A stretch of 64,000 nt of DNA from Fontisphaera persica (GTDB lineage Bacteria; Verrucomicrobiota; Verrucomicrobiia; Limisphaerales; Fontisphaeraceae): NCBI RefSeq assembly GCF_024832785.1, contig NZ_CP116615.1, forward strand, positions 4,216,001-4,280,000, written 5' to 3'. Of the stretch, positions 1 through 64,000 are shown piece by piece; the stretch's first letter is position 1; every line of letters begins with the position of its first letter. The notes under the pieces were generated by a model, which worked only from the letters and a program-made list of their open reading frames with translations, did no database searches and had not been told where the DNA came from. A program made the position numbers and the translations under genes.

Positions 1-80
1 AGCTTAAAAAAGTCATTAGTATAGAGATACGCGCCAACAACGATGGCGAGTACCAGCGACCAGAAAATGGCTCGTTTCAT
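1..80 (-). CDS. N-terminal fragment of a membrane-anchored or secreted protein (cut by window edge)
   Basis: An ATG at position 80 on the minus strand opens a frame with no stop for 26 codons to the window edge. The visible peptide begins MKRAIFWSLVLAIVVGAYLY, a short basic start followed by a hydrophobic stretch, which fits a signal peptide or single membrane anchor. It is divergent from the prepilin gene. The function cannot be judged from this fragment, and a spurious frame is possible. Confidence 0.4.
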   Translation of the reverse strand, partial: MKRAIFWSLVLAIVVGAYLYTNDFFK

Positions 81-138
81 GTTACAACTGATGATTTGAC
101 GCTGTGCCGGATTAAATATTCGGACGGAGTCCAACACC

Positions 139-906
139 GTGACAGCTATGAATAAAGACGTTCTTGTGCGCCATGCGGTTACAAAGAAGCCGCGGGCCTT
201 TACTTTGATTGAATTGCTGGTGGTGATTGCCATCATTGCCCTGCTGGCGGCGATGTTGCTGCCGGCGCTGGCCCGGGCCAAGGAGGCCGGCAAGCGCATT
301 TACTGCAACAACAACATGAAGCAACTGGCCCTGTCGCTGCGGATGTACACCGATGACAATGACGATTATGTCCCCCCACGCACGATTCCCGGCGCCTGGC
401 CCACCAAGTTGCACCCCTACTATTACAATTTGAAGGTCCTGATTTGTCCCAGTGACGGACCCGACACGCCGCGCAGCCAGTACACGGCCAATCCCAATTC
501 GCCCGATGCCGCGCCGCGCAGTTTCATGATCAATGGTTTCAATGACTGGTACGCCTTTACCTACAAAACCACGGATTTCAATCAGATTAGCCGAATCATG
601 GCCACCAATGCCTTCCGTGATTCGGTCATTCATAAATCCTCCCAAACCATTGTCTTCGGCGAAAAGGAGAACAGCTCCGGCCATTATTTCATGGATTTCC
701 TCGAAAGCGTGGCGGGAAATGACAATACGGAAATCGAGCACAGCCGGCACATGTCCGACCGCAGCAACCGGGCGGGGGGCGGCTCCAATTTCGCCTTCCA
801 CGATGGCCACGTGGAATACCTGAAATTTGGCCGGAGCGTCACTCCGTTCAACCTCTGGGCGGTGACGGATTATTACCGCACCAACACCTTCTTTGTCGGG
901 CAATAA
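139..906 (+). CDS. Prepilin-type N-terminal cleavage/methylation domain protein (type II secretion G-like, H-X9-DG type)
   Basis: A 255-residue protein with a class III (prepilin) signal: a basic leader, cleavage after Ala in [10 protein letters not shown], then a hydrophobic helix to about residue 45 that is typical of pseudopilins. The canonical residue before the cut is Gly; here it is Ala. The sequence after the helix ([20 protein letters not shown]) and the C-terminal segment with [13 protein letters not shown] match the prepilin-like family that is greatly expanded in Verrucomicrobiota, Planctomycetota and Lentisphaerota. The GTG at 139 has GGACGGAG about 10 bases upstream; an ATG at 148 is the alternative start. 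These proteins are probably exported by type IV pilus or type II secretion machinery, but the individual roles of the paralogues are unknown. Confidence 0.85.
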
Positions 907-936
907 AGCAAGGCGCGGGCGTCCTCCCTTGCTGTT
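907..936 (+). terminator. Possible hairpin terminator after the prepilin gene
   Basis: Directly after the stop codon, AGCAAGG (907-913) pairs with CCTTGCT (927-933) and is followed by GTTTC. The T-tract is weak, so this may be only a stem-loop. Confidence 0.3.
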
Positions 937-960
937 TCACACCGTTGGCCTCTCCCTTTC

Positions 961-2571
961 TCAGGGGGCCGGTGAAGCGCCGGGCCTTGGAGCGTGGAGC
1001 CGTTGAAATACGGCCACCGGCCAGGGAGGAAGTGAGGCCTTCTCCCCGCGGGGCAGGGAAACTTCCTGAAACTCCGGATGTTGGGCCAGGGCTTCGGCGA
1101 GGGGGTCCGAGCGGTTGACAAAAAAGAGTTGGACGCCCGAGCGGAGGCAGTCTGCGACGGTGGCGCCGGGTTGGTCGCCATACCACTGCAGGCCGAGGTA
1201 ATAGGCGGTCATCAAGCCAGTGCGCCCACCGGGTTGCAGGGCGCTGCCGGCGGTGGGGCCGCGGAGATGGGCGGCGCGCAGACCTTCAGCGAGTTCCAGG
1301 GCAATCTGGCCGGCGGCGCGCTTGGGGGGCAGCCACCAGCAAAGCAATGCACCGGCGGGAATTAAAAAAGAAAGAGCCAACGCCGGGTGGAGCCAGCGTC
1401 TGGCTTCGGGAAGCAGGCGGCAAAAACCTTCCGCCATCCAGGCGCCGGCCACCCACAGGAGGGGCAGAGCCGGATAGAAATAACGCTGGTCGCCCAGCCG
1501 CAAATAATTGGGGGCGTAAACGGCCATCAGGGCCAGCAGTCCCCAGGCCGCGAGCTGCAGCGGCGGAGCCAAAGCGCCGGAGTGCTGGGCTTGGCGCTGC
1601 CGCCGCCACCACCACGCGGAATAGCCGAGCAAGACAGGCCAGTCGAGCATGAGGGTGGTGAGCATGAGCTGAATCAGGGCGAGGTTTTTCAGGATGATTT
1701 TGCCCTGGTGCCAGGCATAAGCAGGACTGGCCCAGGGCCGCCAGGTGGCGTAAGGCATTTCGGAGGGGTCCTCCCAGGAGGTCAGGCGCGACGGGTGGGG
1801 GTGGTGGAAAGTGCGGAAAGTGGGATGGTACCGCTCAACGTCCGGGGGGCCGGCCAGGGCATGGTTGATGACAGCGGCGCGGGTGAGGGTAAACTGGCCG
1901 TAATGAGCGCTGAGCGTGGCCACCCAGGGCGCCATGACGGCGGCCAGCCCAACGAAAAAGGCGGCCAGCAGTCCCCACTTCTTTTGGGGGGACGTCCGAT
2001 GCCGGAGAGGATTGCTTAAGAGCCACGGGACGGCCGTCAGGCAGGCCACCGGCAGGGCCACGGCTTTGGCCAGGTAAGCTGCACCAGACAGGGCGCCGGC
2101 CAGAAGACTCCAGCGGCGGCTGTCCGTGGCGCGGGCGTGATAGAGCGCGGCCCAGGAACACGCCAGGAAACCGGCCAGCAACAAATCGGGCGTGATATTG
2201 GCCACGGACCACGGAAGGGAAACCAGGGCGGCGGTCCACACGGCAGCTTTTTTCCAATGCTCCTCCCAAGGCAGGGTGAGGAACCATTGGTTGCAGGCCA
2301 CGAAAAAGAAGACGGCGGAGAGTCCCATGCCAATCCGGGCGGCGAGCCACGGCGGAAAATCCAGGATGAAGAAGGGCGCCATGAGCCAGCTCAGCAGAGG
2401 CCCCCAGTAGCCATTGATGGCCAGCGACCATTTCCCTTCGGCGTAATACTCCGCCAGCCGCAGATAGGCCACGGCATCGGTGTTCAGCGCCTCGCGAAAC
2501 CACCAGCCCACCGCCCAAAGTCCCGCCAATTGGGCGATGGCCGCGGCGGCAATGGCCCGGCGCAGGGTCAT
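961..2571 (-). CDS. GT-C fold membrane glycosyltransferase-like protein (family 39/ArnT-like)
   Basis: A 536-residue protein with about ten hydrophobic segments spread over its first 430 residues. Near the N-terminus, after the first membrane helix, the acidic motif NTDAVAYLRLAEYY resembles the first periplasmic loop of GT-C enzymes (PMT/ArnT/RgtA-like), where an Asp is catalytic. Such enzymes transfer sugars from polyprenyl-phosphate donors to proteins or lipids on the outer face of the inner membrane. The substrate cannot be read from sequence. It lies last in a minus-strand run downstream of trpA, manC and pepP, 83 bp after pepP. The mannose-activating enzyme two genes upstream is consistent with glycan work but does not prove a link. 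Confidence 0.6.
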   Translation of the reverse strand: MTLRRAIAAAAIAQLAGLWAVGWWFREALNTDAVAYLRLAEYYAEGKWSLAINGYWGPLLSWLMAPFFILDFPPWLAARIGMGLSAVFFFVACNQWFLTLPWEEHWKKAAVWTAALVSLPWSVANITPDLLLAGFLACSWAALYHARATDSRRWSLLAGALSGAAYLAKAVALPVACLTAVPWLLSNPLRHRTSPQKKWGLLAAFFVGLAAVMAPWVATLSAHYGQFTLTRAAVINHALAGPPDVERYHPTFRTFHHPHPSRLTSWEDPSEMPYATWRPWASPAYAWHQGKIILKNLALIQLMLTTLMLDWPVLLGYSAWWWRRQRQAQHSGALAPPLQLAAWGLLALMAVYAPNYLRLGDQRYFYPALPLLWVAGAWMAEGFCRLLPEARRWLHPALALSFLIPAGALLCWWLPPKRAAGQIALELAEGLRAAHLRGPTAGSALQPGGRTGLMTAYYLGLQWYGDQPGATVADCLRSGVQLFFVNRSDPLAEALAQHPEFQEVSLPRGEKASLPPWPVAVFQRLHAPRPGASPAP

Positions 2572-2582
2572 GGGCAGGGATT

Positions 2583-2598
2583 ATGCCCGGCGGGGCAT
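2583..2598 (-). other. Perfect hairpin upstream of the GT-C gene
   Basis: ATGCCC-GGCG-GGGCAT forms a perfect 6-bp stem with a 4-base loop, ending 12 bases before the start codon of the GT-C gene and after the pepP stop codon. It lacks a T-tract. It could attenuate read-through from pepP, occlude the ribosome site, or be chance in GC-rich DNA. Confidence 0.25.
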
Positions 2599-2654
2599 CT
2601 TCGCCCAACTCCTTTTTGCGGCTCGGGCGGGCCGACGGCGGGCGGGGGCTGAAG

Positions 2655-3941
2655 TCACTTCTGCATCAACGCTTCAATTTCTTCGGCCTCGATGGGGATG
2701 TGGGCCATGAGGTCGGTGTTTTCCTTTTCACCGACGACGATGGTGTTTTCCAGGCGGACGCCGAAGCCTTCTTCTTTGAGGTACAAGGCCGGCTCGCAAG
2801 TGAGCACCCAGCCGGGAGCGATTTTCAGGTGATTGTAAGTGACGTCATGCACATCGAGACCGATGGGATGGGAGACGCCGTGCATGAAATATTTGCCCAC
2901 GGCCGGCGCATGGGGGTCTTGTTTGCGCACCTGCGCGGGCTTGAGCAGCCCCAGGGCCAGGCATTCCTCGGTGAGCAGGGCTTCACATTCGCGGCGCAGG
3001 TCGCGGGTGGTTTTGCCGGGGCGGATGCGCTGAATCATCTCGCGCAGCACGCGCAGGACGGCCTGATAGACCTGTTTCTGGCGGCGGGTGAAGCGGCCGC
3101 TCACCGGCACGGTGCGGGTGAGGTCGGACATGTACTGGCCGAGGCCGGCGGCCACATCCAGCAACACCAGTTGGCCGGCCTTGCAGGGCTGGTCGTTTTG
3201 CACGTAATGCAGCACGCAGTTGTTGGGGCCGGCGGCAATGATGGGCGGATAGGCAAAGCAGCCTTTGTGGCGGATGAATTCATGCGCAAACTCCGCCTCA
3301 ATTTCGGCCTCGTTGACCCCAGGCTCAATGATCCGGAGGGCGCGCAGGAAACCGCTGCCGGTCAATTCACAGGCGCGGCGAATCATGTCCAGCTCCCAGC
3401 GGGATTTGACGACGCGCAATTGATGCATGAGCGGCGCCAGGCGGCGGTAGGTATGCAGGGGGTACTGGCGCTGCACCTGATGAATGAAGCGCAGGTCGCG
3501 GCTCTCCACTTCAATCACCGCGCGCTGGTGTTCGTTGGTGTTCAGATAGACCAGCTCCACTTCGCACATGAGCTGGCGGAATACGGTGGGAAACTCCGAG
3601 AGCCAGCGCACTTCCTTGATGCCGGAGAGCTGGGAGGCCTCGGCCTTGGTGAGTTTGTGCCCCTCCCAGGTGGCCAGGTGCTCGTTGGGCTCGCGCAAAA
3701 ACAGGACTTCCCGCTGGCGCTCGTCATAGGCGGTGGGCGCCAGCAGCAGGAGGGTTTCCTCCTGCAAAATGCCGGTGAGGTAAAACAGGTCCGAGTTTTG
3801 GTGATGGCCCATCACGCCATCGGCGTTGGTGGGCATGATGTCATTGGAGTTGACCACCACCAGGCAGTTGGGCGGCAGCAGCTCCCGCAAACGCTGGCGG
3901 TTGTGAAGGAACAAGTCGGCGGGGAGAGGGAGGGCTTTCAT
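2655..3941 (-). CDS. pepP: Xaa-Pro aminopeptidase (M24B family)
   Basis: A 428-residue cytosolic metallopeptidase of the pita-bread fold, which removes N-terminal residues preceding proline. An N-terminal creatinase-type domain (about 1-170, with NADGVMGHHQNSDLFYLTG) precedes the catalytic domain. The metal ligands are visible: Asp in LLDVAAGLG and Asp in YMSDLTRT, His in HGVSHPIGLDVHDV, Glu in TCEPALY and Glu in VRLENTIVV. Length is normal for PepP. It starts 5 bases after the stop of the mannose-1-phosphate guanylyltransferase gene, so it is very likely co-transcribed with it and with trpA. All expected ligands are present, so it should be active (Mn-dependent in known members). Confidence 0.92.
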   Translation of the reverse strand: MKALPLPADLFLHNRQRLRELLPPNCLVVVNSNDIMPTNADGVMGHHQNSDLFYLTGILQEETLLLLAPTAYDERQREVLFLREPNEHLATWEGHKLTKAEASQLSGIKEVRWLSEFPTVFRQLMCEVELVYLNTNEHQRAVIEVESRDLRFIHQVQRQYPLHTYRRLAPLMHQLRVVKSRWELDMIRRACELTGSGFLRALRIIEPGVNEAEIEAEFAHEFIRHKGCFAYPPIIAAGPNNCVLHYVQNDQPCKAGQLVLLDVAAGLGQYMSDLTRTVPVSGRFTRRQKQVYQAVLRVLREMIQRIRPGKTTRDLRRECEALLTEECLALGLLKPAQVRKQDPHAPAVGKYFMHGVSHPIGLDVHDVTYNHLKIAPGWVLTCEPALYLKEEGFGVRLENTIVVGEKENTDLMAHIPIEAEEIEALMQK

Positions 3942-3946
3942 GCGAT

Positions 3947-5083
3947 TTAGAGCAACTTGCGGTATTCCGGTTTTTCGGCGAGACGGCGCACAAGTTCTTT
4001 GACTTTCTGCGCCTGGCTTTTGTGGGCCACCAGGGTGGCATCATCGGTCTGCACGATGATGGCGTCCCGCAGCCCCACCACGGCGATGGGCGTGCGGTGT
4101 TTCTGACGGGCATCAAAGATGAGGTTGCGGGCGGCATCCACCTGCACCAGCTCGCCCACCGCCGCGTTGCCGGCGGCATCGGCGGGCAGATGGCGGGCCA
4201 GGGCGGACCAGGAGCCCAGGTCATCCCACGCGAAGGCGCCATCGGCCACCGTGACGTTCTGGGCCTTTTCCATGAGGGCGTAATCAATGGAGATTCTTTT
4301 GAGGTGGGGATAATCCGCGGCCAGCACGCGGGCGAGCTTCTTTTTGCCGGCGGCCTCGAACCAGCGATGGCAGGCCGCCTCCATTTCCGGCTGATGCTTT
4401 TGCAGGCCCTCGGTGAGGGTGACGAAACTCCAGACAAACATGCCGGCATTCCACCGGTAGCGCCCGCTGGCCACAAATTCCTGCGCCCGCGCGAAATCGG
4501 GTTTTTCCACAAATTGCTCGGCGCGGAAGAAGGTCGTTTTATAGGGCCGGGCGTGATGGGGCGGCGGCAGCGGCTCGCCCACGCGAATATAGCCGTAGCC
4601 GGTGGCCGGCTCGGTGGGTTGGATGCCAATGGTCACGATGACCTGGCCGCGCCCGGCCAGGTCCAGGGCATCGGCCAGAACCTGCTGGAATTTTTTGGGC
4701 TCCGGAATGACATGGTCCGCTGGCAACACGGCCATGACGGCGGTGGTGGAGCGCGCGCCCACCACGGCCGCGCCCAGGGTCACGGCGGCGCAGGTGTCGC
4801 GGCCCATCGGCTCGATGACCAGGTTTTCGGGAGGCAGTTTGGGCAATTGCTTTTTAACTTCCGGCGCCTGGGTGGCGCTGGTGATGACCAGCACGTTTTC
4901 CGCCGGCACCAGCGGCAGCACGCGCTGCACGGCTTGTTGCAGCAGGCTTTCCCGGCCGAGGAGCCGCAGCAGTTGCTTGGGCGTTTTTTCACGGCTTAAC
5001 GGCCAGAAGCGTTCGCCGCGGCCGCCGGCCATGATGATGACGTAGCGATCTTTTGCAGGAGCTTGGCTTTTTCTGGCAGGCAT
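3947..5083 (-). CDS. manC: Mannose-1-phosphate guanylyltransferase (monofunctional)
   Basis: Makes GDP-mannose from mannose-1-phosphate and GTP, for surface glycans. The N-terminal nucleotidyltransferase signature GGRGERFWPLSREKTPKQLL is near residues 19-38, followed by ADHVI, FVEKPD and WNAGMFVW, all standard for the family. At 378 residues it has only the transferase domain plus a short C-terminal region, and lacks the cupin isomerase domain of bifunctional AlgA/ManC proteins of about 480 residues. The gene lies between trpA (7 bases) and pepP (5 bases) in one likely operon, an odd mix of functions. The symbol is by family; other names (cpsB, rfbM) are used for the same activity. Confidence 0.88.
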   Translation of the reverse strand: MPARKSQAPAKDRYVIIMAGGRGERFWPLSREKTPKQLLRLLGRESLLQQAVQRVLPLVPAENVLVITSATQAPEVKKQLPKLPPENLVIEPMGRDTCAAVTLGAAVVGARSTTAVMAVLPADHVIPEPKKFQQVLADALDLAGRGQVIVTIGIQPTEPATGYGYIRVGEPLPPPHHARPYKTTFFRAEQFVEKPDFARAQEFVASGRYRWNAGMFVWSFVTLTEGLQKHQPEMEAACHRWFEAAGKKKLARVLAADYPHLKRISIDYALMEKAQNVTVADGAFAWDDLGSWSALARHLPADAAGNAAVGELVQVDAARNLIFDARQKHRTPIAVVGLRDAIIVQTDDATLVAHKSQAQKVKELVRRLAEKPEYRKLL

Positions 5084-5090
5084 AAGGACG

Positions 5091-5894
5091 TTACGAGTTG
5101 GGTTTGACCGCCCGGGCGAGGGAGGCCACGAAACCGGCCACCTGTTCGACCAGGTCAGGCGCTAAGCCCAGGCGGGCAATCTGATTCACCACGGCGCTGC
5201 CCACCACCACGGCGTCAGCCTGCGCGGCGGCTTGCTGCGCCTGCTCCGGATTGGAGATGCCGAAACCCACGGCGATGGGCAGGGAGGTGTGGGCGCGAAT
5301 GAGAGCCACCTTGGCCGGAATGGTGGAGGAAAGCTGTTGCTGCATGCCGGTCACTCCTTCACGCGAGACGTAGTAAATAAACCCCGAAGCGCGCCGGGCA
5401 ATGAGTTCGATGCGCGGTTCCGGTGTGGTGGGGGCCACGAGGTAAATGGGATGCAGGCCGGCGGCGCGCATGGAGTGCTCGATGGCCTCCGCTTCTTCGG
5501 GGGGCAGGTCCAATACCAGCAGGCCGTCCACACCCGCGCGGGCGGCGTCCTGGATGAAACGCTCCACGCCGTGGCGGTGCATCAGATTGAAATAGAGATA
5601 GAGAACGATGGGAATCTGGCTTTCGCGGCGGATGGCGGCAACAGTTTCCAGCACCTTGGGGGGGGTGGTGCCGGAGGCCAGGCCGCGCTGGGCGGCGAGT
5701 TGGTTGACCAGGCCGTCGGCCAGCGGGTCACTGAAAGGCACGCCCAGTTCCAGCACATCCACGCCGGCGCGCTCAAAGGCCAGTGCCAGTTGGCGGGTGG
5801 CTTCCAGGTGCGGGTCGCCTGCCCCGATGTACACAATCAATCCTTTGCGGCCCTGGCGGCGCAGCTCGGCAAACCGTGCGTCAATCCGATTCAT
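5091..5894 (-). CDS. trpA: Tryptophan synthase alpha subunit
   Basis: Cleaves indole-3-glycerol phosphate to indole and glyceraldehyde-3-phosphate and passes indole to TrpB. A TIM barrel of 267 residues, the normal length. The catalytic acids are visible: Glu in VLELGVPFSDPLADG (Glu49 equivalent) and Asp in the same motif (Asp60 equivalent). The phosphate site is VGFGISNPEQ and VVVGSAVV. I chose the ATG at 5894 (MNRIDARFAELRRQGRKG), which aligns with the family N-terminus and has a G-rich run just upstream; a longer frame to 6014 adds residues not found in TrpA. No other trp gene is in the window. It heads the likely operon trpA-manC-pepP. Confidence 0.94.
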   Translation of the reverse strand: MNRIDARFAELRRQGRKGLIVYIGAGDPHLEATRQLALAFERAGVDVLELGVPFSDPLADGLVNQLAAQRGLASGTTPPKVLETVAAIRRESQIPIVLYLYFNLMHRHGVERFIQDAARAGVDGLLVLDLPPEEAEAIEHSMRAAGLHPIYLVAPTTPEPRIELIARRASGFIYYVSREGVTGMQQQLSSTIPAKVALIRAHTSLPIAVGFGISNPEQAQQAAAQADAVVVGSAVVNQIARLGLAPDLVEQVAGFVASLARAVKPNS

Positions 5895-6020
5895 GCGGCC
5901 CCCAGCATGGCAAAAACCGCTCCAAATGGGTAGCCCTTTCCCGTTGCGGGGCCATGATAGGGCAGGACCGGGCGAAGGAAAAGGGACAGCGTGGCGCTTG
6001 TTCCCTCTTTTCAATTTCCG

Positions 6021-7253
6021 TCAAGGAGCCGCCTGCAGGACCATGGCGGCCTGCGCGCCCCAGAAGCCGGCGGAAAGGTTGAGCGTGGTTCGGAGGGGGC
6101 GGGGGGGATGCGGCGTCTGAGCCAGTGCCAGGGGGCACTGAGGGTCCGGCTGCGGACAATTTACCGCGCGCGGCAGGAGCTGGCGGCGCTGAGCTTCCAG
6201 ACAAATGATGGCTTCCAGCGCTGCGCCGGCGCCCATGCAGTGGCCGAAGACTGGTTTAGTGGAGGAAGAAGGCGGCTGCTGGTCAGGCGGGCCAAACACA
6301 CGCTGAATCGCCTGCGCTTCGCTCGCATCATTGAGCGGGGTGCCGGTGCCATGCAGGTTGATGTAATCCACGGCGTTGGTGGAAATCCCGGCCACCGCCA
6401 GGGCTTCTTCCATCAAGCGCGCCAGCGAATGCCCCGCAGGGTCCATGCCGGCTCGATCATAGGCTTCGGCGCCCAGGGCCCAACCGGCCAGACGGCCGTA
6501 AATCCGCGCTCCACGGCGTTGCGCCGAGGCCAGCGTTTCCAGCACCAGGAAGCCCGCTCCTTCACCCAGCGCGGTGCCATTGCGCTGCCGGTCAAAAGGA
6601 CGGCAGGCTTGGGTGGGATCTGGATGATGGGCCAGGAGGCCGGCGGTATCGAAACCTTGCAAGACCACCGGATGCAGCGGGGCTTCCATGCCGCCCACCA
6701 GCATGACCTCGGCGGCGCCGGTGAGCAGTTGCTGGGCAGCCAGCGCCATGGCGGTGGCGGAGGAGGCGCAGGTGGCGGAGACGGCCAGCATGGGCCCTTG
6801 CAATTGCAAATGCAGGGACAAGGCGCCGCTCAGGTGGGCCATGGTGGTGGCGGCAATGAGTGAGGGCGGGGCCAGTCCTTTTTGCAGCGATGCAAAGGCT
6901 TTTTCCCAGATTTCCACCGTGCCGCGGGAGGAAGCGGTAATCACTCCCCGGCGGTGCGGTGGGGGACTGACTTCCGGCAACCGCGCGTCGTGCCAGGCTT
7001 CGAGCGCAGCCGCAAAACCCAATTTGGCCGAGCGGTCCAATTTGCGCGCCGCGGGTGGTGTCGGGGGCAGGGGGCTGACCCGGCAGACGGCGGACGGCGC
7101 GCAGTCCGGATGACAGGGATTGTGCCAGGCTACGGCCAGCGAGCGCCCGGCCTGCACGGCCGCCCAGAGCGCCTCCACTCCCGCCCCGGCGGCGGTAAGG
7201 GCGCCGCGTCCGGTGATGACCACCGGATTATCGCGTAATAATTGAGCCAGCAT
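6021..7253 (-). CDS. Beta-ketoacyl-ACP synthase family protein (KAS II-like)
   Basis: A 410-residue thiolase-fold condensing enzyme. The active-site triad is complete: Cys in VSATCASSATA, His in NLHGTGTPLND and His in KPVFGHCMGAGA. This is the Cys-His-His set of FabF/KAS II that decarboxylates malonyl-ACP and extends an acyl chain. Compared with FabF the N-terminal part is irregular and Pro-rich, and the protein stands alone with no ACP, ketoreductase or malonyltransferase nearby. It may therefore serve a specialised lipid or secondary product rather than housekeeping fatty acid synthesis. An ATG at 7253 is preferred; a GTG at 7259 is possible. It is 126 bp upstream of trpA on the same strand. 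Confidence 0.82.
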   Translation of the reverse strand: MLAQLLRDNPVVITGRGALTAAGAGVEALWAAVQAGRSLAVAWHNPCHPDCAPSAVCRVSPLPPTPPAARKLDRSAKLGFAAALEAWHDARLPEVSPPPHRRGVITASSRGTVEIWEKAFASLQKGLAPPSLIAATTMAHLSGALSLHLQLQGPMLAVSATCASSATAMALAAQQLLTGAAEVMLVGGMEAPLHPVVLQGFDTAGLLAHHPDPTQACRPFDRQRNGTALGEGAGFLVLETLASAQRRGARIYGRLAGWALGAEAYDRAGMDPAGHSLARLMEEALAVAGISTNAVDYINLHGTGTPLNDASEAQAIQRVFGPPDQQPPSSSTKPVFGHCMGAGAALEAIICLEAQRRQLLPRAVNCPQPDPQCPLALAQTPHPPRPLRTTLNLSAGFWGAQAAMVLQAAP

Positions 7254-7259
7254 CGTCAC

Positions 7260-7568
7260 CTGTCACCGAAAAAGGTTAACTCACAGCCGCCATTCACGCA
7301 GGGAAGTTTTTCGTCCGCTCCCGGCGGCCCAATGAAATACCCTTGCCTCTGGCTGGTGGCAAGCAAGGGAATGGTCCTGCACGGCGCCGATACCTGCTTG
7401 AACGGCTGCAATTTCCTGCAATAGACGAGCTGGGAATACAACGCCGCATGAATAGCCGCAGGCGCATTCCATTCCGGGGCAAGGCCCACCGTGAGGCGCG
7501 CCCGGCGTAAGAAGGCGTTTTCCGGGCTGGACAAATTGTCCAAAAAGGGCCACACATGAGAACGTCGC
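7260..7568. other. Intergenic region between the ketoacyl synthase and the response regulator
   Basis: About 300 bp separating divergent genes. A minus-strand open frame spans most of it, but it shows no recognisable domain and begins inside the response-regulator gene, so I do not call it. The region should hold both divergent promoters. The only distinct element seen is the palindrome at 7529-7541. Confidence 0.5.
7529..7541. promoter_or_regulatory. Palindrome upstream of the response regulator (candidate operator)
   Basis: GGACAA-A-TTGTCC is a perfect 6-1-6 inverted repeat, 27 bases before the response-regulator ATG. Its dyad symmetry and position suit a site for a dimeric regulator, possibly autoregulation by the NarL-type protein. 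No second copy was noticed near the pilin genes. Confidence 0.35.
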
Positions 7569-8240
7569 ATGTGCACAGTGAATACCTCGCCTATACGTGT
7601 GTTAATCGTGGATGACCACGAACTGGTGCGCGTGGGTTTGCGGGCCGTGTTGGGACGCTATCCCCATGTGGCCGTGGTCGGCGAAGCGGCCAACGTCCAA
7701 CAAGGCGTGCAAGAAGCTCTGACGCTCAAGCCGGATGTCATTCTGATGGACGTTCGCATGAGCGACGGCACGGGCTTCGACGCCTGCCGGCAATTGCGCC
7801 AACACAATTTGGACAGTCGTGTCCTGTTTTTGACCTCGTACAGTGATGACGAGGTGTTGATGCAGGCGGTGATGGTGGAGGCCGATGGCTTTCTGCTCAA
7901 GGATGTGCATCCCGATGAACTCGTGGCGGCCATTGAAAAGGTGCATGCCGGCCAGTCCATTCTGGACCCGGCGGTCACGCGGCGGGTGTTTGAACAACTG
8001 AAACGGGGCGTCTCGCAAAGCGCTCCCACGCCCCTCGACCAGCTTTCTGCTCAGGAAAAACGAGTTCTTGCCCTGGTTGCCGAAGGCAAGACCAACAAGG
8101 AGATAGGCCTGGCGCTGGGGTTGAGCGACAAGACAGTCAAAAACTACCTGGCCAATGCGATGGAAAAACTTCAAATCAACCGTCGCAGTCAGGCTGCGGC
8201 ACTATTTGCCCAGCATCACGGCACTAAAGGCAGGTCCTAA
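7569..8240 (+). CDS. NarL/FixJ-family response regulator
   Basis: A 223-residue two-domain transcription factor. The N-terminal receiver domain (about 8-125) has the acidic pocket VDDHE, the phosphoacceptor Asp in VILMDVRM, the Thr/Ser switch in LTSYS and the Lys in FLLKDVHPDE. The C-terminal LuxR-type helix-turn-helix (about 155-218) has LSAQEKRVLALVAEGKTNKE and the recognition helix LGLSDKTVKNYL. It is an orphan: no sensor kinase gene is adjacent. It is immediately upstream of a pilin-type gene set on the same strand, but a hairpin after its stop and a 167-bp gap suggest separate transcription. Control of the pilin genes is plausible, not shown. Confidence 0.93.
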   Translation: MCTVNTSPIRVLIVDDHELVRVGLRAVLGRYPHVAVVGEAANVQQGVQEALTLKPDVILMDVRMSDGTGFDACRQLRQHNLDSRVLFLTSYSDDEVLMQAVMVEADGFLLKDVHPDELVAAIEKVHAGQSILDPAVTRRVFEQLKRGVSQSAPTPLDQLSAQEKRVLALVAEGKTNKEIGLALGLSDKTVKNYLANAMEKLQINRRSQAAALFAQHHGTKGRS

Positions 8241-8242
8241 AT

Positions 8243-8270
8243 TCCCTACCGGGCTAGGGACATAATTTTC
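8243..8270 (+). terminator. Probable weak intrinsic terminator after the response regulator
   Basis: TCCCTA (8243-8248) and TAGGGA (8255-8260) form a perfect 6-bp stem with a 6-base loop, two bases after the stop codon. The following CATAATTTTC is T-rich but not a clean T-run. Confidence 0.4.
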
Positions 8271-8332
8271 TCCGCTTATCTCTAGCCATTTTTCATTGTT
8301 CTAAGCAGCTTGTTATCAAGGGGTTTGGTGTA

Positions 8333-8373
8333 TGCCGCCTTGCGGCGGGAGCTCGCAAGGCGAGTCTGCGGCA
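8333..8373 (+). other. Structured leader upstream of the pilin operon
   Basis: CGCCTTGCG (8336-8344) pairs perfectly with CGCAAGGCG (8354-8362) around a 9-base loop. An outer TGCCG/CGGCA pair encloses it, and a competing GCCGC-CTT-GCGGC hairpin overlaps the 5' arm. The two exclusive folds sit about 35 bases before the first pilin ATG. This may be a second terminator, a regulatory RNA leader or a REP-like element. Confidence 0.3.
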
Positions 8374-8407
8374 GGCCGATTGCTTTTACAATTTTTGCAA
8401 TGTTAAA

Positions 8408-8887
8408 ATGAAAGTTCAGTCGCACATGAAACGGTGGGTGCAAGGTGGCGGACGTCGCTGCGGCCAAGCCTATACCTTGGTGGAAATCATGGTGGCCACC
8501 GCCATCATCGGCATTTCCTTCGTGAGCTTTTACGCCGGCATCACGGCCGGGGTGCAGGTGATTCAACTGGCTCGCGAGAACCTGCGGGCCACACAAATCC
8601 TGGTGGAGCGCATGGAAACCCTGCGCATCAAGACGTGGGAGCAGGTAACCAATGGCGTGGATGTGCCCACGACGTTCACGGAGGATTTTTATCCCAAACG
8701 CGCCAGCAACCGGGGCATCACCTATTATGGCAGCTTGAGCGTATCCAATGTGGATTTGCGGACCAACTACGATGATGAATTGCGGTTGGTCACCATTTCC
8801 CTCACCTGGACCAACGGCGGCGTGCCGCGCGTGCGCACCATGCGCAGCTACGTCGCCCGCAACGGTATGCAAAATTATGTTTTCTAA
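8408..8887 (+). CDS. PilV/PulI-like type IV pilus or type II secretion minor pseudopilin
   Basis: A 159-residue protein with a class III signal. After a 20-residue basic leader comes AYTLVEIMVATAIIGISFVS, with cleavage expected after Ala, Tyr as first mature residue and the conserved Glu at +5. The rest is a small soluble domain. It overlaps the next gene (start 8877) by 11 bp, so the two are translationally coupled. Minor pseudopilins of this kind prime pilus or pseudopilus assembly at the inner membrane. The low match outside the N-terminus means the subtype is inferred from gene order. An internal ATG at 8426 is an alternative start. Confidence 0.75.
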   Translation: MKVQSHMKRWVQGGGRRCGQAYTLVEIMVATAIIGISFVSFYAGITAGVQVIQLARENLRATQILVERMETLRIKTWEQVTNGVDVPTTFTEDFYPKRASNRGITYYGSLSVSNVDLRTNYDDELRLVTISLTWTNGGVPRVRTMRSYVARNGMQNYVF

Positions 8888-9431
8888 AACTACACCGCCC
8901 GCGTCCCGCCGGGGCTTCACGCTGCCGGAGGTCTTGATTACGATGGCCATCGCCAGCATCACCATGGCCGCGCTGGCCAGCCTTGCCCTGTACACCGGCC
9001 GCAGCTTTGCCTCGCTGGCCAACTACGTGGACCTGGACAACCGCAGCCGCACGGCGCTGGATATTTTAACCCGGGACATCCGCCAGGTGAACAACGTGGA
9101 GTATTTCAACTCCAACAAGGTGGTGTTCATTGACGGCGATGGCGCCGAACTGACCTTTGAGTACAGCCCCACCACCCGCACGCTCACGCGCATCAAGGGG
9201 CAGGATCGCAAGGTGCTCCTCACCGAGTGCGACGAGCTGGAGTTTCGCATGTTTCAGCGCAACACCACGCCGGGCACGTTTGATTTGGTGCCCTCCAGCG
9301 ACGTTCTGGAAGGCAAAGCTATAGACATCAGTTGGGTGTGCTCCCGCAAATTGCTGGGCGTGCGCTTCAACACGGAGAGCGTGCAGACCGCCCGCGTCAT
9401 CATCCGCAAGCAACAAGCCACCCGCTATTAA
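8877..9431 (+). CDS. PulJ/PilW-like prepilin-type protein
   Basis: A 184-residue pseudopilin starting at the ATG at 8877 (MFSKTTPPASRRGFTLPEVL). The cleavage site is canonical: Gly before Phe, then TLPE with Glu at +5 and a hydrophobic helix rich in Ala and Leu. The longer frame starting at 8748 lies within the preceding gene and is not used. It overlaps the PilV-like gene by 11 bp and is followed after 17 bases by the PilX-like gene, giving the usual V-J/W-X minor pilin order. It probably forms part of a tip complex in the periplasm. Confidence 0.8.
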   Translation: MFSKTTPPASRRGFTLPEVLITMAIASITMAALASLALYTGRSFASLANYVDLDNRSRTALDILTRDIRQVNNVEYFNSNKVVFIDGDGAELTFEYSPTTRTLTRIKGQDRKVLLTECDELEFRMFQRNTTPGTFDLVPSSDVLEGKAIDISWVCSRKLLGVRFNTESVQTARVIIRKQQATRY

Positions 9432-9448
9432 CCCCTTTTGAGGCGACC

Positions 9449-11491
9449 ATGAAAATAATCCTGCCATCTCCACGCACGGCGCGCGGCAGCGCCCTGCTGG
9501 TCACCATGGTGGTGACCGCCATCATCGGCTTCAGCCTGGCCAGTTACCTGACGCTGGTGAGCGCGCAAAACCGCTCGGTGGTGCGCTCGCAGACGTGGAA
9601 CAGCACCATTCCCATCATTGAGGCCGGCATTGAAGAGGCGCTGGCGCACCTGAACAAAAATGGCCTGACCAACCTCTTCACCCAGGGCTGGCGTAATGAA
9701 TACGGCTATGCCGTCCGCAAACGCTGGCTGGGCGACTGCCGCTACATGGTGGCCATTACGCCCACAGTGCGGCCGGTCATTGAATGCACCGCCTGGGCGC
9801 CGGCGCCCATACTCTTTGCCGACAACTCCGCCCATTCCACCCTCCTGGCCCAGGCTGGCACCGCCGGCTGGAGGAACCGCACCTACGTCTATCGCACCGT
9901 CCGCGTGAACACCCGGGGCGGCCCGCTGTTTGCCCGCGGCATGGTGGCCAAGGGCAGCATCAATCTCAACGGCAACAATGTCAGCTCCGACAGTTTTGAT
10001 TCCGCAGACCCGAACTTCAGCACCAATGGACGCTATGATGGAAACAAGCGCAACGACAACGGGGATGTGGCCACCAATTCCGGGGGTAATGTCTTCGATG
10101 CCGGCAACGCCAACATCATGGGCCGGGTGGCCACCGGCCCCGGCGGGCAGGTCAGCGTGGGCGCCAACAGCAGCATTGGCACCAAGGCCTGGGTGCTGGG
10201 CGGCAACAAAGGCATCGAACCCGGCCGCTTCACGGATGACATGAACATGGACTTCCCCGATGTGCAGGTGCCGTTTACTTCGGGCAAAAATCCACGGCTC
10301 AATGTGCCCATCTCCATCACCAACATTTCCTACGGCATGACCACCGTCACCACCCCCACTCTTCCCAGCCCCCGGCCGACCGGAACTATTACCACCAATT
10401 ACGGCACCATCACCACGGACATTTTGCCCAGTCCTTTGCCGTCCGGGGGCATCATGACCACCCTGGTGGCCCGCACCAGCACGGAGTACCCCACCAACGC
10501 CATCGGCCCTGTGTCCACCTCCACCGTGGTGGTGACGGCCACGGTTTTGCCGAGTCCCCTTCCCTCGAATGTGGTGGCCGTGGTGACCAACATCACCACC
10601 GTGACCAACGTGGCCCTGCCCACCAATGGCACCTTCGTGGTCCTGCGCACCAACACCTCGGCCACGACCGTGCCGTATCCCAACTCGCCCATGCCGGATA
10701 AAAACAGCGACCCCGGCCCCTGGCAGCCGCCGTACCCCGGCACTTATGTGGGCGAAATCACCCGCTACTACAAAAACAGCAATCCCAAGGGCTGGTACCA
10801 GGATTATCAAGCCATTTCTTCTTACGTTTACCAGACCCACACCTACCGGATTACCTACAACGGCGCCTATTCCTACTTTGCCTATCAATACTCTTATCAG
10901 GTGCCCGAGTCCTACACCTACCAAATCCCCACCTCCACCAACGTCACCATCACCACCACCACCTACGACATGGTCTTTGACTCCGGCGACTACGTGGTCG
11001 CCAATCTCGGCGGCAGTGTGTACGTGGCCGGCGATGTGCGTGTCCTCGTGCAAAACAGCATGGACTTCACCGGCAAGGGCGGCATCACCATTGGCCCGCA
11101 AGGCTCGCTGAAACTCTACATGGCCGGCGCGAGCGCCAAAATTGCCGGCCAGGGCGTGCTCAACATGAACGGCAGCGCCCATGCCTTCAGTTATTACGGC
11201 CTGCCCAGCAACACCTCCCTCACCATCCAGGGCAACGGCTCCTTCATCGGCACCATCTACGCTCCCAACGCCGACTTCAAACTGGGCGGCGGCGGCAACG
11301 ACACCCAGGACTTCATCGGCGCCAGTGTCACGGCGACCGTTTTCATGAATGGCCATTTCAATTTCCATTACGATGAAGACCTTGCCCGCAGAGGGCCGCA
11401 AAGCCTCTACGTCATCACCTCCTGGAATGAGATCGGCCCGGGCGAAAACGCCATCCTCCGCAATCCTGACTGGGCCTTCATAGACGAGTAA
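9449..11491 (+). CDS. Large PilX-like surface/pilus-associated protein with Thr/Pro- and Tyr-rich segments
   Basis: A 680-residue protein starting at the ATG at 9449 (MKIILPSPRTARGSALLVTM). The N-terminal GSALLVTMVVTAIIGFSLAS helix resembles PilX, which lacks the usual Glu at +5. Residues about 300-415 are rich in Thr, Pro, Ser and Val, with LPSP-type motifs recurring three times. About 445-505 is strikingly Tyr-rich. The C-terminal part, about 515-650, is a beta-rich region with GGSVYVAGDV, FIGTIYAPNADF and ASVTATVFMNG, like the DUF7305-type domain of PilX-family proteins. It is far larger than classical PilX (about 200 residues), so an adhesin or scaffold displayed by the pseudopilus is possible. 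The domain name is from memory of the family. Confidence 0.65.
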   Translation: MKIILPSPRTARGSALLVTMVVTAIIGFSLASYLTLVSAQNRSVVRSQTWNSTIPIIEAGIEEALAHLNKNGLTNLFTQGWRNEYGYAVRKRWLGDCRYMVAITPTVRPVIECTAWAPAPILFADNSAHSTLLAQAGTAGWRNRTYVYRTVRVNTRGGPLFARGMVAKGSINLNGNNVSSDSFDSADPNFSTNGRYDGNKRNDNGDVATNSGGNVFDAGNANIMGRVATGPGGQVSVGANSSIGTKAWVLGGNKGIEPGRFTDDMNMDFPDVQVPFTSGKNPRLNVPISITNISYGMTTVTTPTLPSPRPTGTITTNYGTITTDILPSPLPSGGIMTTLVARTSTEYPTNAIGPVSTSTVVVTATVLPSPLPSNVVAVVTNITTVTNVALPTNGTFVVLRTNTSATTVPYPNSPMPDKNSDPGPWQPPYPGTYVGEITRYYKNSNPKGWYQDYQAISSYVYQTHTYRITYNGAYSYFAYQYSYQVPESYTYQIPTSTNVTITTTTYDMVFDSGDYVVANLGGSVYVAGDVRVLVQNSMDFTGKGGITIGPQGSLKLYMAGASAKIAGQGVLNMNGSAHAFSYYGLPSNTSLTIQGNGSFIGTIYAPNADFKLGGGGNDTQDFIGASVTATVFMNGHFNFHYDEDLARRGPQSLYVITSWNEIGPGENAILRNPDWAFIDE

Positions 11492-11541
11492 ATTCAGCGC
11501 GCCCCCAACCAGGCCCTGAACCCCCAAAACCGGCCGCGCCG

Positions 11542-11572
11542 GGCCGCCCCACCCGGGGAGGGGGTGGCGGCC
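11542..11572. other. GC-rich stem-loop between the PilX-like and ATPase genes
   Basis: GGCCGCCCCACCC and GGGTGGCGGCC can form a long imperfect stem in the 138-bp gap. No T-tract follows on either strand, so I do not call it a terminator with confidence. Confidence 0.25.
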
Positions 11573-11629
11573 GCCCCTCCCCAATAGCGGATTTCCCATG
11601 CTCGACAGTTTCCTTTTCCGAGGCTAATA

Positions 11630-12454
11630 ATGCCTCTTGTGTACCTGGAATACTACGGACTGAAAGAACCGCCGTTCGACCTGACGCCGAATCCGCGGTT
11701 CCTGTATTTCAGCGCCAGGCACCGCGAGGCGCTCAACCACCTCCTTTACGGCATACGCGAGCGCAAGGGGTTTGTGCAGCTCACCGGCGAGGTGGGCGCG
11801 GGCAAGACCACCATTTGCCGCGCGTTTTTGGAAAAACTTGGGCCGCAGTACGCCACCGCCCTCATCCTCAACCCTGTGCTGGACTCCGACCACCTCATGA
11901 AGGCCATTGCCATGGAGTTCGGCCTCGACACCAAAGGCCGCGACCGTCTGGAAACGCTGGCGGCCATCAATCACTTTTTGCTGGAGCAGGTCGAGCACGG
12001 GCGGGACGCGGTGCTCATCATTGACGAGGCGCAAGACCTGACCGATGAACTGCTCGAGCAGGTGCGCCTCCTCTCGAACCTGGAAACCGACGAGCGCAAG
12101 CTGCTGCAAATCGTGCTCATGGGCCAGCCGGAATTGCGCGACCGGCTCAACGCCCCCCACCTGCGCCAATTGCGCCAGCGCATCACCGTGCGCTACCACC
12201 TGCGCCCCCTCTCGCGCCTTGAAGTGGGCCATTACATTCAACACCGGCTGCAAGTTTCCGGCGCCAACGGCGCCCCTTACTTCACCGCGGGCGCCCTGTG
12301 GCGCATCCATCGTTACAGCAAGGGCATCCCGCGCCTCATCAATGCCGTCTGCGACAAGTGCCTCCTCGCCGGCTTCGTCAAACAGCGCGATTCCATTGAT
12401 TTCAGCCTGGCCGGCCTGGCCATTCGTGAGCTGGAAGGGAAGGTGGATGTATGA
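11630..12454 (+). CDS. GspA/ExeA-type AAA+ ATPase (secretion or exosortase-locus associated)
   Basis: A 274-residue ATPase. The opening LEYYGLKEPPFDLTPNPRFL is the hallmark N-terminus of the ExeA/GspA family. Walker A is GEVGAGKTT (about residue 49), Walker B is VLIIDEAQ (about 126), and sensor motifs lie around GQPELRD. In Aeromonas, ExeA works with ExeB to insert the type II secretin through peptidoglycan. Closely similar ATPases also occur in exosortase (PEP-CTERM) loci. This version lacks the C-terminal peptidoglycan-binding domain of full-length ExeA. It overlaps the next, GspB-like gene by 4 bp (ATGA), which supports the pairing. Confidence 0.87.
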   Translation: MPLVYLEYYGLKEPPFDLTPNPRFLYFSARHREALNHLLYGIRERKGFVQLTGEVGAGKTTICRAFLEKLGPQYATALILNPVLDSDHLMKAIAMEFGLDTKGRDRLETLAAINHFLLEQVEHGRDAVLIIDEAQDLTDELLEQVRLLSNLETDERKLLQIVLMGQPELRDRLNAPHLRQLRQRITVRYHLRPLSRLEVGHYIQHRLQVSGANGAPYFTAGALWRIHRYSKGIPRLINAVCDKCLLAGFVKQRDSIDFSLAGLAIRELEGKVDV

Positions 12455-13368
12455 GCCTCATCAATGACGCCCTCAAGCGCGCCAGCCAGGTGGAAAAAGC
12501 CCGCGCCGCTCAAACCCGCCCCAACCCGGCCCTCCAGCCGGTGCTGGTGGCCACGCCCCGCCGCACTCCGTGGGGCTGGATGATTGGCGCCGCCGTCCTG
12601 CTTTTAATCGCCGGGGCGGGGTTTTCCTTCTACCTGGCCTGGCAGGCCCGCCAGAAAAGCGCCGCCCCATCGGTGGCCGCAACCCCCCCGCCTGCCACTG
12701 CCAAGACTGAAAGCAAAATCACTCCTGCGCCCAACCCGGCACACGTGGCGGCCACCACCCCCAAGGCACAGCCGCCCCAGCCATCCGCCCAAAAAGTTGA
12801 GTCGGCTGCTGCCGCGGTTGCCAAGAAGCCATCCACGCAGGCTGTCGCCGTGGCTGCGCCGCCACGTACCACGCCGAAAACTACCGTCACCCAGCCCGCC
12901 GCCCAGGCCGCAGTCAAAACGCCAGCGCCAACTCCGGCTCCACCGCCAACACCCGCCAATCAACTCCCGAAGACCACCACGCAAACCGTGGCTGTGGTGG
13001 CCACACCGGCGCCCATCCCGCCCGCACCCGTGCCCACACCCGTCCCCACACCCACTCCGGCACCCGTGCCGCCACCGGCCACTGCAAGCACTCCGGCGGC
13101 TCCTGCGACCGTTCCCCTTTCTCCAACACCCGCGCCCGTGACTCCGCCGCCGCCCGCCGTAACCACCGCGCCGCCCCCGCCTGCCCAGGTGGAATTTCCG
13201 CCGTTGACTTTGCAGGGCATTTTTTATCGCCCCAAAAATCCTTCCGCCCTCATCAATGGGCGCACCTTGTTTGTGGGAGACCAGATTGGAGAGGTTAAGG
13301 TCATTGCCATCGAGCAACGTAGCGTCAAGGTCGAGCTTCGCGGGGTGGTCAAGGTCTTATGGCTTTAA
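12451..13368 (+). CDS. GspB/ExeB-like protein
   Basis: A 305-residue bitopic inner-membrane protein. The N-terminus MSLINDALKRAS is the typical ExeB/GspB opening. A membrane helix at about 41-64 is followed by about 170 residues of Pro/Ala/Thr-rich linker crossing the periplasm. The C-terminal domain of about 55 residues (LQGIFYRPKNPSALINGR...VGDQIGEVKV) matches the type II secretion B domain, related to the HR domain of GspC. With the ATPase it probably forms the ExeAB-like complex. The low-complexity linker is very GC-rich and gives long open frames on the other strand, which I treat as shadows. Confidence 0.82.
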   Translation: MSLINDALKRASQVEKARAAQTRPNPALQPVLVATPRRTPWGWMIGAAVLLLIAGAGFSFYLAWQARQKSAAPSVAATPPPATAKTESKITPAPNPAHVAATTPKAQPPQPSAQKVESAAAAVAKKPSTQAVAVAAPPRTTPKTTVTQPAAQAAVKTPAPTPAPPPTPANQLPKTTTQTVAVVATPAPIPPAPVPTPVPTPTPAPVPPPATASTPAAPATVPLSPTPAPVTPPPPAVTTAPPPPAQVEFPPLTLQGIFYRPKNPSALINGRTLFVGDQIGEVKVIAIEQRSVKVELRGVVKVLWL

Positions 13369-14033
13369 GGGACTGGCTTCTGGGTTGGCGGCGTTCACCG
13401 GTGGCGGCGCGGGTGGTGCCCTTTGTGGTTTTTTTGCTGCTTACCGGCCTGGCCGGACAATGGGAAGGCCTGCCGCGTTACTTCCTTTACCTGCTCAAAA
13501 CGCTGGTCGGCGCCTGGCTGCTGTGGCTTGCCCGTGAAGCGCTGGCCGAGTTGGAATGGCGCTTTAATGCCGCGGCCCTCGCCGCTGGCGTGCTCATTTT
13601 CCTGTTGTGGGTGGGTCTGGACCCCTTTTATCCCAAATGGGGCGGCCCGCCGCGGCCGTGGAATCCCCATGAGATGTTTGGGCACGGCACCCTGCTGGCC
13701 TGGTTTTTCATCGTGGTGCGCCTGGCCGGCTCCACGCTGGTGGTGCCGATGCTCGAAGAGGTGTTTTACCGCAGCTTTGTCTATCGCTACATCGCCCACA
13801 AAGACTTCCTGTCCGTTCCCTTCAACCGCTTCTTGCCCCTGCCCTTTTTCATCACCTCCGCCTTGTTTGCCGTGGAGCATTATGAATGGCTGGCCGGTCT
13901 GCTCACCGGCTTCCTTCTGCAGGGGCTGGTGCTCTGGCGCAACCGCTTGGGCGAGGCCGTGACCGCCCATGCCGTCGCCAATCTCTGCCTGGGCCTGTAC
14001 GTCATCCTGCGCGGCCAGTGGCAGTTCTGGTAA
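13359..14033 (+). CDS. CPBP-family (CAAX-type) intramembrane glutamic protease, exosortase-linked subtype
   Basis: A 224-residue membrane protein with about six hydrophobic segments. The CPBP/Abi motifs are present: EEVFYRS (the EExxxR motif), then SALFAVEHYEW with the motif-2 His, and HAVANLC with the motif-3 His and Asn. The WGGPPRPWNP region and overall layout resemble the CAAX protease-related family found beside exosortase and archaeosortase genes. No exosortase is in the window, so that link is inference. The start ATG overlaps the end of the GspB-like gene by 10 bp, so it belongs to the same operon. Confidence 0.78.
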   Translation: MALRDWLLGWRRSPVAARVVPFVVFLLLTGLAGQWEGLPRYFLYLLKTLVGAWLLWLAREALAELEWRFNAAALAAGVLIFLLWVGLDPFYPKWGGPPRPWNPHEMFGHGTLLAWFFIVVRLAGSTLVVPMLEEVFYRSFVYRYIAHKDFLSVPFNRFLPLPFFITSALFAVEHYEWLAGLLTGFLLQGLVLWRNRLGEAVTAHAVANLCLGLYVILRGQWQFW

Positions 14034-14038
14034 GCGGC

Positions 14039-15607
14039 ATGGAAACCCGCCTCCCACCGTGCGTCCTTTTCGAGGACGAGCATTTGCTGGTGGTCCACAA
14101 ACCCCCGGGCGTCAACACCCACGCGCCCGCTCCCTACGCGGGCGAAGGTCTTTATGACTGGCTGCGCCATCGCGAGCCGCGCTGGGGCGGACTGGCCATC
14201 ATCCACCGCCTCGACAAGGAAACGTCCGGGGTCATGGTCTTTGCCAAAACCACGCTGGCCTGCCAATCGTTGACCGCTCAATTTACCCGCCGCGAAGTCC
14301 TCAAACGTTACCTCTTCCTCACCCAAACACCCCCGCGGCGCAAGGAATGGACGATGCGCTCAGCCATCCTCCGTGCGGGTGAAAAATACACCAGCCGTAC
14401 TGCGCCGCAGGGTGCGCCAATCGCCGAGACACACTTTCGTTTGTTGGAGCAAGGGCTGCCCGCCCTGGTGGAGGCCCGCCCCCGCACCGGCCATACCCAT
14501 CAAATCCGCGTGCACGCCGCCGACAGCGGCTGCCCCATCTTGGGCGATGTTTTGTATGGCGGCCCGCCCGCGCCGCGGGTGTGCCTGCACGCCGCGGAAA
14601 TTGTCCTTCGCCATCCTGCCACCGGCCAGCCCCAGCGCTGGGAGATTTCGCCGGATTTCTCGGCGGACCCCGCCGCCTTGCGCCGCGCCGCCTTTATTCA
14701 CGACGAGGAAACCAACGCTTTCCGCCGCTGGCACGGCGCGGCGGATGGGCACCCTGGCGTGTACCTCGAGCAGTGGGGAGATTTCTGGCTCGCCCAGGCG
14801 GAATCCGCCCCCTCCAGCCTGCCTGCTCCGCCCGGCGGGGGCCTGTATTTCAAGCCGCGCCTGCCCGCTGTGCGCGGCAAAGCACCCGCCGAAGTGGCCC
14901 CGCGCCATCTGGCGGGCCGTCAGGCTCCCCCCACCTTTGTGGTGCGCGAAAACGGGGTGTCTTACGAAATCAGTTTTGCCGAAGGTTGCTCGGTGGGCCT
15001 CTTCCTTGACCAACGCGACAACCGCCGCCGCCTGCTCACCGGCCATGTGGCGCGGGATTTTCCGCTCTACCTCGCCCCGTCGCCGCGTGAAGTGCTCAAC
15101 GTATTTGCCTACACCTGCGCCTTCAGCGTCTGCGCCGCCCTCGGGGGCGCTCGCGCCGTCAGCCTGGATTTGTCCCGCAAATACCTCGATTGGGGACGGC
15201 GCAACTTCATCCTGAATCAACTTGACCCCGCGGCGCATGACTTCATCTACGGTGACGCCTTTTCCTGGCTCAAGCGCCTGGCGCGCAAGGGCCGGCAGTT
15301 TGACGTGCTGATCCTCGATCCCCCCACCTTTTCCCAATCCCGGGAACACGGCGTCTTTCGCGTGGAAAAGGACTATCCCGCCCTCGTACAACTGGCCCTG
15401 CCCCTCCTGCGCCGGGGCGGAGTGCTGCTGGCCAGCGCCAACACCGCCTCGCTGCTGGCCGCGCGCTTTGTGGACATGGTCCGCGCCGCCATCGCCCGCG
15501 GCGGCCGTGCCATCCATCAGGAGCATTACGTCCCTCAGCCGCCGGACTTTCCCATCAGCCGCGAAGAACCCGGTTATTTGAAAACCCTCTGGCTGCGCCT
15601 GAATTGA
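14039..15607 (+). CDS. RluA-type pseudouridine synthase fused to an RlmI-like 23S rRNA cytosine methyltransferase
   Basis: A 522-residue two-enzyme fusion. Residues about 1-215 are an RluA-family pseudouridine synthase: HRLDKETSGVMVFAKT holds the catalytic Asp, and GHTHQIRVHAAD...ILGDVLYGG is the family's C-terminal motif. Residues about 230-522 match the RlmI/YccW m5C methyltransferase without its PUA domain: WHGAADGHPGVYLEQWGDF is the EEHEE-type segment, GLFLDQRDNR and VLNVFAYTCAFS the SAM-binding motif I, and VLILDPPTFSQS the motif IV. Both activities would modify 23S rRNA. The start at 14039 is 5 bases after the protease gene; a longer frame lies inside that gene. Confidence 0.85.
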   Translation: METRLPPCVLFEDEHLLVVHKPPGVNTHAPAPYAGEGLYDWLRHREPRWGGLAIIHRLDKETSGVMVFAKTTLACQSLTAQFTRREVLKRYLFLTQTPPRRKEWTMRSAILRAGEKYTSRTAPQGAPIAETHFRLLEQGLPALVEARPRTGHTHQIRVHAADSGCPILGDVLYGGPPAPRVCLHAAEIVLRHPATGQPQRWEISPDFSADPAALRRAAFIHDEETNAFRRWHGAADGHPGVYLEQWGDFWLAQAESAPSSLPAPPGGGLYFKPRLPAVRGKAPAEVAPRHLAGRQAPPTFVVRENGVSYEISFAEGCSVGLFLDQRDNRRRLLTGHVARDFPLYLAPSPREVLNVFAYTCAFSVCAALGGARAVSLDLSRKYLDWGRRNFILNQLDPAAHDFIYGDAFSWLKRLARKGRQFDVLILDPPTFSQSREHGVFRVEKDYPALVQLALPLLRRGGVLLASANTASLLAARFVDMVRAAIARGGRAIHQEHYVPQPPDFPISREEPGYLKTLWLRLN

Positions 15608-15620
15608 GGCCTCCCGGCTT

Positions 15621-16241
15621 ATGAAAAAAATCACCGCTCCCACCCCCCCTCCCCAAACCTTTCGCCGCCTGTTGCCGCCGCCGCCGCGCTGGCGCAAAGA
15701 CCTGGCAGGCGTGCTCATTCCTGAAGACCGGCTGGCCCGCCGCGTGCGCCAGCTTGCCGCCAGCATACAGCACGATTACCGCCAGCACGAGCCGGTGCTC
15801 GTGGCCCTGCTCAGCGGCACCGTGATGTTTCTGGCCGATGTAATTCGGCATCTCGAACTGCCGTTGCGCCTGGATTTTCTCTCCGTCTCCAGTTACGGCG
15901 CCAGCACCACCAGCGGCGAACTGGTGTTCAGCAAAGAATTGCGCCTCGACATCCAGGGCAAGGACGTGCTCGTGGTGGAGGACATCCTGGACACCGGACG
16001 CACCCTCACCGCCGTCCTCGAAAAACTCCGCGCTCAGCGCCCCCGCCAACTCCGCGTTTGCGTGCTGCTCGACAAACCCGCCCGCCGCCAGGTGCCCGTC
16101 ACTGCGCATTACACCGGCTTTCGCATCCCCGACTATTTTGTGGTGGGCTACGGCCTGGACTTTGCCGAACGCTACCGCAACCTGCCCTTTATTGGCGTCC
16201 TGAAACCCGAACTCTATGGCGCAGACCCGCAGAAGAAATGA
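15621..16241 (+). CDS. hpt: Hypoxanthine phosphoribosyltransferase
   Basis: A 206-residue type I phosphoribosyltransferase. The PRPP loop is VLVVEDILDTGRT, the catalytic loop region is SVSSYGASTTSGE, and the C-terminal purine-binding segment is IPDYFVVGYGLDFAERYRNL. It salvages hypoxanthine and possibly guanine to the mononucleotides. The N-terminus has a Pro-rich extension of about 25 residues beyond usual Hpt; an internal start cannot be excluded. It lies 13 bases after the rRNA-modification fusion and is the last gene before the repeat region. Confidence 0.9.
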   Translation: MKKITAPTPPPQTFRRLLPPPPRWRKDLAGVLIPEDRLARRVRQLAASIQHDYRQHEPVLVALLSGTVMFLADVIRHLELPLRLDFLSVSSYGASTTSGELVFSKELRLDIQGKDVLVVEDILDTGRTLTAVLEKLRAQRPRQLRVCVLLDKPARRQVPVTAHYTGFRIPDYFVVGYGLDFAERYRNLPFIGVLKPELYGADPQKK

Positions 16242-16438
16242 CCCTGCCTTTTCCCCTCTGGCTCCTAAAACTTACGCCCGACCCTCTCCTGATGGGAGAG
16301 AGGTGAACCACCAACACCGCTTCTCACCAGCACGCCGGCAAAACGATGGGCGCATAAGGAGATGATTACCAGACTCGCACAATTTCACGTTTGCATCTCC
16401 TACCCCTCCCCCTTAAAGAGAGGCTCAGGGTGAGGGTG

Positions 16439-16591
16439 TGTAGCGCAGGCGTCCTCGCCTGCGGGTTCACGGAGCCTCCCGGCTCCGTGATTACAGCAAT
16501 GCCGTCGTCAAACAGACGCGCCTGTAAGCACCAAGCCGCACTTCAATCTCGCAGTAGCCATAACGTATGGCGTCCCGTCCCGCGTAGCGGG
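16439..16591 (-). repeat. Inverted partial copy of the 356-bp repeat unit
   Basis: The reverse complement of this segment matches the last third of the tandem unit, including the CCATACGTTATGG palindrome, the CGGAGCC hairpin and the GCAGGCG hairpin, with scattered differences. It faces the forward array that starts about 200 bp further on. Confidence 0.8.
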
Positions 16592-16791
16592 ATTGAGCTT
16601 GCGTCCCCTAATTCGGTGGCAATGAATTGAAGCAGGTAAATCAATGGTATTTCTGTCCCTAACTTGTCCTCCTCGACTGACTGAACAAACGCGCTCATGA
16701 ATCATCCAAGGCACAGTAACTTTTTCCCTCACCCCGTGGGGGAAGGTCAGGGTGAGGGTGATAGCATCGTAGCTCAGACGTCCCCGATGTA

Positions 16792-18372
16792 GCGCAGGCG
16801 ACTCGCCTGCGCTACACACCCTCACCTTGGCTTTCTGCTGCGATGGGGTGGAGGGAAAAGGGGGCAGAGCGTGTGAAAGGTGAAACACCAACCACGAATG
16901 AACACGAATGGACACAAATTTTGAACAGAAGGAAACGAAGGGAACGAAGAGGGAGAAGAGGCCCCTCACCCTGACCCTTTCCCCGGGGGGAGACGGGGGG
17001 ACTGTAGCGGGACGGATTATCCTGCCTCTAGCCTATGGGACGCCATACGTTATGGCTAATGCGAGATTGAGATGGGGCTTGGTGCGTCCAGGGGCGTGTG
17101 TTTGACGACGGCAATTTTGCAATCACGGAGCCGGGAGGCTCCGTGAACCCGCAGGCGAGACGCCTGCGCTACAGACCCTCATCTTGGCTTTCTGCTGCGA
17201 TGGGGTGAAGGGAAAAGGGGGCAGAGCGTGTGAAGGGGGGAGAGCAACCACGAATGAACACGAATGGACACAAATTTTGAACAGAAGGAAACGAAGGGAA
17301 CGAAGAGGGAGAAGAGGCCCCTCACCCTGACCCTTTCCCCGGGGGGAGACGGGGGGACTGTAGCGGGACGGATTATCCTGCCTCTAGCCTATGGGACGCC
17401 ATACGTTATGGCTAATGCGAGATTGAAGTGCGGCTTGGTGCGTCCAGGGGCGTGAGTTTGACGACGGCAATTTTGCAATCACGGAGCCGGGAGGCTCCGT
17501 GAACCCGCAGGCGAGACGCCTGCGCTACACACCCTCACCTTGGCCTTTTACCACGATGGGGTAGGGGAATACGAGGAAGAGCGCGTGAAGGGTGGAGAAT
17601 CAACCACGAATGAACACGAATGGACACGAATTTTGAACAGAAGGAAACGAAGGGAACGAAGAGGGAGAAGAGGCCCCTCACCCTGACCCTTTCCCCGGGG
17701 GGAGAGGGGGGGATTGTAGCGGGACGGATTATCCTGCCCCTAGCCTATGGGACGCCATACGTTATGGCTAATGCGAGATAGAAGTGCGGCTTGGTGCGTC
17801 CAGGGGCGTGAGTTTGACGACGGCAATTTTGCAATCACGGAGCCGGGAGGCTCCGTGAACCCGCAGGCGGGGACGCCTGCGCTACAGACCCTCATCTTGG
17901 CTTTCTGCTGCGATGGGGTGGAGGGAAAAGGGGGCAGAGCGTGTGAAGGGTGGAGAATCAACCACGAATGAACACGAATGGACACGAATTTTGAACAGAA
18001 GGAAACGAAGGGAACGAAGGGTGGAAACCGCCCCCTCACCCTGGCCCTCTCCCCGGGGGAGAGGGAAATACATCAAGTTCTGTCACAGACTTTGACCACC
18101 CTCACCCTAGCCCTCTTCCATTGGGAGAGGGAGGATTTTTAGCTGCGCGGATTATTCTCACGCTGGTACCTTGGCCCCTTAGCATATTTAGCCTGCGGGT
18201 TGCGGGCCTACTTCCGCTACGCGATTCGTGGACGCCATACGTTATGGCTAATGCGAGATAGAAGTGCGGCTTGGTGCGTCCAGGGGCGTGAGTTTGACGA
18301 CGGCAATTTTGCAATCACGGAGCCGGGAGGCTCCGTGAACCCGCAGGCGAGACGCCTGCGCTACAGACCCTC
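16792..18372 (+). repeat. Tandem array of about 356-bp units (three full copies plus partial ends)
   Basis: The marker ACCACGAATGAACACGAATG begins at 16891, 17247, 17603 and 17961, spacings of 356, 356 and 358. The hairpin CGGAGCC-GGGA-GGCTCCG recurs at 17126, 17482, 17838 and 18318, so the last copy carries about 122 extra bases and a different middle section. A tail-only copy precedes the array (16792-16890). Copies differ at only a few positions, so the array is probably recent or homogenised. It encodes no plausible protein. Confidence 0.9.
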
Positions 18373-18721
18373 ACCGTGGCCCTGTCCCGGGGGGAGAGGG
18401 AAAATAGTTAATGTGCCTCGAATTATTCATTATCTGCGTTTGCTCAATGCAGGCGAGGATGGAAAGTAAGAATAGAAACCCCATAGATGTTCTCAGCTTA
18501 ATTCGTTGCCTCCGGCCTGCGGGACGGAGGCTGAATCCCGCTTTGCGGGACGAGGACGCCTGCGCTACGGGATGGGACGCCTGCGATGCGTGGGGGGATG
18601 CTGTGGCAGGCGTCCCGGTAGAGTTAGGGACAGGTTGTTCGAGTGGAGAGATGGTTTTTGAGTCTGGGGCTTGCGCTTGCCGCACAAAACGCTTCTCAAG
18701 GCATGATTATGGTTTAATATT

Positions 18722-19465
18722 ATGGGCATGAAATCCGTGCGTTGGTTTTTATGGGCAGCCGTCATGAGCTGCGGGTTGCTGGCGTCCTGGCTGCCGGGCG
18801 CTGAGAAAATCCGTGTGCTGGTCATCACTGGCGGCCACGATTATCAGACCAACGAATTCTGGCAGGTGTTCAAGGATAATCCGGCCATCACCTTCCAGCC
18901 CGCGGTGCATCCGCAAGCCCATGATTATTGGAAGGCCGAGGCGGCGCGGCAATGGGATGTCATGGTGCTCTATGACATGTGGCAACCCATCAGCGCCCAG
19001 GCCAAGTCCAATCTGGTGGCCCGTTTGCACGAGGGCAAGGGGCTGGTGGCCCTGCATCACAGCCTGGCCAATTATCAGGACTGGCCGGAGTACCGCCAGA
19101 TCGTTGGCGGCAAATACGTGTTGAAAAAGGAGGTGCTCGACGGGGTGGAGCGCCCCGGCTCCACCTTCAAGCACGATGTGCTCATGCAGGTGCGAATCGC
19201 TTCCACCGCCCATCCCATCACGCGGGGGCTGAAAGATTTTGAGATTCACGATGAAACCTACGGCGGGTTGTACGTCCACCCTGAGGTCATCCCGTTGCTT
19301 TTATGTGACACTCCCACCAGCAGTCCTATCGTGGCCTGGGCCAAGACCTACGCCAACGCCCGCGTGGCTGCCATTCAACTGGGGCATGACCGGCTGGCGT
19401 ACGAAAATCCCAACTTCCGCAAAGTCCTGGCGCAAGCGATTGCCTGGGTGGCCCGTCAGCCTTGA
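18722..19465 (+). CDS. Secreted ThuA-domain protein
   Basis: A 247-residue protein with an N-terminal signal peptide (hydrophobic segment to about residue 26, ending near LPGAEK). The mature part is one ThuA domain, a class I glutamine amidotransferase-like fold: VLVITGGHDYQTNEFW, GKGLVALHHSLANYQDWPEY and the HPITRGLKDFEIHDETYG segment. ThuA proteins are linked to trehalose or other sugar use and are numerous in Verrucomicrobiota and Planctomycetota; the reaction is unknown. The first ATG (18722) and one two codons later are equally possible. It is followed after 3 bases by a DUF1638 gene. Confidence 0.85.
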   Translation: MGMKSVRWFLWAAVMSCGLLASWLPGAEKIRVLVITGGHDYQTNEFWQVFKDNPAITFQPAVHPQAHDYWKAEAARQWDVMVLYDMWQPISAQAKSNLVARLHEGKGLVALHHSLANYQDWPEYRQIVGGKYVLKKEVLDGVERPGSTFKHDVLMQVRIASTAHPITRGLKDFEIHDETYGGLYVHPEVIPLLLCDTPTSSPIVAWAKTYANARVAAIQLGHDRLAYENPNFRKVLAQAIAWVARQP

Positions 19466-19468
19466 GTC

Positions 19469-20251
19469 ATGCTCTGCAAGGTTCTGGCTTGTGAAGTCCT
19501 GGTGCGCGAGGTGTGTTTTTTAGCCGCCACCTCGCCGCTGTTGCTGGACCTGGAGTTTCTGCCGCAAGGTTATCATGACAATCCCGCCCATGGCCGCAGC
19601 CAGGTGCAGGAGCGGCTGGACGCGGTGCCGGAGGGCAAATACGCCGCGGTGCTGTTGGGCTACGGTTTGTGCGGCAATTTGATTGCCGGCCTGCAGGCCC
19701 GTCAAACTCGGCTGATTGTGCCGCGCGCCCACGATTGCATCACTTTTTTTCTCGGCTCGCGCCAGCGTTACGAGCAACAGCAACGCGAGCGCCCCGGTGC
19801 CTATTATTACACTTGCGGCTGGCTGGAGTGCATGGCGCGCCGCGGCCAGCGAGCTTTGCCCCAGGGGGTCCATCTGCTGCCCAACCGCTCCGGGCCGGAG
19901 GCCACGGGTACTGATACCTACCAGGCGTGGGTGGAAAAGTACGGGGAAGAGGCGGCGCAATACCTGGTGGAGGCCATGAATGAATGGCTGAGCCACTACA
20001 CCCACGGCATTCTCATTGATTATGATTTTACCCGTGTCCTCAACCTTCGGGCCCAGGTGGAGGACCTCTGCCAGAAGCGCGGCTGGGCCTTCGAGGAATT
20101 GGCCGGGGATTTGACGCTGTTGCGCCGCTGGCTGCATGGTGACTGGCCGGCCGAAGATTTTCTGGAAGTGCCGCCGGGGGCGCGCATCGAGCCGGCTTAT
20201 GACGCCAGCGTCATCCGGGCTGCGCTGCCTTCTGCTTCTTCCGAAAGCTGA
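19469..20251 (+). CDS. DUF1638-family protein
   Basis: A 260-residue cytosolic protein with no signal peptide. The pattern CKVLACEVLVREV, LLGYGLCGNLIAGL and VPRAHDCITFFLGSRQRY fits DUF1638, a family of unknown function with conserved Cys and His, sometimes near corrinoid or methyltransfer genes. Cys in GLCG, His and Cys in HDC, and Cys in YTCGWLEC could bind a metal or cofactor. It is directly after the ThuA gene and probably co-transcribed with it. Family assignment is from remembered motifs. Confidence 0.7.
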   Translation: MLCKVLACEVLVREVCFLAATSPLLLDLEFLPQGYHDNPAHGRSQVQERLDAVPEGKYAAVLLGYGLCGNLIAGLQARQTRLIVPRAHDCITFFLGSRQRYEQQQRERPGAYYYTCGWLECMARRGQRALPQGVHLLPNRSGPEATGTDTYQAWVEKYGEEAAQYLVEAMNEWLSHYTHGILIDYDFTRVLNLRAQVEDLCQKRGWAFEELAGDLTLLRRWLHGDWPAEDFLEVPPGARIEPAYDASVIRAALPSASSES

Positions 20252-20585
20252 AGTTGGCCCCCGCCGTCGTTACCATGGCTCGCGCTGAAGGCCGCAAAAG
20301 CAGTGAGCAGTTTGCGGGAAAGGCGGGGCTGCTGCATGCGGCGTTGGTGGGGGCGCCTCCCCAAGGGTGGCTTGAAGGGGTGCACGGCTCTGTTTTCTGC
20401 CGGTGCCCTTTCGGGGGGGCACGCGATTTAAGGCGCGGTGGCGGGGGAGGTTCAGGAGCCTTGCGGTCTTTGGGTTGGTTGGGGCGAATGGCTCTCCATG
20501 AACGCGAGGCGGCCGACCCATGTCTTTGCTGCTGGCATGAATAATTTGTTTTGCGGGGCGTCTGGATATGTTGTAAACCAAACTT
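20252..20585. other. Intergenic region before the Gfo/Idh gene
   Basis: About 330 bp. A 96-codon open frame crosses it but has no recognisable domain and an unusual Gly/Arg-rich composition, so it is not called. The promoter for the oxidoreductase gene should lie near the right-hand end; no clear -10/-35 pair was found. Confidence 0.45.
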
Positions 20586-21950
20586 ATGACACCTGCATCA
20601 TCGTCTTCGCGCCGTGAGGGAGCGGTGGCCGCTGCTTTTCGCGGCAGCTCCTCCTTGAGTCGTCGTTCCTTTCTGGGCCGTCTGGCGCTGGCCGGCGGGG
20701 CACTGGCGGCGCCCACCATCATCCCCGCCACGGCTTTGGGCCGGGATGGCCGGGTGCCGCCGAGCGAGCGCATCATCATGGCGGGCCTGGGGATTGGCAA
20801 CCGCGGGTTGCATGACTTGAACTGGATGTTGCCGGAGCCGGACGTACAATTTGTGGCGATTTGCGATGCGCGGCGGTCTTCGCGGGAGCGGGTGAAACAG
20901 CGCATTGACAACCATTACGGCAACCAGGATTGCAAGATGTACAATGACATCCGCGATTTCCTGGCGCAGCGGCGGGACATTGACGCCGTGCTGGTGGCCA
21001 CCGGCGATCGCTGGCATGCGCTGGCGGCCACGTGGGCCATGCGCGCGGGCATGGATGTGTATAGCGAAAAACCCTCCGCCATGACGGTGGCCGAGGGGCG
21101 CATGGTGGTGGAGACGGCGCGGCGGTATGGGCGGATTTATCAAACCGGCACGCAGCGGTTGAGCGAGGCCAATTTTGTCTTCTGCATTGAAGCCGCCCGG
21201 CTGGGGTATCTGGGCAAGGTGCACACCACCTACGCCCACATTGCTCCCTGGGATGCCGCCAAGATGCGCACCGACTGGCTGCCGGCGCAGCCGCTGCCGC
21301 CGAAGGAGGAGGTGGACTGGGATCAATGGCTGGGGCCGTGCCCCTGGCGCCCCTACAACGCGGCCTATGTGAATGGCCAGTGGCGCAATCATTTTGATTT
21401 CCACACCAGTTGCATCGGCGAATGGGGCGCGCACACTTTTGCCCAGGCCATGGCGGGCATTGACCAGTTGCACACCGCGGGCGTGCATTACAAGTACGTG
21501 GACAACGACTCCGGCGACGGCATGGAAATCCTTTTCCCCAATGGCGTGAAGATGGTGTTGTCGCGGTTCGACAAGCATTTCCACGGCTCGTGCGGCATGC
21601 GGTTCGACGGCCCGGAGGGCTGGGTGGCGGCGGGCGATGGTTACCCGCGGCCGGATGTGTCGAAGCCGTCGCTGCTGGCAGACTTCAGGAAGATTGTGGG
21701 CGATTACATGGCGCGGACCGGGCGTCCGATGAATCACGTGCGGGACTTCCTCAATTGCGTGAAGAACCGGCGGCAGCCGGTGGCCAACGCGGAGGTGATG
21801 CACCGTTCCATGACGGTGGTGCATGCGGCCAACGTGTGCATGTGGCTGCAACGGGATGTGCGGTTTGATCCGGAGAAGGAAGTGTTCGTCAATGATCCGG
21901 AGGCCAATCGTTATCTGGCGCGCGCCATGCGCGAGCCGTGGACTTTCTAA
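20586..21950 (+). CDS. Tat-exported Gfo/Idh/MocA-family oxidoreductase
   Basis: A 454-residue protein with a twin-arginine signal (SRRSFLGRLALAGGALAAP, about residues 23-45), so it is folded with its cofactor before export. The NAD(P)-binding N-terminal domain has GLGIGNRGLHDL, and the EKP motif typical of the family appears in VYSEKPSAMT (about residue 161). The C-terminal domain has the WLGPCPWRPYN and HFDFHTSCIGEWGAH segments common to the exported verrucomicrobial and planctomycete subfamily. Substrate unknown, probably a sugar or inositol derivative. It is 36 bases upstream of the HEAT-repeat gene. Confidence 0.9.
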   Translation: MTPASSSSRREGAVAAAFRGSSSLSRRSFLGRLALAGGALAAPTIIPATALGRDGRVPPSERIIMAGLGIGNRGLHDLNWMLPEPDVQFVAICDARRSSRERVKQRIDNHYGNQDCKMYNDIRDFLAQRRDIDAVLVATGDRWHALAATWAMRAGMDVYSEKPSAMTVAEGRMVVETARRYGRIYQTGTQRLSEANFVFCIEAARLGYLGKVHTTYAHIAPWDAAKMRTDWLPAQPLPPKEEVDWDQWLGPCPWRPYNAAYVNGQWRNHFDFHTSCIGEWGAHTFAQAMAGIDQLHTAGVHYKYVDNDSGDGMEILFPNGVKMVLSRFDKHFHGSCGMRFDGPEGWVAAGDGYPRPDVSKPSLLADFRKIVGDYMARTGRPMNHVRDFLNCVKNRRQPVANAEVMHRSMTVVHAANVCMWLQRDVRFDPEKEVFVNDPEANRYLARAMREPWTF

Positions 21951-21986
21951 GCGCAGCACTCTCAACCTTTGAACTTGTTTTTGTCT

Positions 21987-23927
21987 ATGCGTCCTACTGT
22001 TGCCTTGCTGACCGCCCTTGCGGCGGCCCTCTTCGTTCTGCCTTTGACCAGCCGCGCCGCCACTGAGGCCGAATTGCTGGGCGTCTTGAAATCCGATGCC
22101 GACCGCGCCGCCAAGGCGGCCGCCTGCCGCCAACTGGCCATCCTCGGGGGCGCGTCCGCAGTGCCTGTGCTGGCGGAGCTGCTCACGAACGAGGAGCTGT
22201 CCCACATGGCGCGGTACGCGCTGGAGCCGAATCCTTCGCCGGCGGTGAACCCGGCCTTGCGCGAGGCCCTGGGCAAGACCAGCGGCCGCCTGAAAGTGGG
22301 CATCATCAGCTCGCTGGGCATGCGCCGGGACGCCCAGGCCGTGTCGGCCCTGAGCGCCTTGTTGACAGATGCCGATGCGGACGTGGCCCAGGCGGCGGCG
22401 CGCGCCTTGGGGCAGATTGCCACTCCCAACGCCGTCAGCGCACTGGAAAAAGCCGTGGGCCAGACGGCGCCGGCCAACCAGGTGGCCTTCTGCGAGGGCC
22501 TGTTCCGCGCGGCGGAATCGCTGGCGGCCTCCCGCAAAACCGCGGAGGCTTTGCGGGTGTACCAGCAGTTGCGCGCTCTGCCGGCCGCACCCCATCAAGT
22601 GCGGGCGGGGGCTTTGCGAGGCTTGATTTTGAACAGCCCCGCCAAGGCTGCCGTGAACCTGGTGTTGGAAGGCGTGCGCAGTGAAGACTACATTTTGACC
22701 GCGGCCGCCGCCGGCGCGGCCATGGAAGTCAAGAACGCCGAGTTGAGCAAGGTGCTCGCCTCCGAGCTGCCCAAACTCAATGCCGATAAACAGATTCTCC
22801 TCATCCAGGTGCTGGGCAAACGCGGCGACGCCGCCGCTTATCCCGCCCTCTTCGAGCTGGCCCGCAGCGGCCAGGGCCAGGTGCGGCTGGCGGCCATTCG
22901 CGCCTTGCCGGAGATTGGCAAGCCGGGCGCCGTGCCGGTGCTGGCCGGCCTGATTAACGATGCCGACAAAGCCGTCAGCGCCGCGGCGGTGGATGCGCTG
23001 GCTGGTTTTCCGGGCAAAGAGGCCGATGCCGCCGTGATGAAACTGCTGGAGGCGCCGGAGCCGGCTCAGCGCGTGCGGGCCATTGATTTGGCGGCGCGCC
23101 GGCGCATGACCCAGACCATCCCGCTGCTGGCCAAAGCCGCCAGTGACACCGCGCCCGAAGTGCGCGTGGCCGCCTTGCGCCGGCTGGGTGAACTGGGCGG
23201 GCCAGCCGAGGTGAAGACCATGCTGGATTTGGTGTTGAAGCATACCGGCGCGCAGGAACTGGGCGCTCTCGAGCAGGGCCTGATAGCCATTTGCAACGCC
23301 ACCGGCAAGCCGGATGAATCGGCGGAAAAAGTCGCCGCCATTCTGCCCCAGGCTCAGGGCGCGCAAAAGAGCACCTTGCTGCGTGTGCTGGGCGGTATTG
23401 GCGGCGCTCGCGCGCTCCAGGCGGTGCGTTCGGTGGTGGGCGACGCCAACCCGGACGTTCATGCCGACGCCATCCGCACGCTGGGCGAATGGCGCACCCC
23501 GGATGTGGCGGATGTGCTGCTGGAGCTGGCGCGCACCAGCCAGCGCATGACGGACAAAGTGCTGTGCCTCCGCAATTACCTGAAGATTGCCGATGGCGTG
23601 CAGGGCGGGCAAAAAATTGCCATGTGCAAAGCCGCCGAGCCGCTCATCACGCGCGATGAAGAGCGCCGGGTGTTGCTGGGTGTGTTGGGCAAGGCCACCC
23701 TCGAGGCCCTGCCGGTGATGCTGCCCTATCTGGAGCAGGACGGCACCCGGGAAGAAGCCTGCCTGGCCGTGGTCAACCTGGCCGAACGCACCATGAAAGG
23801 CGTGCGCACCAATAATCCGGGCGCGGCGGCCCGCTTGAAAGAGCCCCTCGCCCGCGTGGTCGCCCTCACCCAAAATGCGGCGGTGAAGAAACGGGCGCAG
23901 GACTTGCTCAATTCCATGGGCCAATAA
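21987..23927 (+). CDS. Secreted HEAT-repeat protein
   Basis: A 646-residue protein from the ATG at 21987 (MRPTVALLTALAAALFVLPL), a clear signal peptide ending near SRAAT; an upstream TTG adds six residues and is less likely. The mature part is almost wholly alpha-helical repeats of about 30 residues with alternating Ala/Leu patterns (for example PVLAGLINDADKAVSAAAVDAL), typical of PBS-lyase-type HEAT repeats. No catalytic domain is visible. It probably acts as a periplasmic binding scaffold. It follows the exported Gfo/Idh gene closely, so the two may be one unit. Confidence 0.8.
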   Translation: MRPTVALLTALAAALFVLPLTSRAATEAELLGVLKSDADRAAKAAACRQLAILGGASAVPVLAELLTNEELSHMARYALEPNPSPAVNPALREALGKTSGRLKVGIISSLGMRRDAQAVSALSALLTDADADVAQAAARALGQIATPNAVSALEKAVGQTAPANQVAFCEGLFRAAESLAASRKTAEALRVYQQLRALPAAPHQVRAGALRGLILNSPAKAAVNLVLEGVRSEDYILTAAAAGAAMEVKNAELSKVLASELPKLNADKQILLIQVLGKRGDAAAYPALFELARSGQGQVRLAAIRALPEIGKPGAVPVLAGLINDADKAVSAAAVDALAGFPGKEADAAVMKLLEAPEPAQRVRAIDLAARRRMTQTIPLLAKAASDTAPEVRVAALRRLGELGGPAEVKTMLDLVLKHTGAQELGALEQGLIAICNATGKPDESAEKVAAILPQAQGAQKSTLLRVLGGIGGARALQAVRSVVGDANPDVHADAIRTLGEWRTPDVADVLLELARTSQRMTDKVLCLRNYLKIADGVQGGQKIAMCKAAEPLITRDEERRVLLGVLGKATLEALPVMLPYLEQDGTREEACLAVVNLAERTMKGVRTNNPGAAARLKEPLARVVALTQNAAVKKRAQDLLNSMGQ

Positions 23928-24284
23928 AGGCTCGTCCGTCATTGGCACGCGCGGTAAATCAGCCGCGCAGGCAGGGTGCATGCCGGGGACGCTTGCACCG
24001 CATTAAGCACGGGTGGGCCAAAATCTTTGCCCTCGTAGCGCAAGGCGTCCGTGTCCCGCAAAGGGGCTCAGACCTGCGGGACGCAGGCCGAACTCGCAGG
24101 CGGGGACGCCTGCGCTACACACGCTCAGCCTGACCTTATCCCCATGAGGGGAGAGGTTTGGGGTGAGGGCCAAAGAGGCGTCCCAGCACTCAAGGGCCAC
24201 CTGATTTTCACCCCCCAATAATTTTCTTTTCCCCTGGCGCGGAATGTTCGAGGATAATGCGGGTTTTTTACTTGAAAGGTATTT
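23928..24284. repeat. Intergenic region holding a dispersed copy of the hairpin repeats
   Basis: About 360 bp. Between about 24036 and 24170 it carries the same modules as the 16-18 kb array: a GCAGGCGGGGACGCCTGCGC hairpin followed by CTACACAC and CTCA, plus a CCCCATGAGGGG dyad and GGGTGAGGG block. A separate GCGCGG...CCGCGC stem lies at 23949-23968. No gene is supported. Confidence 0.65.
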
Positions 24285-25073
24285 ATGGCAGTGGACCGCA
24301 TGCAGCAGCAGCGCTTTGAGTTGAAATACCTCATCACCGAGGAAAAAGCGCTGATGGTACGGGACTTTGTGCGTAGCGCCGGCATGGAGCTGGACGAATA
24401 CAGCGCCATCCGCCCCAATTTTTCGTATCCGGTGCACAGCCTGTATCTCGACAATGATGTGCTGACCACCTACTGGGACACCATCAACGGCAATAAAAAC
24501 CGTTTCAAGCTGCGCCTGCGGTATTACAGCACGGACCCGGACACACCGGTCTTTTTTGAAATCAAGCGCCGTGTCAACAACTGCATCCTCAAGCAGCGCG
24601 GCGGGGTGCGGCAGCAGGCGGTGGAGTCGCTGCTCAGCGGGCATCTGCCGGAGCCGCAGCATTTGGTGAGTTACTCCGCCAAGGCGCTGGTGGCCCTGCA
24701 ACGTTTTTGTGAGCTGACCCATCGCCTCCAGGCCAAACCCAAGGTGCACATTTCCTACCTGCGGGAGGCGTACGTGAATGACAATGACACCGTGCGCGTC
24801 ACGATGGACCGCCACGTCTGCGGCGAGCCCAATTTGCGCTTTGCCATCAAGACGGCAATGGAGCGGCCCCGCTACTCCTACCGCCCCTATGTCATTCTGG
24901 AGCTGAAATTCACCAACCGCTTTCCCAACTGGTTCAAGGAGCTGGTGCGCGTGTTCAACGTCATGCAGCGCGGCGCCGCCAAGTATGTCAGCTCCATTCA
25001 GGCCATTGGCGACCCGCGCCTGCTCGAGGCGCACACCACCATCGTGCAGGAGGAAGAGGTGAATTACGATTAA
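24285..25073 (+). CDS. VTC-domain polyphosphate polymerase-like protein
   Basis: A 262-residue soluble protein covering one VTC (CYTH-superfamily tunnel) domain: RFELKYLITEEKA at the N-terminus, SLYLDNDVLTTYWDT, RFKLRLRYYS, FFEIKRRVN, the FAIKTAM segment and VILELKFTNRFPNW. Basic and acidic residues lining the tunnel bind phosphate chains and metal in yeast Vtc4. Bacterial single-domain members are assigned by similarity and their activity is not established. Often such genes sit beside a DUF4956 membrane protein or CotH; here neither is adjacent, and the next gene is a nucleotide-sugar dehydrogenase 89 bases on. Confidence 0.85.
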   Translation: MAVDRMQQQRFELKYLITEEKALMVRDFVRSAGMELDEYSAIRPNFSYPVHSLYLDNDVLTTYWDTINGNKNRFKLRLRYYSTDPDTPVFFEIKRRVNNCILKQRGGVRQQAVESLLSGHLPEPQHLVSYSAKALVALQRFCELTHRLQAKPKVHISYLREAYVNDNDTVRVTMDRHVCGEPNLRFAIKTAMERPRYSYRPYVILELKFTNRFPNWFKELVRVFNVMQRGAAKYVSSIQAIGDPRLLEAHTTIVQEEEVNYD

Positions 25074-25162
25074 GTCCCGCGGCCTGCCCGTGAGCGTTAG
25101 GGGGTCTGGTTTTGTCCCTCCAGACTTGACTTGCGCGCTCCCCGCCGGAAGTCTCATGGGGC

Positions 25163-26488
25163 ATGGAGCGCATCGCCATTGTTGGTCAAGGTTATGTCGG
25201 CCTCCCGCTGGCTCTGCAGTTTGCCCGCGCCGGCCTGCACGTCATTGGCCTGGACATTGACCCCCACAAAGTGGACGCCCTCAACCGGGGCGAAAGTTAT
25301 ATCCACCACATTCCTGCCGAAGTCATCGCCGCCGAGCGCCGCGCCGGGCGGTTTGAGGCCTCGACGGATTTTTCCCGCGTGCGCGAAGTGCAGGCGGTGT
25401 TGATTTGCGTGCCCACGCCGCTCAATAAAAACCGCGAGCCGGACCTTTCGTTCATCTTGAACACCGGCCGCCTGCTGGCGCCGCATCTGCGGCCGCGCCG
25501 CGCAGGCCGCGGGCGTAAAACCGCGCTGGAGCGGAAACTCGTGGTGCTGGAAAGCACCACCTACCCCGGCACCACCGAGGGCGAACTGCGCGCCGTGCTG
25601 GAGCAACATTCCGGCCTCAAGGCGGGAGTGGATTTTCATCTGGCGTTTTCGCCGGAGCGCGAAGACCCCGGCAACCCGGCCAGCCAGGTGGCCGCCATTC
25701 CCAAAGTCGTGGGCGGCCTGACTCCCGCCTGCCTGGAACGCGCCGCGGCGTTGTATCGCCGCGCCATTCAAACGGTGGTGCCGGTTTCCTCCTGCCGCGT
25801 GGCGGAGGCGGCCAAGCTGCTGGAAAACATTTTCCGCAGCGTCAACATCGCCCTGGTCAACGAATTAAAGGTGGTGTACACCGCGATGGGCATTGACATC
25901 TGGGAGGTCATTGAAGCTGCCAAAACCAAACCGTTTGGTTTCATGCCCTTTTATCCGGGGCCGGGTCTGGGGGGGCATTGCATCCCGATTGACCCCTTCT
26001 ATCTCACGTGGAAAGCGCGGGAGTTTGGGCAGTCCACCCGCTTCATCGAGCTGGCGGGGGAAATCAACACGCGGATGCCGGAATATGTGATTCACCGGCT
26101 GATGGATGCCTTGAACCAGCGCCAGAAGGCGCTGAAAGGCGCGCGCATTTTGGTGCTGGGGGTGGCCTACAAGCCCAACGTGGACGATGACCGCGAATCC
26201 CCCTCCTATGTGCTCATGGACCTGCTGGCGGAGCACGGCGCGCGCGTGGCCTACCATGACCCCCATGTGCCGGTGATTCGCAAGAACCGTGAGCATCCTC
26301 ACTGGGCCGGCACACGCTCGGTACCGCTGACCGCGGCGGAAGTGCGGAAGTATGACGCGGTGCTGATCGCCACGCATCACCGGCAGGTGGATTACGCGCT
26401 GCTGGCCCGCCACGCGCGGCTGATTGTGGACACGCGCAACGCCATGGCCGGGCACCGCACGCGCCCCGGCCAGGTGTGGAAAGCCTGA
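25163..26488 (+). CDS. Nucleotide-sugar dehydrogenase (UDP-N-acetylglucosamine 6-dehydrogenase WbpA-like)
   Basis: A 441-residue enzyme that oxidises C6 of a UDP-HexNAc sugar to the uronic acid using two NAD. The Rossmann motif is [15 protein letters not shown] at the N-terminus. The catalytic Cys is in [16 protein letters not shown] (about residue 275), with the Lys in [14 protein letters not shown]. The C-terminal domain has [19 protein letters not shown]. The [10 protein letters not shown] pattern is that of the UDP-GlcNAc/UDP-ManNAc type rather than UDP-glucose dehydrogenase. A short basic insertion (about 113-122) is unusual. It converges with aroC, with 7 bases between stop codons. Confidence 0.88.
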
Positions 26489-26495
26489 GGTGTGC

Positions 26496-27605
26496 CTAAG
26501 CCGGGCGTCCGGTCTTCCCCAGCCACGGCCCGCACTGGGCCTGATGCCGGAGGGCGTGGTCCACCAGCACCAGGGCTGTCATGGCCTCCACCAGCGGCAC
26601 GGCGCGCGGCAGCACGCAAGGGTCATGGCGCCCGCGGCCCTTCAAGGTGGTGTTGTGCCCCCGCACATCCACCGTGGGTTGTTCGTGCATCACCGTGGCG
26701 GTGGGCTTGAAGGCCACGCGGAAATAAATCGTCTCTCCGTTGCTGATGCCCCCCTGCACGCCGCCGGAGCGGTTGCTCAACGTCCGCACCCGGCCGCCTT
26801 TCATGCGAAAAGGATCATTGTGGGTCAGGCCCGTGTAGCGCACACAATCAAAACCCGAGCCAATATCAAACCCTTTGGCCGCCGGCAGGCTCATCATGCC
26901 CTTGGCCAGATCGGCCTGCAACCGGTCAAACACCGGCTCCCCCCAGCCCGGCGGCACGCCGCGGGCGATGCCCAGCACGATACCCCCCAGGCTGTTCCCC
27001 TGCCGGCGGGCGCGTTCAATGGCCCGCACCATTTTCTCCGCCGCCGCCGTGTCTGGGCAGCGCACGATGTTGGACTCAATCTCCTTGAATTTGACGCGCT
27101 CGACATCCACCTGCGCCTGAATCCGGTGCACCTGAATCACACACGCCAGCACTTCCACGCCAAAATGCAGCCGCAGGATTTTCTTGGCAATCGCCCCCGC
27201 CGCCACCCGGCCCACGGTCTCCCGCGCGCTGGCGCGGCCGCCGCCCTGCCAGTTGCGGATGCCGTACTTGGCCCAATAGGTGTAATCCGCGTGGGAGGGC
27301 CGGAACTTCTCCGCCATCTCGGTGTAGGCCTCCGGGCGGGCGTCCTCGTTCTTTACCCACATGCAAATGGGTGAGCCGAGCGTCAGGCCTTCAAAAGTCC
27401 CGGAAAGTATTTCCACATGGTCCGGCTCTTTGCGGGGGGAGACGATTTTTGACTGCCCGGGCCGGCGCCGGTTCAAATCCGGTTGAATGTCCGCCTCGGT
27501 GAGCGGCAGGCGCGGAGGGCAGCCCTCGACGACGACGCCCACGCCGCCGCCGTGGGATTCGCCCCAGGTGGTGATGCGAAACAAATGCCCAAAAATGTTG
27601 CCCAT
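26496..27605 (-). CDS. aroC: Chorismate synthase
   Basis: Converts EPSP to chorismate with reduced FMN, the last shikimate step. The protein of 369 residues starts at the ATG at 27605 ([19 protein letters not shown]), which is the family's first signature; the open frame upstream has no homology. Further signatures are visible: the [20 protein letters not shown] segment, GFDIGSGF and [12 protein letters not shown]. Length is normal. It is divergent from the DUF6941-like gene. No other aro gene is in the window. Confidence 0.95.
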
Positions 27606-27826
27606 GAGATTATAGTAGAACCACCGCCGCTTCCGCTCAATGCCAGAATCCATCACGGCCGGCGGGAAGGCAGCGCGCTGTTTTACGCAACACCCCAGGT
27701 TGACCTCGGCCTCCCCCCAGACACCCCCTGCTGGCGCACGGGTCCGCTTCCTCCCCTCCAACGCCGGCCGCCGGGGCGTGGTTTTCGCGTGCCTTTTGCC
27801 GGCCGGGAGGTTAAAAATCAGGGCTT

Positions 27827-28261
27827 ATGGAAATTCAAGTGGCATCCTTGTGTGACGCGGCAACCGACTCCCAGGGAAAATTGAACATCCTGGGCACCTT
27901 TGACACCATCAACGCCTCCCAGATGCCCGCCGTGCATCCGCAATGCAGCGTGGCCTTGCGGCTGGTGTTCGACAAGATGGAGGAAGGCCCGCACACGGTG
28001 GGCCTCAATTTCGTGGACGAGGACGGCCGCCCGGTCATGCCGCCCATTCAGATGCCCATCAAGGTGGAAGTGCCCGATGAGGCCATTTTTGTTTCGCGCA
28101 ATTTCATCGTGAACATCCAGCACATGAAATTTGAAAAACCGGGTTTCTATTCGGTGGATATTTCATTCGACGGCGAGATTAAGGGTCGCATCCCCCTGCT
28201 GGTGCGCTTTTGCCCGCCCCCGCGGCCGCCGAAACCGGAGTTTGGCAGCTCGCCAGAGTAA
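27827..28261 (+). CDS. DUF6941-like protein
   Basis: A 144-residue cytosolic protein with no membrane segment. Its opening, EIQVASLCDAAT...GKLNILGTFDTI, followed by HPQCSVALRL, matches a small beta-rich family of unknown function that I recognise as DUF6941. The C-terminus is Pro-rich. It is 6 bases upstream of holB, so probably co-transcribed; no role in replication is known. Family naming is from memory. Confidence 0.6.
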   Translation: MEIQVASLCDAATDSQGKLNILGTFDTINASQMPAVHPQCSVALRLVFDKMEEGPHTVGLNFVDEDGRPVMPPIQMPIKVEVPDEAIFVSRNFIVNIQHMKFEKPGFYSVDISFDGEIKGRIPLLVRFCPPPRPPKPEFGSSPE

Positions 28262-28267
28262 CGGCTT

Positions 28268-29299
28268 ATGACGCTCGCGCAACTGGCCGTCCATCAACCG
28301 GCGCTGGAATTGCTGCAGCGCAGCCTGGGCCGGGGCCGCCTGGGCCACGCTTATCTGTTCACGGGCGCCGATTTGGAAGAACTCGCGGCCGCCGCGCGCG
28401 CCCTGGCCATGACCCTCAATTGCCAGTCGCCGCCGCGGCGCGGCGAAACCGGCCTGCCCCTGGATGCCTGCGGCGCCTGCCTGCCCTGCCGCAAAGTGCA
28501 GGACGAGCTGCATCCCGATGTGTTCTGGGTGCGGCCGGAGTCCAAAACCCGCATCATCAAGGCGGAGCAAATCCGCGAGCTGATTCGCGAGCTGAGCCTG
28601 CGCCCGGCCGAGGCCGCGCACAAGGTGGCCGTGATTGTGGCGGCGGACCGGATGCATCCCAGTGCCGCCAATGCCTTTCTCAAGACGCTGGAAGAACCGC
28701 CCGCCGGCACCGTCCTGATGCTGCTGAGCACCGAGCCGCAACATTTGCTGGAGACCATTCTTTCGCGCTGCCTCCGTTTGAACCTGGCCGGCGGCGGCCC
28801 GCGCCTGGCGCCCGAAGTGGAAAAGTGGTTGCAGGACTTTGCCGCCCTGCTCGCCGCCGCCGGACCGAACCTGTTGGAGCGGTACCGCCTGCTGGGCGAG
28901 CTGGCCACGCAACTGGGCCAAATGCGCGAGGCCATTGGCCAGCGGCTCGAGGCGCAATCGCCTTTGCAACGTTTTCCGGAAGCGGAGCCGGAGCAGAAGG
29001 AGCAATGGGAGGCTGAATTGAAGGCCGCCATTGAGGCGGAGTACCGGCGGCAGCGCGGGGAATTGTTGCAGGCTTGGGAATGGTGGTTGCGCGATGTCTG
29101 GCTGGCCACGCTGGGCATCAACGGCGCGCTCCTGGCCCTGCCTGCGCTCGAGGCGGCCACCCGCCGGGCCGCGGCGCGCTTGCAACCAGCCCAGGCCCAG
29201 GCCAACGTGCAGGTGTTGGAGGAGATGGCGGCGCGGTTGCGCACCAACGCCCAGGAAGCCCTGGTGTTGGAAGTGGGGATGCTGAAAATGAAACTCTAA
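28268..29299 (+). CDS. holB: DNA polymerase III delta-prime subunit
   Basis: A 343-residue clamp-loader subunit of the AAA+ fold. Evidence: GHAYLFTGADLEE at the P-loop position, a zinc-type cluster in CGACLPCRK with an upstream Cys, KVAVIVAADRMHPSAANAFL and KTLEEPPAGTV, and TILSRCLRL with the conserved Ser-Arg-Cys (SRC) motif. The P-loop is degenerate (no GxxGxGK), as in many delta-prime subunits, so it probably does not hydrolyse ATP. It acts with DnaX and HolA to load the beta clamp. The C-terminal part, beyond about 200, is poorly conserved. Confidence 0.85.
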   Translation: MTLAQLAVHQPALELLQRSLGRGRLGHAYLFTGADLEELAAAARALAMTLNCQSPPRRGETGLPLDACGACLPCRKVQDELHPDVFWVRPESKTRIIKAEQIRELIRELSLRPAEAAHKVAVIVAADRMHPSAANAFLKTLEEPPAGTVLMLLSTEPQHLLETILSRCLRLNLAGGGPRLAPEVEKWLQDFAALLAAAGPNLLERYRLLGELATQLGQMREAIGQRLEAQSPLQRFPEAEPEQKEQWEAELKAAIEAEYRRQRGELLQAWEWWLRDVWLATLGINGALLALPALEAATRRAAARLQPAQAQANVQVLEEMAARLRTNAQEALVLEVGMLKMKL

Positions 29300-29506
29300 G
29301 CCGGAGACTCCGTGAACAGACTGCGCTTCCTTCCTTCCCACCCCCTCCTTCAAGGAGAGGGAGAAGTTCGGCTTGTGCCTGGCCTAAAGTGCCCGCCTCA
29401 CGCCGTACCTGGCTCCGGGCTTGAGGGAAATTGTCGAGCGAAAGCGCGCTCGATTGACCGGCTCGTTTCCTCCCGTTATCACCCGTTTTTCTCCTGATTC
29501 CGTCGC

Positions 29507-30865
29507 ATGGATGCTCCGGTTACGCCGCCTGGGTCCGTCCTGCCTGCCGAACGCGCCAGTGCCTGGCTGGCCTTGTGGAGCGGGGCGGTCTTTGGGGTGG
29601 CCCTGGTCAAACTGGGCAGCCCCGTGATTCTGGCGGAAAAAGTGCACACCCCGGAAAATCTGCTGGAAGTGGTCTTGTTGTCCTGGCCGCACCGCTGGGG
29701 TTATGCCCTGCTGGGTTTGTGGCTCCTGGTGGGCGTATTGCTGGCCTGGCGCCTGCCGCTCCATCGCGCCGCGGCCCTCGCTTCTCCGTGGTGGCGCTGG
29801 ACTCCCTGGCTGCTCATGGCCTGGCTCGCCTGGCAGGCACTGGCGGCATGCTTTTCCATTGAACCCCGGTTGACCCGCCTGGTGTTGCCGCATTTCCTGG
29901 CCTGCGTGGCCTGTTTCGTGGCCGGGCGCTTTTTATTGGCCCGCACGCGCCACGCCGATTATTTCTGGGGCCTCCTGGCGCTGGCGGTCATGGTGACCCT
30001 GGTCCATGGCGCAGACCAGCACTGGGGCGGACTGGAGGCCACCCGCCGCCAATTTGAGCAGTTGCCGCCGGAAATGCGCGTGGCCATGGATACCCCGGAG
30101 TTTCGCGCCCGGATGGCCAGCAACCGGATTTTTTCCACGTTCTTTTACCCCAATGCTTTCGCCGGGGGTTTGTTGTTGGCCTTGCCCCCGGCGCTGGCGC
30201 TGGTCTGGCGCTGGCTGGCGCGGCGGAGCCGCAGGCTGGCGCTGGCCATTGCGGGCGCCATCGGCCTCGCCGGGTTGGCCTGCCTGGGGTGGACAGGTTC
30301 CAAGGCGGGCTGGTTGATTGCACTTCTCCTTGGGGTGGCCGTGCTGTGGCTGGGGCCGATGGCCCCCCGTTATAAATGGGCGCTGGCCACCGCACTTTGC
30401 CTGGCCGGCCTGCTGGGCTTTTGGTGGAAGCATGCCAGTTACGTGGCGCGCGGCGCCCCCAGCGCCAGGGCGCGGCTGACCTACTGGCGGGTGGCCTGGG
30501 ACAATGTCCGCGAGCATCCGGCCTTCGGCACCGGGCCGGGCACGTTCACGGCGGTGTATCGCGCCAAAAAACCGCCGGAAGCCGAGTCCACGCGCATGGT
30601 GCACAATGATTATCTCCAGCAGGCCACAGATTCGGGCCTGCCGGGCATGCTGCTTTACACTTTGTTCGTCGCCGGGATGCTGGCAGGCGCCCGCCCGGCG
30701 CGCTGGCAATCGAATTGGCCGGCGGCCGCCTGGCTGGGCGTGCTGGGCTGGGCCTTGCAGGGCTTGGTGGAATTTGGATTGTATATTCCCGCGCTGGCCT
30801 GGCCCGCCTTTTTGTGGCTGGGCTGGCTGCGCGCGGAACGGCTGGCAGGCCCTTCCTTCCCATGA
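29507..30865 (+). CDS. O-antigen ligase-like membrane protein (WaaL/Wzy_C family)
   Basis: A 452-residue protein with about eleven hydrophobic segments. The large periplasmic loop signature is near residues 340-380: REHPAFGTGPGTFTAVY followed by MVHNDYLQQATDSGLPGM, as in O-antigen ligases and polymerases, where Arg and His residues are essential. It would join polymerised glycan to lipid A core, or polymerise glycan, at the periplasmic face. The ATGA overlap with lpxB downstream supports a link with lipopolysaccharide. Ligase and polymerase functions cannot be told apart by sequence. Confidence 0.8.
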   Translation: MDAPVTPPGSVLPAERASAWLALWSGAVFGVALVKLGSPVILAEKVHTPENLLEVVLLSWPHRWGYALLGLWLLVGVLLAWRLPLHRAAALASPWWRWTPWLLMAWLAWQALAACFSIEPRLTRLVLPHFLACVACFVAGRFLLARTRHADYFWGLLALAVMVTLVHGADQHWGGLEATRRQFEQLPPEMRVAMDTPEFRARMASNRIFSTFFYPNAFAGGLLLALPPALALVWRWLARRSRRLALAIAGAIGLAGLACLGWTGSKAGWLIALLLGVAVLWLGPMAPRYKWALATALCLAGLLGFWWKHASYVARGAPSARARLTYWRVAWDNVREHPAFGTGPGTFTAVYRAKKPPEAESTRMVHNDYLQQATDSGLPGMLLYTLFVAGMLAGARPARWQSNWPAAAWLGVLGWALQGLVEFGLYIPALAWPAFLWLGWLRAERLAGPSFP

Positions 30866-32031
30866 ACTCCCCAGCCCCATCCCTCATGGTGATTGCCGGT
30901 GAAACCAGCGGTGACACGCTGGCCGCCGAGCTGGTCACCGCGCTGCGCCAGCAGGCCCGCGAGGCCGGACAGGCGGCGCCGGTCTTTTTTGGCGCCGGCG
31001 GCCCGCGCATGGCTGCCGCGGGCGTCGAGCTGGCGGTGGACATGACGGAGCACGCCGTGGTGGGCCTGTGGGAAGTCGCCCGGCATTACTGGAAATTCCG
31101 CCGGATATTTCATCAGCTTCTCCGGCTGGCCGCCGTTCGGCAACCCGATTTGGTCTTGTGCGTGGATTTCTCCGGCTTCAATCGCCGCCTGGGTCACGCC
31201 ATCAAAGCCCGGGCCCGCGGCGCCTGGCAACCCCGCCTCGTGCAAATGGTCTCCCCGCAGGTCTGGGCCTCGCGGCCGGGACGGGCCAAATCCCTCGAAC
31301 GCGATTTTGATTTGCTGCTGAGCATCTTTCCCTTTGAAAAAGCGTGGTACGCCCAACAGGCCCCGTCCCTGCGCGTCGAATTTGTGGGGCATCCGATTTT
31401 TGACCGCTACCCCCCGCCGCCCGAGGCCGCTCCCCCCGCCACCGGCCCGGCGCGGGTGGTGCTGCTGCCGGGAAGCCGCACGGCCGAATTGAAGCGCCAT
31501 TTGCCGCCCTTGTTGGGCGCTTGGGAACTGATTCGTCAGAAACACCCTTCGGCTTCCGCCGTCATGGTGCTGCCGGATGAACGCCTGCGTGCCCTCGCTC
31601 TGGCCCAGGGGGCGGGCGCCGTGGTAACCGTGCAAACCGGCGGGCTGCCGGAGCGGCTGCGCGAGGCCACCGTGGCCCTGGCTTGCACGGGCACCGTGAC
31701 CGTGGAATGCGCCTACTTTGGCGTGCCCACTGTGACGCTCTACAAAACTTCATGGCTGACCTACGAAGTCGCCCGGCGCCTGGTCACCGTGCCCACCCTG
31801 ACCATGCCCAATTTATTGGCCGGGACCGCCGTGTTTCCCGAATTCATCCAATACCAGGCCACCCCCAAGGCGCTGGCCCAGGCGGCGCTGGAATTTGTGG
31901 AGCATCCCCAAAGTGCCGCCGCTGTGCGGGCGCAGTTGCGCCAGGTAATGGCCACCCTCGGCGGCCCGGGGGCAGCCCGGCGTGCCGCGCGGCTGGTGTG
32001 GGAGTTGCTGCACACTCCGCCGGGTCGCTGA
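30862..32031 (+). CDS. lpxB: Lipid-A-disaccharide synthase
   Basis: A 389-residue family 19 glycosyltransferase that joins UDP-2,3-diacylglucosamine and lipid X at the inner-membrane surface. Signatures: AGETSGD near the N-terminus, FGAGGPRMAAAG, QPDLVLCVDFSGFN, VSPQVWASRPGR, VGHPIFD, LLPGSRTAELKRH and LACTGTVTVECAYFGVPTV. The ATG at 30862 overlaps the stop of the ligase-like gene by 4 bases; the longer frame lies inside that gene. Its presence indicates a Gram-negative outer membrane with lipid A. Confidence 0.95.
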   Translation: MNSPAPSLMVIAGETSGDTLAAELVTALRQQAREAGQAAPVFFGAGGPRMAAAGVELAVDMTEHAVVGLWEVARHYWKFRRIFHQLLRLAAVRQPDLVLCVDFSGFNRRLGHAIKARARGAWQPRLVQMVSPQVWASRPGRAKSLERDFDLLLSIFPFEKAWYAQQAPSLRVEFVGHPIFDRYPPPPEAAPPATGPARVVLLPGSRTAELKRHLPPLLGAWELIRQKHPSASAVMVLPDERLRALALAQGAGAVVTVQTGGLPERLREATVALACTGTVTVECAYFGVPTVTLYKTSWLTYEVARRLVTVPTLTMPNLLAGTAVFPEFIQYQATPKALAQAALEFVEHPQSAAAVRAQLRQVMATLGGPGAARRAARLVWELLHTPPGR

Positions 32032-32087
32032 GTCACAGAGCGGCAACCTGACAGCGCATAAAATGCCGAAGCGGCCAGGGGCGCGTG

Positions 32088-33977
32088 TCACTCCTCAATT
32101 AGCTGCAGCACGAAATCGTCAAAATCGGCCGTGAAGCGGTAGTCATTGGTCATGGTGGTGCTGCCGCGCAACCAGATGCTCAGGCGGTCTTTTTGCGGGC
32201 GCAGGGGCTCGCTGCGGTAATCCAGATACACGCCGTGCAGGGCGGGGCCTTTGGTCCACTGCACGGTGGGCGCATCGGGATTCTCGGTCTGGCCGGTGGG
32301 GTCGGTACCCACCAGCGTTTGGTGCTGCCAGTCGAGCGGCCACGAGGAGCGGATTTTGCCTGTCAGCCGGTACGCGGCAAAGCGGTTCAAGCCGGTGACC
32401 TGCTGCACAAAACCGCCGTCAGCGCGCGCGCCGGTGGCGCTGCCCCCCAGCACCCGGGCCGTAAAATTCGTATGAGCCGGGCCATCCGCAAACCGCAGCA
32501 GGCGGGTGGCCGGCTCCACTTTGAAGGGGGTCCAACTGGCTGGCAGGTCGCCGTCGGCCTCCTGCATGTTGCCGTTGCGCAGCAGATTGGGACGCGGGAC
32601 CAGCGGGCCTGGGGTCGCATACTCCACCACTTGCAGGTCCAGGTCGAAGGGCATCGCCTCGCGCCCGAATTTGTAGGACGTGCCGTGGGGGTAATCGTCC
32701 GGGGCCACTTTTTTGTAGGGGTTGAAACCGGGACGGTCATCACTGACATCGCCCTTGATGTTCACAAAACCATGCAAGGTTTCGTAATTCTCGATGCTTT
32801 CAAACTCCAGGGCATACGTCCTGCCCGGCGTCAATGGCACTTCCCCGCGGGCATAGGCGGCCCCAAACATGCCCCAGGAAGCGTCGCCGGTGTAGTTGCC
32901 GTTGCCAATGGCGATTTTTTCGACGCCGATGACCGGCCCTTCCGGGCCGTCCAGCCGCACGCGCACCACTACGCGCTGCCGGCTCAAGGGCGGTTGGGCG
33001 CCACCCACCGCCGCCAACAACGCCACGCCAGCCAGACTGTGCCCGCGGGCCACGTAGGTCTGGCTCCAACGCTGGGCGAAACCCGCAAATTCCTGGAAGG
33101 CCAAATGCACTTTTTTATTGTAGGGTATGACCCACGCATCCGCATCGGTGGCCACCGCCAGCCAAAGCCGTTGCGGGACCCAGCCGCGGGCGCCGTCCTT
33201 GCCCACGCGGTACAGTTTGGATTCCGCGGCGGTGTTGGTGCGCCAAAACGTCTGCAGGACGCCGCCCTCCTTTTCCGCGCGCAGGCGGAGGGCGTATTTC
33301 TCCCCTGGAATCAAGGGCACTTCGCCGGAATCCCAGCCGGTGGCGTAAACGTAATTTTTGGCGCCGCCGCAGTCCACCTTGGGGAGCCAGCCCGGCGGCC
33401 CCACCTGCGGCCATTGGTCGGGCGTGCCGGCGGCCGCGCGATGGACGGTGGCAATCAGGGTCTGATGGCCCGGCCCCTGCCCATCCACCCCGTCATGCGC
33501 CAGCCGGATGCCAACGGCGGTCAGGCTGGCGCCGCGCGCGGTGAACACCTGATAATAATCAGTGGCCGGCCGGCTGTCCCAGGCGCGTTCCTCAAAACAA
33601 GCATAATCAAACTGGGGGGTCACATTGCGGCCGTCCAGTTTCTCGCCGTCCCGCAGCACCACCGGACTTAACAGCAGCGGACGGAAAAATCCTCCGGGCT
33701 GGGTGAACCACACCGTGTATTCGCCCGGCGGCCCCACGAGGAAATACCAGCCCGCCGGGTGAGTTTCCCACGTGCGAAAAGAGCGGGCTTCCGCCGTGCC
33801 GCCCTTCTGGCTCGCAAAGACCATCACGGTGGAAAGGTAGAGCGGGTCGCCGCCTTCAAAGCGTGGATGAAACACCCGGCCGGAAAGCTGGCTTTGAGCG
33901 CAAGCTGCCAGCGGCCAGGTCATCCATCCCGCAAGAAGCAAGAAACCTAAAAAGCGCATTCGAGGTCGGGCAGGCAT
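32088..33977 (-). CDS. Large secreted protein of unknown function
   Basis: A 629-residue protein with a signal peptide. The sequence LLLAGWMTWPLAACAQSQLS offers both a lipobox (LAAC) and a standard signal-peptidase site after ACA, so it could be a lipoprotein. After an N-terminal region that looks like a carboxypeptidase-regulatory or beta-sandwich domain (WYFLVGPPGEYTVWF) there are two similar beta-rich stretches (GEVPLIPGEKYALRL and GEVPLTPGRTYALEFE), suggesting an internal duplication. The C-terminal third (LLRNGNMQEADGDLPASWTP onward) resembles a carbohydrate-binding jelly roll. No catalytic residues are recognised. It converges with lpxB and is divergent from metX. Confidence 0.65.
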   Translation of the reverse strand: MPARPRMRFLGFLLLAGWMTWPLAACAQSQLSGRVFHPRFEGGDPLYLSTVMVFASQKGGTAEARSFRTWETHPAGWYFLVGPPGEYTVWFTQPGGFFRPLLLSPVVLRDGEKLDGRNVTPQFDYACFEERAWDSRPATDYYQVFTARGASLTAVGIRLAHDGVDGQGPGHQTLIATVHRAAAGTPDQWPQVGPPGWLPKVDCGGAKNYVYATGWDSGEVPLIPGEKYALRLRAEKEGGVLQTFWRTNTAAESKLYRVGKDGARGWVPQRLWLAVATDADAWVIPYNKKVHLAFQEFAGFAQRWSQTYVARGHSLAGVALLAAVGGAQPPLSRQRVVVRVRLDGPEGPVIGVEKIAIGNGNYTGDASWGMFGAAYARGEVPLTPGRTYALEFESIENYETLHGFVNIKGDVSDDRPGFNPYKKVAPDDYPHGTSYKFGREAMPFDLDLQVVEYATPGPLVPRPNLLRNGNMQEADGDLPASWTPFKVEPATRLLRFADGPAHTNFTARVLGGSATGARADGGFVQQVTGLNRFAAYRLTGKIRSSWPLDWQHQTLVGTDPTGQTENPDAPTVQWTKGPALHGVYLDYRSEPLRPQKDRLSIWLRGSTTMTNDYRFTADFDDFVLQLIEE

Positions 33978-34158
33978 AAGGCTGACTTTAAGCCGCCCGC
34001 CCCGCTCCCGGCAAGATTCAAGGTAAGCGGCGCGTCAATTTTGTTCTTATCGGCAGGGGGATGGCCGGTCTTGGCGGCGCGCCTTGCCGGCGGCGGAGGG
34101 GGCAATCACCAAAACCTTTGCGCCGGAGGCGGTGGATGTTCTACACTGGGAGCGTCTT

Positions 34159-35310
34159 ATGCATCGGAAGGCAACTGTGGAGACCAAGTTCTTGCGCGTG
34201 GCCACGCCAGAAAAACCGCTGGAATTGTTCAACGGCGAGCGGTTGACGGACGTGACGCTGGCGTATGAGACGTATGGCAAGCTCAATGCCAACCGCAGCA
34301 ATGCGGTGCTGGTGTTCCATGCCTTGAGCGGCAGCGCTCATGCCGCGGGGTATAATCCCGAGGTGCCCGGCGTGGACAACCGCTGGACGGATGAATGCAA
34401 AATCGGCTGGTGGGATGGCTTCATCGGGCCGGGCAAATCCGTGGATACCGACCATTTCTTCGTCATCTGCGCCAATTACATCGGCGGATGCTACGGTTCC
34501 ACCGGGCCGTGCTCCATCAACCCCGCCACCGGGCGGCGGTGGGGGCGCAGTTTTCCGCACATCACGCTTTCGGACATTGTGGATTCGCAAATCCGGTTGT
34601 TGGACCATTTGGGGATTGAGCAATTGCACGCGGTGATGGGGGCCTCGCTGGGGGGCATGTTGTCGCTGAGCCTCGCCACGCGGTACCCGGACCGGGTGCG
34701 CACGGTGATACCCTGTGCCAGCGGCCTGCTGGTGCCCATTTTAACGCGCATTCACAACTTCGAGCAGATTTACGCCATTGAGTCGGACCCCGACTTCAAG
34801 GGCGGGGATTACGACCCCTTGCACCAGCCGCGGCGCGGCATGGCGCTGGCGCGGATGATTGGCCACAAAACGTTTGTCTCGCTGGACGCCATGGCCGAGC
34901 GGGCGCGCAAGGAAATTGTGCGGCGCTCGGCGGATTTGTCGTGGTACGATTTAACCAGCCCGATTGAGTCTTACATGCTGCACCAGGGGGCCAAGTTTGT
35001 GCAGCGGTTTGACGCCAACACCTATTTGCGCATTCTCGATGCGTGGAACCGGTTTGACATTGTGCGCGAAGGGGTGGCCGAAGACCTGGTCTCCCTGTTC
35101 GAGCGCTGCCGCCAGCAAAAGTTTCTGGTGTTCACCATTGACACCGATGTCTGCTACTGGCCGGAGGAGCAGGAGCACATGGTGAAGACGCTCAAAAAGG
35201 CGGGCATTGAACCCACGTGGATTACGGTGCACTCGGACAAGGGCCACGATTCCTTTTTGCTGGAGCCGCACTTGTATCGCCCCTTCCTGCGCGCGGCCTT
35301 GATGGATTGA
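34159..35310 (+). CDS. metX: Homoserine O-acetyltransferase
   Basis: A 383-residue alpha/beta hydrolase that acylates homoserine for methionine synthesis. The oxyanion and nucleophile region is in AVMGASLGGMLSLSLA (Ser), the acid is Asp in FTIDTDVCYWP, and the His is in DKGHDSFLL. NAVLVFHALSGSAHAAGY and GSTGPCSINPATG are MetX signatures. I take the ATG at 34159 because GGGAG lies about 8 bases upstream and the protein then aligns with family starts; the frame is open back to 34084. Acyl-CoA preference (acetyl or succinyl) cannot be fixed by sequence alone. Confidence 0.9.
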   Translation: MHRKATVETKFLRVATPEKPLELFNGERLTDVTLAYETYGKLNANRSNAVLVFHALSGSAHAAGYNPEVPGVDNRWTDECKIGWWDGFIGPGKSVDTDHFFVICANYIGGCYGSTGPCSINPATGRRWGRSFPHITLSDIVDSQIRLLDHLGIEQLHAVMGASLGGMLSLSLATRYPDRVRTVIPCASGLLVPILTRIHNFEQIYAIESDPDFKGGDYDPLHQPRRGMALARMIGHKTFVSLDAMAERARKEIVRRSADLSWYDLTSPIESYMLHQGAKFVQRFDANTYLRILDAWNRFDIVREGVAEDLVSLFERCRQQKFLVFTIDTDVCYWPEEQEHMVKTLKKAGIEPTWITVHSDKGHDSFLLEPHLYRPFLRAALMD

Positions 35311-35374
35311 AAAGCAACCGGCGCTCCTCCATGGCCAGGGCGCATAAGGCCTGGCTGGCCGCGGCAGGCCGTGG

Positions 35375-35956
35375 TCACGGCGAGCTGGCTTCGCGGACTT
35401 GCATCCGCCCCACAGCGGCCTCCAGTTCCGCCAGCAGCGCCGGATTGGGCGCGGTCAAAAAAACGTGCATCTTGCAGGTGGCCAGGCGGTCGCCCTCCTT
35501 TTGGGAAAGCGCCTTGAACACCTCTGGAATGATGGTTTCCGCGCAGACCAACCCCTTGTTTTCGTACCGCCGCCATTCGACATCGCGGGAGCCGAGTTTG
35601 CCTTTTTCGGCGCGGACCGACAGGTAGGGATCGCGCTGGTGGTGATACTGCGGCGTTGGCCCCAGATAAATGCCCACGCCCGCCTTGAGCCGGCGGTCGC
35701 GCAGGTAAAACACGGTGAAGTCTTTCCCATCTTCCCGCTCGGCGACGTAGGTGGCGGGCAGCTCAATTTGAAGGGTGGGAAGTTCCGGAAAAGGACTGGC
35801 CAGCCGATGCCGCAGGGCGGGGCCCGAGGCATCCGCGGCCTCTGGCAAAGGTTGGGGCGGCGGCAGTTTGGCGGCCTTGTTTTTTGCGGCGCAGCCCGCG
35901 GCCAGCCAGGCAGCCAGCAGGGCCGCGCCCCATCCGATGGACAGGCGAGTCCTCAT
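35375..35956 (-). CDS. Putative lipoprotein of unknown function
   Basis: A 193-residue protein with a lipoprotein signal: hydrophobic core followed by LAAGC, giving Cys at about residue 22. The mature part has a Pro-rich linker, then a mixed domain with no family I recognise. Its start codon overlaps the stop of the DUF885 gene by 4 bases (ATGA), so it is co-translated with that peptidase-like protein and may assist it. Confidence 0.65.
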   Translation of the reverse strand: MRTRLSIGWGAALLAAWLAAGCAAKNKAAKLPPPQPLPEAADASGPALRHRLASPFPELPTLQIELPATYVAEREDGKDFTVFYLRDRRLKAGVGIYLGPTPQYHHQRDPYLSVRAEKGKLGSRDVEWRRYENKGLVCAETIIPEVFKALSQKEGDRLATCKMHVFLTAPNPALLAELEAAVGRMQVREASSP

Positions 35957-37725
35957 TTTTGGGGCTCCAGTTGCCGGCGCACCAGCTCCGGCAGGTATTT
36001 CACGGGCACCGGTCCACAGAGAAGCACCGCCTCATGATAGCGTCCCAACTCGAACCGCTCCGCCCTATCTTGCTGCACCTGCTGGCGCAATTGATACAGG
36101 GCCATGCGCCCGGCAAAGTAGGTGGACAGTTGCACAGAGCTTTGCTGGGAGCGGATGATTTTCAGGCGGGCCTCGCCCTCGCTTTGAAAAGCCCGTTGCG
36201 TCAAAAACGCCAGGGCCTCCTCCTCGCTCATGGAGGTGCAATGCATTTTGTGGTCAAGCATGGCGTTGGCAATGGCGCGGAGATAGAACTTGAGCTGGTT
36301 GAGCCGCAACCGCAGGTCGCCCGCGCCAAAGCCCTGGTCCAGCATCATCTGCTCGGTGTAAACCGCCCAGCCTTCGACATACACGCCGCTGGCCAGCACC
36401 TTGCGGATTAACGAAGGGACGCGGTTGGCATACTCATGCTGCACGTAATGGCCGGGATAGGCCTCGTGGATGGTGAGGATTTGCAGCATGTGCTGATTGT
36501 ACTCTTCCAGGAAACTTTTCACCCGCTCCGCCGGCCAGTCGCGGGGCGGGGGGCTGATGGCATAGTAACCGGCCGCCGCCGGGTCCAGCGGCGGCGGAGA
36601 GTTCATGTAGGCAATCGCGTTGCCGCGCTGAAACTCCGGCATTTCGATGATCTGGCAACGATCCGGGTCGGGCAGTTGCAAAATGTCCGCTGCGCGGATG
36701 AATTGCTTGATGCGCGCCACGGTGGCGCGCGCGTCCTTGATTAAATCCGCCGGACGGCCATGCTCCTGGCCCACACGTTGAATGACCTGCGCCACCGTTT
36801 CCCGCCGTCCCGCGGGAGTATCCGGCGGGATGACGCGCCCCGGAAAATATACCCCCCACAACTGGCGGGCCACCACGTACAATTCCTGCTCCACCCGCGC
36901 AAACTCAGATTCCGCCATCTGCAGCAGGGTGTCGGCGTCCCATCCCGTCTGGAGGGTCAGTTCGAGTTTCTTGCTGAATTTCTCCCGGCCGATGCGCCAG
37001 TTGCCGGTGGCGCGGGGAAGCAGCTCCTGCTCCAGAAATTGCTGGTACTCGCGCAGCACCGGCAGAACCTGGGCGGCGGCGGCCTTCAGGCGCGGCTCCT
37101 GGGGCGTGCGGCCCACCAGGTCAAACAGGGTTTTGGTGTAAAAATTGATGGCGCCACGATTCTGGCGGATGGCGGTTTCCACCACCACCCGCGGCGGATT
37201 TTTGAGACTGCGGCGGGCTTCGGCCACCACCTGCGGCAGGAAGGCCATGCGGGCCACGGCATTGCTGATGTTGGTCTCTTTGGGGAGCGTGGACTGGGCG
37301 AGGACCAGGTACACGGCATCATTGAGATATTGGTTGTACACCCGCGGGTCTTCGGCCCAGGGGTCAAAGTTGTCCATCATCCACAAGGAGCGCTCGAGGC
37401 TGCTGCGGAAAATCTCGTAATCCACCTGCCCATCCCGGCTGAGGGCCGCGTAATTTACCGCTTGCGGCAGCGCGTCCAGCGCAGCGCGGCACTCGTCCTT
37501 CCAGCGGGCACGGGCGGCGGGGGAGATGTCATCCAGCAGATGGTCGTAGCGGTGGTCGCCCAGCTCGGTGGCCAGCAGGGGGCGTTGGCGCAACTGGCGT
37601 TCCAGGTATTGGCGGAAAAAATCCGCCAGCTTTTGGTCCTCGGGTGATGAGGCCGCCACGGGGGCAGGGCTGGCGCAGAGACAACCCAAGCCACCCAATA
37701 GCAGGCACCAAAACAAAGTTTTCAT
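35953..37725 (-). CDS. DUF885-family secreted metallopeptidase-like protein
   Basis: A 590-residue protein with a signal peptide (MKTLFWCLLLGGLGCLCASP). The DUF885 domain fills the mature part. The metal-binding candidate HEAYPGHYVQ lies near residue 424 and a downstream conserved Glu in VEGWAVYTEQMM near 458, the arrangement proposed for these zinc peptidase-like proteins. MNSPPP and AYPGHY motifs fit the family. Exported to the periplasm; substrates are unknown. The start is supported by the signal peptide. It forms a two-gene unit with the lipoprotein downstream. Confidence 0.85.
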   Translation of the reverse strand: MKTLFWCLLLGGLGCLCASPAPVAASSPEDQKLADFFRQYLERQLRQRPLLATELGDHRYDHLLDDISPAARARWKDECRAALDALPQAVNYAALSRDGQVDYEIFRSSLERSLWMMDNFDPWAEDPRVYNQYLNDAVYLVLAQSTLPKETNISNAVARMAFLPQVVAEARRSLKNPPRVVVETAIRQNRGAINFYTKTLFDLVGRTPQEPRLKAAAAQVLPVLREYQQFLEQELLPRATGNWRIGREKFSKKLELTLQTGWDADTLLQMAESEFARVEQELYVVARQLWGVYFPGRVIPPDTPAGRRETVAQVIQRVGQEHGRPADLIKDARATVARIKQFIRAADILQLPDPDRCQIIEMPEFQRGNAIAYMNSPPPLDPAAAGYYAISPPPRDWPAERVKSFLEEYNQHMLQILTIHEAYPGHYVQHEYANRVPSLIRKVLASGVYVEGWAVYTEQMMLDQGFGAGDLRLRLNQLKFYLRAIANAMLDHKMHCTSMSEEEALAFLTQRAFQSEGEARLKIIRSQQSSVQLSTYFAGRMALYQLRQQVQQDRAERFELGRYHEAVLLCGPVPVKYLPELVRRQLEPQK

Positions 37726-37906
37726 GCGTGCCAGTTACTATGCGCGGCGGCTGGCCAATCGGCCAGCGAAAAGCAAACCACCCCCACCCGGGGCATCGCC
37801 GCCCCAACGGTAAAGGCAAGGGAGGCGTGAAATGCCCCGCTGCGCCTGTGCGCCGGGAGGACGGGCACGCCGCCGCTCGCCGGGCTGGCGACGGCTCCGC
37901 CAGGCC

Positions 37907-38644
37907 TTAGGGAGCCAGGCGCATCAAATGGATGTTGCGGAAGTGAATCTCGCCTCCCTCGGATTGCAGCCCCACCGGGCCGGGCACCACTTCCACGTCC
38001 GTGGCTTCATTCACCAGTTGGCCGTTCATCCAGACCTGCACCCGCGGGCCCTGGGCCAGAACCACCACATGATTCCATTCGCCCGCCGGTTTTTCGTTGC
38101 CAGCCATGCGGGTGACGCCGCGCAAATCCCCGCCCAGTTGATGATTGGGCACAAAGCGGAAGCGGTCGGCCGGCCCGTTGATTTTCATGCCATGAAAGCC
38201 GTACAAGTCCCCGGCGTTGCCATGCCGGAGCTGGGTTTCAATGCAGCGTGGCAACGCGCGCGGCGCGCCATTGATGCGCCCAAACAGGCCGCTGTTGCCC
38301 GGCGTCTTGCCCGGCGCCCAGCGATATTCCAGCTCCAGGCGGTAATCGGTGAACACTTGTTTGGTGTGCAAATACCCCATGGGTTCGCCGCTGCAAATAA
38401 TGATGCCGTCCTGCACCCGCCACACTTTCTCCATCGGCACTTTGGGGTCCGCCGAGACCGCCTTCCAGCCGCTCAAATTGCGGCCATTGAACAAGGCCAT
38501 TGCCGGTTGGGCAGTGCCGCCTGCGGAGGCGGCCGGCTGGCTTCTACCGCCGGAGGAGGAAGCACAGGAAACCGCCAGCCAACCCGCCACGCCAAGCGAC
38601 ACAGCACCTGCCCAGAGATTGAAGTTGCGCGTATTTTTCATCAC
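37907..38644 (-). CDS. DUF1080 / 3-keto-disaccharide hydrolase-domain lipoprotein
   Basis: A 245-residue protein with a lipobox-like LAVSC at about residues 23-27 after a hydrophobic stretch. The mature domain is a concanavalin-like fold of the 3-keto-disaccharide hydrolase (DUF1080) family: ALFNGRNLSGWKAV, WRVQDGIIICSGEPMGYL, DYRLELEYRWAPG, NSGLFGRI and the WNHVVVLAQGPRVQVWMNG ending. Some members cleave 3-keto-glycosides; many are uncharacterised and expanded in Verrucomicrobiota. It is 59 bases after the large minus-strand membrane operon and could be a read-through partner, though the function looks unrelated. Confidence 0.85.
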   Translation of the reverse strand: MMKNTRNFNLWAGAVSLGVAGWLAVSCASSSGGRSQPAASAGGTAQPAMALFNGRNLSGWKAVSADPKVPMEKVWRVQDGIIICSGEPMGYLHTKQVFTDYRLELEYRWAPGKTPGNSGLFGRINGAPRALPRCIETQLRHGNAGDLYGFHGMKINGPADRFRFVPNHQLGGDLRGVTRMAGNEKPAGEWNHVVVLAQGPRVQVWMNGQLVNEATDVEVVPGPVGLQSEGGEIHFRNIHLMRLAP

Positions 38645-38703
38645 CGCGCATTCTGGCAGGAAGCCGCCCCGCCCGCCAAGCGCAAACGCAAGCCGGTCCG
38701 GAA

Positions 38704-40122
38704 TCAGGGCGCGGTGGGCGGCGGCAGATTGAGCTTGGCGCGCAGCACCGCCTGCAGGCGCGGGTCCATGGCGCCGGGGGCCAGCAAATCATCGCGCACC
38801 TGCTGGTCCATTTCCGCGAAAGGCCGCAGCCCGATGCGGGCAATGACCTCCGGGTCGCGGCCCAGGCCGGATTGGTAGCTGTTCCAGATGCGCTGGGCCA
38901 TGAGCCGCAGGCCGGTGGCTTCATCGTCCTGGTCCTGCACGAGGTAGAAATACGCGGTGTGCAAATAGCCCATAATGGTGGCTGTCACGCGGTCCCGGCC
39001 GGACTCGGAGACCGTTTCGGTGATGCGGCGCACGCAGAAGGTGTCGAGGTCGCCCCCGGCGGCTTTGACTTGCACATCATCGGGATACGACTGCGTGAGC
39101 ACCTGAAACCACCGCCGGGCCTCGGCCATGCGGTTGAAGGCGTAGAAGGTTTCAATGGCGGAGCGGAGGAAGTTGCGATGCGCGCGGCGGATGTTTTCCA
39201 CGGCGCCGGGTTCCTCCTGCATCTCGCGCAGGAAGGTAGGATGCAACCGTTCAATGACCTCCGGCTTGGGCCCCAGGATGGGGACGCCTTCAGGAGTGAA
39301 AGAAAGGATGCGGCCGCGCTCGAAGGAAAGCTGCAGGGCCTGGTGAATAAGCTGGTGGAGCGGGCGCACCTCGCCCGGGCGCGATTTTTTCAGGCCCAAA
39401 TGCAGCCAGTAAAGGGCATGGGCCTCGGGCAGCCGCCATTCCAGGGGGCCGTAGGTGTCGTCCACCTCCTGCATGAGGGCGGGGTCCATTTTGTATTGTT
39501 CACGCAACAGGCGGGCGCGCGCCTGGGCCTCTTCGGTTTGCGGGGCAATCAGCTCACGGTAGCCCAGGGCATTGGTGCCCAGGACCCGCGTCATTTCCGC
39601 CGCCCACTGGGCCTTGTAATAAAGATGGGCGGCATCGAGGTCCTTGCCGATTTTGTGCTGAAAATGCCAGGCCAGCTCGCGGTAGAGGAGGGCCTCGTCC
39701 GGGTTGTAGCGCAGGCCTTCGTCGCGCAGGAGGCGGATGCCGCGCTGGACCCAGCGCCAGCGGTCTTCGGGGGAGTTGAATTTGACGGAGATGTTATAGG
39801 CCATGTTCCAGGCCTGGTTGATCCAGACCTGTTTGAGGCGCGGCTGCAGCTTGGTAATCCAGTCGCTGAGCTGCACCATTTCAAAATATTTCTCCTCGTC
39901 TTGCAGGCGGGAGGCGCGCATCCACAGCGCATTGGCCACCAGGCCGCGAAAGCCGCCCAGGGCCACGGTCACAAAGGCCAGCATGGGAGGCGCGTTTCTC
40001 AGCTCCTCGCCCTTGGGAATCATGGCAGTGCGCCGGGCGTCGAGCGGAGCCTGCCAGCGGCTGGCGGCCAGCAACAACAGCAGCGCCAGGGCGGCATAGA
40101 TGATTTTGGCGCGCGTGACCAT
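38704..40122 (-). CDS. Membrane-anchored helical (TPR-like) protein of the SPFH/ABC cluster
   Basis: A 472-residue protein starting at the ATG at 40122 (MVTRAKIIYAALALLLLLAA). One N-terminal membrane helix precedes a mostly helical soluble part with TPR-like spacing, including LQPRLKQVWINQAWNMAYN and YNPDEALLYRELAWHFQHK. I recognise no named domain. Four bases separate it from the upstream ABC permease gene, so it is the last member of the eight-gene unit at 38.7-49.8 kb. The anchor plus repeat layout suits an assembly factor exposed to the periplasm. Confidence 0.6.
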   Translation of the reverse strand: MVTRAKIIYAALALLLLLAASRWQAPLDARRTAMIPKGEELRNAPPMLAFVTVALGGFRGLVANALWMRASRLQDEEKYFEMVQLSDWITKLQPRLKQVWINQAWNMAYNISVKFNSPEDRWRWVQRGIRLLRDEGLRYNPDEALLYRELAWHFQHKIGKDLDAAHLYYKAQWAAEMTRVLGTNALGYRELIAPQTEEAQARARLLREQYKMDPALMQEVDDTYGPLEWRLPEAHALYWLHLGLKKSRPGEVRPLHQLIHQALQLSFERGRILSFTPEGVPILGPKPEVIERLHPTFLREMQEEPGAVENIRRAHRNFLRSAIETFYAFNRMAEARRWFQVLTQSYPDDVQVKAAGGDLDTFCVRRITETVSESGRDRVTATIMGYLHTAYFYLVQDQDDEATGLRLMAQRIWNSYQSGLGRDPEVIARIGLRPFAEMDQQVRDDLLAPGAMDPRLQAVLRAKLNLPPPTAP

Positions 40123-40126
40123 GGTT

Positions 40127-41512
40127 TTAAGTGGCGGCAAGCTGCGCGGCGGCCAGCTCTCGCCGGGTGAAAGTGCTGATGCCCAGCAGCGCAAACGCTC
40201 CGCCCAACACCATCATGACCTGCAGGAAGGCCTGGCCGAGCGTGCCCCACGTGATGCTCCGGCCGGTGCTCAGCGCGTCAATGGGCGAAAAAGAGCGCGC
40301 CAGTTGCACCACCGAGAGGATGCCCTTGAACACCGGCAGCATCACGCGGTCCACCAGGGGCATGTCCACCTGGCCGGTTTCGTGATCACGCCCCATCACC
40401 GTGCCCTCCTCCAGCGCCGCGGCCATCGAGCCGCTGAACAGCAGCACCACCATCAGCGACAGGGCGAAAAACGCCGCCACCGGGAAGGATAAGAAGGCCG
40501 AAGCCGCCAGCCCCAGCGCCGCCAGCAGGGCCAGCCACATCCAGAGAATCAACAGGCCGCGCGCGTAATTGATTTCAAAACTCGACTCCCGATACAACAC
40601 CTCCAGGCCGTCCTCCAGCAGAAAGACCACCGCGGTGGGATTGCGGTTCACGAAGTGAATGAGCAGCGTGCCGTCCTCGCCAATGACCCGCGAGGCGGGC
40701 ACGACAAACTCCTGAAACGCCTCGGGCGTCATGGGCATGACGTGCTCATAAAGCGGGGCCTCCAGCGGGCCGAAGCGCCAGCGCCCCTCCACCACCACGC
40801 CGGGGCGGTATTCGGGCAGGTAGAGTTTGGCCCGGATGTGCAGGGGGCCGTCACCCAGCCGCTCGCGCAGGCCGCGGGCGTTGAGGCGCCAGGCGCGGGC
40901 GTAATCGCGGCGCACGATTTGATCGGCGGCTTTGAATTGCTCCTCGATTTCCTTCAGCACGGCTGCCGCGTCCTGCGGGGAGAGGGGGCCGGGGTGTTGC
41001 TTGCGCCAGTCGGCAAAAGCCCTGGCCACCAGGGGGCGCAAGTCCTTGGGCGGCTCTTTCAGCGAGGCCCGCGCCACCAGCACTTCCTGGCGGAGGCGTT
41101 CGCGCTGGGGCGGCGGCAGCTCGCGGGAGCGCCATTGCAACTGGGCATACACCAGCAGGCCGGCGGCCAGCAGCAGGGCGGCGTCCAGGGTCACAATGCC
41201 CAGCCAGCGGCCGGCCCAGATTTTCCACCGCGGGACGGGTTTCACCGCCACCATTTGCATCTGGCCTTCCTCGATGTCCCGGGCCAGCGTGCCGCAGGCC
41301 AGCCACAGGGTGGCGGCGCCCAGCAGCGCGAAAATGCTGCCCAGCGCGTAGGTGAGCACAATCTGGGTGAAGCCGGTGGCCGTCTCGTCATGCTTGATGA
41401 TGCCCGGCAACACCACCGCCGCCACCACCAGCAGCGCGCTCAGCGCCCAAATCAGGCGGTATCGGAAGGCCGCCTTCCAGGTCAGCCGCGCCATGGCCAG
41501 CAAAGCTCTCAT
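40127..41512 (-). CDS. ABC-2 type transporter permease (GldF/NosY-like) with large extracytoplasmic domain
   Basis: A 461-residue permease. The first helix starts near residue 20, and two more flank LACGTLARDIEEGQMQMVAVKPVPRWKIW, a cytoplasmic coupling segment characteristic of ABC-2 permeases that partner NosF/GldA-type ATPases. A soluble region of about 190 residues (about 120-310) lies between the helix groups, larger than in most such permeases. Four further helices follow. It is 3 bases downstream of the ABC ATPase gene. The transported substrate is unknown. Confidence 0.78.
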   Translation of the reverse strand: MRALLAMARLTWKAAFRYRLIWALSALLVVAAVVLPGIIKHDETATGFTQIVLTYALGSIFALLGAATLWLACGTLARDIEEGQMQMVAVKPVPRWKIWAGRWLGIVTLDAALLLAAGLLVYAQLQWRSRELPPPQRERLRQEVLVARASLKEPPKDLRPLVARAFADWRKQHPGPLSPQDAAAVLKEIEEQFKAADQIVRRDYARAWRLNARGLRERLGDGPLHIRAKLYLPEYRPGVVVEGRWRFGPLEAPLYEHVMPMTPEAFQEFVVPASRVIGEDGTLLIHFVNRNPTAVVFLLEDGLEVLYRESSFEINYARGLLILWMWLALLAALGLAASAFLSFPVAAFFALSLMVVLLFSGSMAAALEEGTVMGRDHETGQVDMPLVDRVMLPVFKGILSVVQLARSFSPIDALSTGRSITWGTLGQAFLQVMMVLGGAFALLGISTFTRRELAAAQLAAT

Positions 41513-41515
41513 GCG

Positions 41516-42760
41516 TCAGGAGCCTTTGAGCAATTTCTGCAACTTTTCCTCGGCGCGACGCAATTCCTCCGCAACCGGCGCCGGCGTGGGCGCCGCCGCA
41601 GACGCAGCCGGGGGTGAAAGTTCAGCGGGAGGCGCGGCGGTTTGCGTCAACTGCGCCAGTTTGGCGGCCTCCGGCGCGCCGCCAGAGGGGGCCGGGGCGG
41701 GCGAAGGCGCGGGTTGCTCCGCGGGTTCAGGCCGGACAAAACGTTCCAGGCGGCGGTCCGGCGCGGCCGTGTCGGCGGGCCGCAAATACTCGGCCAGCAC
41801 ATTGGCGGAGGTGGCGCCAGAGGTCTCCTCCGCCTGTTCGCGGGCGCGGCGCACGACTTCGAGAAAGTAACGCTCCAGGTTTTGGGTGGGATTGTCCACC
41901 TGCACCTGGCCGTCGCCCACCTCGGCGCGCAAAATTTCCAGCACCTTTTCCAGGGCGGACCGCGACAACACCGGCGTGGTGATGCGCAGGGTGTCGCGCT
42001 CCGTCAGCAAATCTTTCAGGGCGCCCATGGCCTGGATTTTGCCGCCGTAGTAAATGACCACCCGGTCGCAAACATCCTCGACATCCGCCAGCAAGTGACT
42101 GCTGAGAATCACCGTTTTACCGCGGCGCGCCAGGGCGAGGATTAAATCCTTGACCTCGCGGCAGCCAATGGGGTCCAGGCCGGCGGTGGGTTCATCCAGG
42201 ATTACCAGGTCCGGGTCATTGATGAGCGCCTGCGCCAGCCCGATGCGCCGCTGCATGCCCTTGGAAAACTCGCCCACCGCGCGCGCACGCACGCCGCCCA
42301 GCCCCACCATTTCCAGGAGTTGCTCCGTGCGCCGGTCCCGCTCGCGCGGGGGCAGCTCAAACAAATCGCCAAAGAACTTCAACGTCTCGCGCGAGTCCAG
42401 AAAACGGTAGAGATACGATTCCTCCGGCAGGTAGCCGATGCGGGCCTTGGTGGCCACGTGGCGGGGGGAATGATTGAACACGAGAATCTGGCCGGCCGTG
42501 GGCCGCAGCAGCCCCAGAATCATTTTGACGGTGGTGGATTTGCCGGAGCCATTCGGCCCCAGCAGGCCGAAGACTTCGCCCCGATACACCTCGAAGTCCA
42601 CTCCGTTGACGGCCCGCGCCTTGGGCCGGCCCCAGAAGTCCTTGAAGATTTTGGTCAGCCCGCGCACCGAGACCACCACCTCGCGCCCGGAGGCAGCCCC
42701 GGCGGGGGCCGCCGGGGAGCGGGCGGGGGCTTGCATTTCCGGCATGACCTGCGTTGCCAT
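41516..42760 (-). CDS. ABC transporter ATP-binding protein with Pro/Ala-rich C-terminal tail
   Basis: A 414-residue ATPase starting at the ATG at 42760. The nucleotide-binding domain covers about 30-265: Walker A GPNGSGKST, signature FSKGMQRRIGLAQAL, Walker B LVILDEPTAGLDP and the switch His in SSHLLADVED. The fold class is that of NosF/GldA/CcmA drug- or copper-type ATPases. A tail of about 70 residues rich in Pro, Ala and Glu, ending in a short coiled-coil-like helix, is unusual. It probably powers the two ABC-2 permeases of the cluster. The much longer frame to 43279 overlaps the P-type ATPase gene and is not used. Confidence 0.88.
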   Translation of the reverse strand: MATQVMPEMQAPARSPAAPAGAASGREVVVSVRGLTKIFKDFWGRPKARAVNGVDFEVYRGEVFGLLGPNGSGKSTTVKMILGLLRPTAGQILVFNHSPRHVATKARIGYLPEESYLYRFLDSRETLKFFGDLFELPPRERDRRTEQLLEMVGLGGVRARAVGEFSKGMQRRIGLAQALINDPDLVILDEPTAGLDPIGCREVKDLILALARRGKTVILSSHLLADVEDVCDRVVIYYGGKIQAMGALKDLLTERDTLRITTPVLSRSALEKVLEILRAEVGDGQVQVDNPTQNLERYFLEVVRRAREQAEETSGATSANVLAEYLRPADTAAPDRRLERFVRPEPAEQPAPSPAPAPSGGAPEAAKLAQLTQTAAPPAELSPPAASAAAPTPAPVAEELRRAEEKLQKLLKGS

Positions 42761-42792
42761 AAAGTTGCCTCTGTGTCCAAAACCGCCACCGT

Positions 42793-44841
42793 TCAGGCCG
42801 GTTGCGGTTTGAAGGTGATGGGTTGCTCCGGCACGGAAGGCGCGGGGGTGGAGGGCGTGGCGGCCGGCTCGTAGTGCTCCAGCTCCTCGCCCTGGCGGAC
42901 CAGCCGCGCGCTGTTGAAGATGACGATGAAGGAACCGACGTTGTGCATGATGGCCGCCACGATGGGGCTGAGGTAGCCAAACGCCGAAAGCGCCAGGCCG
43001 CCCACAATGAACAGGATGCCCACCACAAAGTTTTGATTGATGACCGAGCGCGTGGCGCGGGACAGCCGCACCAGAAACGGCAGCCGCCGCAAATCGTTGT
43101 TCATCAGCGCGATGGTGGCGCTGTGGATGGCCACCTCGCTGCCGGCGGCGCCCATCGCGATGCCGATGTCGCCGGCGGCCAGGGCGGGGGCGTCGTTCAC
43201 CCCGTCGCCCACCACCGCCACGCGCAGGCCCTGTTGTTTGAAGGCGCGCACAAAGTCCACCTTGTCCTGGGGCAGGCACTCGCCGCGGCTCTCTTCGCAG
43301 CCAATTTCCCGCGCCACCCGCGCCGCCACCGGCTGGCGGTCCCCGCTGACCATGGCGATGCGGCGCACGCCAATGGCCTTCAATTCCTCCAGCGCCGGTC
43401 TGGCTTCGGCGCGCGTTTCATCCCGCAACCCAATCCAGCCGAGGAACCGGCCCTGCCGCGCCACAAAAATCAGGCTGAATCCCTCCGTTTCATTCAAGTC
43501 CACCGACTTCAGAAAATCACCCTGGAGGCCGTGGTCCTGCAACCATTGGGCCCGCCCCACCAGCACTTCGGCACCTTCCACCTGCGCTTTGACGCCGCGG
43601 CCGGCGGTTTCGGCGAAGTTCTGCGGCTCGGCCAGGGGCACGTTGACTTCCTCCGCCAAGGCTGCCAGGGCCTTGGCGGCGGGGTGATTGCTGTATTTCT
43701 CCGCCGAGGCGGCCAGACGCAGCAGCTCGGCCGGGCTGACGCCTTCCTGCGGCGCCAGGCGGCTCACGGCCAGCTTGCCGGTGGTGATGGTGCCGGTTTT
43801 ATCGAAGATGAAGGCGGTCAGGCGCCCGGCCAGTTCCAGGTCGGCCACATTTTTAATCAAGATGCCCAGTCGCGCCGCCGCGGAAAGGGCGGCCACAATC
43901 GCCGTGGGGGTGGCGAGCACAAAGGCGCAGGGGCAGGAGACCACCAGGGTGGCGATGACCCGGTTGAGGTCGCGCGTGAACACCCACACCAGCGCGGCCA
44001 CCACCAGCACCAGCGGCGTGTAAAAGCCCATGTACTGGTCAATGATGCGCATGATGGGCAGCTTGGTCTGCTCGGCGGCCAGGATTAAATCCCGCACGCG
44101 GCCCAGCGTGGTGTCGCGCCCGGCGCGGCTGACCTTGATGTCCAGCACCCCGGTTAAATTGATGGTGCCCGCAAAGACTTCGTCCCCCGCCTTTTTGTCC
44201 ACCGGCAGCGATTCGCCGGTGATGCTGGCCTGATTGAGCGAGCTTTGGCCGGAGACCACCACGCCGTCGGCGCCCACGTTGTCGCCGGGGCGCACGCGGA
44301 TGATGTCGCCCACTTTCAATTCATGCACCGGCACTTCTTCCTCGGTGTTGCCCGCCACGCGCCGGGCCTTGGTGGGGGTGAGTTTGATGAGCGATTCAAT
44401 GGACGCGCGCGCGCCCTCGGCGGTGCGGGTTTCGATGATTTCGCCCATGAGCATGAAGAAGGCAATGACGCCGGCGGTTTTGTAATCGCCCGTGGAGATG
44501 GCGGCCAGCACGGCCAGGGCCACCAGCTCATTGATGCTCAGGAGGCCGCGGCGCAAATCCTTGATGGCCGTCATCACGATGGGCGCGCCGAGGATGACCG
44601 CGCCCAGCATGCCGCTGGCGGCGGCCACCAGCGTGGCCCGGTCCACCACCCAGTCCACCACGTAGGCGTTAATCACGAACATCAGCCCGATGAGGGTCTG
44701 GGTCAGCCGCACCTGGGTGTGGGAATGGTCATGGCCGCAGGCGGGGCAGCTTCCGCCGCCCTCGTGATGCGAATGGTGAGGGTGATGCGGGGCGGGGTCC
44801 GCATCATGCGTCCGGCGGCTGAGCAGGGAGGTGACTTGCAT
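42793..44841 (-). CDS. P1B-type heavy-metal translocating ATPase
   Basis: A 682-residue P-type ATPase. The membrane metal site CPC is in VSCPCAFVLATP (about residue 302), the phosphorylated Asp in DKTGTITTGKL (about 347), the A-domain loop in TGESLPVDK and the hinge in VGDGVNDAPAL. Instead of an HMA domain, the N-terminus (about 17-45) is a His-rich stretch with HHPHHSHHEGG, CPAC and HDHSHTQ. CPC pumps export Cu, Ag, Zn or Cd; the His-rich end hints at Zn or Cu. It lies 3 bases after the HflK-like gene, inside a run of SPFH genes, which is not a usual setting for a metal efflux pump. A C-terminal Pro-rich tail is present. Confidence 0.92.
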   Translation of the reverse strand: MQVTSLLSRRTHDADPAPHHPHHSHHEGGGSCPACGHDHSHTQVRLTQTLIGLMFVINAYVVDWVVDRATLVAAASGMLGAVILGAPIVMTAIKDLRRGLLSINELVALAVLAAISTGDYKTAGVIAFFMLMGEIIETRTAEGARASIESLIKLTPTKARRVAGNTEEEVPVHELKVGDIIRVRPGDNVGADGVVVSGQSSLNQASITGESLPVDKKAGDEVFAGTINLTGVLDIKVSRAGRDTTLGRVRDLILAAEQTKLPIMRIIDQYMGFYTPLVLVVAALVWVFTRDLNRVIATLVVSCPCAFVLATPTAIVAALSAAARLGILIKNVADLELAGRLTAFIFDKTGTITTGKLAVSRLAPQEGVSPAELLRLAASAEKYSNHPAAKALAALAEEVNVPLAEPQNFAETAGRGVKAQVEGAEVLVGRAQWLQDHGLQGDFLKSVDLNETEGFSLIFVARQGRFLGWIGLRDETRAEARPALEELKAIGVRRIAMVSGDRQPVAARVAREIGCEESRGECLPQDKVDFVRAFKQQGLRVAVVGDGVNDAPALAAGDIGIAMGAAGSEVAIHSATIALMNNDLRRLPFLVRLSRATRSVINQNFVVGILFIVGGLALSAFGYLSPIVAAIMHNVGSFIVIFNSARLVRQGEELEHYEPAATPSTPAPSVPEQPITFKPQPA

Positions 44842-44844
44842 AAC

Positions 44845-45930
44845 TCAGTGCTTGTGCTCGGGGGCGGTGGGCGCCTGGACTTCGGTTTTCAACCGCTGGG
44901 GTTCGCGATTTAATTGCAGACGCACTTCGCGCGGGCGTCCATCCGCGCGGGCGGGCAGGAAGAACTTGTCCTGCGCGTTGGTCATCAGCCGGCCCAGGGT
45001 TTCCACCTGCAGGCGGGCCATGAACAGGGCCGGGTCGCGGCGGTAGCTGGGCAGCATGTCCTGAAAATAGCGCGCCTCCGATTCCACCTCGGCCACCAGC
45101 CGGTTGCGGTCGGCTTCGGCCGCGTTGCGGCGCGCGCTGGCCTCGCCCTGGGCGCGGGCCCTGACGCCGTTGGCGTAGGCCTGAGCTTCATTGACCCTGG
45201 TGTAAAGCTCGCTCTCGGCGGCGGTGACTTCATCAAACGCCGCTTTCACCTGCCGCGGCGGGGCGGTGACCAGGTCCAGTTGCTCCACGCTGATGCCCAG
45301 CTCCTGTTCGCGCGCCAGTTGCTCGACGCGCGCGAGCATCCGCTCCTTGAGGGCGGGCAGGTTGAGGCGCAGGGCGTCGTCCACGCTGAATTGGGCCACG
45401 GCATGGAAGAGGGCGTTGTTGAGCGCGTTGGTCACCAGCGCCATCGCGTTGGTGAACCCGAAGTAAAAACGCACGGGGTCCACCACCCGATACCGCAGTT
45501 GCGCCTGGGCGTGCAGGATGTTGCCGTCGCCCGTCACCGCGTAACCATCCAGCACAGGATTCAACCGCGGCGGCGGCGCCGGGGCGGCGGGGCCGCGCTC
45601 CTGCCGGTGCCAGCCCACGGTCGAGCTGGCGCTGAGGATTTGCTGGGCGGGGATTTTGACCACCTCATCAATGGGATAGGGCCAGGCCAGATGAAAACCG
45701 GGCCCCAGCACGGCCTCCTCCCCACGGCCCACCGGCTGGCCAAAGCGGAGCACCACCGCCCGCTCGTTGGAGGAGACGGTGAAAAAGTTGGAGCCGCAGA
45801 AATACACCACCAGCAGAACCAGCGCGATTTTGACCAACACGAAGCTGCTCTTCAGCGCCTCGGCCAGCGCCTGCGTGCCGGCGTCACTCCAGCCGCCGGT
45901 GGCGGGGGTTTTGGACGGGGTGGAGTTCAT
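44845..45930 (-). CDS. HflK-like SPFH/band 7 protein
   Basis: A 361-residue protein with an N-terminal cytoplasmic stretch, one membrane helix (about 30-50) and an SPFH domain (SSNERAVVLRFGQPVGRGEE onward). The coiled-coil region after it is rich in Ala, Glu and Arg (NEAQAYANGVRARAQGEASA), as in HflK/stomatin. HflK-HflC complexes regulate the FtsH protease in the inner membrane. No FtsH is in the window, and the partners here are a P1B ATPase and ABC genes. The start codon overlaps the HflC-like stop by 4 bases. Confidence 0.82.
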   Translation of the reverse strand: MNSTPSKTPATGGWSDAGTQALAEALKSSFVLVKIALVLLVVYFCGSNFFTVSSNERAVVLRFGQPVGRGEEAVLGPGFHLAWPYPIDEVVKIPAQQILSASSTVGWHRQERGPAAPAPPPRLNPVLDGYAVTGDGNILHAQAQLRYRVVDPVRFYFGFTNAMALVTNALNNALFHAVAQFSVDDALRLNLPALKERMLARVEQLAREQELGISVEQLDLVTAPPRQVKAAFDEVTAAESELYTRVNEAQAYANGVRARAQGEASARRNAAEADRNRLVAEVESEARYFQDMLPSYRRDPALFMARLQVETLGRLMTNAQDKFFLPARADGRPREVRLQLNREPQRLKTEVQAPTAPEHKH

Positions 45931-46844
45931 GGCTGTCGTCCCGAGGCAGCCGGCGGGGCCGGCTCTTTCATCAAATCAAACGGCGGAGTGCGCTGGTCCA
46001 AGATTAACGTGCTGCGTTCCTGCAGCACCTGCTCCAGCGCCTTGAGCTTGAGCAACAGCACCGCCAGCTCCGGGCTTTGCTCAAACACCTGGAACGCCCG
46101 GGCCGCCTCCGCGTCGCCCTGCCCGCGAATCAGCGCCGCCTCGCGCTCGGCCTCGGCCAGGATTTTCTCGCGGTCGCGGTCGGCGGTGGTGCGGATGTCC
46201 ATGGCGCGCGACTCGCCTTCGCCCTGGAATTTCTGCACCAGCCGCTGGCGCTCCTTCTGCATGCGGTCAAACACTTTTTCGGTGATGCTTTCCGGCAGGC
46301 CGATGCGTTTGATGCGCACAAACTGCACGGCAATGCCGTAGCCGTCGGCAGCCTCCTTCTTCACCTTGGCCAGGATTTCGTCCTCCACCTGGGTCAGTTT
46401 CATTTCCTGGGGGTTGGTGGAAATGAAGTGGCTGAAGGGATGCTGGCCCACGGTTTCATTTTTCTTGCTGCGGATCATCTCATCCAGCCGGCGGGTGGCC
46501 TCGGTGAGCGAGCCGCCGGCAAAGTTCACAAAAAACTTTTCCGGATCGGCGATCGTCCAGCCGGCATACACGGAAATGAGGAGATTCCGCCCGTCGCTGG
46601 TGAGGGTTTCATCCATCTTGCTCTCGAAATTCTGCACGCGGCGGTCCAGGTAATACACCTTCTGAATGGGCCACGGCAGGCGGAATTTGAGGCCCGGCTC
46701 GGTGATGGTGCGGGTGACCCGGCTGAAGGTGGTCACGATGGCCAGCTCGGTCTGGCGCACCTGAAACGCCATCAGCAAAAAGACAAACAACACCATCAGC
46801 AGGATGCCGACAGCCAGATTGATGCGATTGCGGTTCATAGTCAC
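45927..46844 (-). CDS. HflC-like SPFH/band 7 protein
   Basis: A 305-residue protein: one N-terminal membrane helix (about 8-28), then an SPFH domain (RQTELAIVTTFSRVTRTITE) and a helical segment with KERQRLVQKFQGEGESRAMD and RGQGDAEAARAF, typical of HflC. The length matches HflC. It overlaps the genes on both sides by 4 bases (ATGA at each junction). It probably forms a hetero-oligomeric ring with the HflK-like protein encoded next. Confidence 0.85.
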   Translation of the reverse strand: MTMNRNRINLAVGILLMVLFVFLLMAFQVRQTELAIVTTFSRVTRTITEPGLKFRLPWPIQKVYYLDRRVQNFESKMDETLTSDGRNLLISVYAGWTIADPEKFFVNFAGGSLTEATRRLDEMIRSKKNETVGQHPFSHFISTNPQEMKLTQVEDEILAKVKKEAADGYGIAVQFVRIKRIGLPESITEKVFDRMQKERQRLVQKFQGEGESRAMDIRTTADRDREKILAEAEREAALIRGQGDAEAARAFQVFEQSPELAVLLLKLKALEQVLQERSTLILDQRTPPFDLMKEPAPPAASGRQP

Positions 46845-48790
46845 TTGCCGGTGGAGGGGGTCTTGGGCGGCGGCAGCACCACGTCATCAATGCCCGGCCG
46901 CAGTTTGTCCTCCAGATTAAATTGAATGACGTCGTCGGTGTTGGTGGCGGCGAGCACCAATTTGCGCGACTCCGCCCCGCCGCGCACCAGCGCCTGCAAA
47001 TAACCGCGCGTGGCAAACACCTGCGGCGCGGTTTTCCACGCTTGCAACTGATTGGTGAATCGGATGGCCTGGGCCTGGGCGTCCGCGGCCCGCCGCAGCG
47101 CGTAAATCTCCGCCGCCACTTTGCGTTTTACCGCTTCCGCCCTGGCCTGGGGCAGGGTTTGGGCGGCATAGCCTTCGGCCTCCAGGATTTTGGCCTCTTT
47201 CTCCTGCAATGCGGCCACCACCGCCTGGTATGCCGGGGCGATGCGCACCGGCGGATGGATGTTTTGCAGGCCCACAAACAAAATCCGCACACCCATCTGC
47301 AATTCATTGGCGCGTTCCTGGATGCGCGCGCGCAGCTCCTCCGCCGTGCGCTGGCGGCCGGTGGTGAGAATCTCATTCAAATCCGCATGGACAAGGTATT
47401 GCACCACCTCGCGCGTGGCCACCCGCTCGAGCAATGCCGCGCCGTCGCTGTAACGGGTCGCCCACATCAGCAGATTGGTCACCTGGTATTGCACCGGCAA
47501 ATCCACCGCCAGCAAATTCACCGGCACCGCCTGGCCCGCCTCCCGGTCGCCTTCGCCCTCCTCGCGGCTGGCCACCAGCAAGTTAAATTCATCCTTCGCG
47601 TGGGCCTCCGTCCACAGGATGGCCTCCGGCTCGGCGGAAGGGCGCTTGGCCTCGCGCCCGTGGTCGTGCCCGTGGCTGTCAGCGGCCTCCTCCTCCTCAT
47701 GCGGGCTGTGCCCGATGCTGAAAGTCTGGATGCGGTCCGTGCGGTAGCGATACACCTTGTCCACCGGCCAGGGCCATTTCCAATGGCCGCCGGCGTCCAG
47801 CAAGCGCGGCAGGGGCCGGCCGAATCGCTCCAAAATGGCCTGCTCGCCCGGCTCAATGAACACGACACAGGTGGAGAGCAGCAGCAACCCAAGCTGCGCC
47901 AGCAGGAACAGGCCCAGGTATTTTTGCAGGAACTGGTAAAACCACGTTTCCGAGACTTTGAAGCCAAATTGATAATCCAGGGCATGGGCCACGGTGGTGA
48001 AGATGCCCTCGGGCTGGCTGGCCAGTCCCACCAGGCGGCTCTCATACAACAACCGCCGCTCCGCGCCTTTGAGGCGGGGCCGGTAGATTTCCAGGATGAG
48101 GGTCAGGGCATTTTCCACGCCCGCCACCGCCAGCGCCAGGACCAGCGCGCGCGCCATCCAACCGTCCACCCGTGGGTAACCGGCAATGTCCGCCCCAACG
48201 CCCGCCGCCACCAGCCCGCACCAATAAGCCCCCAGCAGCACATAACCGGCGGCGGGGCGCAGCAACCGCTGGCGCGTGATTTGCACCAAATTGGCGGCCA
48301 CCTTGCCGAATAAGAACAAAATCAGCCCCACCCCGCCGTATATGGCCAGCGCCACCCCCGCATGTTCCAGCACCCCGCCGGTGGGTTCCTCCAGTTTGCG
48401 CGCGGGACTGCTGAGCCACTGCCACAGGCCCCATGCGCCGCCCCACTGCGCCGCCAGCAACACCACCGCCACCCCCGGCCCGAAGTATTTCTCAAACTGC
48501 TCCCGCGCCCGGCGGGCGGGGCGCAGCTCCGCCTCGGCGGTTTTGAACAGGGCGGAATCCGTGGCTTTGCGGGCCAGCTCCTCCAGTTCAAGCTGTTCGA
48601 GCCGCTCGCTTTCCTCCAGCCCCATCTGGAAGCGGCTTACCAGGGCGGCGACAAAGCCAATGGCCAGAAACACCGCCACCACCTGCCCGGCGGCCGAGCC
48701 GGAATAACGGCCCATGGCAAAAGTCACCACCGCGGCCAGCAGCAGGACCACGGTGTTCACCGTTGCGTTGGTGCGCAATTGGCGTTCCAT
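46841..48790 (-). CDS. Multi-spanning membrane protein with C-terminal SPFH domain and His-rich loop
   Basis: A 649-residue protein from the ATG at 48790. The N-terminal half (to about 310) has about six to seven hydrophobic segments, with a charged helix near 60-105. After a last membrane helix comes an SPFH/band 7 domain (FIEPGEQAILERFGRPLPRLL, about 315 onward), interrupted near residue 367 by an acidic and His-rich loop (HSPHEEEEAADSHGHDHGRE). The helical C-terminus (KEKEAKILEAEGYAAQT-like) follows the HflK pattern. This architecture, a polytopic domain fused to SPFH, is unlike HflK or flotillin. A TTG 27 bases upstream overlaps the permease gene and is less likely. Confidence 0.72.
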   Translation of the reverse strand: MERQLRTNATVNTVVLLLAAVVTFAMGRYSGSAAGQVVAVFLAIGFVAALVSRFQMGLEESERLEQLELEELARKATDSALFKTAEAELRPARRAREQFEKYFGPGVAVVLLAAQWGGAWGLWQWLSSPARKLEEPTGGVLEHAGVALAIYGGVGLILFLFGKVAANLVQITRQRLLRPAAGYVLLGAYWCGLVAAGVGADIAGYPRVDGWMARALVLALAVAGVENALTLILEIYRPRLKGAERRLLYESRLVGLASQPEGIFTTVAHALDYQFGFKVSETWFYQFLQKYLGLFLLAQLGLLLLSTCVVFIEPGEQAILERFGRPLPRLLDAGGHWKWPWPVDKVYRYRTDRIQTFSIGHSPHEEEEAADSHGHDHGREAKRPSAEPEAILWTEAHAKDEFNLLVASREEGEGDREAGQAVPVNLLAVDLPVQYQVTNLLMWATRYSDGAALLERVATREVVQYLVHADLNEILTTGRQRTAEELRARIQERANELQMGVRILFVGLQNIHPPVRIAPAYQAVVAALQEKEAKILEAEGYAAQTLPQARAEAVKRKVAAEIYALRRAADAQAQAIRFTNQLQAWKTAPQVFATRGYLQALVRGGAESRKLVLAATNTDDVIQFNLEDKLRPGIDDVVLPPPKTPSTGK

Positions 48791-48794
48791 GCAC

Positions 48795-49760
48795 TTATCC
48801 CAGTTCGCGGTCTTCAAACAAGACCAGAGCCACCATCAAAGCCGCCCCAGTGTAACATACACTGTACCCCAGCGCCCGCCCCACATATCCCCAAAGGCCC
48901 GGGATGGGCTGGTCGGTTTCCATGGCATCAGCAATCCAGAAACTTTGCCAGTTGGGCAGCAGCGCGTAAAGGCTGGAACCGAGCCATGAACCTTGCGCCG
49001 CCAGCGTGCCAAAAAGATAGGGAGACATCAATCCCAGCAGAAACAGTCCCGAGCACACCGCCAGCGTGGCCACCATTTCCAGACGGGTCGAGCAGGCCAG
49101 CGCCAGCGCCGCCAGCATCCACACCGCCATGAGAATCAACAGTCCCGCCGGCAGCATCCGCCAGTCCACCCCCGTCCCAAAGGCTTGCACCTTGCCGGAT
49201 TTATCCAGAAAATTAATCAGCACAAAACCCAGCGTGGCGGTGATGAGCAGGCTGAACACGGCATCGGAGACAAATGGCCGGCGCAAAAAATAATTGCTGA
49301 GTCCGGCGAGGGCATAAGCCAGGGCCAGGGAAAGCACCCACAACAGCAGCCCCAGGCGGTCCGCCTTGCCATAGGCATCAAACGCCATGCGGCTGGCCAG
49401 CAGGGCGCCCAGCAGGTTGAGATAGGTCATCAACGTCATCGCCACCGCCAGCCCGGCGTACTTGGCCAGGAGAAAGCGCGCCCGGCCCACCGGCTTGGAG
49501 AGCACGGCCAGGGCGGTGCCAAACTTGATTTCCCGCGCCAGCGACGCCGAGGCGCTCAACACCGCGCCCAGCAAGCCCGCCAGCAGCATCACCGCCAGCA
49601 CGCTGTCCTTCACCATCTTGGGGTCATCCCCGAAACCAAAATATGGCACACACGCCAGAAAAACCTCGAAGAAGGCGGAGGCCGTCACCAAAAGCGGAAA
49701 CACCGGCTGACGAATCAGCTCCATGAAGGTGTTGGCCGCAATGGTCCAAAATTGCCGCAT
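48795..49760 (-). CDS. ABC-2 type transporter permease
   Basis: A 321-residue membrane protein starting at the ATG at 49760 (MRQFWTIAANTFMELIRQPV). It has six to seven hydrophobic segments. The segment SLAREIKFGTALAVLSKPVGR after the second helix is the coupling motif of ABC-2 permeases of the NosY/GldF type. It is the first gene of the eight-gene unit, and its stop is 4 bases before the multi-spanning SPFH gene. It likely pairs with the ABC ATPase encoded later in the same unit, together with the second permease. Confidence 0.78.
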   Translation of the reverse strand: MRQFWTIAANTFMELIRQPVFPLLVTASAFFEVFLACVPYFGFGDDPKMVKDSVLAVMLLAGLLGAVLSASASLAREIKFGTALAVLSKPVGRARFLLAKYAGLAVAMTLMTYLNLLGALLASRMAFDAYGKADRLGLLLWVLSLALAYALAGLSNYFLRRPFVSDAVFSLLITATLGFVLINFLDKSGKVQAFGTGVDWRMLPAGLLILMAVWMLAALALACSTRLEMVATLAVCSGLFLLGLMSPYLFGTLAAQGSWLGSSLYALLPNWQSFWIADAMETDQPIPGLWGYVGRALGYSVCYTGAALMVALVLFEDRELG

Positions 49761-49829
49761 GACCCGATTTTCCCAACCGCTCCTGCGCCACGCGCCGCCC
49801 TTGCGGCCCTTTATTGTGGCGCACTCCAC

Positions 49830-49859
49830 AATCTACTCCGTTGGACAAAGACCGTACAA
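49830..49859 (-). promoter_or_regulatory. Candidate promoter of the SPFH/P-ATPase/ABC unit
   Basis: On the minus strand, TTGTAC (49859-49854) and TAGATT (49835-49830) are spaced by 18 bases and lie about 70 bases before the first gene. The match to a sigma-70-type consensus is partial. It sits in the 211-bp gap behind the ThiF-like gene. Confidence 0.25.
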
Positions 49860-49971
49860 GCGCTGTTCAAGCCAAAAGCGTGCCATCCTGCTCGCAGCGG
49901 CGCAAGTTATTGTCGTAGAATTATTTGCGTTGCCACGTGCCTGCGTGAACTGCGGACATTCTGCTCGTTTT

Positions 49972-50727
49972 TCACGCCATTCCGCCACACACGGCACACT
50001 GCGGCGCCCGCCGCGTGCGCAGCGTCTTGAAAGCCATGGTGCGCAAATCACACTGCAACAGGCGATTCCGCAGTGGTTCGCCCACGCCGGTGATGAGTTT
50101 GCAAACTTCCATGGCCCCCAGACATCCCGCCAGCCCGGAGACGGCCCCCACCACCGGAAACTCGCGTTTCCAGTCCGGCGGTTTTTCCGGGCACAGACAC
50201 GCCAGACAGGCCGTTTGGCCGGGGAGAATGGTGGTCACGTGGGCGGTCAAATCATACATGGCGCACTCGACCATCGGTTTGCGCTGGCGCACGGCCTCCC
50301 GATTCATCAGGAAGCGCTCCTCAAACAATGGCGCCGCGTCCACCACCACCTCCGCCTGCGCCACCAGGGCGGCAACGTTTTTCTCGCTGATGTTTTCCGG
50401 CACGGCGACGATGTCCACCGCTGGATTCAATTCGCGCAACCGGCGGGCGGCGCATTCCACCCGCGGTTTGCCCAGCCAGTCATGGGTCATCAGCAATTGC
50501 CGGTTCAAATCCGAAAGCCGCACCGGACCCGCATGAGCCAAAATCAGACGGCCCACGCCGGCGGCCGCCAGTTGATAAGCCACCTGGCCGCCAATGCCGC
50601 CCACGCGCGAAATAAGCACGGTGGCGGCCTTGAGTTTTTGCTGGCCGGCCTCGCCCCAACCGGGCACCCAGAGCTGCCACTCATAACGCTGGCGTTCTTC
50701 TTCAGTCAGGGGAGGCAGGGCGCGCAT
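49972..50727 (-). CDS. ThiF/MoeB/HesA-family adenylyltransferase
   Basis: A 251-residue E1-like enzyme that adenylates the C-terminal Gly of a sulfur-carrier protein (MoaD or ThiS type). The ATP-binding Gly-rich motif is SRVGGIGGQVAYQLAAAG, the DLNRQLL motif holds the conserved Asn/Arg, and zinc Cys pairs are in CLACLC and CAVCGG. It is short, without a rhodanese domain. It lies 9 bases after the ModC-like gene in a run with a molybdate/tungstate-type transporter, which favours a MoeB role in molybdopterin synthesis over thiamine. No moaD or thiS is nearby. Confidence 0.85.
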   Translation of the reverse strand: MRALPPLTEEERQRYEWQLWVPGWGEAGQQKLKAATVLISRVGGIGGQVAYQLAAAGVGRLILAHAGPVRLSDLNRQLLMTHDWLGKPRVECAARRLRELNPAVDIVAVPENISEKNVAALVAQAEVVVDAAPLFEERFLMNREAVRQRKPMVECAMYDLTAHVTTILPGQTACLACLCPEKPPDWKREFPVVGAVSGLAGCLGAMEVCKLITGVGEPLRNRLLQCDLRTMAFKTLRTRRAPQCAVCGGMA

Positions 50728-50736
50728 AGGCTCAAC

Positions 50737-51381
50737 TCAAAGGGTAACTTCCGTCATCACCCCATTTTCCAGGCGAAACACACAATCCGCCAGTTGGCGG
50801 GCATCCTCGGGATGATGCGTGACGTGCAGGGTGGTGACCCGGGTTTGGGCGCGCACCCGCTTGAGGAGCGCATACATGTCCCCGCGGGTTTCCTCGTCCA
50901 GGGCGCTCAGGGGCTCATCCAGACACAAGATGCGCGGCTGGATGGCCAGCGCCCGGCCCAGGGCCACACGCTGGGATTCGCCCCCGCTCAACCCCTGCGG
51001 ACGGCGCTGGAGCAAATGGGCAATCCCCAGCATTTCCGCCAGCGGCTGCACGCGGGCCTGGATTTCCCTGGGGGGCAGGCCGCGCACGGTCAGGCCGAAG
51101 GCCAGATTCTCCTGCACGGTCAGGGTTTGAAACAAGGCCCGGTCCTGGGGCACATAACCAATGCCGCGCCAGGCGGGGTCCCAGTGGGTCACTTCCGCGC
51201 CGTCCAGCCATACGTGGCCGCTCTCCACGCGCCGCAGGCCGCACAAGGCTTCCAGCAAGGTGGTCTTGCCGCAGCCGGTGCGCCCCATCAACACGGCATA
51301 GCTGCCTGCCGGCAACGCAAAGCTGACGTTGGCCAGGCGAAAGGCGCCCGCGCGCACACATAAATTTTCCACGCGAATCAT
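50737..51381 (-). CDS. ModC-like ABC transporter ATPase (molybdate/tungstate type)
   Basis: A 214-residue ATPase: Walker A GRTGCGKTT, the Q-loop in YVPQDRALF, signature LSGGESQRVALGRAL, Walker B ILCLDEPLSALD and the switch His in HVTHHPEDA. It lacks the C-terminal MOP/TOBE domain of ModC, matching the shorter WtpC/TupC-type subunits. The preceding permease overlaps it by 4 bases (ATGA). Substrate assignment rests on the permease type and the neighbouring MoeB-like gene; sulfate or phosphonate cannot be excluded. Confidence 0.82.
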   Translation of the reverse strand: MIRVENLCVRAGAFRLANVSFALPAGSYAVLMGRTGCGKTTLLEALCGLRRVESGHVWLDGAEVTHWDPAWRGIGYVPQDRALFQTLTVQENLAFGLTVRGLPPREIQARVQPLAEMLGIAHLLQRRPQGLSGGESQRVALGRALAIQPRILCLDEPLSALDEETRGDMYALLKRVRAQTRVTTLHVTHHPEDARQLADCVFRLENGVMTEVTL

Positions 51382-52223
51382 GGGGCTTGTCCCTGGTGAA
51401 AACTGGCGCCCGAACCAAACCAGCGGACCACCAGCAACACCACCACCGCCGCGATAATCATCAGCAAGGACACCGCCACGGCCGCCTCGAGTGCCCCCAC
51501 GCTTAATTCCAGAAACACCGAGGTGGAGAGCACCTCGGTTTTCATGCGCGTGGCGCCGGAAAACACCAGAATCGGTCCAAACTCGCCCAGGGCGCGCGCC
51601 CAGGAAAGCGTGCCGGCGGTCAGGATGCCGCGGCGCGCCTCCGGCAGGGTCACCCGCCAGAAGGCCTGATGCCGGGTGCAGCCCAGGGTGCGGGCCACCT
51701 GCTCTCCGCGCGGACTAATCTGGTCAAAGGTCACGCGCATGGTTTGCACCGCAAAGGCGCAGGCCACGGCAAATTGCGCCAGAATCACGCTGGGCACCGC
51801 GTAGGTCACCGGCACCCAGCGCTCAAGCCACCGCCCGGGCGCGGTTTGAAATAAAATCAGCAGGCTCAAGCCGATGACCAGCGGAGGCAGCACGATGGGA
51901 ATATCCAGAATCGCCTCCAGCAATCCCTTCCCGCGAAACTGGCAGCGGGAGAGCAGGTACCCCAGCGGCACGCCCACCCACAGGCAAAGCAGCGCGGTGA
52001 GACTGCACGACAAGAGGCTCAGGCGGATGGCATACTGGATGTTCGGACTGCGCAGGGCTTCCACCAAATGACCGGGCGAGGTGTAGGCCAGGTCCGCCAC
52101 CAGCATTGCCACAATCAGCACCACATACACCCCGCCCAGCAAGGACAAGCCAATCAGGAACGGCGCATCGGAGCGTATCCGTGGCCGCCGGGGGGCGTGC
52201 GCTTGAGCCGTGGAGGGCGTCAT
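51378..52223 (-). CDS. ModB/CysT-like ABC transporter permease
   Basis: A 281-residue binding-protein-dependent permease starting at the ATG at 52223, with five to six membrane helices. The EAA-type loop is visible as VARTLGCTRHQAFWRVTLPEARRGILTAG, with GALGEFGPILVFSG-like residues (ALGEFGPILVF) typical of ModB and tungstate/sulfate permeases. It heads a three-gene unit: permease, ATPase, ThiF-like. No periplasmic binding protein gene is adjacent, so the binding protein is encoded elsewhere or the system is reduced. Confidence 0.82.
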   Translation of the reverse strand: MTPSTAQAHAPRRPRIRSDAPFLIGLSLLGGVYVVLIVAMLVADLAYTSPGHLVEALRSPNIQYAIRLSLLSCSLTALLCLWVGVPLGYLLSRCQFRGKGLLEAILDIPIVLPPLVIGLSLLILFQTAPGRWLERWVPVTYAVPSVILAQFAVACAFAVQTMRVTFDQISPRGEQVARTLGCTRHQAFWRVTLPEARRGILTAGTLSWARALGEFGPILVFSGATRMKTEVLSTSVFLELSVGALEAAVAVSLLMIIAAVVVLLVVRWFGSGASFHQGQAP

Positions 52224-52363
52224 GCGGCCTTCAGTATAATGACTCGGCCCGCAAACCGCCACTGCCAAGCAGCAGGGGGGACCACCGGAGCCGCTTCGGG
52301 CACGCTAAGCTCCCTTAGACACCGCACTTGCCACCCGCCGCCGGCGGCTTCAGGATAGGCCCC

Positions 52364-54520
52364 ATGAATGTACCCCGTCTCGCGGCGCTGGGGCTGGCGG
52401 CGGGCCTTGCGTCCGCCGCGGCTGCCGAAACCGCCGGCTCGCTCCGGCCCTGGACGAATTATCAGGTCATCATGTGGGTGGGCGACTCCATTCATCAACA
52501 AAAACACCAGTGGAGCCGCTTTCAGCAACGCCTGCGCGAGATGGGCGTCACCGCCGGCATGGTGTATGACGGAGGCGACCCCCGCCCCTGGGTGGCCAGC
52601 CAGTTTCCCTACTACGTGGAGAACATCATCAACCGCGGCCTGTGCCTCAAGTTTCATTCCAATGTCACCGACTGGGACAAGTTTGTGACCCGCTGGAAGG
52701 ACACCCGCGATGAAGCCTCGCTCGTGCGCGATTATTGCCTGGATGACCCCCAATGGCGTGCCTGGGGCCGGGCCGAGATGCAAAAAGTGGCCCGCGGCAA
52801 CCGCGATTATTCGCCCTTGTTGTACGACATCCGCGATGAATTGTCCGTCACCATCTCAGCCAACCCCTTTGACTACGACTTTAATCCCATGGCGCTGACC
52901 GCCTTCCGGGAATGGCTGGCCACCCAGTATCCCTCGCTGGCGGCCTTGAATGCGCAATGGGAAACCCAGTTCAAGGCGTGGGACGAAATCAAACCCTTCA
53001 CCACGGACCAGATTAAAAACCGCATGGCCAGCGGCGAGGCGTTGCCGCGCGGGCGCCCCGACTGGCAGGCCCTGCAACGCCTGCGCTTCCATCCCCGGAC
53101 CGCCCGCGAGCAGCCCACCCGCTGGAACTTCTCGCCGTGGGCCAATCACCGCACCTACATGGACGTCTCGCTGGCGCGCGCGCTGGAGGATTTCCGCCAG
53201 GCCGCCCGCGTGGTGGACCCCCATACGCCGGTGGGCATCGAAGGCACCCAGATGCCGCATGCCTTTGGCGGGTACGATTTATGGCGGCTCGCCGGCGTGC
53301 TCGACTGGGTGGAGCCTTATGACATCGGCAACGCCCGCGAAATTTTCGGCTCCTTCATGCCCGGCAAGATTTTTTTGACCACGGTGTTTGAAAAGGAAAC
53401 CCGCGCCGCCGCCCGCCGCCTCTGGCATCTGCTGTTGCAGGGGGACCGCGGCTGCATCATCTGGTGGAGCGAAGATTGCCTGGACTGGAAAAACGCCGAG
53501 CTGCCGCTCACCGCCAAGGCCCGCGCGCTGGAACCGGTACTGCGCGAAATGACCTCGCCCCTGGCCCGCGTATTCATGCTCGCCACCAAGGACTATGACC
53601 CCATTGCCCTCCATTACTCCCAGCCGAGCATTCAAGTGGCCTGGCTGCTGGAGTCCACCGTGGACGGCTCCACCTGGCTGCGGCGGTTTTCCAGCTACGA
53701 AGCCAGCCACAACCACCAGGCCAAGGTCCGCAATAGCTGGCTCAAAATCTTTCAAGACCTGGGCTACACGCCCCGTTTCATCAGCCAGGCCCAGATGGAG
53801 CAGGGCGAGCTGGAAAAAAGCGGCATCCGCGTGCTCGTGCTGCCGTCCTCCTGGGCAATGTCCGACCGCGAGCGCGACGCCATCAGCGCTGCGCAGCGGC
53901 GCGCCCAGTCTCCGCTGGTGGTCTATGGCAACGATTTGCCGGGCATTTTTGACGCCCACGCCCGCCTGCGCACCAACTGGTCGGCCCGCTTCTACCAGGA
54001 CAACCATCTGCCTCCCGCCGTGGCCCTGCCGGCGGCCTTTGCGCAGTTGGACGCCACCCAGGGGCCGCCGCAGTCGCGCAGCGGGGACGTTGGCGCTTAT
54101 GCCCGCGACCGCCTCAAGCCCGTGCCGGATTTAAGCTGGGCGCAATGGGTGGCCACCCATCGCCTGCCCCTCACGCCGCCGGTCACCGTGCCCCTGGAGG
54201 CCCGCGTGCGCGTGCACCGCTTCCGCCTCGGCAACGCCCGCCTGCTGGCCCTCGAGCGGGGCATTGATTATCACATGAGCGAAGATTTGAAACAGGCCGG
54301 CGGCAACGAGACCCTGGAGCAACCCGTCGAAATTACAGCCGGCCTGGCCGAGGCCGCGCACGTGTATGATTTGCGCGCGGCACGCTACCTGGGCCGCCTG
54401 CGCGAAATCAAATGCCGCCTGGACCCCTGGCGCCCGTCGCTGTTTGCCCTGCTGCCCGAGCCGGTGCCGGAAAATCAGGTGCTGCAGTCCTTGCTGGCCC
54501 AGACGCCCGGCCCGCGCTGA
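52364..54520 (+). CDS. Secreted glycoside hydrolase family 42-like protein
   Basis: A 718-residue protein from the ATG at 52364 (MNVPRLAALGLAAGLASAAA), a signal peptide. The mature N-terminal part looks like a TIM barrel of the beta-galactosidase A (GH42) type: TAFREWLATQYPSLAALNAQW is a strong family feature, and DIRDELSV carries a Glu at the acid/base position. VGIEGTQMPH (Glu) could be the nucleophile segment; CIIWWSED and the later glutamine-amidotransferase-like region (IRVLVLPSSWAMSDRE) also fit the GH42 trimerisation domain. The usual Asn-Glu pair is replaced by Asp-Glu, so activity or specificity may differ. Confidence 0.62.
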   Translation: MNVPRLAALGLAAGLASAAAAETAGSLRPWTNYQVIMWVGDSIHQQKHQWSRFQQRLREMGVTAGMVYDGGDPRPWVASQFPYYVENIINRGLCLKFHSNVTDWDKFVTRWKDTRDEASLVRDYCLDDPQWRAWGRAEMQKVARGNRDYSPLLYDIRDELSVTISANPFDYDFNPMALTAFREWLATQYPSLAALNAQWETQFKAWDEIKPFTTDQIKNRMASGEALPRGRPDWQALQRLRFHPRTAREQPTRWNFSPWANHRTYMDVSLARALEDFRQAARVVDPHTPVGIEGTQMPHAFGGYDLWRLAGVLDWVEPYDIGNAREIFGSFMPGKIFLTTVFEKETRAAARRLWHLLLQGDRGCIIWWSEDCLDWKNAELPLTAKARALEPVLREMTSPLARVFMLATKDYDPIALHYSQPSIQVAWLLESTVDGSTWLRRFSSYEASHNHQAKVRNSWLKIFQDLGYTPRFISQAQMEQGELEKSGIRVLVLPSSWAMSDRERDAISAAQRRAQSPLVVYGNDLPGIFDAHARLRTNWSARFYQDNHLPPAVALPAAFAQLDATQGPPQSRSGDVGAYARDRLKPVPDLSWAQWVATHRLPLTPPVTVPLEARVRVHRFRLGNARLLALERGIDYHMSEDLKQAGGNETLEQPVEITAGLAEAAHVYDLRAARYLGRLREIKCRLDPWRPSLFALLPEPVPENQVLQSLLAQTPGPR

Positions 54521-54561
54521 GACCGTCTCCCCGGCGACGGTTCAACCAAGCGCCGCCTCCT

Positions 54562-55362
54562 TCACAAGGCCACCGGCTCGGCTTTCCTTCTGCTGAACCG
54601 CCGCCAGTGCGTGTAACCCACGGCGCGCGCCAGCTCCACCGCTTCCGCCCAGCCGGCGCCCACTTCCTCCGGGGTGTGGGCATCCGACCCAAAGACCAGG
54701 GCCACGCCGGCCTGGTGCGCGGCCTCCAGAATCGCCCGCGCCGGGTATTGCTCGCGGCAGTCTTTGCGCCAGCCGGCGGTGTTGATTTCCATGGCCACAT
54801 TGGCCTCCGCCGCCACGCGGAAAATTTCGCGGTACCGCGGCAGGAAATCCTGCTGCGGCCGGTGCCCGAATTTTTTGGGCAGGTCACAATGACCGATAAT
54901 GTCGAACAACCCGCTGCGGATGGAGGCCTCCAGCCGGTTCAAGTATTCCTCCCACACGGCTTCCACCGGCCGGCGCTTCCACTCGTCGAGCTTGTAGGGA
55001 TTGTCCACGTCCCAGCCGTTGGCCACGTAATGGACGGAGCCGATGAAGTAATCCCAGGGATAACGCGCGGCCAGTTGCCGAATCCAATCCTCCTGGCCGG
55101 GAATATAATCCACCTCCAGCGCCAGACGGATGGTGAGCCGGGGAAAACGCCGGCGCGCTTCCAAGACCGCCTCCACATAGCCTGCGAGCTGCCGCTCGTA
55201 CATTCGCCAGTTGTCATAATCATCCTGGGGCATGGGCGAATGGTCCGAGCAACCGATTTCCTCCAGTCCCATCGCCACCGCGCGCTCCGCATACTGCCAC
55301 GGCGAGCCAATGGCGTGGCGGCAGAGCGCGTTGTGCGTGTGATAATCAGCGGGCCAGCGCAT
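54562..55362 (-). CDS. hisJ: PHP-domain histidinol-phosphatase (HisJ/HisK family)
   Basis: A 266-residue PHP phosphoesterase. The metal ligands are seen in DYHTHNALCRHA, EIGCSDHSPMP, EVDYIPG, FIGSVHYV, DIIGHCDLPKKF and VFGSDAHTPEEVG. The set and length match trinuclear-metal histidinol-phosphatases, which remove phosphate from histidinol-phosphate. No other his gene is in the window, so the assignment rests on sequence only; other PHP phosphatases are possible. It converges with the GH42-like gene. Confidence 0.82.
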   Translation of the reverse strand: MRWPADYHTHNALCRHAIGSPWQYAERAVAMGLEEIGCSDHSPMPQDDYDNWRMYERQLAGYVEAVLEARRRFPRLTIRLALEVDYIPGQEDWIRQLAARYPWDYFIGSVHYVANGWDVDNPYKLDEWKRRPVEAVWEEYLNRLEASIRSGLFDIIGHCDLPKKFGHRPQQDFLPRYREIFRVAAEANVAMEINTAGWRKDCREQYPARAILEAAHQAGVALVFGSDAHTPEEVGAGWAEAVELARAVGYTHWRRFSRRKAEPVAL

Positions 55363-55529
55363 GGGAGTTTCTTAGCCCTTGCGCCGCGCCGTGGCAATGG
55401 CAAAGCACGGACGGCCCGTGCGCATCAGCGCGGGCGCGCGTCCCGCCCTGGGGGGGCGCATGCCGCCAGCGGCTCTGGCCCTGCATTGTTCGCTGGCCGG
55501 AGCGGGGGCGGCTGCGGTAGATTCAGCGC

Positions 55530-56291
55530 ATGGCTGCCGCATCTTTACAGGCAATGGTGCAATATTGCGACCGCGAATTGCGGGTGCGCCACATCCAGGA
55601 CTATGAGGGCGCGGTCAATGGCTTGCAGGTGGAAAATGAGGGACGGGTGCGCCGCATTGCCGCGGCGGTGGACGCCTCGCTGGCCACCGTGAAAATGGCC
55701 ATTGCGGCGCAGGCGGATTTGCTGGTGGTGCATCATGGTTTGTTCTGGGGGCCGGTCATCCCGTGGACGGGCCGCAAACGTGAATTATTGCAGTTATTGC
55801 TGGGCCACAACCTGGCCGTGTATAGCGTCCATCTGCCGCTGGACATGCACCCCCGCCTGGGTAACAACGCCTGCCTGGCCCGGGCCTTGGGCTGGCAAAA
55901 ATGCACCCCGTTTTTCAACTGGAAAAACCAGCTTCTTGGCCTGCAAACGCGCCTGCGCCTGCCTCGCGCGGAACTGGCCGCCCGCCTGGAGCGCGCTGTC
56001 GGCGGCCCGGTCAAGCTGATTCCCGGCGGGCCGGACATTTGCCGCCGCGTGGGGCTGGTGACGGGCGGCGCCGGCGGTGACCTGAAGACCGCCGCCGCTG
56101 AAGGCGTGGACACGTTCATCACCGGCGAAGGCCCGCACTGGACCTATGCGCTGGCGGAAGAATTGCAGATGAATGTGCTCTATGCGGGGCATTACGCCAC
56201 GGAAACCTTTGGCGTGAAGGCGCTGGCGGAGCAGCTTTCCCGCAAATTCCGCGTCCCGTGGGTGTTTCTGGACCATCCCACCGGGCTGTGA
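55530..56291 (+). CDS. Nif3-like dinuclear metal-centre protein
   Basis: A 253-residue Nif3/NGG1p-interacting-factor-3 family protein (YbgI/YqfO type). Metal ligand motifs: LVVHHGLFWGP (two His), YSVHLPLDMHP, NNACLARALG, FITGEGPHW, and HYATETFGV near the C-terminus. It forms hexamers with a dinuclear metal site; some members have been linked to GTP cyclohydrolase I type 2. Function here is unknown. It lies divergent to the PHP gene and converges with the DUF4380-like gene. Confidence 0.88.
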   Translation: MAAASLQAMVQYCDRELRVRHIQDYEGAVNGLQVENEGRVRRIAAAVDASLATVKMAIAAQADLLVVHHGLFWGPVIPWTGRKRELLQLLLGHNLAVYSVHLPLDMHPRLGNNACLARALGWQKCTPFFNWKNQLLGLQTRLRLPRAELAARLERAVGGPVKLIPGGPDICRRVGLVTGGAGGDLKTAAAEGVDTFITGEGPHWTYALAEELQMNVLYAGHYATETFGVKALAEQLSRKFRVPWVFLDHPTGL

Positions 56292-56376
56292 GCCAGAGGA
56301 CCCGCGGCAACACTCAGGGCAGGGGAGCAACTGCCAGGTTCAACCCTCCCATCCCCACACGCGACAGGAGTTGAGC

Positions 56377-57426
56377 CTACTTGCGGGCGGGTGAGAAAGG
56401 GGAGGGCGGCACTTTGGCGGCGGCGGCGCGGGCTTGTTTGGCGTTGGTCACCGCTACCTTGAGGGGAATCAAGGACCATTTAAGGGGCACGGTGATGGTT
56501 TTGCCGGGGGCCAGCGATTCATCGGGCGCCAGCACTTCGATTTCCGAAATCCACGGATTCCACCCCAGCTCGATGGTGTGGCCGCCGTGCGGGTATTTGG
56601 CGCGGAAATCGTACGGGAAATAGACAACAAACAAGCTGCGGTCATACACGTAGGCCACCCATTCGGCGCTCACATCCAGGCCGATGCGGGTTTCCGGGCC
56701 GGTGCCGCCGGTTTGGGCCACCAGCAGGCCGCCCATGATTTTGACGCGGTCATGGGCAGGATTCAGACTGTCATAAATGGCCTGGTCCTCGACAATGTGG
56801 CGCAGCGTCCAGCCCAGCCGGAAGCGGCTGTATTTATTAACGGGCGCCACAAAAAAACCACCGCCTCGGCATTGGGTGCGGGAGCGCAGACCGCAAACAA
56901 TTTCACGGGCGCCTTTGTTGCTCAGACGCTGCACCAGGCCCAAATCCCCCTTTTCGGGGTCAAGCGTGATTTCCTTTTGCAGCACCAGTTCGCGAATTAA
57001 ATCCGGCTCGCTGGTCAGGGTCACGGTGAAATCGCGCGGAGTGGCCGCCTGGTAGGGGCCATAAACCAGCCGCTCCATCTCACTCAGGGGGGCGCTGTCT
57101 GAACCCACATACACCTGGTAGCCGCCGGGCGGCAGCGCTTTGCGGCCCTGGCTGCCGGAGCGTTCAAAGGCGGAGGCGTTGTCCCAGAGAATGTTCTCGC
57201 CCATGACTTCGTACCGCATGACGCGCCCGCCAACTTCCGGCACGATGACGGCCAGGGCCTCGGCTTCGCTGGATTCCAGGCGCAGGGCGCCGTCCCAGAC
57301 CAGGTAGCGCTCGCGGGAGATGCCTTTGGGCAGGTCCGCCGCCGCAGCCGCCAGCGCCAGCAAACCAACGGCCAGCCCCACCTGCCGCCAGCTTGCAGGA
57401 GGATGGTTGAACCAAGCAAACCTCAT
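56377..57426 (-). CDS. DUF4380-like secreted protein
   Basis: A 349-residue protein with a signal peptide (hydrophobic stretch ending near AAAADLP). The mature part has a galactose-mutarotase-like beta-rich region: VIVPEVGGRVMRYEVMGENILW, an opening shared by DUF4380 proteins, with YFPYDF and HTIELGWNPW later. No catalytic residues are identifiable. Found mostly in Verrucomicrobiota and Planctomycetota, where it may bind sugars. The C-terminus is a basic, Ala-rich tail. Confidence 0.65.
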   Translation of the reverse strand: MRFAWFNHPPASWRQVGLAVGLLALAAAAADLPKGISRERYLVWDGALRLESSEAEALAVIVPEVGGRVMRYEVMGENILWDNASAFERSGSQGRKALPPGGYQVYVGSDSAPLSEMERLVYGPYQAATPRDFTVTLTSEPDLIRELVLQKEITLDPEKGDLGLVQRLSNKGAREIVCGLRSRTQCRGGGFFVAPVNKYSRFRLGWTLRHIVEDQAIYDSLNPAHDRVKIMGGLLVAQTGGTGPETRIGLDVSAEWVAYVYDRSLFVVYFPYDFRAKYPHGGHTIELGWNPWISEIEVLAPDESLAPGKTITVPLKWSLIPLKVAVTNAKQARAAAAKVPPSPFSPARK

Positions 57427-57566
57427 AGGCCGTTAGTTCATCATACGCGGCGGCGGCTTACAAGCTCTTAGCCATGCATAAACGTCAGTGAGAATGAAAG
57501 CTCATGGCCCAGACCAACCGCGCTGTACCCCCTTCCCAGCGGGCAGCGGTGAGGCGGAGGCCGCTC

Positions 57567-57611
57567 AAAAAAAATTCAGGCGGAGGCCCGGCCTTGATGC
57601 TGGCCCCCGCC
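57567..57611 (-). terminator. Strong intrinsic terminator of the metK-ahcY transcript
   Basis: On the minus strand, GGCGGGGGCC (57611-57602) and GGCCTCCGCC (57588-57579) form a 10-bp stem with one G-T pair, followed four bases later by eight consecutive T (57574-57567). It lies 32 bases after the ahcY stop codon. Confidence 0.85.
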
Positions 57612-57643
57612 AAAATCCCCGCCACCGAAAAGGTGGGCTGGTG

Positions 57644-59083
57644 TTAGTACCGGTAATGCTCCGGTTTATACGGGCCTTCCACCGGCACGCCGATGTAATC
57701 GGCCTGTTTCTGGGTCAGTTGGGTGAGTTTGACCCCGATTTTTTCGAGGTGCAGCCGGGCGACTTCTTCATCCAGTTTCTTGGGCAGGCGATAAACCCCC
57801 ACCGTGTAGCGGTCGCGATTGGCCCAGAGGTCCATTTGTGCCAGGCACTGGTTGGTGAAGGAGTTGGACATCACAAAGCTGGGATGGCCGGTGGCGCAGC
57901 CGAGGTTGACGAGGCGGCCCTCGGCCAGCAGGTAGATGCAATGGCCGTCCGGGAAGATGTATTTGTCCACCTGCGGCTTGATGTTGATTTTCTTGACCCC
58001 TTTGGCGGCATTCAGCCGGTCCACCTGGATTTCGTTGTCGAAGTGGCCAATATTGCAGACAATGGCCTGGTCTTTCATCTTCTGCAGGTGCTCCAGCGTG
58101 ATGACATCGCAGTTGCCGGTGGCGGTGACGTAAATGTCCGCCCGGCCCAGGGTTTCCTCGACTGTGGTCACTTCAAAGCCTTCCATGGCGGCCTGCAGGG
58201 CGTTGATGGGGTCAATTTCCGTCACAATGACCCGCGCGCCAAAACCGCGCAAGGAGTGCGCGCTGCCCTTGCCCACGTCACCATAGCCGCAGACCACCGC
58301 CACCTTGCCGGCCACCATCACATCGGTGGCGCGCTTGATGCCGTCGGCCAGCGATTCGCGGCAGCCGTACAGGTTGTCAAACTTGCTCTTGGTGACCGAG
58401 TCATTGACATTGATGGCAGGCACCAGCAGCTTGCCGGCCTGGAGCATCTGATAGAGCCGGTGCACGCCGGTGGTGGTTTCTTCGCTCACGCCCTTCCATT
58501 CCTTGACCACGTTGTGCCAGAAGCCGGGGCGCTCCTTGGCCACCCGTTTGAGCAGGTCTTTGATGACTTGCTCCTCCCGGCTGCTGCTGGGGGTTTTGAC
58601 CCAGTCGCTGCCCTGCTCCAGCTCGTAGCCTTTATGGATGAGCAACGTGGCATCCCCGCCGTCGTCCACCACCAGTTGGGGTCCTTTGCCGCCCGGGTGC
58701 GTCAGCGCGTCGAGGGTGCATTGCCAGTAATCCTCCAGCGTCTCCCCTTTCCAGGCAAACACGCTGATGCCCGCGGCGGCGATGGCGGCGGCGGCGTGGT
58801 CCTGGGTGGAGAAAATGTTGCAACTGGCCCACCGCACGCTGGCGCCCAGCTCCACCAGCGTCTCAATGAGCACGGCGGTCTCGATGGTCATGTGCAGCGA
58901 GCCGGTGATGCGCACGCCCTTGAGCGGCTTTTGCGGGCCGTACTTGGCGCGAATGGCCATAAGGCCGGGCATCTCATGCTCGGCAATCTGGATGGTCTTG
59001 CGCCCCCATTCGGCCAGCGAGAGGTCTTTGACTTTGAAATCCAATTTCTGGATTTTCGGCAGCTTCTTTTTACGGTCAGTCAT
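57644..59083 (-). CDS. ahcY: Adenosylhomocysteinase
   Basis: A 479-residue NAD-dependent enzyme that splits S-adenosylhomocysteine into adenosine and homocysteine, removing product inhibition of methyltransferases. The NAD-binding motif is [20 protein letters not shown], and the substrate region has [20 protein letters not shown] and [13 protein letters not shown]. The C-terminal PEHYRY is canonical. It includes the mid-length insertion typical of bacterial enzymes. It is downstream of metK with a four-helix-bundle cassette between them, and ends at a strong terminator. Confidence 0.97.
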
Positions 59084-59100
59084 AAGGTTAAAAAGTTTTT

Positions 59101-59124
59101 AAGTTTCAAGTTTCAAGTTTCAAG
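59101..59124. repeat. Three tandem AAGTTTC heptamers at the edge of the four-helix-bundle cassette
   Basis: AAGTTTC occurs three times in a row and ends with AAG. The left copy AAGTTTCAAG is the exact inverse of CTTGAAACTT at 59519-59528. The stop codon and the last two residues of the cassette protein are made by this repeat. Confidence 0.9.
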
Positions 59125-59484
59125 CGGCGGTTTCCGACTGCTCAGACATTTAATCAGGCCCTGTAACATGCAGGAAATTTCTTTACATTCATTGATGATG
59201 TCGTCGGCGGTGTCATGCGGCAGCATGCCGACCTTTTTGGCAATGTAGCATTGGGTGCGCAATTCCGCGCTGGAGCCTTTTGCGATGCGCAGGAAACGAA
59301 TGTAATCACGTTTGCTATCACGTTCTGAGCCTTCAGCTATGTTGGAGGGAATGGAAAGCGCAGCGCGCAGCATTTGCTCCCGCAGGAAATAGGTCCGCGA
59401 ATCCGCCACGACTGCGGACAACTCCACCACCAGTCGGCAGGCCCGCTTCCATACGTCCAATGCCTCAAAGGATTGATAGGCCAT
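59113..59484 (-). CDS. Four-helix-bundle protein (S23/IVS-type family)
   Basis: A 123-residue all-helical protein of the four-helix-bundle family first seen in 23S rRNA intervening sequences. The family pattern is clear: SFEALDVWKRACRLVVEL, FLREQMLRAALSIPSNIAEG and DYIRFLRIAKGSSAELRTQ. Function is unknown. It interrupts the metK-ahcY pair and is bordered by 10-bp inverted repeats, so it may have moved here as a cassette. Confidence 0.9.
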   Translation of the reverse strand: MAYQSFEALDVWKRACRLVVELSAVVADSRTYFLREQMLRAALSIPSNIAEGSERDSKRDYIRFLRIAKGSSAELRTQCYIAKKVGMLPHDTADDIINECKEISCMLQGLIKCLSSRKPPLET

Positions 59485-59518
59485 ACGCCGCCCTGCCTGA
59501 CCAAAGTCTCAGCGTTTT

Positions 59519-59528
59519 CTTGAAACTT
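59519..59528. repeat. Inverted partner of the heptamer repeat at the other edge of the cassette
   Basis: CTTGAAACTT is the exact reverse complement of AAGTTTCAAG at 59101-59110. Together they bound a segment of about 430 bp holding the four-helix-bundle gene, and the metK stop codon (59554) follows 25 bases further out. Confidence 0.7.
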
Positions 59529-59553
59529 GACCCTTGAATCTTGTAACTCATCA

Positions 59554-60741
59554 TCATTTCACCGCCCGTTTTAAGGCCGCCACCTTGTCCGTCCGTTCCC
59601 ACGTCAATTCCGGGTCGTTCTTGCCAAAGTGGCCGTAGTTGGTGGTCTTGGTGTAAATGGGGCGCAACAGATTCAACTGCTTGATGATGTCCGCCGGTTT
59701 GAAGCTGAAAACTTCCTGCGCGGCGCGGGCAATTTCGTCGTCGCTGACCTTCCCTGTGCCAAAGGTGTCCACTGACACGGAGACCGGGTCCGGATACCCG
59801 ATGGCGTAGGCAAACTGGATTTCGCAACGCTCGGCCAGCCCGGCGGCCACAATGTTCTTCGCCACATAACGGCCCATGTAGGCGGCGCTGCGGTCCACCT
59901 TGCTGGGGTCTTTGCCGCTGAACGCGCCGCCGCCGTGCCGGCCCATGCCGCCGTAGGAATCCACAATGATTTTGCGGCCGGTCAGCCCCGTGTCCCCCTG
60001 CGGCCCGCCGACGACAAAGCGGCCGGTGGGGTTGATAAGATACATCGTTTCGCGGGTCAGCATGTCCGCCGGCAACACCTTCTTGATGACTTCCTCAATG
60101 CAAAACTCCTCGATTTCATCGTGCTCCACGTCCGCCGTGTGTTGCGTGGAGATGACCACATTGGTGATGCGCGTGGGCCGCCCGTCCACGTATTCCACCG
60201 AAACCTGGCTCTTGGCATCCGGCCGCAGCCACGGCACCAGCGGGCGCCCATTTTTGACCGTCTTGCGGATTTCCGTCAGTTTCCGGCCCAGCCGGTGCGC
60301 AAACATGATGGGCGCGGGCATCAGCTCGGGCGTCTCGTTGCAGGCATACCCAAACATCAATCCCTGGTCCCCGGCGCCCTGCTCGGCCTTTTTCTTCCCC
60401 TTGGCCGCCCGGGCGTCCACGCCTTGGGCAATGTCGGGGCTTTGGCGGGTGATGGCATTGATGACAAAGACCTTGTCGGCATGGAACACGTCGTCCTCGT
60501 GCACGTAGCCAATGTCCCGAATGGCCTGGCGGGCAATGGCCACAAAATCCAGTTTGGCCTGGGTGGTAATCTCCCCGCCCACCACCACCAGGTTGCTCTT
60601 GGCGTAGCACTCGCAGGCCACCCGGCTGTACTTGTCCTGCTTCAGGCAGGCGTCCAGCACGTAATCAGAAATGGTGTCACAAACCTTGTCCGGGTGGCCT
60701 TCGCCGACGGATTCCGAGGAAAAAATAAAACGTTTGCTCAT
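59554..60741 (-). CDS. metK: S-adenosylmethionine synthase
   Basis: A 395-residue enzyme making SAM from methionine and ATP. N-terminal [28 protein letters not shown] (hexapeptide-type signature) and [18 protein letters not shown] are all canonical, with catalytic Lys, Asp and His residues in place. Length is normal. The only upstream space is 87 bp shared with the ArsR-methyltransferase gene, so no room exists for a SAM riboswitch; control is probably by that regulator at the overlapping promoters. Confidence 0.97.
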
Positions 60742-60775
60742 GCGTATGCTTGGTTGCCGACTGTCTAGTTACATA

Positions 60776-60821
60776 TTGACGTATCAAGATATGAGGATAT
60801 ATCCTTTGTCGCAATCGTCAA
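60776..60821. promoter_or_regulatory. Overlapping divergent promoters with palindromic operator (metK / ArsR-methyltransferase)
   Basis: Plus strand: TTGACG (60776-60781), 16-base spacer, TATATC (60798-60803). Minus strand: TTGACG (60821-60816), 16-base spacer, TATCCT (60799-60794). The -10 elements overlap within an AT-rich core holding the palindrome GGATATATCC (60795-60804) and the dyad-like TATCAAGATAT (60782-60792). A protein bound here would block both genes. The layout fits the ArsR-family SahR type control of SAM-cycle genes. Confidence 0.6.
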
Positions 60822-60828
60822 CTGTTTT

Positions 60829-61764
60829 ATGCCGCCACTCCTGAAATGCCTGCGCGCCCTCGATGACCCCACCCGCCTGCGCATTCTGGCCCTGCTCGGG
60901 CGTGAGGAGTTGAGCGTGCAGGAGTTGCAGGAAATCACCCGCCTGGGGCAATCGCGCATTTCCACGCACCTGGGCCTGCTGCAGGAGGCCGGCTTTCTCA
61001 GCTCCCGCCGCGAGGGCAAGCGCACCTTTTACCGCGCCGCCACTCCGGCCGAACCCGCTTTGAAAGAATTGATGAACCTGGCGGCCCGTGGCGCGGCCGA
61101 ATTGCCGGAGGCCGCCGCCGACGCGGCCAACCTGCGGCGGATTCTGGCCCAGCGGCGGCAGCAGACACGGCTGTATTTCAACCAGGTGGCGGGGCGTTTT
61201 GACCGCAGCTACGGTCCAGGGCGTTCGTGGCAGGCTTTTGGCCAGATGCTCCTGCGGCTTCTGCCTCCCCTGGTGGTGGCCGACCTGGGCAGCGGTGAAG
61301 GGCTGTTGAGCGAACTGCTGGCCCTGCGGTGCAAGCGGGTCATCGCTGTGGACAACTCCCCCAAAATGGTGGCCTATGGCGCCCGCAAGGCCCGCAAAAA
61401 TGGTTTGGCAAACCTTGAATTCCGGCTGGGCGACCTGCAGGACCCGCCCATTGCCGCGCAAAGCGTGGATGTGGTGGTGTTGAGCCAGGCGTTGCATCAT
61501 GCCGAGGATCCTTTGCGGGCCTTGCGCAGCGCCCATCGCATCCTGCGCGAGGGCGGACAGGTGATGATTCTGGACCTCGCGGCCCATCGCTTTGAACAGG
61601 CCCGCGAACTTTACGGGGACCTCTGGCTGGGCTTCCGGGAAAGCGATTTGCAGCAATGGCTCGAGACCGCCGGCTTTCACAAGATTGAAATCCAGGTGGT
61701 GGCCCGCGAGGAGCAGCCGCCGCATTTTGAAACCTTGCTGGCCGTGGCCGCCAGGCCCGGCTAA
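60829..61764 (+). CDS. ArsR-family regulator fused to a SAM-binding methyltransferase-like domain (SahR-like)
   Basis: A 311-residue fusion. Residues about 1-85 form an ArsR-type winged helix (LKCLRALDDPTRLRILALL, ISTHLGLLQEAGFLSSRREGK) with no ArsR metal Cys pair seen. Residues about 115-311 are a class I methyltransferase fold: the SAM-binding motif is VVADLGSGEGLLSELLAL, with SQALHHAEDPLRAL and GGQVMILDL later. In Desulfovibrio and other Proteobacteria, ArsR-methyltransferase-type regulators (SahR) sense S-adenosylhomocysteine and repress ahcY and metK. Divergence from metK at an operator-like site supports the same role; ligand binding and enzymatic activity are unproven. Confidence 0.8.
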   Translation: MPPLLKCLRALDDPTRLRILALLGREELSVQELQEITRLGQSRISTHLGLLQEAGFLSSRREGKRTFYRAATPAEPALKELMNLAARGAAELPEAAADAANLRRILAQRRQQTRLYFNQVAGRFDRSYGPGRSWQAFGQMLLRLLPPLVVADLGSGEGLLSELLALRCKRVIAVDNSPKMVAYGARKARKNGLANLEFRLGDLQDPPIAAQSVDVVVLSQALHHAEDPLRALRSAHRILREGGQVMILDLAAHRFEQARELYGDLWLGFRESDLQQWLETAGFHKIEIQVVAREEQPPHFETLLAVAARPG

Positions 61765-61818
61765 TCGCCTGCCGGGCTGGCCGCCACGCCCTGAATCACA
61801 AAAAATCAGCCGGCGCTA

Positions 61819-62985
61819 TTATTTGCCCTTGGTGGCGGCGGGGGTGTATTTAATCTCCACCGTGAGTGCCTCCTGCAAGGGTTGGGCGGGGCCAACCAGC
61901 ACATTGCTGACCTGGTAGGGCAGCTTGAGGCGGTGGGTGCCCTTGACGACGTTGGTGGAGGCGCGCATTTCCAGCAACACCGTTTTCAGGGCGGGCAACA
62001 CCAGTTTCTGGGGCAGCACCAGCTCGGGGATTTCGCCGGTGCGCTCCAGGACGTACGTCACCGAGCTGTCATTGGCAATCTGGGCCAGCGCGCGGCCGCG
62101 TCCGCGGATTTCATATTGCGGCTTGTTGAAGCGCAGCGAGCGCTCGAAGAGCGGGCGCACAAACTTTTCCTCGCCGATGAGCCGGTCCATGGCATACACG
62201 GCGGTCTGGCGGGCGAAGAGCGCCTTTTTAATGGCGGCAGGCGTGCGCTCGGTGGCGAAGACCAGGGTGACGGGGCGCAAGTCGCCGTCATGGACATGGT
62301 AATCCATGTTTAGGGGCGCGTGGATGTCGGAATTGCTAATCATGGTGAGTTTCTTTTCCACGGCCCACCGATGGGCTTCGGGATAGTAAGACCGGCCGTT
62401 GACCACCTCGATGCCGTGCAACATGCCGCGCTCCAGAAGCTGGGTGTGTTCGGGGTACCAGAGCACGAGGCCGTTGGTGATTTGGGCTTCCCAGCCGGGG
62501 TGATTCCAGAAGATGAAGGCGCCCTGGGCATGGGCGGCGGCCACGGCGTCGAGCCAGTTGCTCGTGGCCAGCGGGGTGGAGTTGGTGAGGAAAATGGCGT
62601 TCAAATGCCCGGGCGGCATCCGGCGGGTAATCTCCGAGCCGCGGATGACCATCAGCTCCAGGGCCTCCCCGGCGGGTTTGGCAAGGTCATAAGCGCGATT
62701 GTGATTGGTGCTCACGTCCGCTTTGTGCGGCTGGTATTCAATGTGGTCGGTGATGGCAATGGCATCCAGACCCTCCCGCCAGGCTTCCTCCGACCGCACG
62801 GTGGGCCAGACCAGGCCGTCTGAGAAGACGGTGTGAATGTGAAAATCGCATTTCAGCGTGAGCAAACCCGGCAGGTCGGGCAGGCGAATTTCCGTGCGGG
62901 CGCGCGTAACCGGCTCATGGGCATAACCCTGCCCGACGGCGCTTAACAGGGCCATCCCCAGCATAACTACCAGTGAGGATTTCAT
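61819..62985 (-). CDS. Secreted PHP-domain phosphoesterase (Sb-PDE-like)
   Basis: A 388-residue protein with a signal peptide from the ATG at 62985 (MKSSLVVMLGMALLSAVGQG). The PHP motifs are DFHIHTVFSDG, AITDHIEYQPHK, RGSEIT, GHLNAIFL, FWNHPGW, EVVNGRSYYP and SNSDIHAP, giving the full metal set. Members of this family include a Sphingobium phosphodiesterase (Sb-PDE). The C-terminal 100 residues form a separate domain with no recognised family. The exported location suggests scavenging of phosphate esters. Confidence 0.8.
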   Translation of the reverse strand: MKSSLVVMLGMALLSAVGQGYAHEPVTRARTEIRLPDLPGLLTLKCDFHIHTVFSDGLVWPTVRSEEAWREGLDAIAITDHIEYQPHKADVSTNHNRAYDLAKPAGEALELMVIRGSEITRRMPPGHLNAIFLTNSTPLATSNWLDAVAAAHAQGAFIFWNHPGWEAQITNGLVLWYPEHTQLLERGMLHGIEVVNGRSYYPEAHRWAVEKKLTMISNSDIHAPLNMDYHVHDGDLRPVTLVFATERTPAAIKKALFARQTAVYAMDRLIGEEKFVRPLFERSLRFNKPQYEIRGRGRALAQIANDSSVTYVLERTGEIPELVLPQKLVLPALKTVLLEMRASTNVVKGTHRLKLPYQVSNVLVGPAQPLQEALTVEIKYTPAATKGK

Positions 62986-63232
62986 AGGTGCCGAAAAGAT
63001 ACATGGCAGGGTGGGATGTGCCAACTGGATTTGGCGAGACCAGGCTCGGGGCTTTGCGCCATGAGGGGCGTAACCGTTGTTTTGGTCAATCGTTCTCATG
63101 GCAACGAGGCCTTTTGGGCCTGCCATGCGGCGGGCATTCTACCTGTCCCTTGCCGGCCTCCTCTGGGAAATGTTGCCTTTTCAACTTGAGCCGGTCAGTT
63201 CGCCCGCCTACCTTGGGGGCAGATTATTGCTT

Positions 63233-64000
63233 ATGAATAAACAACCTATTCGCGTGGCTGTGACCGGCGCCGCCGGCCAGATTGGCTATTCTCTGGTTTT
63301 CCGCATTGCTTCGGGGGCTTTGTTTGGGCCGGAGCAGCCGGTAATTCTGCATTTAATTGAAATTGAACCGGCGTTGCCCGCCCTCAATGGCGTGGTGATG
63401 GAGCTGGAAGACTGCGCCTTTCCGTTGCTGAAGGGCGTGGTGCCCACGGCCAGCCTGGAGGAGGGCTTCAAGGGCGTGAACTGGGCCTTGCTGGTGGGCA
63501 GTGTGCCGCGCAAGGCCGGCATGGAGCGCAAGGATTTGCTGGGCATCAACGGCAAAATTTTTGTGGGCCAGGGCCAGGCCTTGCAAAAGCACGCGGCCAG
63601 CGATGTGCGCATCCTGGTGGTGGGCAATCCCTGCAACACCAACTGCCTCATTGCCATGAACAATGCCCCGGAAATTCCCGCCGACCGCTGGTTTGCCATG
63701 ACCAAGCTCGATGAAAACCGGGCCAAGGCCCAACTGGCGAAAAAGGCCAGCGTGGACGTGACGCAGGTGAGCCACATGGCCATTTGGGGTAATCACTCGT
63801 CCACGATGTACCCGGATTATTTCAATGCGCGCATCAGCGGGCGGCCGGTGCCGGAAGTGATTACGCACGTGGCGTGGTTCACGGAGACCTTCATTCCCAC
63901 CGTGCAACAGCGGGGCGCGGCCATCATCAAGGCGCGCGGCCTCTCCAGCGCCGCCAGCGCCGCCAACGCGGCCATTGATACCGTGCGTTGTCTCACCACT
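63233..64000 (+). CDS. mdh: Malate dehydrogenase, C-terminus cut by window edge
   Basis: 256 codons visible from the ATG at 63233 without a stop. It is the cytosolic-type NAD malate dehydrogenase: [20 protein letters not shown] at the N-terminus, [26 protein letters not shown] (catalytic Arg), and [11 protein letters not shown] (catalytic His). The full protein should be about 330 residues. It oxidises malate to oxaloacetate in the TCA cycle. It lies divergent to the PHP gene with a 247-bp gap. Confidence 0.93.

Follow-up and report, generated by a model that had tools for sequence, protein, structure and literature searches.

GTAG-type REP elements form a locally multiplied cluster with mosaic linkers in a bacterial chromosome

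GTAG-tagged REP elements constitute a superfamily with 24 numbered families, and O. terrae (Verrucomicrobia) is highly enriched in GTAG repeats, according to the accessible part of Di Nocera 2013 (PMC3733652). REP clusters and REPINs are tandemly reiterated along with flanking DNA, as described in the available text of PMC3733652 and PMC3116915. Inverted REPs flank the genes for REP-associated tyrosine transposases (RAYTs), and the GTAG has a role in cleavage (PMC2817692, PMC8266576, in the portions at hand).

The array described here belongs to the REP/REPIN cluster kind that has already been described, and its mosaic build is unusual. It is assigned at the level of the GTAG-tagged superfamily, above the numbered families, and differs from that superfamily as portrayed in the accessible part of PMC3733652 by its joined palindrome pairs and by linkers that come from other repeat families. 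Pseudomonas fluorescens SBW25 likewise contains tandem REPIN clusters. The SBW25 clusters adjoin RAYT genes. The array differs in its longer unit and mosaic linker (PMC3116915, the part available). The TnpA-REP system of E. coli is similar in that the RAYT lies between inverted REPs, and in E. coli the GTAG matters for in vitro cleavage. The E. coli REP stems are bulged and have another stem sequence, whereas the stems of the array are perfect (compared with the accessible text of PMC2817692 and PMC8266576).

The window, i.e. the whole stretch of DNA that was analysed (64,000 nucleotides), carries the array in a 2.5-kb gap. The gap lies between the genes for a hypoxanthine phosphoribosyltransferase (15621-16241, + strand; TIGR01203, 188.7 bits, cut-off 150) and a ThuA-domain protein (18722-19465, + strand; PF06283). 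The crude gene caller predicted no gene in 16242-18721, where short ORFs are present; this agrees with the original prediction that nothing coding explains the repeats. The window contains no known RNA family of Rfam at the gathering threshold. TRF detects one 356-bp tandem array, at 16793-18059 (3.6 copies, 93% matches, score 2180). The cassettes start at 16804, 17160, 17516 and 17874, in steps of 356, 356 and 358 bp, which confirms the 356-358 spacing first noticed. The R3 palindromes are 356, 356 and 480 bp apart, so that the 122-bp change reported for the fourth unit is placed as an insert between cassette 4 and REP block 4.

Units 1-4 share 91-97% pairwise identity, with 12 to 33 substitutions per pair. 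Each 356-bp unit is composed of a 170-bp block bordered by GTAG...CTAC (e.g. 17004-17173) and a 186-bp linker. The block contains two palindromes, R3 (TCACGGAGCC-GGCTCCGTGA) and R4 (CGCAGGCG-CGCCTGCGCTAC). The linker contains the modules B (a degenerate CCCTCACC palindrome), C (CACGAATGAACACGAATGG), D (TTTTGAACAGAAGGAAACGAAGGGAACGAAG) and E (CCCTCACCC..CCCCGGGGG). The three dyads that had been proposed for each unit can be read directly as TCACGGAGCC/GGCTCCGTGA, CGCAGGCG/CGCCTGCG and the palindrome CCCTCACCC..GGGG.

The cluster opens with an inverted REP block on the minus strand (16439-16576), which consists of a GTAG-tagged REP hairpin (from 16440), a second palindrome (16467-16490) and a mid region. 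This block is complementary to the four direct blocks (90-92% over 122-151 nt) and is the inverted partial copy of the original prediction. An inverted module E, a palindrome of the CCCTCACCC type, follows on the same strand (16723-16758). The inversion centre is formed by back-to-back REP ends, GTAGCGCAGGCG-act-CGCCTGCGCTAC (16789-16815). The remaining parts are on the plus strand. Linker cassettes 1 (16816-17003), 2 (17174-17359) and 3 (17530-17715), each with the modules B-C-D-E, alternate with REP dimers 1 (17004-17173), 2 (17360-17529) and 3 (17716-17885). All three dimers have GTAG...CTAC borders, and dimer 1 has a degenerate left REP. Linker cassette 4 (17886-18229) includes the 122-bp insert, which holds a second CCCTCACCC-like palindrome. 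The sequence at 18230-18368, earlier taken for a tail-only copy, is present but is not a separate copy: it is REP block 4, the REP block of unit 4. A closing REP of the nested-hairpin type (18515-18568) ends in CGCCTGCGCTAC (18557-18568), which moves the right border from 18545 to 18568, and both outer borders of the cluster carry REP ends. The recurrence of parts at 24.0-24.2 kb corresponds to a solo REP end (24107-24118) and a CCCTCACCC-like palindrome with 3 mismatches (24150-24169), together at 24092-24169.

The observed count of each of the four scanned motifs was reached by 0/100 shuffles, so the motif counts are not due to chance. Folded as single-stranded DNA, the inverted end module has a z of -5.0; folding of the whole unit has a z of -1.76, and an equally good fold was obtained in 4/100 shuffles. 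A CRISPR array was rejected, as it had been at the outset: there are no unique spacers, and the units including their linkers, which are repeats too, are 91-97% identical and recur across the genome.

We identify the array as a REP cluster of the GTAG type that has been amplified locally. The GTAG tag was present on all 101 GCAGGCG..CGCCTGC palindromes in 31 stretches picked for repeat matches, at one end in 98 and at both ends in 3. In 40 evenly spaced samples of 20 kb, which overlap the 31 repeat-chosen stretches in part, all 11 palindromes were tagged, and these lay in 4 of the 40 samples. When all 256 tetramers were compared for their occurrence before a perfect 8-bp stem, GTAG ranked first with 109 (median 1), followed by TGTA (88), GAAC (86), GTTC (86) and AACC (69). 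The TGTA count is an offset of the same GTAG sites, and GAAC, GTTC and AACC are read as the other sides of the adjoining R3 and R4. Sequence similarity drops at the G of GTAG, with the exception of the T directly before it (75%); the profile was anchored on the tag and thus shows the border rather than conservation of the tag.

The repeats are not unique to the window. The genome-wide search with one unit that had been suggested returned at least 139 matches in the single 4,726,914-bp contig of the 4.73-Mb chromosome (40 of 58 candidate regions scored). The 12-mer GTAGCGCAGGCG occurs 153 times exactly (76 forward, 77 reverse) and its reversed control 0 times. The occurrences merge to approximately 32 sites. 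The 31 stretches studied were chosen around the GTAGCGCAGGCG places among those listed (up to 3.667 Mb) and from the unit matches; one of them, L035, has the 12-mer and no module match. The order of modules is broadly constant across clusters, some of which are without certain modules, and module D and an R4 within 250 bp upstream were on the same strand in 41/41 cases. Counted by D cassettes, 26 runs are single, 7 are double and 2 are triple, with one quadruple run (in the window) and one quintuple run; 11 of the 37 runs are therefore tandem, whereas SBW25 REPINs are mostly single (PMC3116915, available part). The quintuple run is a second array at L055:9721-11308 (C1:3,666,220-3,667,807), with five copies of 324-325 bp and a terminator-like hairpin directly before it. 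The REP copies are thus high in number, dispersed and, by the crude gene caller, intergenic. None of 46 blocks overlapped a gene predicted by this caller, which overlooked the RAYT gene and a large part of L036-L038.

The 32 merged sites are unevenly distributed (Rayleigh R 0.59, mean 3.37 Mb, Monte Carlo 0/20,000), and dnaA is at 3.145 Mb. The gaps that hold clusters include 13 tandem, 6 convergent and 4 divergent gene pairs, against 217, 32 and 81 respectively in the background.

In the same-genus genome G001, a draft of 70 contigs in which repeats may be collapsed, the 12-mer has at least 3 copies, and searches of that genome with PF01797 and with the RAYT gave no match. In 57 other genomes the 12-mer was found at most 13 times and the reversed control up to 18 times. 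The site of the five-copy array (3.666 Mb) measures approximately 1,672 bp here versus approximately 59 bp between the flanking matches in G001, where the terminator-like hairpin is kept (by eye). A target duplication was not identified by eye at this empty site, the junction of which is heavily diverged. The flanks of the window array match two different G001 contigs and hence give no clean empty site. Another ORF lies about 50 bp beyond the left-flank match, and a long ORF on the opposite strand lies near the right-flank match. The five module motifs had 0 occurrences in the 10.6 and 18 kb of G001 around these flanks. The flanks of one of 7 mapped clusters are adjacent in G001, and those of the other 6 are not. 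Clusters as breakpoints of rearrangement between the two genomes were considered and rejected: 6/7 mapped cluster gaps were broken versus 7/12 ordinary gaps of at least 60 bp (Fisher p = 0.33). With all ordinary gaps as the control (15 more of <60 bp, 0 broken) the p value is 0.007, a comparison confounded by operons. Unmapped gaps (1 cluster, 6 other) were dropped from the comparison.

The gathering of the sites near 3.37 Mb, with R of 0.59 and dnaA at 3.145 Mb, and the share of convergent pairs (6/23 cluster gaps vs 32/330 in the background, as raw counts) would suit a selected structural or regulatory element of the chromosome, e.g. one that binds a nucleoid protein or ends transcripts. We regard this as very unlikely. 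The repeats are nearly absent from the same-genus genome, the number of cassettes varies by site, there are many sites without a single conserved locus, and the gene caller behind the gap counts is crude. The suggestion of a structural chromosome site is not supported as far as one single site is meant; the sites are concentrated in one part of the chromosome, and a regional effect is possible.

The chromosome encodes a Y1 transposase of 219 aa (C1:2,809,097-2,809,753) that is a RAYT (NF047646, 100.5 bits, cut-off 80) and matches the TnpA-REP structure 4er8 (E 1.1e-8). Its NHVH and the Y of its YTVMNP align to the HUH motif and the tyrosine of 4er8, and we take these to be the catalytic residues. 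The motif table in the accessible part of PMC6006769 agrees with a catalytic role for these RAYT motifs. Both flanks of the gene contain GTAG...CTAC modules with R4 sequence at the end, and the stop codon TAG falls within a REP tag. The stem of the left REPs at the RAYT is GCAGCCG; the stems in the array are mostly GCAGGCG.

RAYT homologs were detected in 166/384 genomes of the class (E 1e-10). Among 30 RAYT loci, this genome's included, 25 of the 60 flanks had a GTAG-tagged palindrome within 300 bp. The shifted tags TAGC and AGCG gave 22 and 21, the best other tetramer 15, and the median of the 256 was 3. The flank stems vary between genomes and remain self-complementary, with tagged palindromes on both sides in only 10 of the 30 loci and none on at least one side in 20. 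Several relatives have RAYT homologs and few copies of the 12-mer, as would be expected if every RAYT has its own REP.

The short inverted ends of the elements, GTAGCG...CGCTAC, and their position between predicted genes would also be found in a family of MITEs with GTAGCG terminal repeats, mobilized by a DDE transposase with target duplications. We think this improbable, since the ends are GTAG-tagged hairpins and REP-like, and since the transposase found beside them is a RAYT, in a search that had other transposase families outside its scope. A target duplication was not identified at the one empty site, although that site is too diverged for a judgement. A family of mobile non-autonomous elements, as the original prediction had it, is supported by the roughly 32 dispersed sites, the RAYT with the same REP flanks, the near absence from G001 and the one empty site. 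Taken as a whole, the earlier interpretation is partly supported.

The growth of the clusters was approached by a comparison of 96 REP blocks from 29 clusters. Blocks of the same orientation within a cluster are 84.6% identical (102 pairs), blocks of opposite orientation within a cluster 72.6% (48 pairs), and blocks of different clusters 74.5% (4,410 pairs). The difference of within minus between was reached by 0/1,000 label shuffles. The nearest neighbour lay in the same cluster for 43 of 91 blocks (clusters of at least 2), and all 43 of these neighbours had the same orientation. This likeness indicates that direct copies often arise locally, in line with the recent amplification or gene conversion that had been proposed; the opposite-orientation copies look like separate arrivals, to judge from their sequences.

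Long segments are shared with other sites. Positions 17515-18572 have 87% identity to a distant locus, the match of 17802-18572 to L046:6200-6973 (near C1:3.110 Mb) reaches 94%, and 16439-16974 are 96% identical to L047:3852-4385 (C1:3,225,851-3,226,384), where the match begins 1 bp ahead of the GTAG. Of the two borders of these long shared segments, one is at most 4 bp away from a GTAG end, whereas the second falls inside a module. This is the pattern that movement or recombination at the REPs would leave.

The identity of 91-97% between units could also raise the concern that the copy number was invented by the assembly at one repeat. This is hardly credible in view of the 12 to 33 substitutions between any two units, the tandem runs elsewhere with periods of their own (five copies of 324-325 bp at 3.666 Mb) and the genome being one contig.

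A REP/REPIN cluster is, with good confidence, the correct reading, with dimers presumably spread by the RAYT, linkers captured and local tandem duplication thereafter. For its origin we infer RAYT cutting and spreading, linker capture and local duplication. The RAYT would act on single-stranded REP hairpins, cutting them at the GTAG end and spreading them, and DNA between REP ends would be captured as linker. A linker with direct copies on both sides would then allow local duplication of the unit, either by unequal recombination or by gene conversion. Modules C and D, which are not REPs, would have been acquired by such capture. The cluster illustrates the growth of REP clusters outside Proteobacteria, and one chromosome offers runs of between 1 and 5 cassettes for comparison. 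These runs, along with a same-genus genome in which the RAYT was not found, make it possible to test how dispersal passes into tandem growth.

Module D has a distribution beyond this genome. The pattern GAACAGAAGGNAACGAAGGNAACGAAG is found in at least 119 stretches of named genomes, and the 80 listed are from Verrucomicrobiota, Planctomycetota and one Lentisphaeria bacterium, many of them from the same few genomes. Among 91 occurrences of module D in the 80 listed loci, an inverted partner was located within 243 bp downstream in 39 and upstream in 10, and a direct copy downstream in 1; the median element length is 155 bp. In the array clusters of this chromosome 0/42 D copies have a partner. 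With D partnerless here and paired elsewhere, the linker of the array apparently carries a single arm of such a wider element. A phmmer search with the RAYT against the ORFs of the 80 named module-D loci and of the relatives' loci L184-L225 (including the IS200-type hits) found nothing, so module D was not linked to a RAYT. In the literature, the matches listed for the array motifs came only through the short string gaacagaagg. A composite is a doubtful but conceivable reading. Here REP-bounded cassettes of approximately 0.5-1.1 kb, with the captured arm of a second element, would be moved by the RAYT or by REP recombination and would build arrays in one half of the chromosome.

The motif TTTGAACAGAAGGNAACGAAGGNAACGAAG (window 16917-16961 and later copies; L065-L144) builds short inverted-repeat elements, the inner sequences of which vary, in Verrucomicrobiota and Planctomycetota, and it is also present on one Lentisphaeria contig. 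Elsewhere in the chromosome, L037 (2.097-2.110 Mb) contains several partial Rhs cores with differing C-terminal ends and REP modules in between. The cores are apparently orphan Rhs tips; in three ORFs scanned, one exceeded the Rhs core cut-off, one had a match below it and one had no match. L036 and L038 are gene-poor like L037 for the gene caller. In 40 samples of 20 kb, the sign of the GC skew changed 9 times over the 15 steps of the repeat-rich part (2.6-4.4 Mb), against 5 changes over the 23 steps of the repeat-poor remainder; the changes were counted by hand, and the region split was set afterwards. The pattern at 2.6-4.4 Mb is as if inversions were frequent there.

This genome has a second RAYT-like gene, in frame inside the alanyl-tRNA synthetase gene (L033, G000:C1 at approximately 2.496 Mb). 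The host frame scores 797.8 bits with TIGR00344 (cut-off 457), the RAYT part scores 76.2 bits with NF047646, slightly below the cut-off of 80, and inverted palindromes form the borders of the RAYT in alaS. Parts of a conserved protein were present on both sides of the RAYT, in one open frame, in 11 of 31 loci (the 30 of the class and L033), i.e. L033, L287, L291, L292, L293, L294, L296, L298, L301, L302 and L303. The hosts are alanyl-, valyl- (2) and leucyl-tRNA synthetase, Sua5 (2), HsdR, methionine synthase/MetH (3) and carbamoyl-phosphate synthase/CarB. Pfam domains were identified on both sides in 10 of the 11; the downstream side of L298 was assigned by eye, as the locus ends soon. L299 and L300 have a domain on a single side of the RAYT. 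Three nested frames compared with NCBIfam were above the tRNA ligase cut-offs, and their RAYT parts scored 63.5-78.1 bits, below 80.

A literature search by title and start of abstract, with subscription papers mostly outside it, gave no match for RAYTs nested in conserved genes among the papers listed. The nested RAYTs may follow an intein-like way of life that is widespread and involves no known splicing. They may be more interesting than the array and merit a separate study. In the accessible part of PMC6006769, TnpA proteins of unexpected length were excluded because they were regarded as fusions or as errors of annotation. Of the 150 RAYT matches listed here, 65 are located in an open frame that is 500 aa or longer.
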